A stretch of DNA of 64,000 nucleotides, taken from Pirellulales bacterium. GTDB lineage: Bacteria; Planctomycetota; Planctomycetia; Pirellulales; Lacipirellulaceae. Below, in pieces: positions 1 to 64,000 of the stretch. The stretch's first letter is position 1. Each line of letters opens with the position of its first letter. Location of the stretch: positions 1-64,000 of the forward strand of contig JANQOF010000029.1 of the NCBI GenBank assembly GCA_028279215.1. The letters run 5' to 3'. The translations under genes were made by a program, and so were the position numbers. The notes beneath the pieces were generated by a model. The model was not told the origin of the DNA and did not search any database. It saw only the letters and a list, made by a program, of their open reading frames with translations.

Positions 1-218
1 TCCTTCTGTGGAAACTGGGAACAAATACATCACCGGTTTACCACGCACTCGAAGGAAACCCAACCACCTAAGGCGAGGCCTCCGTTCTCATAGTTTCACT
101 CTATCGTGTAATCGTGATGGGAAGCAGCCTCGGACCTAGCTGCAGATTCAGGCGCTAGCCCTGGTGTGCTTTCGGTAATACCCATCATTCGGCAACACCC
201 AACACTCCCGCGTTCGGC

Positions 219-1379
219 TCACCCCACCAGCGCCAGATTGTCCCGATGCACAACCTCCGTGTACGGGCAATGGCCGAGCAGTTCGGCGATGCGGTCGGTT
301 TGGGCACCGGCGACTTGGCGTAGGTCGTTGGAGGAGTAGTTCGACAGCCCGCGGGCGATTTCGGTACCGTCGGCCTGTTCGATGGCCACGGCGTCGCCTT
401 TCTCGAAACTGCCGATTACTTGGGTGACGCCAACCGCGAGCAAGCTGCTGCCACGTTGGCATAGGGCCTTGGCAGCGCCGGCGTCGACGATCAACCGGCC
501 CGCGCAGCGGGCGGCGGCGCCGATCCAACGTTTGCGGGCGGTCGTGGAAGAAGCGGCACCGACGACGAGCGTACCGACTTGCTCTCCAGCTAAGATGTCA
601 ATCAGCACGTTTTCGCGCCGCCCGCCGGCGATGATCACGCTCTCGCCCGCTACGGCCACCAGCTTGGCTGCCTCGAGTTTGGTTTGCATGCCGCCGACAC
701 TTAGCTTGGGACCTTCGCGTTGGTCGGAGAGTCCACGGTGAACATACGTTGCGCCGCTGGTGGCTTCCAGATCAATTTGCGGCACGACGACCTTGTGGTC
801 TTCGGTCGACGCCGTCATGTCGTACACGCCATCGACGTCGCTCAAGAGCACTAGCAGCGGCGCGCGCAAGAGGTTGGCCACCATGGCGGCCAGGCGATCG
901 TTGTCGCCAAAGTTGCGTTGTAACTCGTCGACGCGCACCGCATCGTTTTCGTTCACAATCGGCACTGCGCCCATTCGAAATAGCGCGAACAGCGTATTGC
1001 GTACGTTGAGATACCGCGACCGGTCGTTGAAATCGTCGGCCGTCAGCAGCACCTGGGCGGCGTGGTGGCCATGTTGTTCGAGTGCTCGGTTGTATGCTTC
1101 AATCAAGCAGCTTTGGCCTACGCTGGCGACCGCCTGCAGCTCCGCGAGATCGGTTGGCCGCTGCGATTGTGCCAGTCGTCCCAATCCTGCGCCCACCGCC
1201 CCGCTGCTAACCAACAGCATCCGCCTGCCGCTGTCGACCAATTGCGCCAGTTGGTGCGCGATGCTGGCCACCCGTTCGCCATCGAGACGGCCGGTGGGCC
1301 CAGTAAGCACGCGGGTGCCCACCTTCACCACAATCGTGTGGGCGGCATCGGCAATCGATTGACGGTTGGAGTCGGACAT
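219..1379 (-). CDS. proB: Glutamate 5-kinase (ProB) with PUA domain
   Basis: Phosphorylates L-glutamate to glutamyl 5-phosphate, the first step of proline synthesis, in the cytosol. The 386-residue product has an N-terminal amino-acid kinase domain (about residues 15-265) with KVGTRVL near the start, the VSSGAVGAG loop, the NENDAV motif, DNDRLAAMVA, LLSDVDGVYD and GGMQTKLEAA, followed by a PUA domain (about 280-365) as in long-form ProB enzymes. Length is normal for the two-domain form. The ATG at 1379 is preferred over an in-frame TTG at 1403 because the kinase core begins soon after it; no clear Shine-Dalgarno sequence is visible. It stands alone, with no proA next to it in the window. The 218 bases downstream, at the left edge, hold no recognisable gene. 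Confidence 0.96.
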   Translation of the reverse strand: MSDSNRQSIADAAHTIVVKVGTRVLTGPTGRLDGERVASIAHQLAQLVDSGRRMLLVSSGAVGAGLGRLAQSQRPTDLAELQAVASVGQSCLIEAYNRALEQHGHHAAQVLLTADDFNDRSRYLNVRNTLFALFRMGAVPIVNENDAVRVDELQRNFGDNDRLAAMVANLLRAPLLVLLSDVDGVYDMTASTEDHKVVVPQIDLEATSGATYVHRGLSDQREGPKLSVGGMQTKLEAAKLVAVAGESVIIAGGRRENVLIDILAGEQVGTLVVGAASSTTARKRWIGAAARCAGRLIVDAGAAKALCQRGSSLLAVGVTQVIGSFEKGDAVAIEQADGTEIARGLSNYSSNDLRQVAGAQTDRIAELLGHCPYTEVVHRDNLALVG

Positions 1380-1482
1380 AGACGGATTGCGAACTCGGAA
1401 CAAAGAGGCAACGCCCGCCAGCTACCGTTGCGCAAACGACACGCGCCGCCCCCCGCCAGGTTCGGACACGCGCTGCCGAGCA

Positions 1483-1794
1483 CTACTGGGCCGGTTCGAG
1501 AATCTGCAGCTTGATGCTCGTAATCACTTCGGCCGTCGACGAACGAAACTCATCCATGTGGGGCGCGGCAAGGTGCGCTTCGAGGTGTTCGACGCTCTCC
1601 CACTTCTCGATCACCATCAGCAAATCTTCCCGCAACGGTGCGTTTGCGCCGATGTTCGTCTCCACGTCGACGGCCGTGTTGTATTCAATGCAACCTTGCT
1701 CGGCATGCACCTTCGGCGAGAGTTCCTTGAAGGCCGAAATCAGCTCGTCGCGCTTGCCGGGCGCGGTGGTAATTGCAGCGATCACGTGTATCAC
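1483..1794 (-). CDS. ABM-domain (YgiN-like) monooxygenase-family protein
   Basis: A 103-residue single-domain protein of the antibiotic biosynthesis monooxygenase (ABM) ferredoxin-like fold. Visible family features are the start IHVIAAITTAPGKRDELI, a central EQGCIEYNTAVD segment and EKWESVEHLEAHLAAPHM. Family members act as small dimeric monooxygenases or quinol-modifying enzymes, or have unknown roles; the substrate cannot be told from sequence. The start is GTG, supported by AGGAG about eight bases upstream and by a family-typical length. It lies 100 bases upstream of proB on the same strand, but nothing links it to proline synthesis. Confidence 0.85.
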   Translation of the reverse strand: MIHVIAAITTAPGKRDELISAFKELSPKVHAEQGCIEYNTAVDVETNIGANAPLREDLLMVIEKWESVEHLEAHLAAPHMDEFRSSTAEVITSIKLQILEPAQ

Positions 1795-1904
1795 GATGGT
1801 GCTCCTGTATGTTTCCGCAAATCTGCCCGGAGGGGGTGAGAGCGATGTGCGAGGCCTCCCACAAAACGATTAACACGGCAATTAGAGCAGATGGCCCACA
1901 GGGT

Positions 1905-3305
1905 TCAACGGGCGAACGCCATGTAGGCTCGGGCGGTAGGGATTCTACGTATCCGCTGCCCGCTCGCGGCATCGATCACGTGGATGTATCCTCTTGCGTC
2001 AGTCGCCAGCAGCCATTCGCCGCCGCGAACAAACTGCACAGCCGACGCATACTCGGCGGCAGCATAAGTGTACCGCGGCAAGCGGGTTTCGAGGTCCCAC
2101 ACGATCACCCCGTCGACGCCGCCCGACGCGAGCCGCTTGGCCTCCGGCCCGAAGTCGACGCAGAACACCCGATCGGAGTGCCCGGCGAGCACGGCGAGCG
2201 TCTGCCCGTTGTCGCCGCGCCGGAGCCGAACCGTGCCGTCGCAGCTTGCCGATGCCAGTAGACGCCCGCTACGACTGAATGCCAGCGACTTGACGTCGTC
2301 GTCGTGATCGTCGAGCCGGCGCACCTGTTTGCCCGACTCTGGATCCCACCATCCGATCGTATCGTCTCGACTTCCGGTGAGTACTTCGCCCGTCGTCGGA
2401 TGAACGACCAGGCAGGGGATTTGTTCGTTGTGCTCACCGATCACAATGGGTTCGGCCTTCGGATCGCCAAGCTGCCAGCGGCGGAGGGTCATGTCGTCGC
2501 CGGCTGAATACAAAGTGGATCCATCCAGCGAATAGCCAAGTGCGTGGACATCGTCATCGTGCCCGACGAGCTCGCCGACTTGCAGGCCCGTCGACGTATC
2601 CCACATCCGAATCATGTCGTCGCCGCCGGCGGTCGTCAGCATCGACGCACCCGGTGAAAAGGCCGCAGCAAACAGCCAACATTCGTGGGCCGCGGTCACC
2701 TTCGACCTCTCCAAGTCGGGCAACATCCACCATCGCAAAGTGCCATCGCCACTGCCCGTCACCACTCGCAGTCGGTCGGTCGCCAAAGCTACGATTGCAT
2801 GCGGATAGATGTTGGTTCTTGCGATGCGCGTGGCCACGGGGTCGGGTTGTTCGAGCTTCACGTCGACATGCGGCATCGCATCGGCAATCGCTTGGGTGCC
2901 TGCTTCCGAGATGTCGGTTTCGAACAAGTACAACTCTTCGAGTTCTGGGAATCCATAGAAGAGCTCAGCACTGCGATCGGTGATGGGCAAGTTCACCAAA
3001 TCGAGTTCGCGCATGCCGCGGACGTAGCGCAGGTGCGAAATTAGCGCCGCGAACTTTTCGTCGTCGATCTCTGGATTCGCTAGGTAAACGCGATCGATGG
3101 CGCCATCCTTGGTAACAAGCTGGCCACCGAGTTCCGCGATGTGTGTGAGGGCCTGGTCGTGCCGGTAGTTGCGATACCAAGTCAAACTTCCCCAACCTAC
3201 GGCGAGGCACACCACCGTGAAGCCCGCCATCAGCGTCCGCGTGCCGAATCGCATTCGCTCTCGGATCGCCCGCCGCGGCTTCCTGACCGACAAATGCGAG
3301 AACAT
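1905..3305 (-). CDS. Membrane-anchored WD40-repeat protein
   Basis: 466 residues. A basic N-terminus with RMRFGTRTLMAGFTVVCLA (residues 17-36), a motif common at the N-terminus of planctomycete proteins, leads into one transmembrane helix (about 23-43), so the rest is probably outside the cytoplasmic membrane. Residues about 60-150 look leucine-rich-repeat-like (MRELDLVNLPITD, LEELYLFETDIS). From about 165 to the end there are at least six WD40 blades, with recurrent SGSGDGTLRWW, SAGDDMTLRRW, TGSRDDTIGWW and SASCDGTVRL signatures. No enzymatic domain is visible; the protein is probably a protein-protein interaction platform. The ATG at 3305 has AAGG about nine bases upstream. Confidence 0.85.
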   Translation of the reverse strand: MFSHLSVRKPRRAIRERMRFGTRTLMAGFTVVCLAVGWGSLTWYRNYRHDQALTHIAELGGQLVTKDGAIDRVYLANPEIDDEKFAALISHLRYVRGMRELDLVNLPITDRSAELFYGFPELEELYLFETDISEAGTQAIADAMPHVDVKLEQPDPVATRIARTNIYPHAIVALATDRLRVVTGSGDGTLRWWMLPDLERSKVTAAHECWLFAAAFSPGASMLTTAGGDDMIRMWDTSTGLQVGELVGHDDDVHALGYSLDGSTLYSAGDDMTLRRWQLGDPKAEPIVIGEHNEQIPCLVVHPTTGEVLTGSRDDTIGWWDPESGKQVRRLDDHDDDVKSLAFSRSGRLLASASCDGTVRLRRGDNGQTLAVLAGHSDRVFCVDFGPEAKRLASGGVDGVIVWDLETRLPRYTYAAAEYASAVQFVRGGEWLLATDARGYIHVIDAASGQRIRRIPTARAYMAFAR

Positions 3306-3350
3306 GCAACCGCGCCTTTGAGAAACCGGGAAACGGGTGGGATCTGCACG

Positions 3351-4487
3351 CTACTGCTGCGTTTCCGCCTGCTCTTCGTCGGCCACGTCGTCGACAACCT
3401 CGCTGGCGGGTGTCGTGACGACGCTTTCAATCGGTGTCAGGTTGCCAGACATCAAATCGAAGAACTGTCCAACGGCCACGTTCGCCGGAATGGCATAGCT
3501 CTCGGTTCGCCCGCTTCGGGCGATGTTAAAGCCGACCACACGACCCTCCAGGTCGACCAGTGGCCCGCCGCAATCAATGGGCTTAAGCACCGTATCGTGC
3601 TGAAACGCGCTATTGAATCCAAAGCGCCGATTGCTCAACGTGCTGCCCAAGCTGTTTTGAAAGCGACTCCGCTCGTTAATGCCCATGCCCTTCACCGGCG
3701 GCGTGAGCACAGCTTGCATCGACAACGTCTCGCCCGCGCGTGCGACCTTCAGTTTCACCAAGTCACCGGGACTATACTTGCCAATCGTGCGAAACAGTTT
3801 TTCCCGGGTCGGGGTGGGCTCGCCGTTGATCTCGACAATTAGGTCATTCACTTGCATCCCGGCCGATTGGGCTGCCGATTCTTCAAACACCATGGTGACC
3901 CGCGGATCGGTTGTACTGACATCCATTTGGATGCCCAACCAGCCCCGCTGCGGCCGAATGCTTCGGGTGTCGACGCTTACGACGCCAATCGCAATGGGGT
4001 CGCGGGCGGTCGATACGGAGGCCACCCACTCGCCCACCTCGGCGTCGTCGCCGCGTTTCAGATTCAGAACAGGAAGATCCTTCGCATCGATCTTGAGCAT
4101 CGCCAAATCGAGCTTTCGATCGACACCAACCAACCGCGCATCGAGTTCTCTGCCGTCCTTAAGGCGGCAGGTCACCGGCCCTTTAAGGACATCGGCTTTG
4201 GTGACGACCCAACCGTCGCGGCCCACAATGCCGCCGAACGCGACGCGCTTGCCGTCGTTGCGAACCTCCACGGTCGCTTCGGAGGCCTCGGCTACAGCCG
4301 CTCGGAACGCGGCGCGCACCTGAGGGCCATCGGTGAGGGTCGAGTTCGGGATCATCACGCGTTGCATGGCGTTGCGAAACGCATTGCGAACCTGCTCGAC
4401 AGGGTCAGCCTCTTGCCCGATCGTTGTGCCTACCGCCACGATGAAAAACGCCACGGTCAACGCTGCAATTCTTGAGATGGACTGCAC
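3351..4487 (-). CDS. HtrA-like pseudoprotease with PDZ domain nested inside the protease fold
   Basis: 378 residues with an N-terminal signal sequence or anchor (about 5-24). The trypsin-like fold is recognisable, but the triad is broken: the His position of the usual TxxHV motif is Asp99 (VVTKADVL), Asp127 is kept (RKLDLAML), and the nucleophile Ser is Cys306 (IDCGGPLVD). The PDZ domain (about 182-262, starting GWLGIQMDV) lies between the GVVSVDTRS strand and the CGGPL strand, that is, inside the protease domain instead of after it. The start is GTG, overlapping the stop codon of the upstream active HtrA gene by one base (TAGTG) and preceded by AGGGAGG, so the two are translationally coupled. 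Inference: a regulatory or binding partner of the active protease in the cell envelope. Confidence 0.88.
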   Translation of the reverse strand: MQSISRIAALTVAFFIVAVGTTIGQEADPVEQVRNAFRNAMQRVMIPNSTLTDGPQVRAAFRAAVAEASEATVEVRNDGKRVAFGGIVGRDGWVVTKADVLKGPVTCRLKDGRELDARLVGVDRKLDLAMLKIDAKDLPVLNLKRGDDAEVGEWVASVSTARDPIAIGVVSVDTRSIRPQRGWLGIQMDVSTTDPRVTMVFEESAAQSAGMQVNDLIVEINGEPTPTREKLFRTIGKYSPGDLVKLKVARAGETLSMQAVLTPPVKGMGINERSRFQNSLGSTLSNRRFGFNSAFQHDTVLKPIDCGGPLVDLEGRVVGFNIARSGRTESYAIPANVAVGQFFDLMSGNLTPIESVVTTPASEVVDDVADEEQAETQQ

Positions 4488-5719
4488 TATTGACCTCCCT
4501 TTTTCGGTTTCGATTCCTTGCGCTTAGGCTTTTCGGCGCTGCCTGGTAGTGGCTGACGGACACCGCCAAGTCGTAGCTTCACGTCCATCGTTTCGTCGCC
4601 ACGCAACACGCGAATTTTCACTTCGTTACGCGGCTCCAGACCATACACCATTCGTACCAGATCGTCGAACGTGTTCACCGGCTCGCCGTTGAACTCTTTC
4701 ACGATGTCGCCAACTTTGAGTCCCGCTCGATGGGCTGGCATTCCCGGAAATACTTCGGTCAGCTTACATTCCGAACCACCTCGTCGGCCCGTGACGCCTA
4801 ACAGAGGGCGCGAGTCGGCGACCTCGTCGGAACCCAACGGCCCGCCCCACGATTCGCCCGCCACTAGGCGGTCCCAGGTGTTGTGGTAGGTCGAAATGGG
4901 CACGTGAAAGTTATCCGTAATACGGCGGCCAATACGGCTGTGAATGCCCATCACTTGGCCACGCATGTTGAACAACGGCCCACCTGAGTCGCCGCCTACC
5001 AGGGTGCAGTCGGTGCTGATGACTTCGTCGTTGGCAAACAGCACGCGGCCGAGCCGCACCGGCGGCGTTCGCTCTCGGTCGAATCCACCGGGCTGACCGA
5101 TGGCAACCACCCACTTACCCGCCTTCGGTTTCTCAGCCTCCGCCATCTCGACGAAAGGCCATGGCCCGGGATCGGTGATCTTCATCATGCCGCTGTCGAT
5201 CTCACGATAGATGCCCAGCGTCTCGCCTTTGGCCGTCGAGCCATCGGCGAAGATGAACGTCACCGGCAGGCCCGGTCGCCCGACGACGTGCCCAGCGGTG
5301 AGTACCATTCCATCTGGGCTTACAATCACCGCACTACCAAATGCACCGCCCACCTGCACGGCTACGACAGCGGGCATGGCATGCTCGACAACGCGCTGAG
5401 TTTGAGTTTGGATGAGCTTTAGATCGGCGACGCTCTCCGGATAGCGCTTCGTCAGCACGCCCTCGATCTGCTCGTCCCACGCGACTTTCCGCGGCTGAGC
5501 GTCGGAGTCGGTTGGTTCGACCGAGGCGTTGTCCTGCGATGCCTCGGTACCCTCTGCGGCATCGGCGGGCTGGCTATCCTCCGCCTCTTCTGCGGGAGCC
5601 TCGTCCGTTGGAGCGGCGTCAACAGACCGCGGTTCGGTCGCTTGCTGAGCTCCCGCCAAGCCATATCCAATCGCCCCCAGAAACGCTCCCCCAATCAGCA
5701 ACAAGTTTCTCCACTCCAT
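4487..5719 (-). CDS. HtrA/DegP-family serine protease with C-terminal PDZ domain
   Basis: 410 residues: signal sequence or anchor (about 6-25), an acidic Ala/Glu/Asp-rich linker (about 30-75), a trypsin-like domain and one C-terminal PDZ domain (about 305-390). The catalytic triad is intact: His144 (LTAGHVV), Asp175 (REIDSGMMKI) and Ser245 (GGDSGGPLF). The tail is Lys-rich. Expected role: envelope protein quality control. Start ATG with GGAG about seven bases upstream. It is the first gene of a two-gene operon with the pseudoprotease-like gene that overlaps its stop codon. Gene names degP or degQ are avoided because only one PDZ is present. Confidence 0.93.
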   Translation of the reverse strand: MEWRNLLLIGGAFLGAIGYGLAGAQQATEPRSVDAAPTDEAPAEEAEDSQPADAAEGTEASQDNASVEPTDSDAQPRKVAWDEQIEGVLTKRYPESVADLKLIQTQTQRVVEHAMPAVVAVQVGGAFGSAVIVSPDGMVLTAGHVVGRPGLPVTFIFADGSTAKGETLGIYREIDSGMMKITDPGPWPFVEMAEAEKPKAGKWVVAIGQPGGFDRERTPPVRLGRVLFANDEVISTDCTLVGGDSGGPLFNMRGQVMGIHSRIGRRITDNFHVPISTYHNTWDRLVAGESWGGPLGSDEVADSRPLLGVTGRRGGSECKLTEVFPGMPAHRAGLKVGDIVKEFNGEPVNTFDDLVRMVYGLEPRNEVKIRVLRGDETMDVKLRLGGVRQPLPGSAEKPKRKESKPKKGGQ

Positions 5720-6032
5720 AGGTCGACTCCAAACTCAGGGCTCGGTACGCTGCCAGGGCGGCGCGCTAACAGCAGATTTTAGGGGGGACTTCGGCCCGGG
5801 ACAAATCGTCGCGGACGGGGAATTTCGGGAAAAAACGGTCGCCAGCCTTGACGATGTACGCCCGTATAGCATACGCTGCTGAGTGGAGGCGGTTCGGCGC
5901 GGCTGCCCAATGCCCTTATTTTAAGCATTCGACCACCACGCTCGCACCAATTTCGCCAGGCGGTGCTGCTCTACAAGCAAGTGCGGTTGCCGGTTACCAC
6001 AGTTATTGCGATTCCCCACGCGAGGCCAAGCC
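5720..6032. promoter_or_regulatory. Divergent intergenic region between htrA-like operon and lexA
   Basis: 313 bases separate two divergent genes and must hold both promoters. No convincing -35/-10 pair was picked out. One short inverted repeat, CGTAT-AGC-ATACG at 5863-5875, could be an operator for lexA autoregulation, but it does not match the strong palindrome upstream of imuA, so the assignment is weak. GAGG at 6022-6025 is a plausible ribosome-binding site for lexA. Confidence 0.35.
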
Positions 6033-6632
6033 ATGCTGCTCGACCAACTGACACCTCGGCAAAAAGAGGTGTTTGAGTTCATCCGCGACAAAATCGACAA
6101 TCGCGGCTACGGGCCAACCGTGCGAGAGATCGGCGAGTACTTCGAAATCGCGTCGCCCAACGGCGTGATGTGCCACCTGAAAGCCCTGGAGAAGAAGGGC
6201 CTCATCACTCGCGAGCCCAATATGTCGCGAGCCATCCAACTAACCGACGAAGCGCAGGCCGATCGTGGCCTGCCACTGGTGGGTCAGATCGCGGCCGGCA
6301 GTTTGACCGAGGCGATCGAGCAAGCCGAGCGATTCGAGTTCGATGATTTGTTCCCGAAGAAGAAAAACCACTTCGCGTTGCGTGTCCGCGGCGACTCGAT
6401 GATTGAAGCGGCCATCGCCGATGGCGACATCGTCATCTGCAAGAAGACTCGAACCGCCCACAAAGGCGACATCGTCGTCGCCCAAACGGACGACGGGGAA
6501 GCCACGCTGAAGTATTGGTACCCCGAGGCCAATCGCGTCCGCCTGCAACCAGCCAACAGCAGCATGAAGCCCATCTACTCCCGCAACGTCCAGGTACTAG
6601 GCATCGTCACCGGCGTCGTGCGCAAGGTGTGA
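6033..6632 (+). CDS. lexA: LexA SOS repressor
   Basis: 199 residues, the usual LexA length. An N-terminal winged helix-turn-helix (about 1-65; GYGPTVREIGEYFEIASP and NGVMCHLKALEKKGLITR) binds DNA. The linker holds the self-cleavage site Ala88-Gly89 (QIAAGSL). The S24 peptidase domain carries Ser122 (RGDSMIE) and Lys160 (EATLKYW), the catalytic dyad. RecA-stimulated self-cleavage relieves repression of DNA-damage genes; in this window the obvious target is the imuA-imuB-dnaE2 operon 24 kb away. ATG 6033 is chosen over an upstream TTG (6006) because it has GAGG seven bases upstream and gives the canonical N-terminus. Confidence 0.97.
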   Translation: MLLDQLTPRQKEVFEFIRDKIDNRGYGPTVREIGEYFEIASPNGVMCHLKALEKKGLITREPNMSRAIQLTDEAQADRGLPLVGQIAAGSLTEAIEQAERFEFDDLFPKKKNHFALRVRGDSMIEAAIADGDIVICKKTRTAHKGDIVVAQTDDGEATLKYWYPEANRVRLQPANSSMKPIYSRNVQVLGIVTGVVRKV

Positions 6633-6735
6633 GAAACGATCACCTATCGGTTTCGAAGAAGCTGAGCGTTTGTAAGGCGCTGGATGTCCGCGGATTATCC
6701 CGTCGATCCAGCCCATCCCGACATCCCGTCCAACC

Positions 6736-8136
6736 TTAGGCCGATTTATCCATCGTGCCCACCTGGTTGAGCTTGTTGTACAGCGTCTTCAGGCTGATGC
6801 CCAATTCTTCGGCAGCTTTCGGTTTGTTGCCCGTGTGGCGATCGAGCGATTGGTGAATCGCTTCCATTTCCAAGTCGCGAAGCGTCATCGGGCCGAGCTG
6901 CGTCTTTGCACCCGTGGTGAGCTGCCGTCGGTTGAAGTGTTGCGGCAAATGCTCGGCACCAATCGGTCCGGAATCGCAGAGGATCGTGGCGTGCTCGATC
7001 ACGTTGGCCAACTCGCGAACGTTGCCCGGCCACACATGCGCCTTAAGGGCGTCGACCGCTTCCGTTGAAAGATCGTGATCGAATCCCTTGCCGCCTGGTC
7101 GGAACCTCCGCAACAAATGCGCGGCGAGTTCCGAAATGTCGTCTACTCGGTCGCGCAGCGGCGGCAGGTGGATCTCAAACGTGTTGATCCGATACATCAA
7201 GTCTTCTCGGAATTCCTCGTCAGCAACCATATCTTCCAGGTTGCGATGCGTGGCGCACACCACGCGGACGTCGACGGTGACGGTCTTGTTCTCGCCCACA
7301 CGACGAATCTCGCGGCTTTCGAGCACTCGCAGCAGCTTGGCCTGCATGCTCTTGGGCAGTTCGCCAATCTCGTCCAGGAAAATCGTCCCGCCGCTCGCCA
7401 CCTCGAATAGGCCCACTCGGTGATCGTCGGCGCCGGTGAACGACCCCTTGGCGTGACCGAACAACTCACTCTCGATCAGGCTCTCCGGCAGAGCGCCGCA
7501 GTTGATGGCGACAAACGGTTTGGCGGTCCGCGTGCTGCCGTCGTGGACTGCCCGCGCGACCAGTTCCTTGCCGGTGCCGGTCTCACCCAAGATGAGCACG
7601 GTCGAATCGGTCGGCGCGACCTTCGCAATCATCGTATGCACTTGTTTCATCGCGGGCGTGTCGCCAATCAATCGAGGCGCGCCTTCGATACTGTGGAGCC
7701 GATGCATCAACGCATAGTACTTATTCGTTAGCTCTCGCTTGTCCTGCACGCGCCGCAAGAGGGCCTCGATTTCGACCAGCTTACACGGCTTGGTAAGGTA
7801 GTCGAACGCCCCATGCCTCAAGGCGGCGATCGCGGTGTCGGCCGAACTCTTACCGGTCAGCACAATCGCCTCGGTGCTTGGCGAGAGCTGCTTAGCCTTG
7901 GCAATCACCTCGATGCCGTTCATGCCGGGCATATCGAGATCGACCAGCACGCAATCGAAACTGTCTTTCTCTAGCGCGGCCACGGCCGTGAGCCCGTCGG
8001 GACATACCGTCACCCGATGGCCCATCCGTGGCAATTCGAGTTTCATCAACTCTTGCAATGAACGTTCGTCGTCGGCAAACAGCATCGACAGACCTTGTGG
8101 TCCGTCGTTACTCGAATTGGTTGCTTCGTTTTTCAT
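6736..8136 (-). CDS. Sigma-54-dependent NtrC-family response regulator
   Basis: 466 residues with three domains. Receiver (about 17-130): acidic pair ADDE, phospho-acceptor Asp66 (VDLDMPGMNG), conserved LTGKSS and YLTKPC. AAA+ sigma-54-interaction domain (about 155-390): Walker A GETGTGKE, GSFTGA loop (a GAFTGA variant that contacts sigma-54), Walker B GGTIFLDEIGEL, and arginine-finger region. C-terminal Fis-type helix-turn-helix (about 420-462; KPKAAEELGISLKTLYNKL). Activates RpoN-dependent promoters when phosphorylated. Encoded just downstream of its likely sensor kinase with a 58-base gap. ATG 8136 is preferred; a TTG at 8205 would overlap the kinase gene. Confidence 0.95.
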   Translation of the reverse strand: MKNEATNSSNDGPQGLSMLFADDERSLQELMKLELPRMGHRVTVCPDGLTAVAALEKDSFDCVLVDLDMPGMNGIEVIAKAKQLSPSTEAIVLTGKSSADTAIAALRHGAFDYLTKPCKLVEIEALLRRVQDKRELTNKYYALMHRLHSIEGAPRLIGDTPAMKQVHTMIAKVAPTDSTVLILGETGTGKELVARAVHDGSTRTAKPFVAINCGALPESLIESELFGHAKGSFTGADDHRVGLFEVASGGTIFLDEIGELPKSMQAKLLRVLESREIRRVGENKTVTVDVRVVCATHRNLEDMVADEEFREDLMYRINTFEIHLPPLRDRVDDISELAAHLLRRFRPGGKGFDHDLSTEAVDALKAHVWPGNVRELANVIEHATILCDSGPIGAEHLPQHFNRRQLTTGAKTQLGPMTLRDLEMEAIHQSLDRHTGNKPKAAEELGISLKTLYNKLNQVGTMDKSA

Positions 8137-8194
8137 GAAGGTACTCTTACGGTGTGCCGCCGGTTGAGAGGATAGATTTGTCAGTCGCTGTTCA

Positions 8195-9811
8195 CTAAGC
8201 AGCAACCGCTCGCTGCGTCGTGAGGGCCGCGGGCAGCGTCACGACGAACTCGGACCCATGTCCGAGACCCCCGCTTGCTGCTGTAATAGTTCCACCGTGT
8301 TCGTTGATGATGCGATGAGTGATCGATAGTCCCAACCCCGTACCCTGCCCTCCTCGGCGACGCGTGAAGAAGGGCTCGAACAGGTGCTCGATCACTTCGT
8401 CCGTCATGCCACAACCATTGTCGCGCACCACGATTCGGGCGTCGGTACCGACTCGTTCGATCGACACCGTCACCTGCCCACCGGCGTCTAGGCTGTCGAG
8501 CCCGTTGGTGATCAGGTTCAACACTACCTGTTTCATCTCCTGCGGATTGACGTCGGCAATCACAGGCTCCCCATCCTCGAGCGCCACTTGCTTGTCGTTG
8601 TACCGACCCAGGTGCTGCAGCATCTCAATGACGCCGGCGACCAGTTCGCGGAGCTCGGTCGCATGCCGCTGCGAGTCGCCCATTCGCGAGAAGTCGAGCA
8701 GCTTCTCGGTGATCTGCTTGCACCGGAAAGCTTCCTTTTGGATCATCTCCAAGTAGCTCTGCACCACGTCGCGTTCCGGCGAATCGGCTAGCGTTCCTTC
8801 GCCGAACATCTGGCTGATGCGGCTTTCGAGCGACTCGCTACATAGGGCGATCGATGCCAATGGGTTGTTGATTTCGTGCGCGACGCCGGCCGCTAAGAAA
8901 CCGACGCTCGCCAACTGCTCGCTGCGAACCACCTCACGGGTTCGTTCGCGGACCTGCCGATCGAGATCGTCGCGAACATCCTGAAAGCGGGCTGTCATAT
9001 CGTTCATCGCGACGGCCAACTCGCCAATTTCGTCACGTGTGTCTAGTTCAATGCGATGATCGAAGTCGCCGGCCGCCACGCGCCGTGAACCGGACACCAG
9101 TGTTGACAGCGGGCCCGAAATCGTTCGCCGGAACACAAGGATCGCCATTCCCATCACCGCCATCGCCAACATGAACACAGCCCACGACATGGGGATGGCG
9201 AAGCGATACTGCGAACGCACCTCGCCGGCCAAGCGAGTAAGTCGCTGGTGAAGATGGCTCGGCAGCTCACCAGCGAGTTGGCGGAGCGTATCGATCTCAG
9301 CTTCGAGTGGGCCAAGGTTGTCGCCCACCCATTCTTCAAGCGGCTGTTGACCGTCGATTCGCTCGAGCACCACATCGATCTGGTTCAGCGTGGCCCGTTC
9401 GAGCTGGTCGTCGCCGATCCGTGAGCCGGCGCGTTGAGCGCTCGAATCAAGGCGGCTTCGATAGTCGTCGAGCGTGGCGCGAAACTCATCGAACTCCTCG
9501 CGATACCGGTCGCGGAAACTTGCCAATTCACTCATATCGACGTCGCGAAGCTCATCTTCATCCTCATCCAGTAGTGGATGCAGTCCGTCGATCTTCACGT
9601 CGTTGTGGGAATGGATCCGCTGGCGGGCTTCGGCGAGGATCACCTTGAGATTACCAACGTGGGCACTGAGCTGATCGGCAAGCGGCAACTCCTGGGAGCG
9701 CGCGTTAAGGCTCTTGACCAATCCGCGGTAGGCGTACAACCCGTATAAAGCCGCGGCGAACAATAGACCAATACTGATCGCCATCGAGCCAAGCCCGATG
9801 CGTAGTTTCAT
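8195..9811 (-). CDS. Sensor histidine kinase with periplasmic helical domain and HAMP
   Basis: About 538 residues. Two transmembrane helices (about 8-28 and 205-227) flank a charged, largely helical extracytoplasmic region. Then come a HAMP domain (about 228-285), a dimerisation/phosphoacceptor domain with the H-box [13 protein letters not shown], and a HATPase_c domain with [10 protein letters not shown] (N-box), [10 protein letters not shown] (G1), [11 protein letters not shown] (G2). It probably phosphorylates the NtrC-type regulator encoded directly downstream. The ligand is unknown. ATG 9811 is used; in-frame TTG at 9862 is a longer alternative. No strong ribosome-binding site is visible. 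Confidence 0.93.
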
Positions 9812-10209
9812 GCGAATCGGTAAATGCGAGATCAACGGCGACCTCCATGTCGCAGCGACCAACCGGCGGGCGATCCGGCAACAGGCCCGCCAAACGATGA
9901 CCGTAAGTCAGAGTTCTTCCATGAACCCACAGACACAAAGTCTACCAGCGGCTCAGGAACCAAGACAAGACGAAACGGCACAGCCGCTAGCATTGCTGCA
10001 AGGATGGCGCAAAGCAGTAGGTCAACAAACCACACGCATGCCAATGGTCGAAAAAATAGTCGGCAGAGGCCGGTCAACCACCGCTCCCTCTCCCGCTTCC
10101 CGAGAGAGGATTGGGGTGAGGGCAGTGTCATCCTGGTTACAACTCGCCCCTAACGCGGCCTCTGGCCACCCTCTCGGCTCGGGGGAAAAGGTTATGAATC
10201 TTTCGCCCG
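9812..10209. other. 398-base intergenic region with palindromic repeat; possible small membrane peptide
   Basis: Between the kinase gene and the LptF/G-like gene. On the minus strand an open frame ending at 9832 encodes one hydrophobic helix (VDLLLCAILAAMLAAVPF) from a TTG or GTG near 10035, 20 bases ahead of the kinase ATG; it could be a small membrane protein but nothing else supports it. The part at 10083-10131 is a copy of the CTCTCCC-type palindromic repeat. Also present at 9924-9940 is ACCCACAGACACAAAG, resembling the TCTCCGTGCCTCTGTGG run at 39642-39658 read backwards. Confidence 0.4.
10083..10131. repeat. CTCTCCC-type palindromic interspersed repeat, intergenic copy
   Basis: CTCTCCCGCTTCCCGAGAG forms an imperfect hairpin and is followed by GATTGGGGTGAGGGC. 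The same arrangement, hairpin then TTRGGGTGAGGG, occurs inside imuB at 31991-32027; a hairpin-only relative is at 24710-24726. Confidence 0.65.
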
Positions 10210-11394
10210 CTAATGCCTCACCTCTCTGCGCATCAGGTAGAGCCCAATCAGCAGCAGTACGATATTGCCCACCCACACACACTGCGGGGGCAAGTTGCCT
10301 TTTTTCGCGCTGACGACCGTGCCCATAAACATTGGATAGTAGACGATCAAGATTGGCATAAAGCACGCGAAGAAGCTCGCGAGCATCTCTCCCTTACGAA
10401 GCATTACCGCCACGGGAATGCCAACCGCTGCGAAGGCTAGGCAACTGAAGCCATTGGACCAGCGGCGGTACGGCTCTGTATAAAACCGATTCAAACGGTT
10501 CTGGGCGTTGCGGATCGCCCGCTGCTGAGGCGACCAAGCGTCGTCACCCAAGGCGTCGAACTCGCCCGTCATCATCGCAAAGGCCGCCTCGGTGCTCATG
10601 TCTTGTTCAGTCTTGCGAATCACATCGATTTCAGCAGCCTTTGCCAAGCCGATTTCGGACAATGCGTAGTTCGAGGGGCTGCGCGAGCTCTTGCGACTGC
10701 CGAGCAGCTCGTCGAGCGGAAACTCCTGCTGTTTGACGCCGGGAGCGATAAACTCTTCGGTGTCGCCTGTCGCGTCGATGTCTTTCATCCGCAGCACCAG
10801 TTCACCCTTATCGATGTTGGCCGCGAACTGGGCTGTCGCCGCGGAAACCACACGCGGCACATCGGTACCTCTTTCCCGGATTCTCATGGTGGGCTGAATG
10901 AGCGTACGACCTTCGACAGCCTTAACGTTTACCTTGAAGTTACCGTGTTCAAAACTACCTCTTGTACGTAACTGCCCGTACGCGATCGCTTCCATCGATT
11001 CGAGTATCACCCGCTCCTGCCCACGGCGGCCCCAGGAAACGGCTACGTCGTTGAGCCGCACCGCCGCAAAACTCACCAGCACGCTCAGGATGAGTGTCGG
11101 CCACACCACAATCATGGGCGAAATCCCCAGCGACTTGATGGCCACCAATTCGTTCGACGCTGCAACACGACCATAAACGCCGGTCACGGCCAACAGAATA
11201 GCGCCAGGAAGCGTGAACTGAAGAGCACTAGGGAGAATATAGGGACTCAGGCGCAACAAGCCGCCCAAACCGAGACCGCTATCAACCGCCTGTTTGCCCA
11301 ACAGCACCACGAAGATGATGGTGGTCATCACGCCGAGCGTCAGCAGGAAGGTCTTGAGCACTTCGCCCAGCACGTATTTGGTAAGGATGCGCAC
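10210..11394 (-). CDS. LptF/LptG (YjgP/YjgQ)-family permease
   Basis: About 394 residues. N-terminus RILTKYVLGEVLKTFLL is the typical LptF/LptG start, followed by transmembrane helices at about 15-35, 60-80, 100-120, a long periplasmic beta-rich domain, and three C-terminal helices (about 300-390; SNGFSCLAFAAVGIPVAV, FMPILIVYYPM, WVGNIVLLLIGLYLM). Family members form the membrane part of the LptB2FG machine that extracts lipopolysaccharide toward the outer membrane; lpxB in this window fits. Whether it is LptF or LptG is not decidable here, and its partner is not in the window. GTG 11394 is chosen by family alignment; GTG 11418 or 11499 would extend it. Confidence 0.85.
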   Translation of the reverse strand: MRILTKYVLGEVLKTFLLTLGVMTTIIFVVLLGKQAVDSGLGLGGLLRLSPYILPSALQFTLPGAILLAVTGVYGRVAASNELVAIKSLGISPMIVVWPTLILSVLVSFAAVRLNDVAVSWGRRGQERVILESMEAIAYGQLRTRGSFEHGNFKVNVKAVEGRTLIQPTMRIRERGTDVPRVVSAATAQFAANIDKGELVLRMKDIDATGDTEEFIAPGVKQQEFPLDELLGSRKSSRSPSNYALSEIGLAKAAEIDVIRKTEQDMSTEAAFAMMTGEFDALGDDAWSPQQRAIRNAQNRLNRFYTEPYRRWSNGFSCLAFAAVGIPVAVMLRKGEMLASFFACFMPILIVYYPMFMGTVVSAKKGNLPPQCVWVGNIVLLLIGLYLMRREVRH

Positions 11395-11515
11395 GCGGGT
11401 GTCCAGCTGTCGATGCACGTTGGAATTCGATTGCGTGCGAGAATGTAGCAAGCAAGCTGCCAATAAAACAACGACAGTTTGGCGCCAACTTGCTAGCACG
11501 CAGAGAGGTAACGCG

Positions 11516-12727
11516 CTACAGCACGCCTGAATCGCTGGGCCCTGGACTGGTGCGGATTTGGGCCATTAGTTGGCGGATGCATTCGGCATAGGCAACGATT
11601 GCCTGCTTTGGCTTCTTGGTCTCATTGGCGGCTTCCGCTGTTGCGCGACCTTCGTGAAATGCTTGCCAGTCGATATCTTTGCGTCCGGCCAGCGGCGAGT
11701 CGTGATCAGCCTCAAGCGCTGCCAACTCGGCACAAAGGCCCGCCATATCGCCGGCGGCGGCGGCCGGGTGATTCTCATAATGGCGGTAAGGGCCGTTACC
11801 GTAAGGTCCACCTAGTTCGTGCGAGCCGGCTCTTGGCCCGCCGGAACCGAACATCCAGCCGAAGAGTCGCTCCGCCCAACTCCGGTCGCTAGCGGAGTTC
11901 AATTTGCCGTTGGCCTGCCCATTCTCACAGCAACTGGCGCGCTGGTCGTGAGCCACCTCGGCCACCACCACCGAAATGTTGTCGGGCCCGCCACGCAGGT
12001 TGGCGATATCTACTAGCGTCGCTGCCGCCTCTTCTGGGTTCAGACACTCCATCAAGGGTCCGATTAAGTCGTTGGCGACCACGCCCGTGAGCCCATCGCT
12101 GCAAAGCAGGAACTTGTCGCCTGGTCGCACATCGTACGGACCTTCGAGATCGACGTTCACCATCGGGTGCGGACCGAGCGAGCGAGTGATCACGTTTTTC
12201 GGGATGCACGCCGGAACGTTCTCGTCCGGTGTGTCGCTGGCCGCTGCCATCTCCCAAACCAGGCTGTGATCGAAGGTAAGCTGCTCGAGCTCGCCGCATC
12301 GAAGTCGATACACGCGACTATCGCCCACGTGAGCGATGAGCGCAGCGCTAGGTAGTAGCACTAGGCAACTGCACGTAGTGCCCATGCCGTTGAATTCGGG
12401 AGCCGACTGCCCCTTCTCATAAATCAGCTTGTTGGCCTTGTGCACCGCTTGGCGCAGGGCCGCTGGCGGCGTGAGCGAACGGAGTTTCTGGTAGGTGTGC
12501 GGCACATTTTCCACCGCCAGCTTGCTAGCCAACTCGCCGGCGGCGTGCGCCCCCATGCCATCGGCAACCATGAAGAAATGGCCCATGGTTTGCCATTGAG
12601 CCCGCTCGCATGTATGCACCGCTACAGCGTCTTGATTGTTCGATCGACGCATGCCTAAGTCCGACAGCGCAGCCTGAGCTACTTTGAAGGTCGGATCGTT
12701 GATCGTAGTCACGTCTGAATCAAACAT
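11516..12727 (-). CDS. PP2C-type protein serine/threonine phosphatase
   Basis: 403 residues. The N-terminal two thirds is a PPM/PP2C phosphatase with all metal-binding motifs: SNNQDAV, VADGMGAHAAGE, AHVGDSRVYRL, LCSDGLTGVV and GGPDNISVVVAEV. It dephosphorylates Ser/Thr phosphoproteins with two Mg/Mn ions and typically counters Hanks-type kinases, of which planctomycetes have many; none is adjacent. The C-terminal third (about 270-403) is Gly/Ala-rich and of unknown function. ATG 12727 is used; an upstream TTG at 12760 is less likely. Upstream on the opposite strand is the PEGA lipoprotein gene. Confidence 0.93.
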   Translation of the reverse strand: MFDSDVTTINDPTFKVAQAALSDLGMRRSNNQDAVAVHTCERAQWQTMGHFFMVADGMGAHAAGELASKLAVENVPHTYQKLRSLTPPAALRQAVHKANKLIYEKGQSAPEFNGMGTTCSCLVLLPSAALIAHVGDSRVYRLRCGELEQLTFDHSLVWEMAAASDTPDENVPACIPKNVITRSLGPHPMVNVDLEGPYDVRPGDKFLLCSDGLTGVVANDLIGPLMECLNPEEAAATLVDIANLRGGPDNISVVVAEVAHDQRASCCENGQANGKLNSASDRSWAERLFGWMFGSGGPRAGSHELGGPYGNGPYRHYENHPAAAAGDMAGLCAELAALEADHDSPLAGRKDIDWQAFHEGRATAEAANETKKPKQAIVAYAECIRQLMAQIRTSPGPSDSGVL

Positions 12728-12931
12728 CAGAGGCGGCAGCGCACATTCGAATGGCGACAATTTGGCGGGGTGGGAGTGCTATCAGATATTCTAGCTGGTC
12801 GCCGACGCGAGTGATAGCTGTTGTGCAGGCGACGGTCCACCAGATACAAGCATCTCGAATCGCTCTGGAGGACAGTTTTCGTGGTCGCTACACTACGCCG
12901 CCTCCGTTCCCGCCCTCGTTGTGGCCAATGC

Positions 12932-13501
12932 ATGTACAGCAAATCGCGCGAGTCTGATTCCATAGCGACCATTGGGCGAATTACTCTCGCGTTGATGCTG
13001 TTGGTGTCGATTGCGGCGACTGGCTGCGTCCGCCGTCGGCTGACAGTTCGGAGCAATCCGCCAGGGGCGCTGGTGTACGTCGACAATCAACGAATCGGCA
13101 CGACGCCGTGCTCCGTCGACTTCACCTACTACGGTACGCGCGAGATACGGCTAGTAAAGTCGGGCTACGAAACACTGACAGTGAACCAGCCGATTCCGGC
13201 TCCGTGGTACCAGATACCGCCGCTCGATTTTGTTAGCGACAACTTCGCGCTGCACAAGATTCGCGATAATCGAACGGTCAGCTTCAATCTCCAACCGCAA
13301 ATGATGATGCCCGTAGAAGAAGTCATCCGCCGCGGTGAAGAGTTGCGGGGTCGCACGCGATCGGGACCTGTAGTGCCGGCATCAGGCGCTGTCGTTCCCA
13401 CACTTCCTCAGCCCGGCGCTCCTACACCTGCGCCGCCGCTGCAAGACCCGAACGAGTTGCCGCTGGCGCCCCCAGGCGGATTCGTGCCGCAGGGGCCGTA
13501 A
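12932..13501 (+). CDS. PEGA-domain lipoprotein
   Basis: 189 residues. A lipoprotein signal peptide (LALMLLVSIAATGC; lipobox ATGC, Cys about residue 30) is followed by a PEGA domain (LTVRSNPPGALVYVDNQRIGTTPCSVDF, quoted here in parts: NPPGALVYVDNQ and GTTP) ending around YETLTV, then a region of unknown fold and a Pro-rich tail (about 150-189). PEGA domains are found in surface and cell-wall proteins. Start uncertain: ATG 12932 puts a basic region before the hydrophobic core; an in-frame ATG further down (MLLVS) is also possible. Confidence 0.82.
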   Translation: MYSKSRESDSIATIGRITLALMLLVSIAATGCVRRRLTVRSNPPGALVYVDNQRIGTTPCSVDFTYYGTREIRLVKSGYETLTVNQPIPAPWYQIPPLDFVSDNFALHKIRDNRTVSFNLQPQMMMPVEEVIRRGEELRGRTRSGPVVPASGAVVPTLPQPGAPTPAPPLQDPNELPLAPPGGFVPQGP

Positions 13502-13519
13502 CATGCCCGCGTGATGTGG

Positions 13520-14632
13520 CTACTTGGTCACGCTCGGATTGATCGCCCCACCAATGAGCCGACCGGGCTCGGTGGCAATCTTGTACGTGAAAACTCGTAT
13601 GTCGTCGACGATCGGGCGGAAGTCTTTGGTGAACTCGTAAATGCGTAACACGACAACGTTCGCGTTTCGCAAAATCAGATTGGCGTTGTTATAGAGTTCT
13701 GGATCGTTCACTAATTTGCCAATGGTGCCTTCGCTATCGCTCAGCGACTTGGCGAACCTTGCGAGGTCGTTCATTACGATATCCAGATTGTCGATCGCCG
13801 AAATGAGCAGGTCGGCCAGCTCCTCGCCCCGCTCGCCCAGCGGCGCGGTCAAGCCCTCGATGTTTTCTAGATTCCGATCGGCGCTGGCGATGACTTGATC
13901 GAAGTTGTCCAGTGACGTTCCTGCCTTCTGCATGAAAACGCGGGCGTCGGTCATCAAAGGCGGAAACTCACGCAGCGCTTGAGCCAATTGGCCGCGCAAT
14001 TCGTTGTCTTCCAGCAACTGGTCGAAGTTATTGGTCGTGCGGCGGAAGTCTTGCAATGTAACGGTTAGCTCGTCGAGAACCTGCGTAATGCGTTTGCCGC
14101 TGATGTCGTTGCCAATGGCTTTGTTGATCTTGTCGGCCAATTCTGCCACCTGCTCGCCGGCTTCGCCCATCTTCTCGATCGAAGGACCTAGGTTGGCATT
14201 GAGCTTCGTAATGGCCGTGAGCGGATCGTCCGTCACCGTTCCGTCGACGAGCCCTCCGGCCAGGATCGGTTTTTGCTCGCCAACCACCGGCTTGCCGGTA
14301 AACGACACCACCGCATTGCCAAAAATACTCGATGGCTCGACGACCGGCTCGTCGTTCTCGTAAATCACGATGTCGCGATTGATACGAACCGTCAGCCGAA
14401 TGCCGTCTTTGTCGAACTCCACATCGGAAACTCGGCCCACGAGAACGCCGTCTTTGCGAACGGGTGTGTTCACTGCAACGCCCGGTGCGCTCGGAACATC
14501 AACGTAAAACTCATAACCGCGACTGCGAAACGGCGAGGAAGCCGGATTGTTGGCGACCAGCAAAACGCCAAGGAACGTGATGGTGAACAGCACTACCATG
14601 CCCACCAACCGTTGCATTCTTCGTTCGTCCAT
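13520..14632 (-). CDS. MlaD/MCE-family substrate-binding protein
   Basis: 370 residues. One N-terminal transmembrane helix (about 10-28), an MCE domain (about 38-115; YEFYVDVPSAPGVAVNTPVRKDG in parts, GVLVGRVSDVEFD) and a long C-terminal helical region (about 140-350) with repeated coiled-coil-like segments, typical of MCE proteins that form a periplasmic tunnel. It is the third gene of the transport operon after the MlaE permease and the MlaF ATPase. ATG 14632 is preceded by GGAGAG about nine bases upstream. Expected role: moving phospholipids between inner and outer membrane. Longer than E. coli MlaD (about 180 residues), so the tunnel could be longer. Confidence 0.93.
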   Translation of the reverse strand: MDERRMQRLVGMVVLFTITFLGVLLVANNPASSPFRSRGYEFYVDVPSAPGVAVNTPVRKDGVLVGRVSDVEFDKDGIRLTVRINRDIVIYENDEPVVEPSSIFGNAVVSFTGKPVVGEQKPILAGGLVDGTVTDDPLTAITKLNANLGPSIEKMGEAGEQVAELADKINKAIGNDISGKRITQVLDELTVTLQDFRRTTNNFDQLLEDNELRGQLAQALREFPPLMTDARVFMQKAGTSLDNFDQVIASADRNLENIEGLTAPLGERGEELADLLISAIDNLDIVMNDLARFAKSLSDSEGTIGKLVNDPELYNNANLILRNANVVVLRIYEFTKDFRPIVDDIRVFTYKIATEPGRLIGGAINPSVTK

Positions 14633-14676
14633 GACAATGCTCTCCATAGCGGCCAGGAGCCGCCAATTAACCTCTG

Positions 14677-15552
14677 TCACCTCGCCGCGGCGTGCATTCG
14701 CGACGACTCGAACTGCTCTCGCATTTCCTGGAGCCGCTCGCCCGCTTCGCCGCGCAAGAACTGGGCAACACGTTTGTCCGAGCACTCTTCGATCTCTTCG
14801 GAAGTGCCATCGAAAATCATCTGCCGATCATCTTCTTCGAGCCTTGCAGTCGGATACAACATCACGACGCGATCCGCCAGTTTTAGCGCACTTTTCATGT
14901 CGTGGGTCACCACAATGCTGGTGACTTTCGATTGATCGCGCGTGCGGATAATCAGCTCGTTAATCACATCGCTCATGATGGGGTCGAGACCAGTCGTTGG
15001 TTCGTCGTACAGCAGGATTTCCGGTTGCATAATGATGGCCCTCGCCAATCCTACGCGTTTTCGCATGCCACCCGACAACTCCGCCGGGCGTTTGACCATC
15101 ACGCCCGACGGCAACCCTACGATGGCCAGAGCCTCGCGAACACGATGGTACGCGGTCTCCAGATCGATGCGCTGGTGCTCACGAAGTGGAAACGCCACGT
15201 TGTCGGCGATCGTCAAGCTATCGAATAGCGCCGCATTTTGAAATACAAACCCAAATCTTGTGCGAAGCGCCGTGAGCTGCTTGTCGTTGAGTGTGTCGAG
15301 TTGCTGCCCGTCGTACACCACGTGGCCACTAGTTGGCGAAATCAAGCCAATCAGCGACTTGAGGAGCACCGTCTTGCCGCAGCCACTTTCTCCAATCACC
15401 GCCAGCGTCTGATGGCGCGGCACCTCAAGGGTAATGTCGCGGAGCACGGTTTGCCGTCCGAAGCGCACGGTGAGATTGCGCGCGGAGATAAGTGGCTCGC
15501 CGGATGGCTTTCGCGTTGGCTTGGCGTCGCTCACAGGGCCATCTCCGGCCAT
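14677..15552 (-). CDS. MlaF-type ABC transporter ATP-binding protein
   Basis: 291 residues. ABC ATPase with Walker A IGESGCGKTVLLK, Q-loop FVFQNAALFD, signature LSGGMRKRVGLARAI, Walker B ILLYDEPTTGLDP and switch His in VVTHDM. The GGMRKR signature is typical of the MlaF/Ttg2A/MKL class. It energises phospholipid transport together with the MlaE permease. Its start overlaps the 3' end of the permease gene by 22 bases, indicating coupled translation. A C-terminal extension with SEEIEECSDKRVAQFLRGEA matches the MlaF tail. Confidence 0.96.
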   Translation of the reverse strand: MAGDGPVSDAKPTRKPSGEPLISARNLTVRFGRQTVLRDITLEVPRHQTLAVIGESGCGKTVLLKSLIGLISPTSGHVVYDGQQLDTLNDKQLTALRTRFGFVFQNAALFDSLTIADNVAFPLREHQRIDLETAYHRVREALAIVGLPSGVMVKRPAELSGGMRKRVGLARAIIMQPEILLYDEPTTGLDPIMSDVINELIIRTRDQSKVTSIVVTHDMKSALKLADRVVMLYPTARLEEDDRQMIFDGTSEEIEECSDKRVAQFLRGEAGERLQEMREQFESSRMHAAAR

Positions 15553-16391
15553 AGCACGTAGTAAATGTTGTCGAGCGCGATACTAAGCAGCAAGTCGAGA
15601 ACCAAGATAACAACAAACGACTGCACAAACGCCGACGTGGACGCCCGCCCCACTCCTTCGGCGCCAGGCAGGCAGTGAAAGCCTCGGTAGCAACTCAGGA
15701 TAGCGATTGCCGCGCCGAAAAAGACGCTCTTGGCGATTCCGTAGCACAAGTCCCAGTTCGCATCGGCATAGCGAGCGTTGCTAACGTAGTAAAACGAGTC
15801 GATCTCCAACACGTAGGTGCAGTAGAATCCGCCGCCAACCACGCCCATGAACACCGCCATGATGGTAAGCGAGGGGATCATGAATAGGCACGCAAGAAAT
15901 CTTGGCACTACCAAATGTCGGATGGGATTCGCGCCCATCGCCACCAGGGCATCGATTTGCTCGGTGACGCGCATAGTGCCCAATTCCGCCGCAATCGAGC
16001 TGCCGACGCGCCCTGCGAGCATCGTCGCCGCCAGCACGGGTCCTAGCTCGCGAAACATCGACCGATTGATCACCGCACCCAGCTGTGTCTCTAGGCCAAA
16101 CGCTCGAAACTGTGAGTACGACTGCACCGCGAGCACCATGCCGATGAAGGTGCCGGTAAGCGCCACAACCGGCAGGCTGCGAACGCCAATTTGATAGAAC
16201 GACGCCACCAGCGTATCGCGACGCGGCAGCCGAGTTATCATCCACAGAAAGGTCTGCCAGGCGAACAGCACAATGTCGCCCACCGACTCGATCCAAGCGA
16301 GTGTGATCTCGCCCACATCGCCAACGCCTTCGAACACCCGGCCGAAGAAGCCAGGCCCATTGCGGCCGACGCTAGCACTACCAGTAGACAT
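15531..16391 (-). CDS. MlaE-type ABC transporter permease
   Basis: 286 residues with an amphipathic N-terminal region and about five transmembrane helices. Family motifs include IGVRSLPVVALTGTFIGMVLA, ELGPVLAATMLAGRVGSSIAAELGTM (in parts), RVTEQIDALVAMGANP and VVPRFLA. It forms the inner-membrane channel of the MCE-linked lipid transporter. First gene of the mlaE-mlaF-mlaD operon; ATG 16391. Confidence 0.96.
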   Translation of the reverse strand: MSTGSASVGRNGPGFFGRVFEGVGDVGEITLAWIESVGDIVLFAWQTFLWMITRLPRRDTLVASFYQIGVRSLPVVALTGTFIGMVLAVQSYSQFRAFGLETQLGAVINRSMFRELGPVLAATMLAGRVGSSIAAELGTMRVTEQIDALVAMGANPIRHLVVPRFLACLFMIPSLTIMAVFMGVVGGGFYCTYVLEIDSFYYVSNARYADANWDLCYGIAKSVFFGAAIAILSCYRGFHCLPGAEGVGRASTSAFVQSFVVILVLDLLLSIALDNIYYVLWPEMAL

Positions 16392-16532
16392 GAGAAGTCG
16401 TCGCTCGAGGGGAAGCGAGTGGGGACGCGCGTAGGCGGTCCTTTTCGATTACGATCGGCTTGGGCCACCTTACCGCTTGAGCCAATTGTAGCGGTTCGGC
16501 CGAATAGGCAATTGGCGAAACCTTGAGGGCAT

Positions 16533-16982
16533 TCAGAGCCGCGAAGCGAGCTGCGCGCTGCCGTAAATGAATGCCAGCACGAAGAGCACCACAATGGTAA
16601 GTTCCAACGGCGACATGGGCATCATCGCCTGCAGCCAGATGCCGGTCAGCAGTCCGATGGCGCCAACTACCCTCACGGCCCGGCCTGATCCTCGGTTGGG
16701 TTTTGATTCTGCTAGCTCGTCGCCCGACCGCTCCGATATGCGCGGCGGAACCGGTGTGTAGATCGCAATGTGCGCAATGCCCCAGCAGACGATTACCACC
16801 ACGGCTGCCGTGATCGTGAGTTCGGGCGGCATTCGTGTGAACTCACGAATCCATACCAGCGCGAACAGCACCACGCCGAGCGCGACAAAGCTCCACTTGC
16901 GGAGAGGCAGTTCAAAACCGGCTTGTTCTTCCGGCGCGGAGGCTTCAACAGTTTCGTCGAATGGCGACTGCGGATCGGGCAT
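16533..16982 (-). CDS. Small four-helix membrane protein, unknown function
   Basis: 149 residues from ATG 16982. An acidic N-terminus (about 1-28) is followed by two hydrophobic segments (about 30-47 and 57-77), a polar loop with PPRISERSGDELAESKPN, and two more (about 103-122 and 126-142). No domain recognised. It lies 141 bases upstream of mlaE on the same strand and could be part of that transcription unit, but function is unknown. Confidence 0.7.
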   Translation of the reverse strand: MPDPQSPFDETVEASAPEEQAGFELPLRKWSFVALGVVLFALVWIREFTRMPPELTITAAVVVIVCWGIAHIAIYTPVPPRISERSGDELAESKPNRGSGRAVRVVGAIGLLTGIWLQAMMPMSPLELTIVVLFVLAFIYGSAQLASRL

Positions 16983-17096
16983 GGATGCGATTATAGCACG
17001 GGCGCCGGCCAACCCCTACGCTTCGCATTAGAAGCACAAACCCCCAGGGACGTCGCCAGTTCTGGAGGTCTGTTTTGCTGAACACTAGGTGTCGCG

Positions 17097-19682
<2,586 letters not shown>

Positions 19683-19865
19683 TGCCTTCTCCGTTGCAGC
19701 AAACCTGGCTTGGGGCTGAGTCTGCCGATTTCTGACAAGGGAGGCCGAAGCCAGCCGACTTCGGTTACCCCCACGTTTGCTGTAGGACTAGTGACTTTAT
19801 GTAAAGCTGCGGAATTGTAGGCATTCGGGGATGAATAATCCAATAACGGTAGTTTGCGCAGTGTC

Positions 19866-20486
19866 TTAAGCGGCTTCAGACGTTGGTAATGTTGTGTCGG
19901 GTTCGCGGGCGAGCTGCTCCAATTCACGACCGATTTCGAACTGCCACCGGTCGGCCGCTTCGAACTGGGCGATGCGGCGAAGTCGGCGAGCCGCATGGCC
20001 GGGTCGACCAAGTCGACGCCACACAGTGGCTAACAATAGTTGCGCCTCGATATCTTGTTTGTTCGACTTGGTTAGTTCGCGCAAGATGCGTTCGGTCTCG
20101 ATCCAATCGCCAGCCAGATACGACCGCTGCGCGGCGGCTAACTGACAATCGTCCTCGGCCCGGCGAAGGGCCTCTTGTTCGGCGGCTGGATCAACACGGT
20201 TTTCACGCTCTGCGCGGCGTCTCTCCGCTTGGCGTCGCAACTCGCCGCGTGTCTCCCACAAGGCGGCAAGCCAAAGCACGGCGAGCGCTGCCCCGCCTAC
20301 CCATTTTGCCCGCAACTCCATCAACTCGGGCCATATAAACAAGTTGACGATGGCTAGATTCACCAGCACTGTAAATCCTATCGCGAGTGCCAAACCCGCC
20401 CAAGACCCCTCGACCCACAGGTGAGGCAATCCGGGCCATACGTAGGCCAGCCAATAAGCTCGTTTTTTGGGCGAACGACGCGACAC
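19866..20486 (-). CDS. Membrane protein with C-terminal TPR-like helices, unknown function
   Basis: 206 residues from GTG 20486, which has AAGGTG upstream. After a basic N-terminus there are two to three transmembrane helices (about 12-75; WAGLALAIGFTVLVNLAIVN, WVGGAALAVLWLAALW), then a charged coiled stretch rich in Arg/Glu (about 78-115) and helical repeats with TPR-like spacing (SYLAGDWIETERILRELTKS, DIEAQLLLATVWRRLGRPGH). Family members are unknown to me. The frame stays open for another 4 kb upstream, across several plus-strand genes; that extension is not real. An earlier start within about 180 bases cannot be excluded. Confidence 0.75.
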   Translation of the reverse strand: MSRRSPKKRAYWLAYVWPGLPHLWVEGSWAGLALAIGFTVLVNLAIVNLFIWPELMELRAKWVGGAALAVLWLAALWETRGELRRQAERRRAERENRVDPAAEQEALRRAEDDCQLAAAQRSYLAGDWIETERILRELTKSNKQDIEAQLLLATVWRRLGRPGHAARRLRRIAQFEAADRWQFEIGRELEQLAREPDTTLPTSEAA

Positions 20487-20822
20487 GGCGACACCTTCGG
20501 AGTGCCCCCGCCGCACCGCCCAAAAGGGCTGTTGCTCGCGAGGTCTCGTGACCCGAGCAAGTCTAGGCGCGCGCGGGAGCGATTCAAGGCAACCTGAATT
20601 GCAGCTACCACTTACAACAATCACCGCGCCTGCGATCCACCTCCAACCGACCGAGGACGAATAATCGATCCCGCCCCGGGTCCATCGCCGCGACAGTTTA
20701 TATGGAACATACTGGCTATAGCGACTGGCCGCGAGATTGATTGGCGGGAGGGGGTAGGATTCAGCGGTCAGGGGTTCGGGCATGTAGATTGCTAGCACAG
20801 GTTCACCTTCGGCATACCTTCT
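20487..20822. promoter_or_regulatory. Divergent intergenic region upstream of thiE, with a 7-base-period run
   Basis: 336 bases between divergent genes. It contains a heptamer-period run at 20757-20784: GGATTCA, GCGGTCA, GGGGTTC, GGGCATG. No TPP riboswitch core (CTGAGA pairing with a downstream CTGATAATG-like part) is visible ahead of thiE, so thiamine control by that route is not supported here. Confidence 0.5.
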
Positions 20823-21899
20823 ATGGTTAACGATCACCAAGTTGGCACCCTGCGCATCATCGACGCCGCGCTCAACCGCGCCGGCGAAGGGTTTCGCGTG
20901 GTGGAAGACTACTTGCGAATGGCGCTCAACGACGCGCACCTCTCTCGTCTGGCCAAACAGTTGCGACACGATCTGGGCGATTTGGCTCAGTCTATAGCTC
21001 CGGCGCAGCGCCATGCCATGCGCGATACGCTTGGCGACGTCGGCACCGAGGTGACTACGACACACGAAGCAAACCGCGACAGCGCCGCAGACGTCGCCGC
21101 TGCCAGCTTCCGCCGTACGGCCGAGGCGCTGCGAACCGTTGAAGAGTACGGCAAGCTGATCGACGCGTCGCTTTCGGCCAAATGCGAGCAGCTTCGCTAC
21201 CGGCTCTACACACTTGAGAAAGCGACCACTTTGACCCGCGATGCGGCTGCTCGACTTTCCGGCGTCGAGTTGTACGTGCTGATCGATGGCGCCGAATCGG
21301 AATGGAAGTTCGGCCAGTTGGTCTCTTCGCTCACGGCGGCGGGCGTGGGTGCTATTCAGCTCCGCGATAAATCGCTCAACGATGGAACGCTCGCCCGTCG
21401 AGCACGACAACTGGTCGATTCCACTCGCCCGACTGACTGTTTGGCCATCGTGAACGATCGGCCCGACATTGCGGTGGCTGCTGGCGCCGACGGAGTGCAT
21501 CTGGGACAAGACGACCTGTCGGTTGCCGCCGCGCGCAAAGTCGTCGGACCGGGGGTGCTGGTGGGCGTCTCCACGCATCACATCAACCAAGCCCGGCAAG
21601 CGGTGCTCGAAGGCGCCAACTACTTGGGGGCCGGGCCCACGTTTGCGTCGAACACGAAGCAATTTGAGGACTTCCCTGGGCTCGACTATCTCCGCCAAGT
21701 CGCGACCGAAATCGCCCTGCCAACATTCGCCATCGGCGGCATCGACAAACAAAATCTGCCGGCCGTGCTTGCAACGGGTACCACTCGCGTCGCAGTCGCC
21801 GGCGCCATCACCGGCGCGCAAGACGCCAGCGAAACAGCCAGCGCGATGCTCAAGCAGCTCAAAAACGCGTCTGATGCCAAAACAGCATCTAAGGTATGA
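20823..21899 (+). CDS. thiE: Thiamine-phosphate synthase with N-terminal ThiD2-like domain
   Basis: 358 residues. The N-terminal 130 residues (RIIDAALNRAGEGFRVVEDY, AEALRTVEEYGKLID) match the ThiD2-like domain found fused to ThiE in some bacteria and linked to pyrimidine phosphorylation. The C-terminal TIM-barrel ThiE domain (about 145-350) carries AIQLRDKSL, IVNDRPDIAVAAGADGVHLG (20), QDDLSV, GVSTHH, YLGAGPTFASNTK and FAIGGIDKQNL, the pyrophosphate- and thiazole-binding motifs. It joins HMP-pyrophosphate and thiazole phosphate to thiamine phosphate. No other thiamine gene is next to it. Start ATG 20823, no visible Shine-Dalgarno. Confidence 0.95.
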   Translation: MVNDHQVGTLRIIDAALNRAGEGFRVVEDYLRMALNDAHLSRLAKQLRHDLGDLAQSIAPAQRHAMRDTLGDVGTEVTTTHEANRDSAADVAAASFRRTAEALRTVEEYGKLIDASLSAKCEQLRYRLYTLEKATTLTRDAAARLSGVELYVLIDGAESEWKFGQLVSSLTAAGVGAIQLRDKSLNDGTLARRARQLVDSTRPTDCLAIVNDRPDIAVAAGADGVHLGQDDLSVAAARKVVGPGVLVGVSTHHINQARQAVLEGANYLGAGPTFASNTKQFEDFPGLDYLRQVATEIALPTFAIGGIDKQNLPAVLATGTTRVAVAGAITGAQDASETASAMLKQLKNASDAKTASKV

Positions 21900-21970
21900 T
21901 GAGAGCAACTCCGACGAGGCGCAGCTCGTCGGCTGTTGGCCGCACCGAAAGTATCTCGGGCGAACTCGCA

Positions 21971-30724: not shown

Positions 30725-30748
30725 ATTAGTGTACTTGAGTACACTAAT
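30725..30748. promoter_or_regulatory. Perfect 24-bp palindrome upstream of imuA; candidate LexA operator
   Basis: Two perfect 11-base arms, ATTAGTGTACT and AGTACACTAAT, separated by TG, 38 bases before the imuA ATG. Position, symmetry and the SOS nature of the operon make LexA the best candidate. No identical site was found ahead of lexA itself. A C/T-rich tract occupies 30638-30690 just upstream and resembles 26938-26974. Confidence 0.7.
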
Positions 30749-30786
30749 CACTAGACGAGCCAACTTCACCTGTTGATAGCATTCCC

Positions 30787-31569
30787 ATGGTTCAAGCCGC
30801 TAATCCTATTACTCCTCACGCCGAGTTGCCGCGACTGCGGGGGCTACTAGCGGGGATGGAGTATCCGCAACATCGTGAGGAGCGAGCCACCGTTTCCACC
30901 GGCGTGGTGGCAGTCGATCGGTTGTTACCGCATCGCGGGCTGCGGGGTGGGACGCTGGTGGAGTGGATTGCCGATGGCGCTGGCAGCGGGGCAAGCGTGC
31001 TGCCGGTGGTCGCTTTAGGACAACTTCAACGAGCGAGTGGGGGGGCGACGGTGGTGGTCGATCGCGGGGGGCGCTTCTATCCACCCGCTGCTTCGGCGTG
31101 GGGCGTCGATTTAGAGCAAACGATGGTCATCCGCCCCACGTCCGAAGCCGACGAGTTGTGGGCCATCGACCAAGCGATGCGTTGCCCCGATGTGGCCGCG
31201 GTGCTCGCCTGGCCAGCAAAGCTCGACAGCTTTACGTTCCGCCGCCTGCAACTGGCTGCCGAAACGAGCGGCGCGGTCGGCCTATTGGTCCGCCCTTCGC
31301 GCGCCCAGCGCGACCCGACGTGGGCGACTGCACGGCTGATGATCTCGCCACTGCCGACGAACACTGGCAAAGAGAACGAATTGCCGACGAGTTGGCGACT
31401 CGGCGTTACCGTGCTTAAAAGTCGCGGTTTGCTGGTGGGCAAACAAGTGCAACTGGAGATCGACCACCAAACGGGTACGATTCATGAGTCGGCAACAAGT
31501 AGCGAATCGCGTCCTGGCCGTCTGGCTACCGAACTGGCCCATTCAGCGGCTTGTGAGCAAACGGCCTGA
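30787..31569 (+). CDS. imuA: ImuA-like mutasome protein
   Basis: 260 residues with a RecA-like core and a degraded ATP-binding loop (EWIADGAGSGASVLPVVALG, 20), a VVVDRGGRFYPPAA segment that corresponds to the RecA-like Walker B region, and SWRLGVTVLKSRG near the end. ImuA works with ImuB and DnaE2 in SOS-induced translesion synthesis. First gene of the operon; its 3' end overlaps imuB by 86 bases. Similarity to RecA-type folds is weak, so the call depends partly on context. Confidence 0.87.
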   Translation: MVQAANPITPHAELPRLRGLLAGMEYPQHREERATVSTGVVAVDRLLPHRGLRGGTLVEWIADGAGSGASVLPVVALGQLQRASGGATVVVDRGGRFYPPAASAWGVDLEQTMVIRPTSEADELWAIDQAMRCPDVAAVLAWPAKLDSFTFRRLQLAAETSGAVGLLVRPSRAQRDPTWATARLMISPLPTNTGKENELPTSWRLGVTVLKSRGLLVGKQVQLEIDHQTGTIHESATSSESRPGRLATELAHSAACEQTA

Positions 31570-33076
31570 GCTACGCGACCGACCGCTGGTGCTCGAAGCT
31601 ACTTCGCCGCGCGGCCAGCGCGTAGTGGCGTGTTCGTCGGCGGCTGTGAAACTTGGCATCGCGCCGGGCATGTTGGCGGCCGAAGCGGCTGCAATCCGAA
31701 ATACCGACCTACTCCGCGAGCAGCACCACCCAGAAGCCGATCGCCGCAGCCTCGAAAAGTTAGCGAGCTGGTGCCATCGCTTCAGCCCCAGTATTGGTTT
31801 GGAAGAGGCGGTTGAGCTCGATACCTTATTGCTCGACGCAACCAACCTCGCCCCGCTCTACGGCGGCGAGCAATCGCTCGTCGACCAAGTTACCCAAGGC
31901 CTCGCCCGATTAAACTTGGAAGCCCACGTCGCCCTGGCCGGCAACATCGCCACCGCCTGGGCCGCCGCGCACTACCAAGAAATTAGTTCCCTCTCCCCCT
32001 TAGGGGAGAGAGTTAGGGTGAGGGGGCATGTTGTCCCACCAGGCGAAAACCTCGCGGCACTCCGTCCGCTGCCCGCCTGCGCGCTGCGGCTCGACGAGTT
32101 GGTAGTCGATACGCTCGCACGTTTGGGCATCCAAACCGTCGGCGAACTGCTCGCCCTGCCCCGCGACAGCTTGGCCTCGCGACTGGGTAGCGAGGTACTG
32201 CGGCGTATTCATCAAGCCATCGGCGATCAGCCAGAAGTCATCCGCGCGGTGCCACACTCCGAAAAACTGGTGGCTCAGTGGCTATTCGAGCCGCCAATCA
32301 CCAAATGGACTCAAATCAACAAAGTAATCGAGCGATTGCTCGGGCAACTCACCCACCAGTTGGCCGTTCGCGATGCGGGGGCACTCGTCGTAGTTTGCCA
32401 AATCGAGTGCGAGTTGGGCGAAGACGTACGGTTCGAAACTCGGCTGTTCTGCCCAACGAGCGACGCGGCGCACCTGATGGAAATCGTTGGCCTGCGAACC
32501 GAGCGGCTTTTGCTCACCAGTCCGGTGACCGCCGTCAAAGTGCACATTGTACGCCATGCTCCGCTCTCCCGGCAGCAACGCGTGCTGTTCGAGCGAGAAG
32601 CTCCTTGGCAACATTCTACACACGTCGCCGGCTTGATCGATCGGGTTGCCGGGCGTTTGGGCGCCGACGCGGCGGTCCGCTATCGTCTCAAACGGGAAGC
32701 CCAAGCCGAGTTTGCGTACACCGAACATTCGCTGGTTGGCAATCTCGCTACCCGCAAGCGTCGCGCGACAAAAACGGTTGCCGAAGGGGAGCTGGCTCTG
32801 GCGCCGCTCGATCGGCCGCTGCGATTTTTCGCGCGGCCGGTAAAGCTCGAAACGCTCGCCTTCCTGCACGAAGGCCCACCCATTCGCTTTGTGCTTGAAG
32901 GCCAACAACATATCGTCGCCCATCACCGCGGACCCGAGCGCATAGAAACCGGCTGGTGGCGCCGACGAGGCGTCCGTCGCGACTACTACCGTGTCGAAAC
33001 CACCACCGGCCACCGCTTCTGGCTCTTCCGCTGCCTGAGACGACAAGCCTGGTTTTTGCAGGGGGCGTTTGAGTAA
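31484..33076 (+). CDS. imuB: ImuB, Y-family polymerase-like protein without active site
   Basis: 530 residues, related to Y-family polymerases (VLAVWLPNWPIQRL, VACSSAAVKLGIAPGMLAAE, LGIQTVGELLALPRDSLASR). The catalytic carboxylates are missing: the FxDxDxF region is AVWLPNW and SxDE is GLEEA, as is normal for ImuB, which bridges DnaE2 to the sliding clamp. About 15 residues (near 168-183, ISSLSPLGERVRVRGH) come from a palindromic repeat inserted in frame between AAHYQE and VVPPGENLAAL. ATG 31484 lies inside imuA. Confidence 0.92.
   Translation: MSRQQVANRVLAVWLPNWPIQRLVSKRPELRDRPLVLEATSPRGQRVVACSSAAVKLGIAPGMLAAEAAAIRNTDLLREQHHPEADRRSLEKLASWCHRFSPSIGLEEAVELDTLLLDATNLAPLYGGEQSLVDQVTQGLARLNLEAHVALAGNIATAWAAAHYQEISSLSPLGERVRVRGHVVPPGENLAALRPLPACALRLDELVVDTLARLGIQTVGELLALPRDSLASRLGSEVLRRIHQAIGDQPEVIRAVPHSEKLVAQWLFEPPITKWTQINKVIERLLGQLTHQLAVRDAGALVVVCQIECELGEDVRFETRLFCPTSDAAHLMEIVGLRTERLLLTSPVTAVKVHIVRHAPLSRQQRVLFEREAPWQHSTHVAGLIDRVAGRLGADAAVRYRLKREAQAEFAYTEHSLVGNLATRKRRATKTVAEGELALAPLDRPLRFFARPVKLETLAFLHEGPPIRFVLEGQQHIVAHHRGPERIETGWWRRRGVRRDYYRVETTTGHRFWLFRCLRRQAWFLQGAFE
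31991..32027. repeat. CTCTCCCC-type palindromic repeat inside imuB
   Basis: CTCTCCCC (31991-31998) and GGGGAGAG (32003-32010) pair around CTTA, followed by AGTTAGGGTGAGGGGGC. The frame stays open through it and encodes LSPLGERVRVRG. Relatives: 10083-10131 and 24710-24726. Confidence 0.85.
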
Positions 33077-33100
33077 GGAACCGCCAATACACAGCCTTCC

Positions 33101-36100
33101 ATGCCCGAACCGCCTGTTTTTCCGAAACGCCAACCGCTCGATACCGATCAACTCGGCAAGCGGTCCGTGCATCCTTGGGTTCGTTATGCCGAGCTGCATT
33201 GCCGCACCAATTTTTCGTTCCTCGAGGGCGCTTCGCACGCCGACGAGTTGGTACTGCGAGCTGCGAAACTCGGTTACGAGGCGCTCGCGATTACCGATCG
33301 CAATAGCTTGGCTGGTGTGGTGCGGGCGCATACGGCGGCCAAAGATTGCGGGCTCAAGATCATCATCGGCGCCGAAGTCACTCCGGTCGACGCTCCCAGA
33401 GTTGCCTTGCTCGCCACCGATCGCGCCGCTTACGCACAACTCGCGCGGCTGCTCACCGTCGGACGACGTCGGGCAGCCAAAGGCGAGTGTCAGCTTGAGT
33501 TTGGTGACATTGCTGAACATCATCAAGGATTGTTGGCTCTTGTCGCTCCCCAAAGATCGGGTGCCACTGCTGGCTCGCCCAGCAGCGATCACATCAGTCG
33601 ATATCGCGACCTCTTCACCGATCGTTGTTATCTGCTTACCGAGTTGCATTACGGCACCGACGACCAGCAGTGGCTCGCAAATCTCACTCGAATCGGCAAC
33701 GAGTCGCAGGTGCCGTTGGTGGCCGCTGGCGATGTGCACTATCACTCTGGCGAGCGAATGCCGCTGCAGCATGCACTCACGGCCATGCGCCATGGCACCA
33801 CGGTGGCTAAACTTGGCGAGCGATGTTTGCCAAACGCCGAGCGGCACTTGCGGTCGCTCGACGACCTGGAATCGATCTTCGCTGCGCGGCCCGAGCTGCT
33901 TCGCCGCACCGTGGAAATCGCCGATCGGTGTGCGTTCTCGCTCGACGACTTGCGTTATGAGTACCCCGAGGAACTCGCTCCGTCGGGCATGACGCCCATT
34001 GAATACTTGCGGCAACTGGCGTGGGAAGGCGCCAAAGAACGGTACCCGACCATCGTGCCCGAAAAGGTTTGCCGGCTCTTGGAGCACGAGCTGGCGCTAA
34101 TCGAACGACTTCACTACGAGGCGTTCTTCCTTACTGTGCAAGACATCGTCCGCTTCGCACGCTCGCGGCAAATTCTCTGTCAGGGTCGCGGCTCGGCGGC
34201 TAACTCGGTGGTCTGCTATTGCTTGGGCGTGACGGCCGTCGATCCGGCCGCGCACGAGTTGCTGTTTGAGCGCTTCGTTTCCGAAGAGCGCAACGAAGCG
34301 CCCGACATCGATGTCGACTTCGAACACGAACGCCGCGAAGAGGTGTTGCAGTACATCTACGAAAAGTATGGCCGCGAGCACGCCGGGCTCGCCGCTACGG
34401 TGATTACCTACCGGCCGCGTAGCGCCATTCGCGACATCGGTAAGGCGCTCGGGTTATCGCTCGACCGAGTCGATACGCTCGCTAAGAACTACGACTTCCG
34501 CGGCGAGAAATTATTGTTGCCCAAGCGGTGCGAGCAAAGCGGCATCGATCCTGAGTCGCGCATTGGGCGACAGCTCATGTTGCTAGTGAACGAACTATTG
34601 GGCTTCCCGCGGCATCTTTCACAACATGTTGGCGGCATGGTGATCACCCGCGGACCACTTTGCGAGCTGGTGCCCATCGAAAATGCCGCGATGGAAGACC
34701 GCACCGTCATCGAGTGGGACAAGGACGACCTCGACGAACTCGGCATCTTGAAAGTCGATTGCCTGTGCCTTGGCATGCTTACCGCCATCCGCAAGTGCTT
34801 CGACCTGATCGCCAAGCACACCTACCGGCAGTTGTCGATTGCCACGGTGCCGCAAGAAGATCCGGCCGTGTACGACATGGTTTGCCAGGCCGATACGGTG
34901 GGCGTGTTTCAAATCGAAAGTCGCGCCCAGATGAGCATGCTACCGCGACTGAAGCCGAGGAACTTTTACGACGTGGTGATCGAAGTGGCGATCGTGCGGC
35001 CGGGGCCCATTCAGGGAAACATGGTGCATCCGTATTTGCGGCGACGCGAGGGCGAAGAGCCGGTGAAGTACCCCAACCCTGAAGTCCAACAAGTGCTCGA
35101 GCGGACGCTTGGCGTGCCGCTGTTTCAGGAGCAGGCAATGCAACTGGCGGTGGTGGCCGCCGGGTTTACACCAGGCGAGGCCGACCAACTTCGCCGGGCG
35201 ATGGGCGGCTGGCGGCGGCCAGGGCTCATCGACAGCTATCGCCAAAAGCTCATGACCGGCATGCTGGCCAAGGGTTATGCGCAAGATTTTGCCGAGGGAC
35301 TGTTCAACCAAATCCGCGGCTTCGGTGAGTATGGCTTCCCCGAGTCGCACGCCGCCAGCTTCGCCAAGTTGGTATACGTCTCGGCGTGGCTGAAACGTTA
35401 TTACCCGGCGACGTTTGCGGCCGGACTGATCAACAGCCAGCCAATGGGGTTCTATGCGCCCGCACAACTGGTCCGCGACGCCCGCGACCATGGCGTCGAG
35501 GTGCGGCCAATTGATGTCAACCAAAGCGACTGGGATTGCACGCTCGAACCAACCAAACCCGGTAGCGAAGGCGCGCTACGGCTAGGCATGCGTCTAGTGC
35601 GTGGCTTGCAGCAAACCGACGCCGAGAAAATTGTCGCCGCCCGCGAAACTCCCTATCCATCGGCGGCCGAACTCGGCAAGCGGGCCCGCGTTGGCAAAGC
35701 TACCATCGAAAAGCTGGCCGACGCGGGGGCGCTCGACTCGCTGGAGCGAGATCGCCGCTCCGCACTGTGGCAAGCACTCGAACCACCGCTTTCGACCGAC
35801 GAGACGCCGCTGTTCGCGGCCGAAGCCGACAACCACCAGCCGCCGGAATTTCCACCGCTCAGTCCCCAGCAACAAGTGTTTGCCGATTACGCCGCCTCGG
35901 GCCTGTCGCTTCGCAATCATCCACTTTCGTTTTATCGCGAACAACTCGACCAACTTGGTGTGGTCACGGCCGAGCGGATTGTCGAACTACGTCACGGGCG
36001 TAGGGTAACCGTAGCAGGCTTGGTGCTCATGCGTCAGCGTCCGGGCACGGCCAAGGGCATTACGTTTGTCACTCTGGAAGACGAAACTGGCACTATCAAC

Positions 36101-36280
36101 TTGATTGTTCACCTGCGAACATGGCAGAAGTACGAAATGATCGCCCGCCGCGCCACCGCCATGCTGGTCACCGGCCGACTCGAACGCCAAGGCATCGTGA
36201 TCCACGTGATCGTCCGCGAGATTCAGGATTTGGAAACCGAGATGGACGAACTGGAACACCGGTCGCGGGATTTTCGGTGA
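33101..36280 (+). CDS. dnaE2: Error-prone DNA polymerase III alpha subunit DnaE2
   Basis: 1059 residues, the shorter DnaE2 class. N-terminal PHP domain (YAELHCRTNFSFLEGASHAD, 20; AITDRNSLAGVVRAH), polymerase core with GRGSAANSVVCYCLGVT and the catalytic PDIDVDFEHERREEVLQYI, QHVGGMVITRGP, GFGEYGFPESHAASFA, helix-hairpin-helix region, and a C-terminal OB fold (VTVAGLVLMRQRPGTAKGI). It extends past lesions during the SOS response. Starts 24 bases after imuB, completing the imuA-imuB-dnaE2 cassette. Confidence 0.97.
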   Translation: MPEPPVFPKRQPLDTDQLGKRSVHPWVRYAELHCRTNFSFLEGASHADELVLRAAKLGYEALAITDRNSLAGVVRAHTAAKDCGLKIIIGAEVTPVDAPRVALLATDRAAYAQLARLLTVGRRRAAKGECQLEFGDIAEHHQGLLALVAPQRSGATAGSPSSDHISRYRDLFTDRCYLLTELHYGTDDQQWLANLTRIGNESQVPLVAAGDVHYHSGERMPLQHALTAMRHGTTVAKLGERCLPNAERHLRSLDDLESIFAARPELLRRTVEIADRCAFSLDDLRYEYPEELAPSGMTPIEYLRQLAWEGAKERYPTIVPEKVCRLLEHELALIERLHYEAFFLTVQDIVRFARSRQILCQGRGSAANSVVCYCLGVTAVDPAAHELLFERFVSEERNEAPDIDVDFEHERREEVLQYIYEKYGREHAGLAATVITYRPRSAIRDIGKALGLSLDRVDTLAKNYDFRGEKLLLPKRCEQSGIDPESRIGRQLMLLVNELLGFPRHLSQHVGGMVITRGPLCELVPIENAAMEDRTVIEWDKDDLDELGILKVDCLCLGMLTAIRKCFDLIAKHTYRQLSIATVPQEDPAVYDMVCQADTVGVFQIESRAQMSMLPRLKPRNFYDVVIEVAIVRPGPIQGNMVHPYLRRREGEEPVKYPNPEVQQVLERTLGVPLFQEQAMQLAVVAAGFTPGEADQLRRAMGGWRRPGLIDSYRQKLMTGMLAKGYAQDFAEGLFNQIRGFGEYGFPESHAASFAKLVYVSAWLKRYYPATFAAGLINSQPMGFYAPAQLVRDARDHGVEVRPIDVNQSDWDCTLEPTKPGSEGALRLGMRLVRGLQQTDAEKIVAARETPYPSAAELGKRARVGKATIEKLADAGALDSLERDRRSALWQALEPPLSTDETPLFAAEADNHQPPEFPPLSPQQQVFADYAASGLSLRNHPLSFYREQLDQLGVVTAERIVELRHGRRVTVAGLVLMRQRPGTAKGITFVTLEDETGTINLIVHLRTWQKYEMIARRATAMLVTGRLERQGIVIHVIVREIQDLETEMDELEHRSRDFR

Positions 36281-36328
36281 AGAATCTATGAGCAATTGGT
36301 TGTCGGCTGTGAGCGTGTCTCCGACTTT

Positions 36329-36449
36329 ACCCTCCTTCCAGGGTCGAGCCGAAGGCTCGGGGAGGTTGTGATGAACGATAGCCAACCTACTTCATACGAT
36401 TGCCCTCCCCGGTCGCTCCCGCGACCGACCCTCCCGCCAACGGGAGGGT
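36329..36449. repeat. Pair of nested palindromes between dnaE2 and an epimerase gene
   Basis: First hairpin: CGAGCC-GAA-GGCTCG (36345-36359) inside an outer CCTCC/GGAGG pair. Second: GGTCGC-TCCC-GCGACC (36411-36426), then ACCCTCCCG-CCAA-CGGGAGGGT (36428-36449). The two halves look like two orientations of the same kind of unit and may also serve as a terminator for the mutasome operon. Confidence 0.7.
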
Positions 36450-36473
36450 GAATTCAATGACGCGAGCCACAAC

Positions 36474-37352
36474 ATGCCCCACTCCGCACTGATCTTCGGC
36501 TACGGCTATCTTGGCAAGCCAGTTGCGCAGCATTGGCGCGAAGATGAATGGAGTGTCCACACTGTCACTAGATCTGAGGCGCACTCCAAAGAAATCCAGT
36601 CGCTTGGCATTTATCCCATTGTCGCCGATGTCACCAACCCCAGCACGCTAAGCAATCTACCAACCATCGACACGGTGCTCTTCGCCGTGGGCTACGATCG
36701 CACGAGCGACAAGACCATCGACGAAGTCTATGTCGGCGGCGCTAGGAACGTGCTCGATGCACTGCCCAAAGATACCGGTCGGTTCATTTACATCAGCACC
36801 ACCGGAGTGTATGGCGACGCTGGAGGTGACTGGATCGACGAAACCACACCGCCCAATCCAAGCCGTCCGGGTGGCAAGGCGTCGCTGGCGGCCGAGGAGT
36901 TGATTCGCGCAAGCTCGTTTGCGGATCGCGCAGTGATCCTTCGCCTCGCCGGAATTTACGGCCCTGGCCGGTTGCCCTACCTCAAGCAACTCCAAGAGGG
37001 CGAAGCGATCGCGGCGCCGAAGGCCGGCTACTTGAACTTGATCCACGTGTACGATGCGGCGCGAATTGTCCAGTTGCTCAGCGATCCGATGCGGGAAATC
37101 TCTGGCCCCGTCACCTATTGCGTCAGCGACGGCCATCCCGTCGTCCGCAGCGAGTACTACCGCGAAGTTGCCAGGCGGCTAGGGGCGCCGGAGCCGACGT
37201 TTACCGATCCGCCAGGCGGCAGCCCGCGGGCGGCGCGGGCGGCCTCCGACAAGCGAGTGAATAACGCCCAATTGACTTCGGATTTGCAGATCGAATTGCT
37301 CTATCCGACGTACCGCGAAGGCCTTGCCGCGTCGATCGGATCGATAAAATAG
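36474..37352 (+). CDS. NAD-dependent epimerase/dehydratase (extended SDR) family protein
   Basis: 292 residues. Rossmann motif IFGYGYLGKPVA (GxGxxG), DVTNP, FAVGYDRT, IYISTTGVYGDAGGDW with the catalytic Ser/Thr, LRLAGIYGPGRLP, LIHVYDAARIV. The usual YxxxK is replaced by a G-K segment (RPGGKASLAAEE), as in the SDR group close to YeeZ-like proteins, so catalysis is uncertain. Substrate unknown. Confidence 0.85.
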   Translation: MPHSALIFGYGYLGKPVAQHWREDEWSVHTVTRSEAHSKEIQSLGIYPIVADVTNPSTLSNLPTIDTVLFAVGYDRTSDKTIDEVYVGGARNVLDALPKDTGRFIYISTTGVYGDAGGDWIDETTPPNPSRPGGKASLAAEELIRASSFADRAVILRLAGIYGPGRLPYLKQLQEGEAIAAPKAGYLNLIHVYDAARIVQLLSDPMREISGPVTYCVSDGHPVVRSEYYREVARRLGAPEPTFTDPPGGSPRAARAASDKRVNNAQLTSDLQIELLYPTYREGLAASIGSIK

Positions 37353-37474
37353 GTCGCGGTAAGTCTGTTGAGATTCAGTTGCATTAGGGGTGCGTACGTT
37401 GCCCAAAAGTGGCCGGCCCTCTATCATCGATTCCCTTCATTCATTTCGGTTCGCCACTTCATCCGCGTTGCGTC

Positions 37475-38260
37475 ATGCTTCCTCGCACTCCCCTGTTTCC
37501 CCACGTCATCGAACTCAATCACCAGGCCCGGCAACGGATCACCTGCAGCGTCTATCTGATTTATGACGACCAGAACCACTGGGCGCTCATGGACATCGGA
37601 TACGAAGACGCAGTCGACGACGTCTTGGAGCTGATTCGCCAACTCGACTTTCCCTTCAGCAAGTGCGTCGGGCTGATCGCCTCGCATGCCGATGTCGATC
37701 ACATTCAAGGCCTAGCCAAGGCGAAGCAGGTGCTTAAAACCAGCATCTACTGCCACCCGAAGGCGGCCGTTCACTTGGAATCGGGCGATCGCATCGCGAC
37801 CTTTGCCGCCATCGAAGCGCAGGGCATCGATTTGGAGATGCCGAAGGTCGAGATCGAGCATCGCGTGGACGAAGGCGATACGATTCAAGTCGGCGACCTA
37901 TTGCTCGAAGTGTGGCATACGCCCGGCCATACCGATGGACAGCTCTCGCTACGCATGGGCAACCTGCTGTTCTCCGGTGATAACATTTTTCGCGACGGCT
38001 CGGTCGGCGCCATCGACGCGCACCACGGCAGCAGCATCCCCGATTTTATTAAGTCGCTCAAACGCATCCAAGAAAGCAACGTCGAGTGGCTCCTCCCCAG
38101 CCACGGCCCTGTATTCCGCAAAGACAACGCCCACATCCAAAAAACAATCGACCGCCTGGAAACCTACCTTCACATGGCCGACTTCGGCACCTGCGCTATC
38201 GACTGGCCGTTGATGGATGCTTGGGAGAAAGAGTTGCTGGAGGGGAAAGGGCCGGAGTGA
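37475..38260 (+). CDS. Metallo-beta-lactamase-fold hydrolase
   Basis: 261 residues. The metal motif is [10 protein letters not shown] (HxDxDH in place of the usual HxHxDH), followed by [31 protein letters not shown] and LLPSHGPVF. Thiol- or ester-hydrolysing activity of the glyoxalase II type is plausible; the substrate is unknown. ATG 37475. The last 23 codons are repeated at 38987-39055, on the far side of a PIN toxin-like locus. Confidence 0.88.
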
Positions 38261-38296
38261 GAACTACTCTGGGAGTGCGAAAGCGTCTCGCCGAAT

Positions 38297-38785
38297 ATGA
38301 CAACTGTCTACCTAGAAACGACCATTCCCAGCTTCTTCTACACCGCGAGAACAGATACTCGCTCGCTTGCACGCCATCGATGGACCCGCCAGTGGTGGGA
38401 CGAAGTCGCTCCCGATTTCGAGTTATTCTCAAGCGACGCAGTCATTGCGGAACTAGACCGGGGAACGATTGAAGAACTGAAGTCTGAGCGAATTTTGCTG
38501 ATCTCACGGCTGCCCCTCCTGGAGGCTACGTCCGACGTCCTCAACGTTGCTAGAATATACGTAGATCGGCTGGTTATGCCCTGCGATGGTGTTGGCGACG
38601 CGCTTCACTTGGCAATAGCATCCCACTACTCGATAGACGTGTTACTTACCTGGAATTGCAAACACTTGGCGAACCCTAACAAGTTTGGCCACATCCATCA
38701 GGTGAACGAGGAGTTAGGCCTCTCCACGCCTTTGCTAACCACCCCGCTGAACTATCTAAGCGAGGACGACACATATGAAGACTGA
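38297..38785 (+). CDS. PIN-domain protein, probable toxin
   Basis: 162 residues with PIN-domain features: YLETTIPSFFY at the start (first acidic residue Glu in place of the usual Asp), SSDAVIAELDRG, a conserved GDALHLAIASHYSIDVLLTW segment (20) carrying an Asp, and NCKHLANPN. PIN proteins are Mg-dependent RNases; VapC-type toxins are the best known. The following gene overlaps it by 11 bases, the usual layout of a toxin-antitoxin pair, although antitoxins more often come first. Confidence 0.8.
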   Translation: MTTVYLETTIPSFFYTARTDTRSLARHRWTRQWWDEVAPDFELFSSDAVIAELDRGTIEELKSERILLISRLPLLEATSDVLNVARIYVDRLVMPCDGVGDALHLAIASHYSIDVLLTWNCKHLANPNKFGHIHQVNEELGLSTPLLTTPLNYLSEDDTYED

Positions 38786-38963
38786 ACCTGCAAACGAAGT
38801 ACGCGTCATCCGTCAGAGTCTCTCTGCAGAGTGTGGAGACGATCTCGCAAGGATTCTCGAGTACTACCGCAGGCATCAAGAAGAGTCGAAAAACTCGGGG
38901 GCACTTCACTTTGTGGATTCACTCTCCTCTGCCACATCGGAGCACAACCGTTCGAGTGCATAA
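38775..38963 (+). CDS. Small partner of the PIN protein, probable antitoxin
   Basis: 62 residues (VRVIRQSLSAECGDDLARIL, EYYRRHQEESKNSG) overlapping the PIN gene by 11 bases. Charged, probably helical, with no recognisable DNA-binding motif. Short downstream partners of PIN genes with this RxxR..EC..D..YY pattern occur in planctomycetes and cyanobacteria in my memory; the antitoxin role is inference. Confidence 0.65.
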   Translation: MKTEPANEVRVIRQSLSAECGDDLARILEYYRRHQEESKNSGALHFVDSLSSATSEHNRSSA

Positions 38964-38986
38964 CAACATGCAGAGTCCCTTGCGTT

Positions 38987-39055
38987 TGCGCCATCGACTG
39001 GCCGCTAATGGATGCGTGGGAGAAGGAGTTGTTGGAGGGGAAAGGGCCGGAGTGA
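38987..39055 (+). pseudogene. Orphan 3' end of an MBL-fold hydrolase gene
   Basis: 69 bases (23 codons including the stop) encode the same residues as the end of the hydrolase gene at 38192-38260, from [20 protein letters not shown] through the stop. The two copies differ at six bases, all synonymous (GCT/GCC, TTG/CTA, GCT/GCG, AAA/AAG, CTG/TTG). No hydrolase sequence precedes it. Confidence 0.92.
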
Positions 39056-39105
39056 GGTGATTGTCGGGATTGCTGTACTCTTGAGATTGCGGAAGTTACT
39101 GGCGG

Positions 39106-39486
39106 GTGACCGATCTCGAACGCCAACTGGCGCGTTTGGAATGGTGCAGTAATCGGAGCCACTTCGTGAAGCCTTTACCCAAAGAGTCGCATCCGAAGCA
39201 ACTGCCAAAACTGCCATACTTCGAAAGGTTCGCCAGCACCGCACTCGCGCCGGTATTGCTCCTGTCGATAGTCTTGCTGATCGTAATCGGGCGATTTTTG
39301 TCCGCAGATAGTCCTGTGGAGTCGGCTGTCGGCCCCGATGCGGGGCCCGGCGCAATCTATGGGTTAATGGCCATATTCGCGATCCCAGTTACTCTTGCCC
39401 TTGTAACGATCCCATGGGTTGGCTGCCTATCGCACTCACAGCCGTTGCGTGGAAGCACTGGTACACGGCGTTTGCCGCAGGTCTAA
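39106..39486 (+). CDS. Hypothetical membrane protein, possibly frameshifted
   Basis: 126 residues from GTG 39106. Charged N-terminus, then two transmembrane helices (about 48-64, LAPVLLLSIVLLIVIGRF, and 83-104, IYGLMAIFAIPVTLALVTIP). The last 20 residues (SHSQPLRGSTGTRRLPQV) look out of frame, while the hydrophobic continuation is in the next frame (39414-39572). Either a frameshift splits one four-helix protein or two overlapping genes are present. Confidence 0.45.
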   Translation: MTDLERQLARLEWCSNRSHFVKPLPKESHPKQLPKLPYFERFASTALAPVLLLSIVLLIVIGRFLSADSPVESAVGPDAGPGAIYGLMAIFAIPVTLALVTIPWVGCLSHSQPLRGSTGTRRLPQV

Positions 39487-39572
39487 TAGCGGGTGCCGCA
39501 TTGATGATTTGCGGGATGGCGATCGCACGACACCTATTCGGCGATTTGCCGATATGGCCGTCCGAGTGGTAG
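39414..39572 (+). CDS. Short hydrophobic ORF overlapping the previous gene
   Basis: 52 residues from ATG 39414 (GWLPIALTAVAWKHWYTAFA, AAGLIAGAALMICGMAIAR), one or two membrane helices. Codons look like normal coding DNA. Best explained as the C-terminal half of the 39106 gene after a one-base frameshift, or as a separate small gene. Confidence 0.4.
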   Translation: MGWLPIALTAVAWKHWYTAFAAGLIAGAALMICGMAIARHLFGDLPIWPSEW

Positions 39573-39701
39573 GGCGTACAACGCACTTGCTCAGACTGAT
39601 GCGCTAACGTTCGTCAGCGCGCACCACACCACCCGCTCTGAGCTCTCCGTGCCTCTGTGGTTTCCAACCACGCTCACTCGTTCCGCGAGCAAGAACGCCG
39701 C

Positions 39702-39944
39702 TCACAGATGTCGCATCGCATCCCGCGACAAATCGTCATCTTGGCTAGCCGCGTGCTTCTCTTCGGCGTGCATGCCGAGAAAAATCAGGGCAGCGCCGAC
39801 GACGATCATCCCGATGCGAATCGTAATGCCGACGGTCGAGCCCCACATGTCGATCCAACTTAGCAGTAGGAACTCCATACCCAAGAGGTTCAGCACGAAC
39901 GATCCAGCCCCCATCAGAATCAGAAAGCCACCGAACCCTTGCAT
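39702..39944 (-). CDS. Small membrane protein, unknown function
   Basis: 80 residues: GFGGFLILMGAGSFVLNLLG and VGITIRIGMIVVGAALIFLG, two membrane helices with a short amphipathic link, and a charged C-terminus (HAEEKHAASQDDDLSRD). GAGGG lies upstream of the ATG. Divergent from the thioredoxin-like gene; the 230 bases between them hold their promoters and nothing else I can name. The TCTCCGTGCCTCTGTGG run at 39642-39658 is just beyond its stop. Confidence 0.65.
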   Translation of the reverse strand: MQGFGGFLILMGAGSFVLNLLGMEFLLLSWIDMWGSTVGITIRIGMIVVGAALIFLGMHAEEKHAASQDDDLSRDAMRHL

Positions 39945-40174
39945 GGCATGCCCTCACGGTAGAGTAGAAATCACGCGACTCATCCTAAGCGACCACATAC
40001 CGACGAGCAAGCAAATAGGGGCGGCGAAAGCCGTATTGTTGCCCCGCCCATCCCCGGTTCTCACCAATCCGCTTCCCCGAATCGGTTGGCCTGGGCGTGC
40101 TCAGTGCGTTACCATTAGCAATCCGCCCAGCGTATCGGGCTTGTGATCGCTTGTACCCGCAGGGAGTAGGCGCC

Positions 40175-41233
40175 ATGGTTCGCGCTTGTATTGCTTCGGT
40201 CGTCTGCTGTTCGATGGTTTACACCCCAGCCGTTGCCCAGGATGAGGGCGGCGCCGCGTCCGCCGGTCCGAAGTGGTTCCGCACGAATGGCGAACTCACC
40301 GAGTTGCCCTCGTCGCCCGACCAGTGGCTCAATTGTTCGCCACTGTCGCTCGACAAGCTCGAAGGCAAGGGCATCTTATTCTACTACTTTGAAGAACAGT
40401 GCCCCAACTGTGAAAAGCGGTGGCCGGGGCTGCTCGAAGCGGCTGCCCGGCACCAGGGCGATCCGGTCATTTTCATTGCTGTCAACTCGGGGAACACCCC
40501 ACAACAGATTGCCGGCTACCTGAAACGCAACAACATCAATTGGCCAGTGATCGTCGACACCGATCGTTCATTCGAGAAGGAGTCGCTTGGCGCCGAGATA
40601 AGCTTGCAGAACATCTACCGACTCTGCACGCTCACCGCTAAGAGAGAATGGCGCGGCGCCGATTCCAACCAGTTGGACGCCGTGGCTACCGCGGCTGCCG
40701 AAGGGGGCAAGTGGAACGTCGACCCGACAGGCATTCCGGACGAACTGCGAACCGCGTGGGCCAACGTGGAGATCGGCAACTACACGGTTGCATCGCGCGC
40801 AATCATGCGAGCCGGCAAGCAGAGCAACGCGGATACCAAGGCCGCCGCGAAGAAGCTCTTCGATGCCGTCAAAGCTTCCATGGACGAAGAACTAGCAACG
40901 ATTGACAAGCAACTCGCCGCGGGTGAGGACTGGCCAGCTTACAAGGCGCTCGACCAATTCATGCGAGTCTACGACGGATACCCCATGCACCCTGAAGTAA
41001 GCAAGAGATACAAGGAAGTCGGACAGTCCGAAGCGGTCAAGAACGAACGCCTGGCCGTCAAGAAAGTAGCCGCCGCCATCCGCGCCGGCTCCAAGAACAC
41101 CCCAAGTGCCATCAAGCGAGCCGTCGGCATGCTAGAGAAAGTGGTCGCCGACTTCCCCGACACCGAGGCCGCCGCCGAGGCGCAGGAGCTATTGGACAAG
41201 GTGGCGGAGAGTAGAAGAACGAATGCGGCGTAA
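40175..41233 (+). CDS. Exported thioredoxin-like protein
   Basis: 352 residues. Signal peptide (about 1-22, ending AVAQ), then a thioredoxin-fold domain with the redox motif CPNC (FEEQCPNCEKRWPGLLEA), FIAVNSGNTPQQIAGYL and a strand VIVDTDRSF, followed by a long helical region (about 190-350) with repeats rich in Ala/Lys/Glu, partly TPR-like. The cis-Pro and final strand are unclear. Likely a periplasmic thiol-disulfide protein. AGGGAG precedes ATG 40175. Confidence 0.8.
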   Translation: MVRACIASVVCCSMVYTPAVAQDEGGAASAGPKWFRTNGELTELPSSPDQWLNCSPLSLDKLEGKGILFYYFEEQCPNCEKRWPGLLEAAARHQGDPVIFIAVNSGNTPQQIAGYLKRNNINWPVIVDTDRSFEKESLGAEISLQNIYRLCTLTAKREWRGADSNQLDAVATAAAEGGKWNVDPTGIPDELRTAWANVEIGNYTVASRAIMRAGKQSNADTKAAAKKLFDAVKASMDEELATIDKQLAAGEDWPAYKALDQFMRVYDGYPMHPEVSKRYKEVGQSEAVKNERLAVKKVAAAIRAGSKNTPSAIKRAVGMLEKVVADFPDTEAAAEAQELLDKVAESRRTNAA

Positions 41234-41241
41234 GGTGCGTC

Positions 41242-42600
41242 TTGACGGCATTTCTCGAGTTTAACGAACCTCAAGATCAGATTAACTGTCATGTCAGTTT
41301 CAACAACCACTACATACCAGAAATCCAAATGGAGAACTTTCGTCTGGGGATGATTAAATCGACATTTTTCAACGACGCTCTGGGTGACAACACAGCAGGG
41401 GTCGCGCTCAACGCCGAACGACTCATCGTGTCGGAGTGCAGCGGCAAGGCGGTTGTCGCATGTCGCGACTTGGATGTTCAGCAGTTCGCCCGACTAGAGC
41501 TTTGCGAACTGGCACCTGACATCGTTCCCAAGTCGGATAGTTACCGCTACTGGGGCGGCGAAGACTACGATCGCCTGTACACCAGTTACAATCAGGTCGT
41601 CTGGCAGGTCCGCTGGAACGATCACTCGCTTCAGGTCGTGCACCTGGAATGGGAAACTGGTTGCGGTGGTGGTGCTCGCGACTGGGTGATCGCCGACGCT
41701 GTCGAAACAGCGGAAGCGTTTATCCTGGAGGTAGAACGCCGCACGCATGCCCCGGGGGACGCAATCCTGGTCTTTTCTGATGGGCATTGGCAGAGGAGCC
41801 ATAGCCTATTCGCCGCGACTCAGGAAGCATCGTTTGACGATCTCGTCCTTGCTGATGATATGAAGGAGTCTCTGAGATCAGACTTCGCTCAGTTTCTGGA
41901 ATCAGAAGACCGCTACAAGCGCCTAGGAATCGCTTGGCGACGAGGCGCGTTGATGATTGGTCCGCCAGGAAACGGAAAGACCCATTGTGTGCGTGCGCTT
42001 ATCAAAGAACTAGCTATTTCTAGTTTGTACGTTCAGAGTCTGAGCCACAACTACTACACCCAACAGCAGATGTGGCAAAGAGTGTTTGAACGGGCACGAG
42101 GTCTAACTCCATGCGTGCTGGTACTTGAGGACTTGGATACTTTGGTGGACGACGACAATCGGTCGTTCTTTCTCAACCAGCTCGATGGCTTCGATCAGAA
42201 TCATGGGCTCATCGTGCTCGCCACAACCAACTACCCCGACCGTATCGATCGGGCGATTATCGATCGACCAAGCCGGTTCGACCGCAAGTATCACTTCGGG
42301 CTGCCAACACACCCGGAACGTGGCGAGTACCTTTCGACCTGGCAAACCAGGATCGGCGACGAGACGGGATGGCAAATCGAAGAGATAGATGCCATGGCGT
42401 CCGCCACCGAGGGCTTCTCATTCGCTTACCTCAAAGAGCTCGTGGTCAGCAGCGTCATGAATTGGATGGGGCGAGACCATATGGACTTTGCCGACACAAT
42501 GAAGTCGCAGGCTGCACTCTTGCAACGACAGATGGCAACCGAAGTGCAAGGGGAGACGAATCGAAAGCCACAAAGTCGGCGGGCTCGGCAGCGCGCTTAG
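41242..42600 (+). CDS. AAA+ ATPase with unknown N-terminal domain
   Basis: 452 residues. The N-terminal half (about 1-190) is not recognised. The AAA+ core has Walker A GPPGNGKTHCV, Walker B CVLVLEDLDTLVDDD, sensor 1 IVLATTNYPDRID and arginine fingers in RPSRFDRKYHFGLP, as in BCS1/FtsH-type ATPases. It starts at TTG 41242, eight bases after the preceding gene, with AAGGTG upstream; ATG 41329 is an alternative. Base composition looks less GC-rich than its neighbours, so acquisition is possible. Confidence 0.78.
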   Translation: MTAFLEFNEPQDQINCHVSFNNHYIPEIQMENFRLGMIKSTFFNDALGDNTAGVALNAERLIVSECSGKAVVACRDLDVQQFARLELCELAPDIVPKSDSYRYWGGEDYDRLYTSYNQVVWQVRWNDHSLQVVHLEWETGCGGGARDWVIADAVETAEAFILEVERRTHAPGDAILVFSDGHWQRSHSLFAATQEASFDDLVLADDMKESLRSDFAQFLESEDRYKRLGIAWRRGALMIGPPGNGKTHCVRALIKELAISSLYVQSLSHNYYTQQQMWQRVFERARGLTPCVLVLEDLDTLVDDDNRSFFLNQLDGFDQNHGLIVLATTNYPDRIDRAIIDRPSRFDRKYHFGLPTHPERGEYLSTWQTRIGDETGWQIEEIDAMASATEGFSFAYLKELVVSSVMNWMGRDHMDFADTMKSQAALLQRQMATEVQGETNRKPQSRRARQRA

Positions 42601-42775
42601 GCCGCTTGTGCCGTGGGCTCACTCGCCGCCAGGGTCCGCTTGTACCGGTTACAACGTTTTTTCTCTCAACTCCGGTCCTGACGGTTGCCGATGGTAATGG
42701 CACCGGACGCTGTGTGTTCTTGCTGGGCGTCTGGTAACACACCCGCACTGCCATCGATCAACTCGGGGGAGATCC

Positions 42776-43102
42776 ATGCATCGCCGCTTTGCTATCATCG
42801 CGCTAGGGGCCGCGATGCTGCTTGGCTGCCTGGGGGCCGAATCGGCCAACGCGCAGCAAGCTTATGGGCGGGCTTGGGGTCACACGTACACGACCCAAGA
42901 CTGGAACCGCTTTTACCACTATCCGTACGTCTACTACCCACAGAACTTCTGGGGCAACGAGTACTACCGCAGCGCCGACAGCCTGTACTACCGCTATCCG
43001 CCGGAGATGCGGATTCCGGTGTACAACAAGCGATGGCACAACTATTACCCAAGCCCACGCAAGTACCACTCCGGACATCACTTCATTCTCGACGTCTTTT
43101 GA
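42776..43102 (+). CDS. Secreted Tyr-rich protein (planctomycete family)
   Basis: 108 residues. Signal peptide (about 1-26, ending SANA), then a Tyr/Pro/Trp-rich mature part: HTYTTQDWNRFYHYPYVYYP (20), QNFWGNEYYRSADSLYYRYP. Members of this kind recur in planctomycetes; the role is unknown, possibly in the envelope or matrix. GGGGGAG precedes the ATG. The 175 bases before it contain no other gene. Confidence 0.75.
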   Translation: MHRRFAIIALGAAMLLGCLGAESANAQQAYGRAWGHTYTTQDWNRFYHYPYVYYPQNFWGNEYYRSADSLYYRYPPEMRIPVYNKRWHNYYPSPRKYHSGHHFILDVF

Positions 43103-43211
43103 TCGGCCGGCTATTGCCTGGCATTAGCTTCGCCAATGTTGCAGGTATCATTTCGGGGGGACTGATACCCGCAGCCAGCGTCAAGCGACTTAGCGAATGA
43201 GGGACCGTGAT

Positions 43212-43256
43212 AACCGCGGCGCCAGCCTTCCGGCCGGCGTCGCGGTTTCGCTTTTC
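43212..43256 (+). terminator. Rho-independent terminator-like hairpin
   Basis: AACCGCGGCGCC (43212-43223) and GGCGTCGCGGTT (43236-43247) pair at 11 of 12 positions around a 12-base loop, followed by TCGCTTTT. It follows the Tyr-rich protein gene. A weaker inverted repeat, GGTATCA/TGATACC, lies at 43144-43169. Confidence 0.65.
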
Positions 43257-43300
43257 GCGGTTGTGAGTTGGATATTGGACGCTTTACTCTTCAGCGAACC

Positions 43301-43330
43301 CCCAACTTCCAACTCCCAACCGACTATAAT
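43301..43330 (+). promoter_or_regulatory. Heptamer run next to a TATAAT -10 box
   Basis: CCCAACT, TCCAACT, CCCAACC (43301-43321, strict 7-base period) are directly followed by GAC and a consensus TATAAT at 43325-43330. No good -35 hexamer is present at 17 bases, since that place is inside the run. Confidence 0.55.
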
Positions 43331-43375
43331 GGGCGGCAGGCCCCCAAAATCCGTCGTTTCAATACACATGACATC

Positions 43376-44443
43376 GTGGGTGATATCTCGCCAGTTGATG
43401 AGCTAAAGCGGTTTCGCCAGCAGCAAGCTCGGCGATACGCCGAAGGCGGAACCGATGCGCTGGTAGGTGTCAGCCCCGCAATGGTTCGGGCGCGGGCCCA
43501 AGTCGAAGCGGCGGTTGCCAGCGGCGCGAGCGTGCTACTGGAAGGCAACGACGCTGTCGCACTCGCGGAAGTTGCCGAAGTAGTACACTATCGCCGTCAT
43601 TCAACAGGTGAAGTGGCTCTTTGGCGGGTGGAAGTCTCGACGGCGCTGCCTAGCCAGTTCAGTCGTACGCTTGGATCGCTGCTGCGGGCAGACGAGCTTG
43701 GCACGCTGATTGTCGAATCGATCGACGGCCTGCAGGCCGAGCAGCAGCTCGAATTGCTTACCGCCATGACCGACGAACGCTGGCAGACCCAAGTGCTGGC
43801 GACGCTCCTCTCGGGCAGTGATGAAGTCGAAGACCGCCCGGGCATGTCGGATGAACTTGCGGCTGCCGTTTCCACCATCGCCATTGATATTCCGCGATTG
43901 GCCGATCGGCCGGAAGACATACCACCGCTAGTGAATTGGCATCTGGCACGACTCAATCGCGAATCGGACGACGCCGACCTTCGCCTGGCCGACGACACAT
44001 TGGATGTGTTGATGGTCTATGCGTGGCCGGGTGAAGGTCCCGAACTGACCAAGGTGCTAACATCGGCTTTTCGGCGTGCAACGGGGACGGTGATCCACCC
44101 CAGCGACCTGCCCAAGCTGCTTCATCATGCCGTCGATCACGCGGCGATGGCTCAAGACCGGCCAGAGCCGATTGATCTAGATGCCTACTTGGATCGTGTC
44201 GAGGCAGCCCTAGTCGAGCGCGCGTTGGAACTTGCGAGCGGCAACAAAGCGGAGGCTGCTCGGCTGTTGGGTGTGTCGCGCCCGCGACTCTATCGCAAAC
44301 TCGAACAAATGGACGTCGTCACACCGACGCCTGCCAAGCGCGAAGCGGAAGCAGACGTCGTCTCTCAACCGCCAACTTCGCCCGAGCCCGAGCCGTCGAC
44401 AGGCGGCGACATTGAGTTCCTGCCCGTCGAAGGTGAAGAATGA
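43376..44443 (+). CDS. Degenerate sigma-54-activator-like protein with Fis-type HTH
   Basis: 355 residues from GTG 43376. The middle part follows the layout of a sigma-54 AAA+ domain (VGVSPAMVRARAQVEAAVAS, RLADRPEDIPPLVNWHLARL), but Walker A is missing (SGASVLLEGNDAVALAE), Walker B is ADELGTLIVESIDGLQ, and there is no GAFTGA loop, so it cannot be a normal ATP-driven activator. The C-terminus has a Fis-type helix-turn-helix (GNKAEAARLLGVSRPRLYRK) and an acidic tail. A TATAAT box at 43325 fits this start; a TTG at 43268 would lie upstream of it. Confidence 0.75.
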   Translation: MGDISPVDELKRFRQQQARRYAEGGTDALVGVSPAMVRARAQVEAAVASGASVLLEGNDAVALAEVAEVVHYRRHSTGEVALWRVEVSTALPSQFSRTLGSLLRADELGTLIVESIDGLQAEQQLELLTAMTDERWQTQVLATLLSGSDEVEDRPGMSDELAAAVSTIAIDIPRLADRPEDIPPLVNWHLARLNRESDDADLRLADDTLDVLMVYAWPGEGPELTKVLTSAFRRATGTVIHPSDLPKLLHHAVDHAAMAQDRPEPIDLDAYLDRVEAALVERALELASGNKAEAARLLGVSRPRLYRKLEQMDVVTPTPAKREAEADVVSQPPTSPEPEPSTGGDIEFLPVEGEE

Positions 44444-44952
44444 CTCCATGTGGATTGAACTTCCCATGGCCAAGGTCGGGTGAAGCGCACCTGGAAGTAG
44501 CGCTGATGGCCCACGATCCAATCTGGATGGCAGCCGTGCGGCAGCAGGTTACCCGCTGCAGAAGTTCTCTGCAGCGGCCGCTCCCGTTGGTGCACGTCGA
44601 AAAGGTCTCCCAACTCCCACCTAACTCGATCCGTATCGTGGAAGTCGCGGGCGATCGTTTGTCGGCGATCGGCGACTGGCTCGTGGCGACCCGAAATCGC
44701 CACTGGCCGGTGGTTGCTCTCCTAGAGCGATCGACTTGCGCGCCTTCCAGCGATCGCGCCGCTGCCATGAAGTTACTCTACGAGGCGGGCGCTGGGATTG
44801 TGCTCGCGAACGTTGACACCGCTGGCGAATTGTTGACTCTTCTGTCCGAAACTGCCCGGCGAGCCGAGTTGCAATCGACCGATCCGCTGGACGACTTGCC
44901 GCTACGATGCTGGGACCCCGCTTGGCAGCGGCGGCAGCGACGCCTAGGGTGA
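44440..44952 (+). CDS. Hypothetical protein coupled to the HTH gene
   Basis: 170 residues. Its ATG overlaps the previous stop (ATGA) with AAGGTGA upstream, so translation is coupled. The sequence alternates hydrophobic strands and helices (LEVALMAHDPIWMAAVRQQV, HWPVVALLERS, LLYEAGAGIVLANVDTAGEL), suggesting a receiver-like alpha/beta fold, but no phospho-acceptor set is visible. Function unknown; probably works with the upstream regulator. Confidence 0.65.
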   Translation: MTPCGLNFPWPRSGEAHLEVALMAHDPIWMAAVRQQVTRCRSSLQRPLPLVHVEKVSQLPPNSIRIVEVAGDRLSAIGDWLVATRNRHWPVVALLERSTCAPSSDRAAAMKLLYEAGAGIVLANVDTAGELLTLLSETARRAELQSTDPLDDLPLRCWDPAWQRRQRRLG

Positions 44953-45012
44953 TTCAGTAGCCGGGCTGTCGCGTTCGGCGAGCCAACTGTCACAACGTTC
45001 CCGGAGTTCATT

Positions 45013-46092
45013 ATGTCCGAAAGCGCCTTGCAGCAGTCCGATGTAGAACAGGCGCTAGCCGACTTCAACGATCCTGAGACCGGTCGCAGCGTCGTGCGAA
45101 CGGAGCAAGTTCCCAGCATCGAGGTTGCAGCCGACGGCGTCCAGGTTCGACTCGCCCTTACGTCTTGGGCGGGTCCCATTCGGCAGGCGGTGCAGGCCGA
45201 TTGCATCGAGCATCTGCGCAGCCGGCTGCCACAAGGTACGTCGATTGAAGTTGAAATCGTTGAGCATCACCGGCCGGCCGAGCGGGTGGCGCCCATTGGC
45301 CTGGCGGTCAAAAGCGTTGTTGCCGTCGGATCGGGCAAAGGAGGCGTTGGAAAGAGCACGGTGGCTGCGTCGCTCGCCTACGCTTTGCAGAACAGCGGCG
45401 CGAAGGTCGGCTTGCTCGACGCCGATGTCTACGGGCCCAGCATTCCGCACATCGTCGGTATTAAACAGAAGCCAGCCATCGCCGACAATCGCATTCAGCC
45501 TGTCGAGAAGGATGGACTGTCGCTGATGAGCATGGGCTTCATCATCGACGAAGGCGCCGCGGTGATTTGGCGCGGACCGATGCTCGATCGCTCGATCAAG
45601 CAGATGCTCGGCGACACCAATTGGGGCGAACTCGACTACCTGATCGTCGACATGCCGCCGGGCACTGGCGACGTGGCGATCACACTGTCGCAATCGTTGC
45701 CTATCAGCGGTGCAGTGGTTGTCTGTACGCCGCAGGACGTTGCTCTGCTGGACGCGGTGAAGGCAATCGCCATGTTCCATAAAGTAAATATCCCAATGCT
45801 GGGCGTAGTGGAAAACATGAGTTACTTTCTCTGCCCCGACAACGGAAAACGATACGACATCTTCGGCTCCGGTGGAGCGCGCGAGAAGGCGATTGAGCTG
45901 GGCGTTCCATTCCTCGGCGAAGTGCCGATCGACATTGCCATACGCGAGCGCGGCGATGCGGGCGAAACCTCCGCGAACCTCAGCGACGAAGAAACCAGTC
46001 GCTACTTCCAGACAATCGCGGCCCAAATGGTACACAGCATCGTTAAGCAGCGAGTCGACCAGCCTTCCATGTCGTCGCTGCCGGTACTTTAG
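45013..46092 (+). CDS. mrp: Mrp/NBP35 (ApbC)-family Fe-S cluster carrier ATPase
   Basis: 359 residues. N-terminal MIP18/DUF59-like domain (about 8-90), then a deviant Walker A P-loop GSGKGGVGKSTVA, LLDADVYGPSIPH, LIVDMPPGTGDVAIT and GVVENMSYFLCP. The usual CxxC that binds a cluster is incomplete: Cys-Pro-Asp-Asn keeps only the first Cys. Carries Fe-S clusters to target proteins. GGAG lies six bases before the ATG; a terminator follows. Confidence 0.94.
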   Translation: MSESALQQSDVEQALADFNDPETGRSVVRTEQVPSIEVAADGVQVRLALTSWAGPIRQAVQADCIEHLRSRLPQGTSIEVEIVEHHRPAERVAPIGLAVKSVVAVGSGKGGVGKSTVAASLAYALQNSGAKVGLLDADVYGPSIPHIVGIKQKPAIADNRIQPVEKDGLSLMSMGFIIDEGAAVIWRGPMLDRSIKQMLGDTNWGELDYLIVDMPPGTGDVAITLSQSLPISGAVVVCTPQDVALLDAVKAIAMFHKVNIPMLGVVENMSYFLCPDNGKRYDIFGSGGAREKAIELGVPFLGEVPIDIAIRERGDAGETSANLSDEETSRYFQTIAAQMVHSIVKQRVDQPSMSSLPVL

Positions 46093-46120
46093 GGCATTAG
46101 CCACAACCATCAGCGCAAAC

Positions 46121-46167
46121 AAAGAGCCGCATGGCCTGGGCATGTCGCCCAAGCCGCGGCTCTTTTT
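46121..46167. terminator. Bidirectional terminator between mrp and the histone-like gene
   Basis: AAAGAGCCGC (46121-46130) and GCGGCTCTTT (46156-46165) are perfect inverted repeats with a structured loop (GGGC/GCCC) and T-runs on both strands, placed between two convergent genes. Confidence 0.85.
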
Positions 46168-46207
46168 CTCGTTACTTCTCTGAAGTGGTCCGCGATTGCG
46201 CCAGACG

Positions 46208-46480
46208 CTACTTCTTCTTCGCGACTTTGCGCTTCACTTTTCGTTTAGCAGCCTTGCGCTTTACCTTTTTCTTGGCTGCCTTGCGCTTCGCCTTCTTCTT
46301 GGCGGCTTTCTTTTTCTTAGCCACCTTCTTCTTTACCTTGCGCTTCGCCTTCTTGGCCTTCTTTTTGGTCGCCTTCTTCTTACGTGCTACCTTCTTCTTT
46401 GCTTTCTTCTTAGCGACCTTCTTCTTGGCCTTCTTCTTAGCGACCTTCTTCTTGACCGCACGCTTCTTCTTCTTGGCCAC
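46208..46480 (-). CDS. Lysine-rich histone H1-like protein
   Basis: 90 residues composed almost only of Lys, Ala, Val and Arg in KKKA/KKVA-type repeats, with no hydrophobic core. It resembles the C-terminal tail of histone H1 and bacterial H1-like proteins, which bind and compact DNA. The start is GTG 46480, with GGAGG seven bases upstream, in preference to earlier in-frame codons. The repetitive coding sequence makes its length prone to change by slippage. Confidence 0.85.
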   Translation of the reverse strand: MAKKKKRAVKKKVAKKKAKKKVAKKKAKKKVARKKKATKKKAKKAKRKVKKKVAKKKKAAKKKAKRKAAKKKVKRKAAKRKVKRKVAKKK

Positions 46481-46865
46481 AATCAATCCTCCATTAACGG
46501 GAAGTGGTGCCCCGCGCTGAACCACGCGTGATTTCGTTGATCACCGTTCAGACACCGGTTGGCACCTACGTAACAGCTGGCCGCCCTTCCGCGACGACCA
46601 CCGGCAACCATCGTTGTTGGATCGACATCGATACGCTAACAGTTCAACGAACGATCCAAACATCAACGTGTTGCCATTACTCCTTAGTCGGTAGTTGTAC
46701 GGAAACTTTTCGTTTATGCAACACGTTTTGCACAAAAAATATCTTCGATGTATCAATCGAACCAACGTCAAACGCACTCAATCAGGCAAAACTGCGCGCA
46801 CCAACATGCGTAGAGCTCCTTCTCGTGGCAAAAGCACCTATGACATTCGTATTGCAGACGTGGCA
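46481..46865. promoter_or_regulatory. AT-richer intergenic region upstream of the histone-like gene
   Basis: 385 bases, visibly richer in A and T than the surroundings (for example GCACAAAAAATATCTTCGAT near 46730). It should hold the promoter of the histone-like gene. No gene, RNA or repeat recognised. Confidence 0.4.
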
Positions 46866-47663
46866 TTAGTAAACCGATAGCGCCGACCCATCACTGAAGG
46901 TCGTCGCGGGCTGACGATTAAACGACTCGCGTCCCAGTATTCGCCAACATCGGGGAAGCGACGTGTTTACGGAAACGCTGTTTTTGAAGGACAAAACGCA
47001 CTTTTCGTCTACACGCGACGGTGACAACCACTCATCGAGGATGTGTTGCCAGGCGACTGAGCGATGTCGACGACGAACATGGATCGGATCGATTCCATAC
47101 CACGCCTTTTGCATCTCGATGGACGAACAACTTTGCTCCACAGCAAGTTCGCGCAGCCTATCATTGGTCTCTTGTGCCTGTTGCAACGCTTCTTTGAATG
47201 TGAGTCGCGACGGTGGAAAAAAAATTGTGCGAAAAATCTGAAAGCGAACCCCTGATGTCGCCAAAATGGACGAAATCGGTAACTCGGTGACGACGACGTT
47301 CGCATCCATTGCGCGAAGGCGACCAACGCACTCGGCAACCCAACTGGTCAACTCACGTGGGCTCGCGCCGTACAACAAGTCGTTTCCAACGTCCGTCAAC
47401 ATTGCGAAAGTGGGTAAACTCGGCGAACGTTGTAAGTCGTTCCATAACTTGCACTCTTTGATGCCCGGCAGCGCGCGACCGGGTATGCTCGCCCAGTTTC
47501 CATAGGAACGTCCGAATCCGTCAGCGACGAAGAAGTCGATCGGTCCTGCGAGCCGCTTGAGTATCAGCCGTAGCACAAGCACTCGCGACAAGCGTAGATT
47601 GCTTGCGCCAAGCAACACGACGCGGGCGGCAGGCGCGAGCGTTTTGCTTTCGGCGCGCGACAC
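46866..47663 (-). CDS. SGNH-like hydrolase family protein, unknown function
   Basis: 265 residues. Possible SGNH blocks: VVLLGASNLRLSR (block I, Ser), DGFGRSYGNWASIPGR, LTDVGNDLLYG (block III, Asn) and GIDPIHVRRRH (block V, Asp/His). The spacing is loosely right, so esterase or acetylhydrolase activity is inference. GTG 47663 has GGAGGTGA upstream. It begins eight bases after the M50 protease gene, probably in one operon. Its base composition is lower in GC than most of the window. Confidence 0.6.
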   Translation of the reverse strand: MSRAESKTLAPAARVVLLGASNLRLSRVLVLRLILKRLAGPIDFFVADGFGRSYGNWASIPGRALPGIKECKLWNDLQRSPSLPTFAMLTDVGNDLLYGASPRELTSWVAECVGRLRAMDANVVVTELPISSILATSGVRFQIFRTIFFPPSRLTFKEALQQAQETNDRLRELAVEQSCSSIEMQKAWYGIDPIHVRRRHRSVAWQHILDEWLSPSRVDEKCVLSFKNSVSVNTSLPRCWRILGRESFNRQPATTFSDGSALSVY

Positions 47664-47671
47664 AAGGGAAC

Positions 47672-48490
47672 TCACCTCCAACCGAGCCCCGGGCCACGGC
47701 CTGTGTACGACTGGAGCGTGCGATAGTTATTGTAGGACAGCAAACCAAACAGAATGGCCATCCACGGCCCGTAACGAAACAATCCCCATAGGGCCACCAC
47801 GACCGCAACACCAATTGAGAGTTGCAACGACCAGATCATCCCTTGCCGCGGGTCTGGCCCAAGCGTCATTACTTCCCGCGCGACTTGCCCACCATCGAGC
47901 GGATAGACAGGTAACAAATTCATCAAACCCCAGAAGATGTTGACATAGAGCAGAATGCGAAAAATGTCGTTGATCGCTGGAGATGAGAATCTCTCGTACC
48001 ATATCGTGCCGATCGCAAGCCACACACCCGAGAGACGGCTTGTAAGCTCTGGCTCAAGTTGGGACGCCCAGCTTTGGTCGCTCCAAGCGGGTTGAAAAGC
48101 AACGTAACCGCTCACGAGCGTTAGCAAGATCACGATCACTCCGGCCAGCAAGAAGCCAGCAATCGGACCAGCAAGGGAAATCAAGATCTGACTTCTTGGT
48201 GATCGATCGCAGTCGCCACAAATAGCTAGCCCACCGAACCCATGCAGAACGATATATGGCCGCCCACCGAACCGTCGCTGAAGCACTGCGTGCCCCAATT
48301 CGTGAGCCAGAATCGAGACGAGAATCAACGGTACGCTCAGCAATGCGCCCAGCGGCTCGCCCTTGAAGGAACTGAGTCCAATGAGCAGCGCGATCGCCCA
48401 GAAAAACGGGTGAATGCGTACGGGGAACCCGAAGGCGTGGAAATGCACGTCGACTTGGGTGGGCGGAGGTTCCGATAGCATCTGCATCAC
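47672..48490 (-). CDS. M50-family (site-2 protease-like) membrane metalloprotease
   Basis: 272 residues with about six membrane helices. Zinc motif HELGH (SILAHELGHAVLQRRFGG) and the third ligand in NLLPVYPLDGGQVAREVM, the two hallmarks of S2P-type proteases that cut within the membrane. It lacks PDZ or CBS domains. The N-terminal stretch VHFHAFGFPVRIHPFFWAIA is typical of rhomboid-like/M50 YwhC-type members. Substrate unknown. ATG 48490 or 48481. Confidence 0.88.
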   Translation of the reverse strand: MMQMLSEPPPTQVDVHFHAFGFPVRIHPFFWAIALLIGLSSFKGEPLGALLSVPLILVSILAHELGHAVLQRRFGGRPYIVLHGFGGLAICGDCDRSPRSQILISLAGPIAGFLLAGVIVILLTLVSGYVAFQPAWSDQSWASQLEPELTSRLSGVWLAIGTIWYERFSSPAINDIFRILLYVNIFWGLMNLLPVYPLDGGQVAREVMTLGPDPRQGMIWSLQLSIGVAVVVALWGLFRYGPWMAILFGLLSYNNYRTLQSYTGRGPGLGWR

Positions 48491-48556
48491 ACCATAAGGC
48501 AGTTTGTGGCAGCCTTGGGGAAAGCGCGTCTGCCCCAGCTTGCGCCGCTACATGTC

Positions 48557-49759
48557 TTACGCCGCGTCTGGCCGAATGTTGGAAAGTCGTTCGACAATAT
48601 ACTCGGCTGCACGCTCCGAAGCACCTCCATGCGCCACGGTTTGGCCCAACTCGCGCATTCGAGCGATCAATTGCCGCCGCGATGGCTCGTCGGTTAACCA
48701 GCCGACCACGTGCTCTGCAACGTCTTCGGTGCGGTCTTCACAAGTCAGGTACTCGGGCATCAAGACGTGAGCGTCTACAGGGTTGGCGGGGTCGTAGGCC
48801 GCCGGCTGGGCCGGAAACAGATCGTCGGTTGTCAGAAGATTCACCAGTGTGATGTACCGCACTTTGCGAAATCGCTGTTGCACGGCATAGGCAAGCCGTG
48901 AAATACGGTAAAGGACTACCGTCGGTGTCGCATGGTACAACAACTCGAGTGATACCGAACCCGACACAGCCATCGTGGCGGTGGCCGCTTCGATCAACTC
49001 GGGCGTCTTGCCGACGTAGACGTCAGCCGCCAGCCCTGAATCGTCGACCATCTTGCTTGCAAGTTTCGCCTGGCTTTCCTTGAACGACGCGACGGCAAAC
49101 CGTACGTTGGGCACTTCTTCCCGTACCTGCTTGGCAGCCTTGAGCAAGTCGGCAAGGTTGTTCTTAACTTCCTGAGTTCTCGAACCTGGCAATATGCTCA
49201 CCAGTGGGCGCGAGTCGTCCGATTGCAAGGCGATGAACCGTGCGTCCAGATGCCGGCTGCGAAGTTCGTCAAAGTACGGGTGGCCAACGTACGTCGCATT
49301 GACTCCGCGCTCACGGAGCCACTTTTGCTCGAAAGGCAGTTTGCACAATGCGTGAGCGACCGTGCGGCGCATCTTCTTGATGCGCCATCCGGCCCACGCC
49401 CAGATTTGTGGCGTGCCGTAGTAGTAGACCGGTATGCCTTGAGCCTTGGCGGTTCGCGCAATATGCCAGTTGAATCCGGGATAGTCGATCAACACCACCG
49501 CGTCGGGACGCTCTCGCTTGAAGTACTCTTCCGCTTCGCGGCGATAGCGCAGGAACTTCGGCAGGTGCAACAAGGCGCGACCGAACCACATGATGGCTAA
49601 CTGGGTTAGGTCGCGGTGCATCAAGAATCCTGCAGCCGCCATTCTTGGTCCGCCAAACCCTACGCACTCCACACCTGGGCATCGGCTCTGAAGCGCGCGG
49701 ATCAGATTCGCACCATGCAGGTCGCCACTTGGTTCGCCAACGGAAAAGAATATCTTCAT
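48557..49759 (-). CDS. lpxB: Lipid-A-disaccharide synthase
   Basis: 400 residues. GT19 family motifs: FFSVGEPSGDLHGANLI, FGGPRMAAAGF, LIDYPGFNWHIARTAKAQG (19), YYGTPQIWAWAGWR, YVGHPYFDEL, SILPGSRTQEVKNN, VSGSVSLELLYHATPTVVLY (20). Joins UDP-2,3-diacylglucosamine and lipid X in lipid A synthesis at the inner membrane. Supports an outer membrane with lipid A in this organism. Confidence 0.95.
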   Translation of the reverse strand: MKIFFSVGEPSGDLHGANLIRALQSRCPGVECVGFGGPRMAAAGFLMHRDLTQLAIMWFGRALLHLPKFLRYRREAEEYFKRERPDAVVLIDYPGFNWHIARTAKAQGIPVYYYGTPQIWAWAGWRIKKMRRTVAHALCKLPFEQKWLRERGVNATYVGHPYFDELRSRHLDARFIALQSDDSRPLVSILPGSRTQEVKNNLADLLKAAKQVREEVPNVRFAVASFKESQAKLASKMVDDSGLAADVYVGKTPELIEAATATMAVSGSVSLELLYHATPTVVLYRISRLAYAVQQRFRKVRYITLVNLLTTDDLFPAQPAAYDPANPVDAHVLMPEYLTCEDRTEDVAEHVVGWLTDEPSRRQLIARMRELGQTVAHGGASERAAEYIVERLSNIRPDAA

Positions 49760-49915
49760 CGATTCTGGGTGCTCTCGGACGGACGGATGGGGCGGAGTAT
49801 CTCACAGTCGCCACGGTCGGCCAACCGCAGTTTGGACCGCTATAAAAAGGGGCAAACTCATCCGGTCCACTCGGGCGGGCGACGGAGTAATGGCGTCGTC
49901 CGACGAGTATTGGTC

Positions 49916-51265
49916 TCACTGAATTGCCTCTTCTATTAAGCTCGATTCGCCGTGGCGGGGTTCGGCGATGCGAAAGGTCTGCCACACGGCGAGCAGCAAC
50001 GCGACAAGTCCCGCGACAAACACCGGCAAGTAGCCGGCAACCCTCGCTACCACGCCCACCAGCGGCGCACCAATAACCACCGGTAGTGCCAGACACAAGC
50101 CCAACGCGCTGAGGTACTTTGGGTGATCGTGTCGGGGAGCGATCTCCAACGCGTAGTTCGCCAGCAGGCGAATTGTTACCGGCGTGAAACCGATGGTCAC
50201 GAACATCACCCAGGAGTAGTCGGCCATCAGTTCGGTCGCGCCGAGCGCCGCAACCACGGCGATAAGTGGTGCAAGCGCCACACCAATCATGGTGGAGTGC
50301 AATGCCTTACGATTGCCGTAGCGATCCGCCAGTGGTCCGATCACCAGGCTTAGCGCCGCGGTACCTGCATTTTGCGCGCACACCCATAGAGTCATCCGCC
50401 GGAGGTCGAACGACTGGTCTCCGCCCACCACCGCCACGTAGTGGGGGAACAACATGAACGTCGCGCTAAACAGCACGGCCAGAATTGCAAGCGCACGGGC
50501 GTTCGCGTCGGTCTCGATCAGTTGCCACGAATGGTGAAAATACTCCCACAAGGGCGACCGCGCCTGCTGAAAATCATCGGGCTCTTCTCGAATCCCCAGG
50601 ACTGACAGCCCCGATACAGCGAATGCCATTGCGCAGCATGCGAAGATCGCCCCAAAGCCAGTTTGCGGATCGGCCAACCATGCCGGCATGCACCACCAGG
50701 CTGCGGCAATCGCCAGCGGTGCGCCCAGCACGACGCCGATAGTAAACAACCGCCCCCGCGCTGCGGCGCGAACCACCTTTCCCTGCAGGGCATGCGCGGC
50801 TAGTTGGTTCATCCCGGTCAGCGCGAAGAACACGCCGTACAGCACCAAGAACACGACGGGCATCCACCATCGCGGCTTACCCGCCGAATCTTGCCACGCA
50901 CCGCTCCACCATAGTAGCGCAAGAACCAAGAAGGGAACCGACATCCCAAAGCTGCAGATGGCGAATAGCCACTTTTTGCGAGGTGCGATCTTCAATCGCC
51001 GAGAGAACATAACCGGAGGTACGCTGAACCCGATACGGTTAAGCACCATCAACAACCCTCGCAACACCGGCCCGCCACCGATGAAGTCCATGAACACCGG
51101 CATCACGATGCTCTCGGTCTTGAAGATCCACCCAATGCGCAGCACCACCTGGTGCAGGGCCAGCATCAGGAAGTTCGTCGCTTCGACGCGAGCTTCCCGC
51201 GGATCGGCCTTCAGTCGCGAGTCGTAAGGCTCAACGTCTACAGGCAGTTCGTCGGAGTAGCGCAT
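49916..51265 (-). CDS. Major facilitator superfamily transporter
   Basis: 449 residues with about 11-12 hydrophobic helices. The central signature GPLADRYGNRKALHS corresponds to the MFS loop motif (DRxGxRxx). A 30-residue charged N-terminus precedes the first helix. ATG 51265 used; TTG-type starts upstream are less likely. Substrate cannot be inferred. Confidence 0.82.
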   Translation of the reverse strand: MRYSDELPVDVEPYDSRLKADPREARVEATNFLMLALHQVVLRIGWIFKTESIVMPVFMDFIGGGPVLRGLLMVLNRIGFSVPPVMFSRRLKIAPRKKWLFAICSFGMSVPFLVLALLWWSGAWQDSAGKPRWWMPVVFLVLYGVFFALTGMNQLAAHALQGKVVRAAARGRLFTIGVVLGAPLAIAAAWWCMPAWLADPQTGFGAIFACCAMAFAVSGLSVLGIREEPDDFQQARSPLWEYFHHSWQLIETDANARALAILAVLFSATFMLFPHYVAVVGGDQSFDLRRMTLWVCAQNAGTAALSLVIGPLADRYGNRKALHSTMIGVALAPLIAVVAALGATELMADYSWVMFVTIGFTPVTIRLLANYALEIAPRHDHPKYLSALGLCLALPVVIGAPLVGVVARVAGYLPVFVAGLVALLLAVWQTFRIAEPRHGESSLIEEAIQ

Positions 51266-51316
51266 GGTGGCAGACGTCGAGCGAGATTGTGCGGACGATG
51301 GGAGCAAGCGGCGTCG

Positions 51317-51865
51317 CTACGCGTGATGCGTCTTGTTCAACAGCATCCGCAAGTAACTACTACGGATTGGATCGGCGAGCCCAAGTTCGTCGGCTAGTTG
51401 CTGAATCGCTTGTTGTGCCGCCTCGGCGTCAGATTCGTCGGCCACGATCTCCACCTCGGCAAATTGGCCCACTTCACTTACCAGGTCGATTGTGACCTCA
51501 ATGCGAAACGGCGGCCGATTCAATCCAAAACGGCTACGCTCTTTGGCGACGGTTGCCACTTCGCGAAAGCCAAGCGCCTCAAGTAAACTCGGCCAAGACT
51601 GGGGTTCGACCAGCGTCAACTCGATCTCGGGGCGGGTCTTGACCGCCGTGTCGTGCTTCGGCCCTTTGTAAGTCAAGAACACCTGATCGCCAGATCGACG
51701 AATCCGCAGCGCTTCATCAGTTGTCGCAAAGTCGCGAGCCGGATGATTGTAGTATGTGTCTTCTTGCTTGACCGTCCCTAGTGGCGTCGCCGACAGGTCC
51801 TTCAGTCGGCTTCGCAGACCATCGGCGTCGGCAATCGGAAACTTCTGTTCGATCTCGAGTTGCAT
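51317..51865 (-). CDS. CYTH-domain protein (class IV adenylate cyclase/ThTPase-like)
   Basis: 182 residues. N-terminal EIEQKFPI (ExExK signature), then RIRRSGDQVFLTYKGPK, TRPEIELTL, KERSRFGL and FRIEVTIDLVSEVGQFAEVE (20), the charged residues lining the CYTH tunnel. Members hydrolyse triphosphates, for example thiamine triphosphate, or make cAMP. The role here is open. Confidence 0.9.
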   Translation of the reverse strand: MQLEIEQKFPIADADGLRSRLKDLSATPLGTVKQEDTYYNHPARDFATTDEALRIRRSGDQVFLTYKGPKHDTAVKTRPEIELTLVEPQSWPSLLEALGFREVATVAKERSRFGLNRPPFRIEVTIDLVSEVGQFAEVEIVADESDAEAAQQAIQQLADELGLADPIRSSYLRMLLNKTHHA

Positions 51866-51904
51866 CGACTTCTTTCCGTATCGGCTGCTCGCAAGGTGCT
51901 GCCG

Positions 51905-53335
51905 CTAGCCGCCGACATAAGTCGGCTCCGTGATCGTTGTACCGGAGATTTCCGATCCGGTAGCCAGACGCTTGGCTACTTCCGTCGCGTCGACCGCCCA
52001 AGTTGGGTCGATTTCCACGGCCACTCCCTCGGCGACGCTTACCCCTGCGGCAGCAAGCCACTCTCGGTGTTGGTCGATCATGAACCGTTGCACATATTCA
52101 GGAGTGTCTTTCGCCGCGCCTGGTGCGTTCTTCAGCGGGGCGAAGCACTCTTGCTCGGTATATTCCACCACGATCGGTCGAGCGGCTTGCGGCAGGAGGT
52201 CGAAGATAAACCGTTCGAACTTCAAAGCGTTCGGCTCACTCGGCTCCACCAAATCGCCATTGGCATTTACGTGAGGGACTTTCTTGTGCGCGATGTGGAA
52301 CGGCAATGCATCCTTGTAGCCCAACATCCGCTCGAGAAAAGCAACGCCGAATACGTGAACCGCGATGCTGCCCGCCCAGAACTTCAACGCCTGATCGGCG
52401 TCGCGTTGTTGCGCGACGTCGTCGGGAAAGTCGCTGTACTCGATGATGTGCAGGCGATCGCCCAACATCACGAAGTTGCCAAGCTTCTCACCCGGCGACT
52501 GCTTGGCCACGGCTATGGAGGTGAGTTCCGAATCGGCAAGCAAGTGGTAGCCGACCAGCTCCGCGTCGCACACGGGCACGATTGGATTATCGACTTGAAA
52601 ATAGAATAGGTGTTCGACGCCGCGGCGCTTCATATGGTCGATGGCACCGCTTGCGGCCAAAGCCGCCACGGTTCCGCCATGTCCATCGGGGCTCTTGAAC
52701 AGTTCCCCTTTGCCGGCCATCAGCAACTTGCCGGTTTTGCCGTCCACGGCCGGCATGGTGCCTTGGCAAAACACCAAAACGTCGCTCTCGGGCACGCCGA
52801 AATTCTTATGCTCTGCCAGGAATGCGACGGTCTCATCGTGTGTAACCGGGCTGGTCATCAAATACACCGGGACGCTGGTGCCGTACTTGTTGCTCAGTCC
52901 CACCGCCTTCTTTAGGTGGATTTCCAGCAGCGTAGCATTGCTAACCGGACCAATGGGGTACATGCCCTTGGGATGCTCGAACCCCAACCGGCTGCCCTGC
53001 CCTCCGGCAACCAGCAAGATGCCAATCGTGCCGCCGGCAACGGCGTTTGCACCGCTCGTCTTGGCCTCTTCGGGTGACAGTCCAAGCACGGACTGGCCGC
53101 ACCCCTGCCGGTCTGCCAACCGCATGGCTGGCGGCGGCTCGGCTCGTCGTGCTTCGGCAGCCCAGTCTGGTTGATCGACGTTGCCTTTAAATAGCGACTG
53201 GATCAGTTCCAGGTCAATCGAAACAATCTCCCGCTCTAGCTGCGCTTGCTCTTCCGACGACAAACCGTCCCAAAACGCCAGCAAATGTTGCTGTCCAAAG
53301 GCCTTAAGACGTTCAACAAGCTCTTGTGGGGGCAT
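51905..53335 (-). CDS. UDP-N-acetylglucosamine pyrophosphorylase-like UDPGP-family enzyme
   Basis: 476 residues, of the eukaryote-like UDPGP family (UAP1/AGX type), not GlmU. Motifs: ILLVAGGQGSRLGFEHPKGM (20), GELFKSPDGHGG, FYFQVDNPI, EKLGNFV, IAHKKVPHVN, FERFIFDLLP. It probably forms UDP-GlcNAc or a similar UDP-sugar from UTP and a sugar 1-phosphate. Its helical N-terminus (about 1-90) is also as in UAP1. Sits 39 bases upstream of the CYTH gene on the same strand. Confidence 0.92.
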   Translation of the reverse strand: MPPQELVERLKAFGQQHLLAFWDGLSSEEQAQLEREIVSIDLELIQSLFKGNVDQPDWAAEARRAEPPPAMRLADRQGCGQSVLGLSPEEAKTSGANAVAGGTIGILLVAGGQGSRLGFEHPKGMYPIGPVSNATLLEIHLKKAVGLSNKYGTSVPVYLMTSPVTHDETVAFLAEHKNFGVPESDVLVFCQGTMPAVDGKTGKLLMAGKGELFKSPDGHGGTVAALAASGAIDHMKRRGVEHLFYFQVDNPIVPVCDAELVGYHLLADSELTSIAVAKQSPGEKLGNFVMLGDRLHIIEYSDFPDDVAQQRDADQALKFWAGSIAVHVFGVAFLERMLGYKDALPFHIAHKKVPHVNANGDLVEPSEPNALKFERFIFDLLPQAARPIVVEYTEQECFAPLKNAPGAAKDTPEYVQRFMIDQHREWLAAAGVSVAEGVAVEIDPTWAVDATEVAKRLATGSEISGTTITEPTYVGG

Positions 53336-53450
53336 GGCTTTGGCAAGACTGGCGGGACGAAATGAAGAGACACGAATCGCAATTATCTGCCGTACGCGAG
53401 TCGCTGACTAGAGGACGAATCGCGCCAATGGCAACTGCCCGACCCATGGC

Positions 53451-54299
53451 TCAATTCGTCGTCAGCACGCCGGCTGCCTCGCTGGCACCGGCAGTAATGG
53501 GCGGGCTTCCCGTCGTGCGGCTACTCCGCTGAACCCGCGCCAGGAACCGGTCGAGCGCCGTGTAATAGTCGGGCGGAAGAGGTTCGTTGTGTCGCCCGGT
53601 TGGAATTTCATAGAACTGCTTAATCGCCGACGGCGCTTGGTCGGTGAGCTGCCGAGCCAGGTCTACGGGCACGATCTCATCGGTCGCGCGGTGGCTTTGA
53701 AACACCGGGCCCTTGTACTGCCCGATTCGGGATAGTGAATCGTAGCGATCACGCATGAACGTCCTTACCGGCAACCATGGGTAGTTGTAGCTGGCCGCAT
53801 CTACCATCCGTGGAAACGTTGCGTCAAGCACGAGAGCACGTGCGCCGCGCTGCGCCGCAATCGCAACACTCACACCACCGCCCAGCGACCGCCCCATCAA
53901 CACCACGTCGCCAGCAGTCAGTCCAGTACGCTTTAGCAACCACTGATGCGCAGCCAGTCCGTCGGCCATTAGTCCCCGCTCGGTGGGCTGTCCCTCGCTT
54001 CTGCCGTAGCCACGATAGTCGTAAACAAACACCGTGGCGTCGAGCATCGATTGCAGTCGGAGCAACTGGTTCACCTGGTTGCCGACGTGCTCGTTGTTGC
54101 CATGGGAGTAAAGAACTACGTGCTTTGGCTCCGGGTGAGGCACAAACCAGCCGTGAAGCTGCGTGCCGCCGCTGGACGTAAACACCACATCCTCATTCTC
54201 GATCCATCTCGGCGACCAATTACCTTTGGCCAACGACGGGGCTGGGTATACAAGCCAGCGCTCAAAGGCGCGAATCACGTTGAGTTCAAGCGAAGGCAT
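53451..54299 (-). CDS. Alpha/beta hydrolase, soluble paralogue
   Basis: 282 residues. VVLYSHGNNEHVGN, VFVYDYRGYGRSEGQPTERG (20), nucleophile elbow LMGRSLGGGVSVA, acid in SHRATDEIVP, His in GRHNEPLPP. Close relative of the hydrolase at 56011-56826 across the whole length, but the membrane anchor of that protein is missing here and the frame upstream is closed by a stop after about 20 residues. The Ser/Thr-rich C-terminal tail is extra. Substrate unknown. Confidence 0.85.
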   Translation of the reverse strand: MPSLELNVIRAFERWLVYPAPSLAKGNWSPRWIENEDVVFTSSGGTQLHGWFVPHPEPKHVVLYSHGNNEHVGNQVNQLLRLQSMLDATVFVYDYRGYGRSEGQPTERGLMADGLAAHQWLLKRTGLTAGDVVLMGRSLGGGVSVAIAAQRGARALVLDATFPRMVDAASYNYPWLPVRTFMRDRYDSLSRIGQYKGPVFQSHRATDEIVPVDLARQLTDQAPSAIKQFYEIPTGRHNEPLPPDYYTALDRFLARVQRSSRTTGSPPITAGASEAAGVLTTN

Positions 54300-54635
54300 G
54301 GGGGGCCAAAGCAGGGCCAGGTGGGATTGGTTGCGCGGGGTACGGCGCCACGGGCACTATCGGATCACGGCCCCGTAACCCACCAGCCTAGTCTACCTTG
54401 CGAGCCGTGTCGATCGGGCAGTTTGGGGTAATTTTGCGGGTTACGGGACACCGTTCCCCGAACCTAGCAATTCGCGATAACACGCCACACGATGGCCCCA
54501 CTCGCCGCTGAATCGCGTGGTGCAGCCTGCGAGAATGGAGGTCGAATTCCGAACGGTATCACGGTCGCAGCCTGGAGATTACACTCAGGATACTACGACC
54601 AATTGAGTTTCCACTGCTTGCTCGATGAAGCCTCC
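54300..54635. promoter_or_regulatory. Divergent intergenic region with a spaced inverted repeat
   Basis: 336 bases between divergent genes. CCCGTAACCC (54372-54381) and GGGTTACGGG (54438-54447) are perfect 10-base inverted repeats 56 bases apart. Possible looping operator or end pair of a lost element. Confidence 0.5.
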
Positions 54636-55988
54636 ATGACCCCCAAATCGCATGTCGCCCACGTCTTCAGCAGCCTGAGCCCCGGTGGCAGTGTCAAGGG
54701 TGTACTGCCCATCGCGCGGGAGCAGACAACATGGGCAAGGGTCACTGCCATCACTCGATCTGAGGACGCCGGACCAAGAGCGGACGAATTCCGCGCCGCC
54801 GGCATCGCAGTTCGATGTGGGTTCAATGCCACCGAGGATACCGCCAAGTGGATCGATGAAACCGGGTGCAATGTGCTCATTGTGCATCGCGTAGGCCGCC
54901 CCAATCCGGTCGACAACCAGAACCTAGAGCTATTCCGACGTCACGGAGTGGCGTGTTTTGAGTACAACATTTTCGGGCACTACGACCCCACGACAATCGA
55001 TGGCGAGTGGACTGGGCACTGCCATCTTTCGAGAGCCAGTTTGCTGAGTTACTCCAAGCGCGCGGGGCGAGCGCCTTTGGCGATGCATCATCTTGCGGCA
55101 GGCTACGGAATTGAGTCGGAACCCTTGATCACAAAGGAAGAACGACTAGTTGCCCGCAATGCGCTGGGTCTGCCAGCCGATGGGTTTGTTGTTGCTCGAT
55201 TGCTGCAGCCGAGCTTGCGTAAATGGGATCCCATGCCGGTGTTGGCCATCAAGAAGCTTGCTCGCCGTGGAGTCGACGTGCACTACGTGGTTCGCGAAGT
55301 CCCGCCCGAGAATCTCGCCTGGGTGCAGCGGCAGTTGGGCGACCGCGCCAAATTGATGCCTCTTACGACGGATGCAGATGAGTATCGGCAAACGCTGGCT
55401 GCCGCCGATGTCATTAGCAATCACTCCAGCATCGGGGAGACATTTGGCGTTGCGCTGGCAGAGGGCATGATGGTTGGCTTGCCCATCGTTACCAACTCGC
55501 AACCCAATTTGGACAATGCGCAAGTCGAGCACTGCCAGCATCTGCGAACTGGGTTGCTTGCCAATACCATTGGCTCGTTGGCCGATCGTTTGGAATCGCT
55601 AGCGCGTGCCCCTGAGAAGTGCGTCGAGTATGGGCGGCAAGGAAGGAAATACATCGAAGACTGTTTCAGCCCGGCTGCGGTCGAGCAACGCGTTCGCAAG
55701 TACTTGATCGAACAAATGCGTGCAAACAATCACCCGTCGGCCGAGTTCGTTCCGGCACCGCCCGAAACCGACGATCCCTATGAACTAACCGATGCATGGA
55801 TAAAGGAATTCCGCAAAGCAGAGCAACTGCCGTTCTTGAACGATGGAACCGACTCGCTCGCCGACAAGTTCTCGCTGGAGCTTCGCCGAATGCAAAATCG
55901 TTTCTCTTATGTCAATCAAGTCGGCTGGGGTACCGCGGCGAAGGTCATGGCCAATCGCTTGCGAAAAGGCCGACTCGGTCGTACTTAG
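54636..55988 (+). CDS. Glycosyltransferase, GT4-like
   Basis: 450 residues with a GT-B fold. Early HVFSSLSPGGSVKGVLPIA, central VARLLQPSLRKWDPMPVLAI (20), donor-site region SIGETFGVALAEGMMVGLPI (20) holding the EX7E motif, and TNSQPNLDNAQ. The C-terminal 100 residues (from about 355) are an extension of unknown role. ATG 54636 gives the best N-terminus; an ATG at 54492 would add 48 unlikely residues. Probably adds sugars to an exported glycan; donor unknown. Confidence 0.85.
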   Translation: MTPKSHVAHVFSSLSPGGSVKGVLPIAREQTTWARVTAITRSEDAGPRADEFRAAGIAVRCGFNATEDTAKWIDETGCNVLIVHRVGRPNPVDNQNLELFRRHGVACFEYNIFGHYDPTTIDGEWTGHCHLSRASLLSYSKRAGRAPLAMHHLAAGYGIESEPLITKEERLVARNALGLPADGFVVARLLQPSLRKWDPMPVLAIKKLARRGVDVHYVVREVPPENLAWVQRQLGDRAKLMPLTTDADEYRQTLAAADVISNHSSIGETFGVALAEGMMVGLPIVTNSQPNLDNAQVEHCQHLRTGLLANTIGSLADRLESLARAPEKCVEYGRQGRKYIEDCFSPAAVEQRVRKYLIEQMRANNHPSAEFVPAPPETDDPYELTDAWIKEFRKAEQLPFLNDGTDSLADKFSLELRRMQNRFSYVNQVGWGTAAKVMANRLRKGRLGRT

Positions 55989-56010
55989 CTTGCAGCGTGG
56001 CGATTGACAA

Positions 56011-56826
56011 TCACTCGAGGAATTGGCGCAGTTGCTGGTAGTACTCGCGTGGATAGGCCGAGTTGTGCATGGCACCGGGGAGTTCGAACCACCGCTTTCT
56101 CTCCGATGGCGCGGCCGTGAACAGCCGCTTCGCCTGCTCGTAGGGAATGGTCTCATCCGATGTGCCATGGCTTTGGAACACCGGCCCCTTATAGTTCGCA
56201 ATGTGCGCCAGCGAATCGTACCGATTGCGCATGACCAGTCGCACGGGAAGCCAAGGGTACAGGTCGGCAGCCGTGTCGACCATCCGCGCGAACGTGTTCT
56301 GCAACACCAGGGCTTTCGCACCGAGTTCCGCAGCCGAGGCGACCGCCACACCACCGCCCAGGGATCTGCCCATCAGCACGACCTCGCCTGTCGGCAGGCC
56401 AGCCTGCTCGGCGAGCCAGCGGTGGGCTGACTTTCCGTCGGCCACGATCCCCGCTTCGTAGGGCTTGCCTTCGCTCTTGCCGTAGCCACGATAGTCGAAG
56501 ATAAAGACGGTCGCCTGAAGTTCGTCTCGCAAGAAGTTCATCAAATCGGCATTGTAAGCCACGTGCTCGCCATTGCCGTGGAAGTACAGCAGGACATTTT
56601 TGGGCTGCGGGTGTTCGAATAGCCAGCCGTGCAGCCTGGTGCCGTCGGCCGAGTCGAACCAAACATCTTGGAAGTCGTACTGCTCGGGATTCCAGTCGCC
56701 GTCGGTTCGCGGCGGCGCCGGATAGACTAGCCAAGTTTCAAGAAAGGTCACGGCGAGAACGACTAATAGATAGGCCACGAGTAGCGGCCGCAACAATGGC
56801 CAACCGCGCTTCCAAACACTCACCAT
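56011..56826 (-). CDS. Membrane-anchored alpha/beta hydrolase
   Basis: 271 residues. N-terminal membrane helix (about 10-30, LLRPLLVAYLLVVLAVTFLE, 20), then LVYPAP, VLLYFHGNGEHVAYN, VFIFDYRGYGKSEGKPYEAG (20), nucleophile LMGRSLGGGVAVA, acid in SHGTSDETIP, His in GAMHNSAYPREY. Same family as the BEM46-type hydrolases. Paralogue of 53451-54299; the two flank the glycosyltransferase. Confidence 0.88.
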   Translation of the reverse strand: MVSVWKRGWPLLRPLLVAYLLVVLAVTFLETWLVYPAPPRTDGDWNPEQYDFQDVWFDSADGTRLHGWLFEHPQPKNVLLYFHGNGEHVAYNADLMNFLRDELQATVFIFDYRGYGKSEGKPYEAGIVADGKSAHRWLAEQAGLPTGEVVLMGRSLGGGVAVASAAELGAKALVLQNTFARMVDTAADLYPWLPVRLVMRNRYDSLAHIANYKGPVFQSHGTSDETIPYEQAKRLFTAAPSERKRWFELPGAMHNSAYPREYYQQLRQFLE

Positions 56827-56888
56827 ACGCCGGTTCCTATCGGAGGCAAAGTGCCAATGCTACACACAGCGCCGCGGCACGTTTGTGG

Positions 56889-58247
56889 TCAACCACGCGC
56901 CATCTTTCCTAGGAATCCACCAACTGCGAGAAGGACTAGTACGCCCAACTTGACGATGCCGCCCCATCGCCGGGCTCTCGAAGTTGCCGTTTCGTCAACA
57001 ATATAGCCATTCTCATCTTCCATGACATCAAACGTCGTCCCGCAACTCGGGCACTTATCGCCGGCGCCGTACTCGCGCGCTGACGTCCAAGTGTGATTGC
57101 AAGAGAAGCACTGGTATTCGTTTAGCCACGTACCGCCGCCTGGATCGTTCGCGGCAGAAGTTGGGTAGGTCGGCTGACCAGGCGTGAAACTGGGCGGTTC
57201 TGGTTGCGCAAAGTCATCGGGTGGGCTTGCCGCTGCGGCCAATCGTTCTCGCTCTTGGCGATCCCGCTCCATCTTGGCCATGGGTTCTTCGTGCCGCCGC
57301 CGATCTTCGGCGATTCGCTGCTCGGCGTCACGCTGTGCTCGTTCCTTCTGGTCCTGCGTGCGGTTGTGGATCTCGTGGTGGGAGGCGGGCCTACGGTTCG
57401 AATACGCTTGGTTCAATCCGGGATTCATACGTCCTCGGACTGCATCCAGTCCGCTGTTGATTGACGATCTTCCGTTGGGTTCATGCTGCGCAGCGGTCGC
57501 GGCAACTAACTGATCATCTGCTCCAATCTGCTGGCGTCGGAGGTCAGAGACAAACTGTTGGTCGTCATCTGAGAACCTCCACAGCGGCACCTTCCATTCG
57601 CGATCTTTGAAGGTTAGCAACAGGTTCTTGTCTTCCACGCCGTGGAACTCGGCATCTATTGTTTTGCCGTCAACATCGGTCCACTCACGGGAGATAGGAT
57701 TGGCAACTCGCCAATTCTGCGAAATTGCGGAGACTCCCTCTCGTCCCGCGGCCAGGGGGTCGGCGACTTTGCCAACGGAGATGCCATACGCAAGTCCCTC
57801 GGACGAGCCACTGAACCTAGTCGCACCGCGATTGGGCGTGTCGTAGATCGCCGCGACCCTTCCATGGTCCGCGTCGCCCAAGTCGCCGAGCGTCAACTCG
57901 AACGTCTCGCTGCGATCCTTGAACTCAAGACGATCGCCATCCACCGATTCAAGCTTTGCTCGGCGTGTGCTGCCATCGGCCATGGTCCATTCCCGCCAGC
58001 GTTTGATCTCTCGGACCAACTTGATCCATTCCTTATCCGCGTTACTTAGCCTGGATATCGGCGCACGGATGATCTCTCCATCACGGTCGAGGATCGCCGT
58101 TGCACCTGACAATCGCTTCAGCGACGCCTCGAGGGTTTGCCCCTCGTCGTTCGTCCAGGTGCGTGTAGGATACTCGGCAGCGCCAACGTCAACGTCGTTG
58201 GTTGTCGCGCAAACTGCAAGCAGTAGCAAAACAGCGAAAAGACGCAT
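56889..58247 (-). CDS. SHD1-repeat protein with C-terminal zinc ribbon and membrane anchor
   Basis: 452 residues. Signal peptide (about 1-23), three SHD1-like repeats with the shared RTW/REW..xDGxxxxAxL core (about 29-75, 85-135, 187-240), a charged Arg/Glu/Gln linker with coiled-coil character (about 290-350), a Pro-rich stretch, a CxxC...CxxC zinc ribbon (YQCFSCNHTW, DKCPSCGTTF; about 385-412) and a C-terminal transmembrane helix (about 430-448). SHD1 repeats are common in planctomycete secreted proteins; the function is unknown. Confidence 0.8.
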   Translation of the reverse strand: MRLFAVLLLLAVCATTNDVDVGAAEYPTRTWTNDEGQTLEASLKRLSGATAILDRDGEIIRAPISRLSNADKEWIKLVREIKRWREWTMADGSTRRAKLESVDGDRLEFKDRSETFELTLGDLGDADHGRVAAIYDTPNRGATRFSGSSEGLAYGISVGKVADPLAAGREGVSAISQNWRVANPISREWTDVDGKTIDAEFHGVEDKNLLLTFKDREWKVPLWRFSDDDQQFVSDLRRQQIGADDQLVAATAAQHEPNGRSSINSGLDAVRGRMNPGLNQAYSNRRPASHHEIHNRTQDQKERAQRDAEQRIAEDRRRHEEPMAKMERDRQERERLAAAASPPDDFAQPEPPSFTPGQPTYPTSAANDPGGGTWLNEYQCFSCNHTWTSAREYGAGDKCPSCGTTFDVMEDENGYIVDETATSRARRWGGIVKLGVLVLLAVGGFLGKMARG

Positions 58248-58411
58248 GGCTTACCTTCCTCCCCATAGGAAGCATATTACCACGATAGAACACTCCGACG
58301 GCCCGCAGCCTCCCCTCATAGTACCAAAGATTCGGACCAGTTGACGACAGATAAGGGCGAAGTTTCGAGCAAAATCTGAGTGGCCAATCCCAACAAATTG
58401 GCAGTTATCCA

Positions 58412-59035
58412 CTAGCCGCCACGGTTTTCGTAGACCGCGTGGAGCAGTTCTTCGACGTCTTTGTATTTCTTCTTGCGCCCCATCGCCTCGTCCAGAAGTC
58501 GGCGGGCGTCCGATTCGCTATGCCCTAGGGCTCGTAAGGTCTCGAACGCCTCGCCCGCCAAATCGCGCTCGCGCGGCGCTAGGTCAGGCGTGTCGCGGCC
58601 GATTAACAGCGCAAATTTAGGCACTTTGCGCCGCAGCTTGGCGATCACCCGCTCAGCCGTCGCCGGGCCGATTCCGGGCAGCGCCGCAAGGCCCTTGGCA
58701 TCCTGGTCTTCGATCAGTGCGGCGACTTCCTGAACGGGGCGAACCATCGCCCGGAGCGCCTTTTTCACGCCCACTCCATCCACTTGGCAGAAGAGTTCAA
58801 AAAACTCCCGCTCGATGGCGCTGGTGAATCCCACCATGCGGGGCGTCAGCCGTCCGCGCGTTGGGTCGCCCTCAAAATACTCGATGGTGTGCAGCGAGGT
58901 TTCCTTGCCCACGGAGTCCTGCAACTGCCTTCTTGTAAACTCGGGCACGAACACTTCATATTCATACGGCCCAACGGCCAATGTGAGCGTATCGCCAGCC
59001 AGTGAAATTAGTCGTCCAGTGACTTTGGTGATCAT
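58412..59035 (-). CDS. ruvA: Holliday junction branch migration protein RuvA
   Basis: 207 residues. N-terminal OB fold (MITKVTGRLISLAGDTLTLA, 20), helix-hairpin-helix pair (FCQVDGVGVKKALRAM and LAALPGIGPATAERVIAKLR, 20) and the C-terminal RuvB-binding domain (ETLRALGHSESDARRLLDEA, 20). It targets RuvB to four-way junctions. Just downstream of ruvC on the same strand; ruvB is not in the window. Confidence 0.96.
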   Translation of the reverse strand: MITKVTGRLISLAGDTLTLAVGPYEYEVFVPEFTRRQLQDSVGKETSLHTIEYFEGDPTRGRLTPRMVGFTSAIEREFFELFCQVDGVGVKKALRAMVRPVQEVAALIEDQDAKGLAALPGIGPATAERVIAKLRRKVPKFALLIGRDTPDLAPRERDLAGEAFETLRALGHSESDARRLLDEAMGRKKKYKDVEELLHAVYENRGG

Positions 59036-59041
59036 TTCGGA

Positions 59042-59076
59042 GGGGTCAGGATTCAGGGGTCGGGGATCAGGTTCAA
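59042..59076. repeat. Heptamer-period run upstream of ruvA
   Basis: GGGGTCA, GGATTCA, GGGGTCG, GGGATCA, GGTTCAA in strict 7-base register, six bases from the ruvA start codon. Closely related to the run at 20757-20784. Confidence 0.8.
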
Positions 59077-59142
59077 AGGAGTTACGCTAGAGCCCTTCGG
59101 CATCATTGCCACCTGTTATTGATGACATGCAGTTCGGCCACC

Positions 59143-59170
59143 GCCTACTGCCTACTACCCACCGCCCACT
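59143..59170. repeat. Heptamer-period run at the 3' end of ruvC
   Basis: GCCTACT, GCCTACT, ACCCACC, GCCCACT in strict 7-base register. It contains the ruvC stop codon and encodes its last residues (EWAVGSRQ). Confidence 0.8.
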
Positions 59171-59648
59171 CCCGTCGCAAGAACCAATGCGTCATTGCGA
59201 TGGCGAGCGCGTCGGCGACGTCGGCCGGTTCGGGCGGTGCAGGAAGGCCTAGTTCGCGGGCGATCGCTTGTTGCATCTGCGTCTTCGGCGCGCGGCCGTT
59301 GCCAGTGAGAGTCTTCTTGATTTGCGTGGCGGCGTAGTGTTTAACTTCCACTCCCGACAAGTGTCCTGCCAGGATGATCGCCCCACGTGCGTGGCCCATT
59401 AGAATGGCCGTTTTGGGTCGATCGTAATGGGAATAGAGTTCTTCGATCGCCATAACGGTCGGCGAATGAGCGTCGATGACCTCCATCACACCACGATGCA
59501 CCTCGGCGACTCTCTCGGCGAGCGAGCAATTCGCCGAACTGCCACCACGCACGACGCCCGCCTCCAACAACCGAAACCGATTGCCCGAAGTTTCGACCAC
59601 TCCGTAGCCAGTGGTGTTAAGGCCAGGGTCGATGCCAAGGATGATCAT
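59145..59648 (-). CDS. ruvC: Holliday junction resolvase RuvC
   Basis: 167 residues. First catalytic Asp in ILGIDPGLNTTGYGVVE, then VMAIEELYSHYDRPKTAILM (20) with the second acid, RGAIILAGHLSGVEVKHYAA (20), QIKKTLTGNGRAPKTQMQQA (20), and DVADALAIAMTHWF with the final Asp pair. Cuts Holliday junctions with RuvAB. ATG 59648 places the first Asp correctly. The last eight residues come from a heptamer repeat. Confidence 0.96.
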   Translation of the reverse strand: MIILGIDPGLNTTGYGVVETSGNRFRLLEAGVVRGGSSANCSLAERVAEVHRGVMEVIDAHSPTVMAIEELYSHYDRPKTAILMGHARGAIILAGHLSGVEVKHYAATQIKKTLTGNGRAPKTQMQQAIARELGLPAPPEPADVADALAIAMTHWFLRREWAVGSRQ

Positions 59649-59653
59649 GCGTT

Positions 59654-60076
59654 CTAGATAATAGTGACAGGAGCGGCCCGCGAACGAACGATTGTCATAG
59701 ACGTGGTTGGGCAACGAAATTGTTGAAATTCAACGGCAAGATTGTGCTCCCCGTACCTGAACGTGTCGCTCCAGCGAAGCGCTACATCTACCTGACATCG
59801 CCCCGACCATAGCACCTGCCATGGTGATGCCGACATCGAGGCGTGCCAATCTGGGTAATTGTGATTGCAACAGAATTGGTGTACTTGATCACGGTCTGTG
59901 GGTGATAGATGTGATAGTGCGGCCCGCGGGCTCTGGCCATTGGCCAACCTCGCGAGATCACGGGCGGCAATGAGCGGCTGGAGGCGATATGCCAGAACGC
60001 CACTTAACAATAGCGTCAGCAATAGGACGCTACGGACTGAGAATCGGAAAGATAGGCGATGATGGCACTTCGTCAA
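59654..60076 (-). CDS. Small protein with planctomycete N-terminal membrane motif
   Basis: 140 residues from TTG 60076, directly after cysS. N-terminus RLSFRFSVRSVLLLTLLLSG (20) is the RFSxRxLL-type motif seen also in the WD40 protein; one membrane helix (about 15-30). The rest (DQVHQFCCNHNYPDWHASMS, 20; QVDVALRWSDTFRYG) is not recognised. Five bases separate its stop from the ruvC ATG. Confidence 0.6.
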   Translation of the reverse strand: MTKCHHRLSFRFSVRSVLLLTLLLSGVLAYRLQPLIAARDLARLANGQSPRAALSHLSPTDRDQVHQFCCNHNYPDWHASMSASPWQVLWSGRCQVDVALRWSDTFRYGEHNLAVEFQQFRCPTTSMTIVRSRAAPVTII

Positions 60077-60077
60077 T

Positions 60078-61826
60078 TCAGCTCTTACTCCACTCAGTTC
60101 CCCCTGCCCGGTCTTCCAGCATCACGCCAATATCGGCGAGGCGGTCGCGGATGGCGTCGGCAGTGGCGAAGTCTTTGTTCTTGCGAGACGATTCCCTCAG
60201 CTCGATGAGCATCTTCAGCACTCCGTCGAGCGAGCCCTCGTTTCCGCCCGCCCACTCCGTGCCGCCAGCTCGGTCTTCGAGCACGATGCCGGTGGGACCA
60301 ATTCCGTCACGAATCGCATCGGCGGTAGCAAAGTTCTTGGCGGCCCGTGCTTCGGCGCGAAGGTCGATCACAAGCTGCATAACCTGGCCAAGTAACTCGT
60401 CACCACCCGAGTCCGCCGGCGGCTGGAGAAATAGCCCGAGTACATTCGACAGCTCCTTAATGGTTTGCATCAAATGCCCTAGCGTCGCCAACTTCGCCTC
60501 GTTGCTGCCGCCGCCACCTTCTAAATCGGCCTCATCGCAGAATTTGTTGGTCAAGTTTGCCAGTTCAAACAACTCGGCGATCGCGCCGCCTGTGTTGAAG
60601 TCGTCGTCCATGGCGGCAAGGAAATTCTCTTTGTGCGATACGGCGGCCACTAGCGCGGGATTCTCTTGTTGGTCGGTCGTCGACTTGCCGCGCTTCGACG
60701 CGGCAGTAAGCGAATAGAAGTCGCCGGAAGTGATACGTGTGTACCGCTTGAACAACCGGTAGAACGTTTCTAGCCCCTTGGCCGCCTCTTCAATGGCCGG
60801 CTCGCTGAACAACACAGTGCTGCGATAGTGCGTTCGCAGCAAGAAGAACCGGATCCGTTCGCCACCCTGGCGCCCAATCAGGTCCTGAAGGCCGCCAGCG
60901 CCAGCGCTGCGACTCATCTTGCCGCCAGCCTCTCCGGTTGCTTCCGGCTGGCCTCGATCGCTCTTGCCACCAATCTTGCCGGCAGCCGAGTCCTTTCGCA
61001 GTAAGCCATTGTGCGCCCAATACTTCACCATCGGCCTACCGTGGCAGCACTCACTTTGGGCGATTTCGTTTTCGTGGTGCGGGAACACCAAATCGAGTCC
61101 TCCACCGTGGATGTCGAATGTGTCGCCAAGGATCTTCTTGCTCATGGCCGAGCACTCGATGTGCCAGCCGGGGCGACCCTTGCCCCACGGGCTGTCCCAA
61201 CTTGGCTCGCCCGGCTTGGCCGACTTCCAAAGGGCGAAGTCGGCCATACTCTTCTTGCGATCCGCAGTGCCGCCCCCTTCGCCCTGCATCGAGTCGACCG
61301 AACGGTTCGACAGCTTGCCGTACTCTTGGTCCTTGGCGACGTCGAAATAGACATCGCCTTCGGACGCGTAGGCAAAACCCTGCTCGACGAGAGATTCGAT
61401 GAACTCAATGATGTCGGACATGCAATCGGTGGCGCGCGGAAACTCGTCGATTTGGTCAACGCCCAGCGCGGCAAGGTTGCGGTGGTAGTCGGCAATGTTC
61501 TCTTCGGCCACTTCGAGCATCGTGATGCCGCGCTCGTTGGCCTTGTTGATTAGCTTGTCGTCGACGTCGGTGATATTGACCACCCAAGTCACGTCGTAGC
61601 CGTTGTAGGTGAGGTACCGCTTGATGCAGTCGAAAATCACCGGCCCGACCATATGGCCGATGTGCGCCTCGGCGTACACCGTCGGACCGCACAAGTAGAT
61701 GCCAACCTTGCCGGGCGTCACCGTTTCTAGCGGCGCCTTCTTCTTGGTGAGCGTATCGTAGATGTGCAGCGTTGGATTAGCGGATTCGGCGGCGGGAGAC
61801 GTCATCGTTTCAGTCAAAGTGGGCAT
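60078..61826 (-). CDS. cysS: Cysteinyl-tRNA synthetase with duplicated C-terminus
   Basis: 582 residues, longer than the usual 460-500. Class I synthetase: [16 protein letters not shown] (HIGH), [13 protein letters not shown], zinc-site [10 protein letters not shown] and [12 protein letters not shown], then [12 protein letters not shown] in the KMSKS position, after a Gly-rich insert ([20 protein letters not shown], 20). The C-terminus has two copies of a segment with [11 protein letters not shown]...[10 protein letters not shown] (about 485-530) and [11 protein letters not shown]...[10 protein letters not shown] (about 537-579). Charges tRNA-Cys. ATG 61826. Confidence 0.95.
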
Positions 61827-61954
61827 GGGGCTAGGCGAACCTCTATGTTGCTAGCGACTCAAGAGATCGCCGACGAGCGATGTCGCCAGGCGTACGTCTG
61901 CCCTGTAGGTTAAAGCTTTTGGGCGGTTTGAGGGAAGGGCGAAAAGTTGGCCGA

Positions 61955-62443
61955 CTACGGCAGTTTTTGTAAGAGCACAACCACCCGGGCCTCAATCGAT
62001 TCGCCGCTCCCGACTGGCCCTACTCCCTCGCCGGTCTTGGCCTTCATACCAATGTCGAGGGGACTGACGCCAAGCAAACCCGCTAGGCGGTGCCGGATGG
62101 CGTCCTTGAATGGGCTTAGCTTGGGAAACTGGGCGGCGACGACGCAGTCGGCGTTCACGAGTCGATAGCCGGCCTCACGCACCTTAGCGTAGGCAGCTTG
62201 GATAAAATCGGTCGAGTCACGATCGCGATTTTGCTCGTCCGTGTCGGGAAACAACTCGCCGATGTCGGGTAGCGCCAGGGCACCTAGCAGGGCGTCGGTA
62301 AGTGCGTGGAGCAGAACGTCCGCATCGCTATGGCCAGCCAAGTGCCGGTCGTGGGGAATCTCGACCCCGCCAATCATCATCGGCCCGCCAGGAGCCGTGC
62401 GGTGCGAGTCTTCGCCGAGTCCAATTCGCAGCGTTTGGCTCAA
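61955..62443 (-). CDS. ispF: 2-C-methyl-D-erythritol 2,4-cyclodiphosphate synthase
   Basis: 162 residues. Metal ligands in GLGEDSHR (an Asp-x-His variant of the usual GxGxDxH) and AGHSDADVLLHALTDALLGA (20), then DIGELFPDTDEQNRDRDSTD (20), VNADCVVAAQFPKLSP and MKAKTGEGVGPVGSGESIEA (20). A step of the MEP isoprenoid pathway. Normal length; ATG 62443. Confidence 0.96.
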   Translation of the reverse strand: MSQTLRIGLGEDSHRTAPGGPMMIGGVEIPHDRHLAGHSDADVLLHALTDALLGALALPDIGELFPDTDEQNRDRDSTDFIQAAYAKVREAGYRLVNADCVVAAQFPKLSPFKDAIRHRLAGLLGVSPLDIGMKAKTGEGVGPVGSGESIEARVVVLLQKLP

Positions 62444-62492
62444 GGCAACTTGGGGGATCGCGGACAGTCGTCAGATTGGCAAGCTAGGTAGC

Positions 62493-63287
62493 TTATGCTT
62501 GGTAGGCGGCGACTTCGACCGTGACGTTGGAATCTTCGAGCGACGCCTCATGCAGGTCGACCTCCACCTGCACCCCATTGTGCAGCGATTGAATCACCTT
62601 GGCCATCCCTGGAGGACCTTCAATCACCTCCGCCTCAACTTGGGGTACACCCGCAAGCGGCGGACAGAATCCGACATAGAGCGTGGTGCGCCGCTCGCCA
62701 GCGGCAAACTCGCCGCGTAGCGTCGCATGCACATGTTCGGATCCGTTGGCGTCTCGCACACGCACCACGTGTTGCAACACAACCTCTCCGTCCGACTGAA
62801 CAGCAGACTGGTCATCGGTTGGCTCTACCGACGTGTCCGTACTGGTGCTGGTTGATCTGCCGGGCGAGTTGGATTCAGCTCTGTCCGAACTGGCTTGGAC
62901 GACCTGTTTCGAGGACTCTTGATAGCGAGCCACTGCGAAGTCCAGCGCGATGGCACCCAGCCAGATAACCCATGCTTGTGGCTGCGACCCGGGATAGCTA
63001 CCCACGATTGCCCACGTCGCGAGCACCACGGTCGGCAGCCATGGAAAGAAGAGTTGCCCGGCGGCGACCCTGCGTATGGCATAAACCAACAGGAGGAGTA
63101 TGACCGCCGTGGCAAGGGTGGTCCAAATCGGCAACGGGGCAACCTGACCAATCAACAACCGCCTTGTGCCCAAGAGCAAGCCGAGAGCGATCAGAACGCC
63201 CGCTACCGTGTGAGCATACCGTGGAAACCAACTTCCCAACCGCTCCACCAACGACCGAGTAGCAAATTGTCGCTGGGCAGAACTCAT
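62493..63287 (-). CDS. Membrane protein, unknown function
   Basis: 264 residues from ATG 63287. Up to four membrane helices in the N-terminal half (about 22-40, 48-70, 75-95, 100-118), then a Ser/Thr-rich linker (about 125-165) and a beta-rich C-terminal domain (about 170-262; EVVLQHVVRVRDANGSEHVH, 20; ATLRGEFAAGERRTTLYVGF, 20). The C-terminal domain recurs in planctomycete proteins as far as I recall, without known function. Lies between ispF and metK on the same strand. Confidence 0.7.
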   Translation of the reverse strand: MSSAQRQFATRSLVERLGSWFPRYAHTVAGVLIALGLLLGTRRLLIGQVAPLPIWTTLATAVILLLLVYAIRRVAAGQLFFPWLPTVVLATWAIVGSYPGSQPQAWVIWLGAIALDFAVARYQESSKQVVQASSDRAESNSPGRSTSTSTDTSVEPTDDQSAVQSDGEVVLQHVVRVRDANGSEHVHATLRGEFAAGERRTTLYVGFCPPLAGVPQVEAEVIEGPPGMAKVIQSLHNGVQVEVDLHEASLEDSNVTVEVAAYQA

Positions 63288-63436
63288 TAACGAGGCAGTG
63301 TTGATCCGTGGGTCATGTCGAACGCAATGCCTTGTATCGTTCGCTACGTAATAGTTGGGAGTGCACAGAAATCGACCAGCAACCAATTTCACCTGGAAAT
63401 TGGTGGAATTCAACCAAAATTCGAGAAGAAAGCGCC

Positions 63437-64000
63437 TTAGATGGTTGCGGCCGCGCCTTCGGCCGCCTCGGCCAACTTTTTGGCCATATTGGTCTTCTCC
63501 CAAGTAAACTCTGGCTCGTCGCGGCCGAAGTGCCCACCAGCAGCCGTCTTACGAAAGATTGGGCGGCGCAAATCGAGATGCTCGATGATGCCTGAAGGAC
63601 TGAGAGAGAAGTGCTCCTTGACCAACTCGCAAATCGCCGAGTCATCGACGCGACCAGTGCCTTCGGTATCGATGTACACGCTCACTGGCTCCGAAACGCC
63701 AATGGCGTAGGCCAGTTGCACTTCGCACCGGTCGGCCAGGCCGGCAGCCACGATGTTCTTGGCCACGTAGCGAGCCATGTAAGCCGCCGAGCGATCGACT
63801 TTGGTTGGATCCTTGCCGCTGAACGCCCCACCGCCATGGCGGCCCCAGCCACCGTAGGTATCGACAATAATCTTGCGGCCGGTCAATCCACAGTCGCCGT
63901 GGGGTCCACCTACTACAAATCGCCCCGTGGGGTTGATGTGATAGGTAATGCCGTCCGACGCCCACTTGCCTAGCGAAGGCTTGACCACCTTCTCCTTGAT
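63437..64000 (-). CDS. metK: S-adenosylmethionine synthetase, C-terminal part
   Basis: Partial: the 5' end lies beyond the right edge. The last 187 residues are present, with [20 protein letters not shown] (20), [20 protein letters not shown] (20), [20 protein letters not shown] (20) and the end region [15 protein letters not shown]. Makes S-adenosylmethionine from methionine and ATP. Reading is continuous to base 64000. Confidence 0.97.

What the first reader, a model, noticed from the sequence alone, without database searches (positions are those of the whole stretch)
38192..39055. PIN toxin-like locus inserted behind an MBL hydrolase, with a second, synonymously diverged copy of the hydrolase 3' end
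The last 23 codons of the MBL-fold hydrolase gene (38192-38260) occur again at 38987-39055, just beyond a PIN-domain gene and its small overlapping partner. The copies differ at six of 69 bases, and every change is synonymous. A recent local duplication would give identical or randomly diverged copies. Purely silent differences mean both copies spent time as the end of a working hydrolase, so one was probably brought in with the toxin-like locus from a diverged relative, replacing the host gene's 3' end and pushing the old end outward. That is how integrative elements behave at tRNA 3' ends, but here in a protein gene and with a cargo of only about 0.7 kb.
Basis: partly seen in the sequence, partly recalled or inferred. 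Interest (0 to 1): 0.75.

Follow-up and report, generated by a model that had tools for sequence, protein, structure and literature searches.

The report
Toxin cassette wedged between gene ends
A tiny toxin-like gene pair sits between two slightly different copies of the end of a neighbouring gene, and similar small cassettes sit between copies of other genes' ends in other bacteria, which suggests that they may spread by ordinary DNA recombination without carrying a recombinase of their own.

Summary
The repeat is real: 38192-38260 recurs at 38987-39055 with six differences, all silent, around a VapC-like PIN gene and a small partner. In 53 other genomes with a full-length hydrolase the search found no second end.

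The pattern recurs. By a fixed rule 13 of 123 PIN-homologue loci are bracketed by a repeat holding a gene 3' end, against 1 of 252 control ORFs in planctomycete stretches and 6 of 162 in the same records. Repeats of any kind are enriched there too. Other small cargo stands in the same position.

In one genus five of nine species have extra SerS ends with at least four kinds of insert; the SerS 3' end and a ParE cassette share a history that the gene body does not. Over 14 pairs, ends differ too silently for plain duplication and decay.

Best reading: a toxin-antitoxin-like cassette flanked by copies of its host gene's end, gained and swapped by homologous recombination. The first duplication is unexplained, and here I cannot show which end is foreign. 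Nearest known: Neisseria minimal mobile elements, fungal mitochondrial mobile ORFs.

The parts
37475..38260 (+). MBL-fold hydrolase gene (ORF open from GTG 37409); host gene whose 3' end is duplicated
   Evidence: Pfam Lactamase_B 69.5 bits; full-length orthologues in 53 other genomes
38192..38260 (+). attached copy (c1) of the hydrolase 3' end, with stop codon
38297..38785 (+). PIN/VapC-like protein, 162 aa
   Evidence: Pfam PIN 21.9 bits, just under the 23.6 cut-off; AlphaFold model pLDDT 89 matching FitB/VapC structures
38775..38963 (+). small overlapping partner ORF, 62 aa, candidate antitoxin
   Evidence: similar small ORF after 60 of 131 PIN loci by a loose motif of my own making; no Pfam match
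38987..39055 (+). detached copy (c2) of the hydrolase 3' end, with stop codon
   Evidence: encodes the identical 22 residues
27623..29401 (-). second instance: ORF (592 aa) whose last 24 bases with stop recur behind an insert
27619..27646 (-). second instance, attached 28-base copy
   Evidence: 28 of 28 identical
27045..27464 (-). second instance, cargo ORF of 139 aa with no family match
26993..27020 (-). second instance, detached 28-base copy

Best explanation
The PIN pair is a small toxin-antitoxin-like cassette (about 0.7 kb) standing just behind the stop codon of a host gene and followed by a second copy of that gene's 3' end. The attached copy keeps the host gene whole. The two copies also act as homology arms: ordinary homologous recombination, with one crossover in or upstream of the attached end and one in the detached end, can add, swap, stack or delete the cassette in any genome that has the host gene, whatever lies downstream. 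Such exchanges replace one end by a diverged working allele, which would explain silent differences. Shown: the architecture, its recurrence, a SerS 3' end sharing its history with its cassette but not with its gene body, and one cassette with about the same right-hand junction before different neighbours. Inferred: that recombination is the vehicle here, that the pair works as toxin and antitoxin, and that addiction keeps it between direct repeats. Not explained: the event that first makes the duplication.
For: Gene-3'-end brackets at 13 of 123 PIN loci against 1 of 252 control ORFs and 6 of 162 same-record controls. Protein level: 7 of 167 gene ends facing a PIN recur on its other side, about 0.04 expected from cross-locus pairs. 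SerS in one genus: second ends in five of the nine genomes in which the gene was found (of twelve searched), with different inserts. G271-G413: gene body 12.3% different, 3' end 4.7%, ParE cassette 4.3%; G271-G375: 7.3, 8.5 and 9.9%. Body tree rejected on the 3'-end data, p-AU 0.008. The ParE cassette is followed by PIN plus a third end, by segment X, or by other DNA in three genomes; c2+X is 93% alike in G413 and G421, which carry different cassettes. Pooled pN/pS 0.25, bootstrap 0.17-0.34. VapC-like fold.
Against: Repeats of any kind, not only gene ends, bracket PIN loci often: 43 of 123, against 9 of 252 and 28 of 162. YifB: in sister G431 the ends are 98.3% alike, and in G433 a second end is only 75% alike, as plain duplication and decay predict. 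The detached ends of fumarase G335 and SerS G419 and G375 show decay. At this locus the nearest relative is slightly closer to the attached copy (17 against 19 differences), no relative with the PIN at the hydrolase was found, and identity along the hydrolase to G001 shows no clear breakpoint. The well-studied cases are draft genomes or metagenome assemblies.
Confidence: 0.55

Rival explanations
1. Plain insertion with a long target duplication: some break or strand-transfer event copies part of the gene end around the inserted DNA; the copies start identical, the attached one stays under selection and the detached one decays. No later exchange is needed.
For: YifB G431 ends 98.3% alike, G433 75%; exact copies at window 26993/27619 and in L054; decayed detached ends in G335, G419, G375.
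Against: Pooled differences too silent (p about 1e-5 against one neutral copy, pairs not all independent); replacements in detached GroEL-like, CarB-like and DUF1501-type ends that look natural to my eye; SerS end and cassette share a history that differs from the body.
Confidence: 0.26
2. One-sided capture (homology-facilitated illegitimate recombination): a linear fragment from a relative that already had [gene end + cassette] recombined by homology inside the gene and joined illegitimately within the recipient's gene end. This is.
For: Explains a diverged attached end, a native detached end and a variable start of the detached end. The mechanism is described in three competent species and in E. 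coli conjugation (abstract start of PMC3240628 in the search listing).
Against: Needs a donor with the cassette already beside the gene; about the same right-hand junction of the ParE cassette in three genomes points to homology on that side too.
Confidence: 0.1
3. A site-specific integrase acting in trans uses gene 3' ends as attachment sites and the cassettes are integrase-less passengers, as in cis-mobilizable elements.
For: In the window, L054, L060, L067 and L074 the repeat ends 0-19 bases past the stop codon; stacking at SerS resembles accretion.
Against: Unrelated target genes with no shared core that I could see; copies differ along their length; no integron integrase over its cut-off in the window's genome, though other tyrosine recombinases were not examined.
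Confidence: 0.05
4. The PIN nuclease is itself a homing-type enzyme that cuts empty alleles of the gene end, like the endonucleases of fungal mitochondrial mobile ORFs.
For: Same layout as in PMC3630166; PIN homologues are over-represented between gene ends.
Against: The same layout holds ParE-like, DUF3368, DUF4058 and unknown cargo; VapC-type PIN enzymes act on RNA (general knowledge); targets differ widely.
Confidence: 0.03

Closest known systems
Minimal mobile elements (Neisseria)
   Same: Whole-gene cassettes exchanged between conserved genes by homologous recombination (definition in PMC3082526, passages read)
   Different: A minimal mobile element lies between two conserved genes; here both arms are copies of one gene's end, so downstream synteny is not needed
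Insertion with long target duplication of restriction-modification systems
   Same: Addiction-type genes inserted with long, variable target duplications (PMC3031569, passages read; the 2000 paper by Nobusato and others seen only as a reference entry)
   Different: Here the duplication falls on a gene 3' end with its stop codon, the copies differ mostly silently, and in SerS the ends recombine between species
Fungal mitochondrial mobile ORFs that replace gene C-termini (Allomyces, Glomus)
   Same: Attached inserted C-terminus, cargo ORF, detached native C-terminus (PMC3630166, passages read)
   Different: There LAGLIDADG or GIY-YIG endonucleases are the cargo; here a PIN pair or other small genes in bacterial chromosomes
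VapBC toxin-antitoxin modules
   Same: PIN fold closest to FitB/VapC and a small partner ORF
   Different: The partner lies downstream and matches no Pfam or NCBIfam family; toxicity is untested
Cis-mobilizable elements at gene 3' ends (ICESt type)
   Same: Integrase-less DNA between two copies of a gene 3' end, with accretion (recalled; only search listings seen)
   Different: No shared attachment core that I could see, and many unrelated host genes

Membership tests
Minimal mobile element | Different cassettes at the same place in different strains or species | tested here: met
   Met for SerS: ParE, 342-base, 1171-base and PIN inserts in one genus. Not seen for the hydrolase: no second hydrolase end or PIN was found behind it in the relatives searched
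Minimal mobile element | Flanked by two conserved genes that supply the homology | tested here: not met
   Both flanks are the same gene's end; SerS neighbours directly downstream of the second end differ
Minimal mobile element | Exchange by homologous recombination | tested here: inconclusive
   SerS mosaic, p-AU 0.008; indirect, and not testable at the hydrolase
Insertion with long target duplication | Long variable direct duplication of target around an addiction-type gene, with an empty site in relatives | tested here: met
   28 to 183 bases in the planctomycete 3'-end cases; no second hydrolase end found in 53 other genomes
Insertion with long target duplication | Copies identical at birth | tested here: inconclusive
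   Nearly identical in YifB G431; excess of silent change in the pool
Integron gene cassette | Integron integrase in the genome | tested here: not met
   TIGR02249: 0 of 1 genome over the cut-off; the 14 control genomes also ring only below it
Integron gene cassette | attC site at the cassette end | not tested
   By eye only: some relatives (L034, L036, L057, L085) have attC-like repeats; the window's repeats are protein-coding
VapBC toxin-antitoxin | PIN fold with conserved acidic residues | tested here: met
   Model matches FitB/VapC, TM (query) 0.52-0.60 in the eleven best hits; E7, E52, D101 invariant in 17 sequences; Pfam PIN slightly below cut-off
VapBC toxin-antitoxin | Known antitoxin partner | tested here: not met
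   Partner matches no Pfam or NCBIfam family at E 0.1
VapBC toxin-antitoxin | Growth arrest reversed by partner | not testable with these tools
   needs an experiment
Mitochondrial mobile ORF gene hybrids | Cargo is a homing endonuclease | tested here: not met
   PIN/VapC-like; other cargo ParE, DUF3368, DUF4058
Mitochondrial mobile ORF gene hybrids | Attached end foreign, detached end native | tested here: inconclusive
   Detached copy closer to 19, attached to 5 of 27 relatives, 3 ties; nearest relative the other way

The most novel reading that the evidence does not exclude
A general class of recombinase-free mobile cassettes in bacteria: small addictive gene pairs that carry a copy of their host gene's 3' end, so that the host's own recombination machinery inserts, swaps and stacks them behind conserved genes across species that share the gene but not its surroundings. 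Addiction would explain why cargo held between direct repeats is not lost.
Probability: 0.36. Interest if true: 0.78.

Novelty: new variant of a known kind. Interest (0 to 1): 0.6.

Why it matters
How small toxin-antitoxin loci move without transposase or integrase is an open question. Duplicated gene ends as portable homology arms would answer it for part of them, would give a sequence signature that can be searched for in all genomes, and would warn that the 3' end of a gene such as serS can have a history different from the rest of the gene. Two literature searches returned no paper: toxin-antitoxin with direct repeats, homologous recombination, Planctomycetes and duplication, and toxin-antitoxin with partial duplication, target gene, horizontal transfer and flanking direct repeats, four of five terms. 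A looser one found 88 papers, of which I saw 12 listed, none describing this by title. The library lacks most subscription journals, so this says little.

Tried and rejected
Integron cassette: rejected for this locus (no integron integrase over the cut-off; repeats are protein-coding), although some relatives look like attC arrays by eye. Assembly error: thought unlikely because G412 and G431 share the same second-end offset and three genomes share about the same ParE/c2 junction; I could not map reads. Origin of each copy from single distances: inconclusive. Tandem gene duplication with decay in place: no second full hydrolase among the relatives searched. The first alignment of relatives and the first end table were wrong because loci on the minus strand were not turned; redone. 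One search returned nothing because of a wrong tblastn option; redone. One search used wrong frames for two pairs; corrected.

Rows dropped or discounted. L016 and L025 dropped because the gene end differs in length; 138 PIN centres, 5 duplicates removed, 10 without 500 bases on both sides left out, giving 123. Of the 13 automatic positives I regard L064, L329 and L376 as doubtful and L078 as a terminator duplication; L319, L326, L341, L344 and L358 look positive by eye or by protein comparison but fail the rule, and the controls had no such second look; the 6 control positives lie in four loci; the two in L331 look like further PIN genes; rows for 3' ends, own 13 (11 in L157), PIN-centred 9, random 3; 5' ends 12, 5, 2; mid-gene 27 (all L157), 15, 3; counted as genes. 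The mid-gene rule was looser than the end rules; five of the 14 pairs are SerS, so they are not independent (with one SerS pair only the ratio is 0.20); SerS G419 (frameshift), the gapped GroEL-like and L319 pairs, L313, L054 and the exact pair at window 26993 are not in the pool.

Full report
Observation. The last 69 bases of the MBL-fold hydrolase gene (38192-38260) recur at 38987-39055 with six differences; every difference is synonymous, and both copies end in the same stop codon. The match runs one base past the stop and then ends. A search of the genome as held found no third copy. Between the copies lie a 162-aa PIN-like ORF and a 62-aa ORF that overlaps it. The PIN protein scores 21.9 bits against Pfam PIN, just under the cut-off; its AlphaFold model (pLDDT 89) is nearest to FitB and VapC structures, and E7, E52 and D101 are invariant in 17 homologues. 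A small ORF of the same style follows the PIN gene at 60 of 131 loci, by a loose motif that I made up for the purpose.

Empty sites. Of 59 genomes searched, 54 including the window's own hold a full-length hydrolase; only the window's own gave a second match to the 3' end. Of three other members of the genus, two (G001, G003) have the hydrolase and no PIN at the threshold used, and the third (G002) has no hydrolase match and only a partial PIN match at another locus, L054. The copies are closer to each other (6 differences) than to any of the 27 relatives compared (13 or more). The detached copy is closer than the attached one to 19 relatives, the attached one to 5, with 3 ties and 2 dropped; these relatives are not independent, and the nearest one, G001, goes the other way, 17 against 19. 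So the detached copy has not visibly decayed, but its origin cannot be read from this locus.

Is the silent pattern significant here? About 22% of random single changes in this stretch are silent. By my reading of the relatives, two of the six changes are derived in the detached copy, two in the attached one and two are unclear. Two neutral changes are both silent with probability about 0.05; a mixture in which half of the changes fall on a neutral copy and half on one with omega 0.1 gives 0.012 for all six.

The pattern recurs. Among planctomycete PIN homologues, direct repeats bracket the PIN gene in several loci, and in some the repeats are gene 3' ends: seryl-tRNA synthetase (L067/L102), a fumarase-like lyase (L074/L110), a FabH-like gene (L054, in the same genus as the window, with a partial PIN) and an unnamed gene (L060); in L040 it is a gene start, in L078 and L080 a terminator. 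Gene names here are my reading of the sequences. In 80 named loci from many phyla the same appears at GroEL-like ends (L316, L326, L341), CarB-like ends (L318, L333, L344), a DnaB-like end (L358) and a LarE-like end (L313).

Controls. With one fixed rule, 13 of 123 usable PIN loci are bracketed by a repeat containing a gene 3' end, against 1 of 252 control ORFs in planctomycete stretches (Fisher 3e-6) and 6 of 162 other ORFs in the same records (p 0.03); the latter lie in four loci. Repeats of any kind bracket 43 of 123 PIN loci, 9 of 252 and 28 of 162 controls, so gene ends are only part of the enrichment. At protein level, 7 of 167 gene ends facing a PIN recur on its other side at 30 bits or more, where about 0.04 are expected from pairs taken across loci. 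In an earlier placement test 6 of 43 PINs were bracketed by some repeat, 0.7 expected.

A scan of whole stretches is less clear. Gene 3' ends recurred downstream for two genes in the window's genome outside one tandem-repeat region (both in the window; 459 kb), for eight genes in 679 kb around PIN homologues, six of them convincing to me (L102, L110, L116, L120, L134, L137), and for three genes, all weak, in 800 kb of arbitrary stretches. Gene starts gave one, four and two genes. Mid-gene stretches, under a looser rule, gave none outside the tandem region, ten and three. This scan therefore does not show that 3' ends are special; that rests on the PIN-centred tests and on SerS.

The cargo is not always a PIN pair. 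A ParE-like toxin with a small partner (SerS), a DUF3368 PIN-type protein (YifB/ComM-like gene), a protease-like pair with no Pfam match (a gene of DUF1501 type by my reading) and DUF4058 (MetH-like gene) stand in the same position; in L134 the insert holds several ORFs, one of them a PIN homologue. In the window itself a 139-aa ORF of no known family stands between two exact 28-base copies of a gene end at 26993-27646. So the mechanism is unlikely to be encoded by the PIN protein.

SerS, the informative case. Of twelve genomes of one genus the gene was found in nine. Five of the nine have a second SerS end downstream: G271 (two cassettes, three ends), G419, G375, G421 and G413; G424, G289 and G222 have none in the 6.8-8.6 kb available, and in G423 only 454 bases were available, part of which resembles the ParE cassette. 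The downstream region that starts 54 bases after SerS in G222 starts about 1.95 kb after it in G413, 1.56 kb in G421 and 0.48 kb in G424. G413 and G421 share the detached end plus about 1 kb of following DNA at 93%, yet hold different cassettes before it. The ParE cassette is joined to a second end starting at base 117, 102 and 104 of the last 240 in G271, G413 and G375, but the DNA after that end differs in each.

Mosaicism. Between G271 and G413 the first 1040 bases of SerS differ by 12.3%, the last 235 by 4.7% and the cassette by 4.3%; between G271 and G375 the figures are 7.3, 8.5 and 9.9%. For G271-G413 the body/end contrast has Fisher p 4e-4 (four other pairs were tested: one more is significant, G424-G375, of which G424 has no second end, and three are not), and the body tree is rejected on the 3'-end data with p-AU 0.008. 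The gene end and the cassette therefore appear to share a history that the gene body does not.

Selection on the ends. Over 14 aligned pairs of ends the differences are 65 synonymous and 55 non-synonymous, pN/pS 0.25 (bootstrap over cases 0.17-0.34; 0.20 with a single SerS pair). Duplication with one neutral copy would give 0.53-0.60, and the excess of silent change has p about 1e-5. The pairs are not all independent. Against this, the detached fumarase end carries replacements away from its relatives, SerS G419 has a frameshift and G375 has lost its stop, and the YifB pair is nearly identical in G431, differs at four sites in its sister G412 and is 75% alike in G433. Decay and exchange both seem to occur.

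Reading. I conclude that the window holds one case of a recurrent arrangement: a small, probably addictive cassette behind a host gene, with a second copy of that gene's 3' end beyond it. The two ends can serve as arms for homologous recombination, so that the cassette can move between genomes which share the gene and nothing else at that place. In the window, L054, L060, L067 and L074 the repeat is 28 to 183 bases long and ends 0-19 bases past the stop codon; in L313 it ends 28 past it. What makes the first duplication is open: a filled-in staggered break, one-sided capture, or an unknown enzyme.

Known relatives of the idea. Minimal mobile elements of Neisseria are whole-gene cassettes between two conserved genes, moved by homologous recombination (PMC3082526, passages). 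Restriction-modification genes insert with long variable target duplications (PMC3031569, passages). In fungal mitochondria, mobile ORFs bring an inserted C-terminus and leave the native one downstream (PMC3630166, passages). The present case combines traits of all three, in bacterial chromosomes and with toxin-like cargo. I rate it a new variant of a known kind.

Noticed in passing
window 26993-27646: A 139-aa ORF of no known family (minus strand) stands between two exact 28-base copies of the 3' end of a 592-aa ORF, a second instance of the same architecture in one window.
   Followed up: partly
L102 8159-9953: Three copies of a SerS 3' end with a ParE-like pair and a PIN pair between them; the distal copy is longer than the middle one, so the order of insertion is not simply outward.
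   Followed up: yes
L034, L036, L057, L085: PIN homologues inside what look like attC-bearing cassette arrays; the same toxin family may travel in integrons too. Judged by eye only.
   Followed up: no
window 38960-38986: The bases just before the detached end (gcataacaacatgcag...) resemble the start of an attC site to my eye; the rest of such a site is missing.
   Followed up: no
L060 2153-2183 and L318 4474-4848: The detached gene end is in frame with the small partner ORF and supplies its last residues and stop codon.
   Followed up: no
L078, L080: Two related genomes carry the PIN pair between copies of what looks like an intrinsic terminator hairpin instead of a coding end.
   Followed up: partly
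L040 937-1995: The 5' end of a gene is duplicated around the PIN pair (120 bases, 93%), a mirror image of the 3'-end cases, with another VapC-like ORF just upstream.
   Followed up: partly
L157 (own genome C71:20001-40000): A tandem-repeat gene region; weak matches to an integrase family lie nearby on the same contig.
   Followed up: no
G424 and G375, SerS: The last 235 bases of SerS are much more alike (3.8% different) than the gene body (10.9%) although G424 has no second end, so the SerS 3' end may recombine often or be unusually conserved.
   Followed up: no
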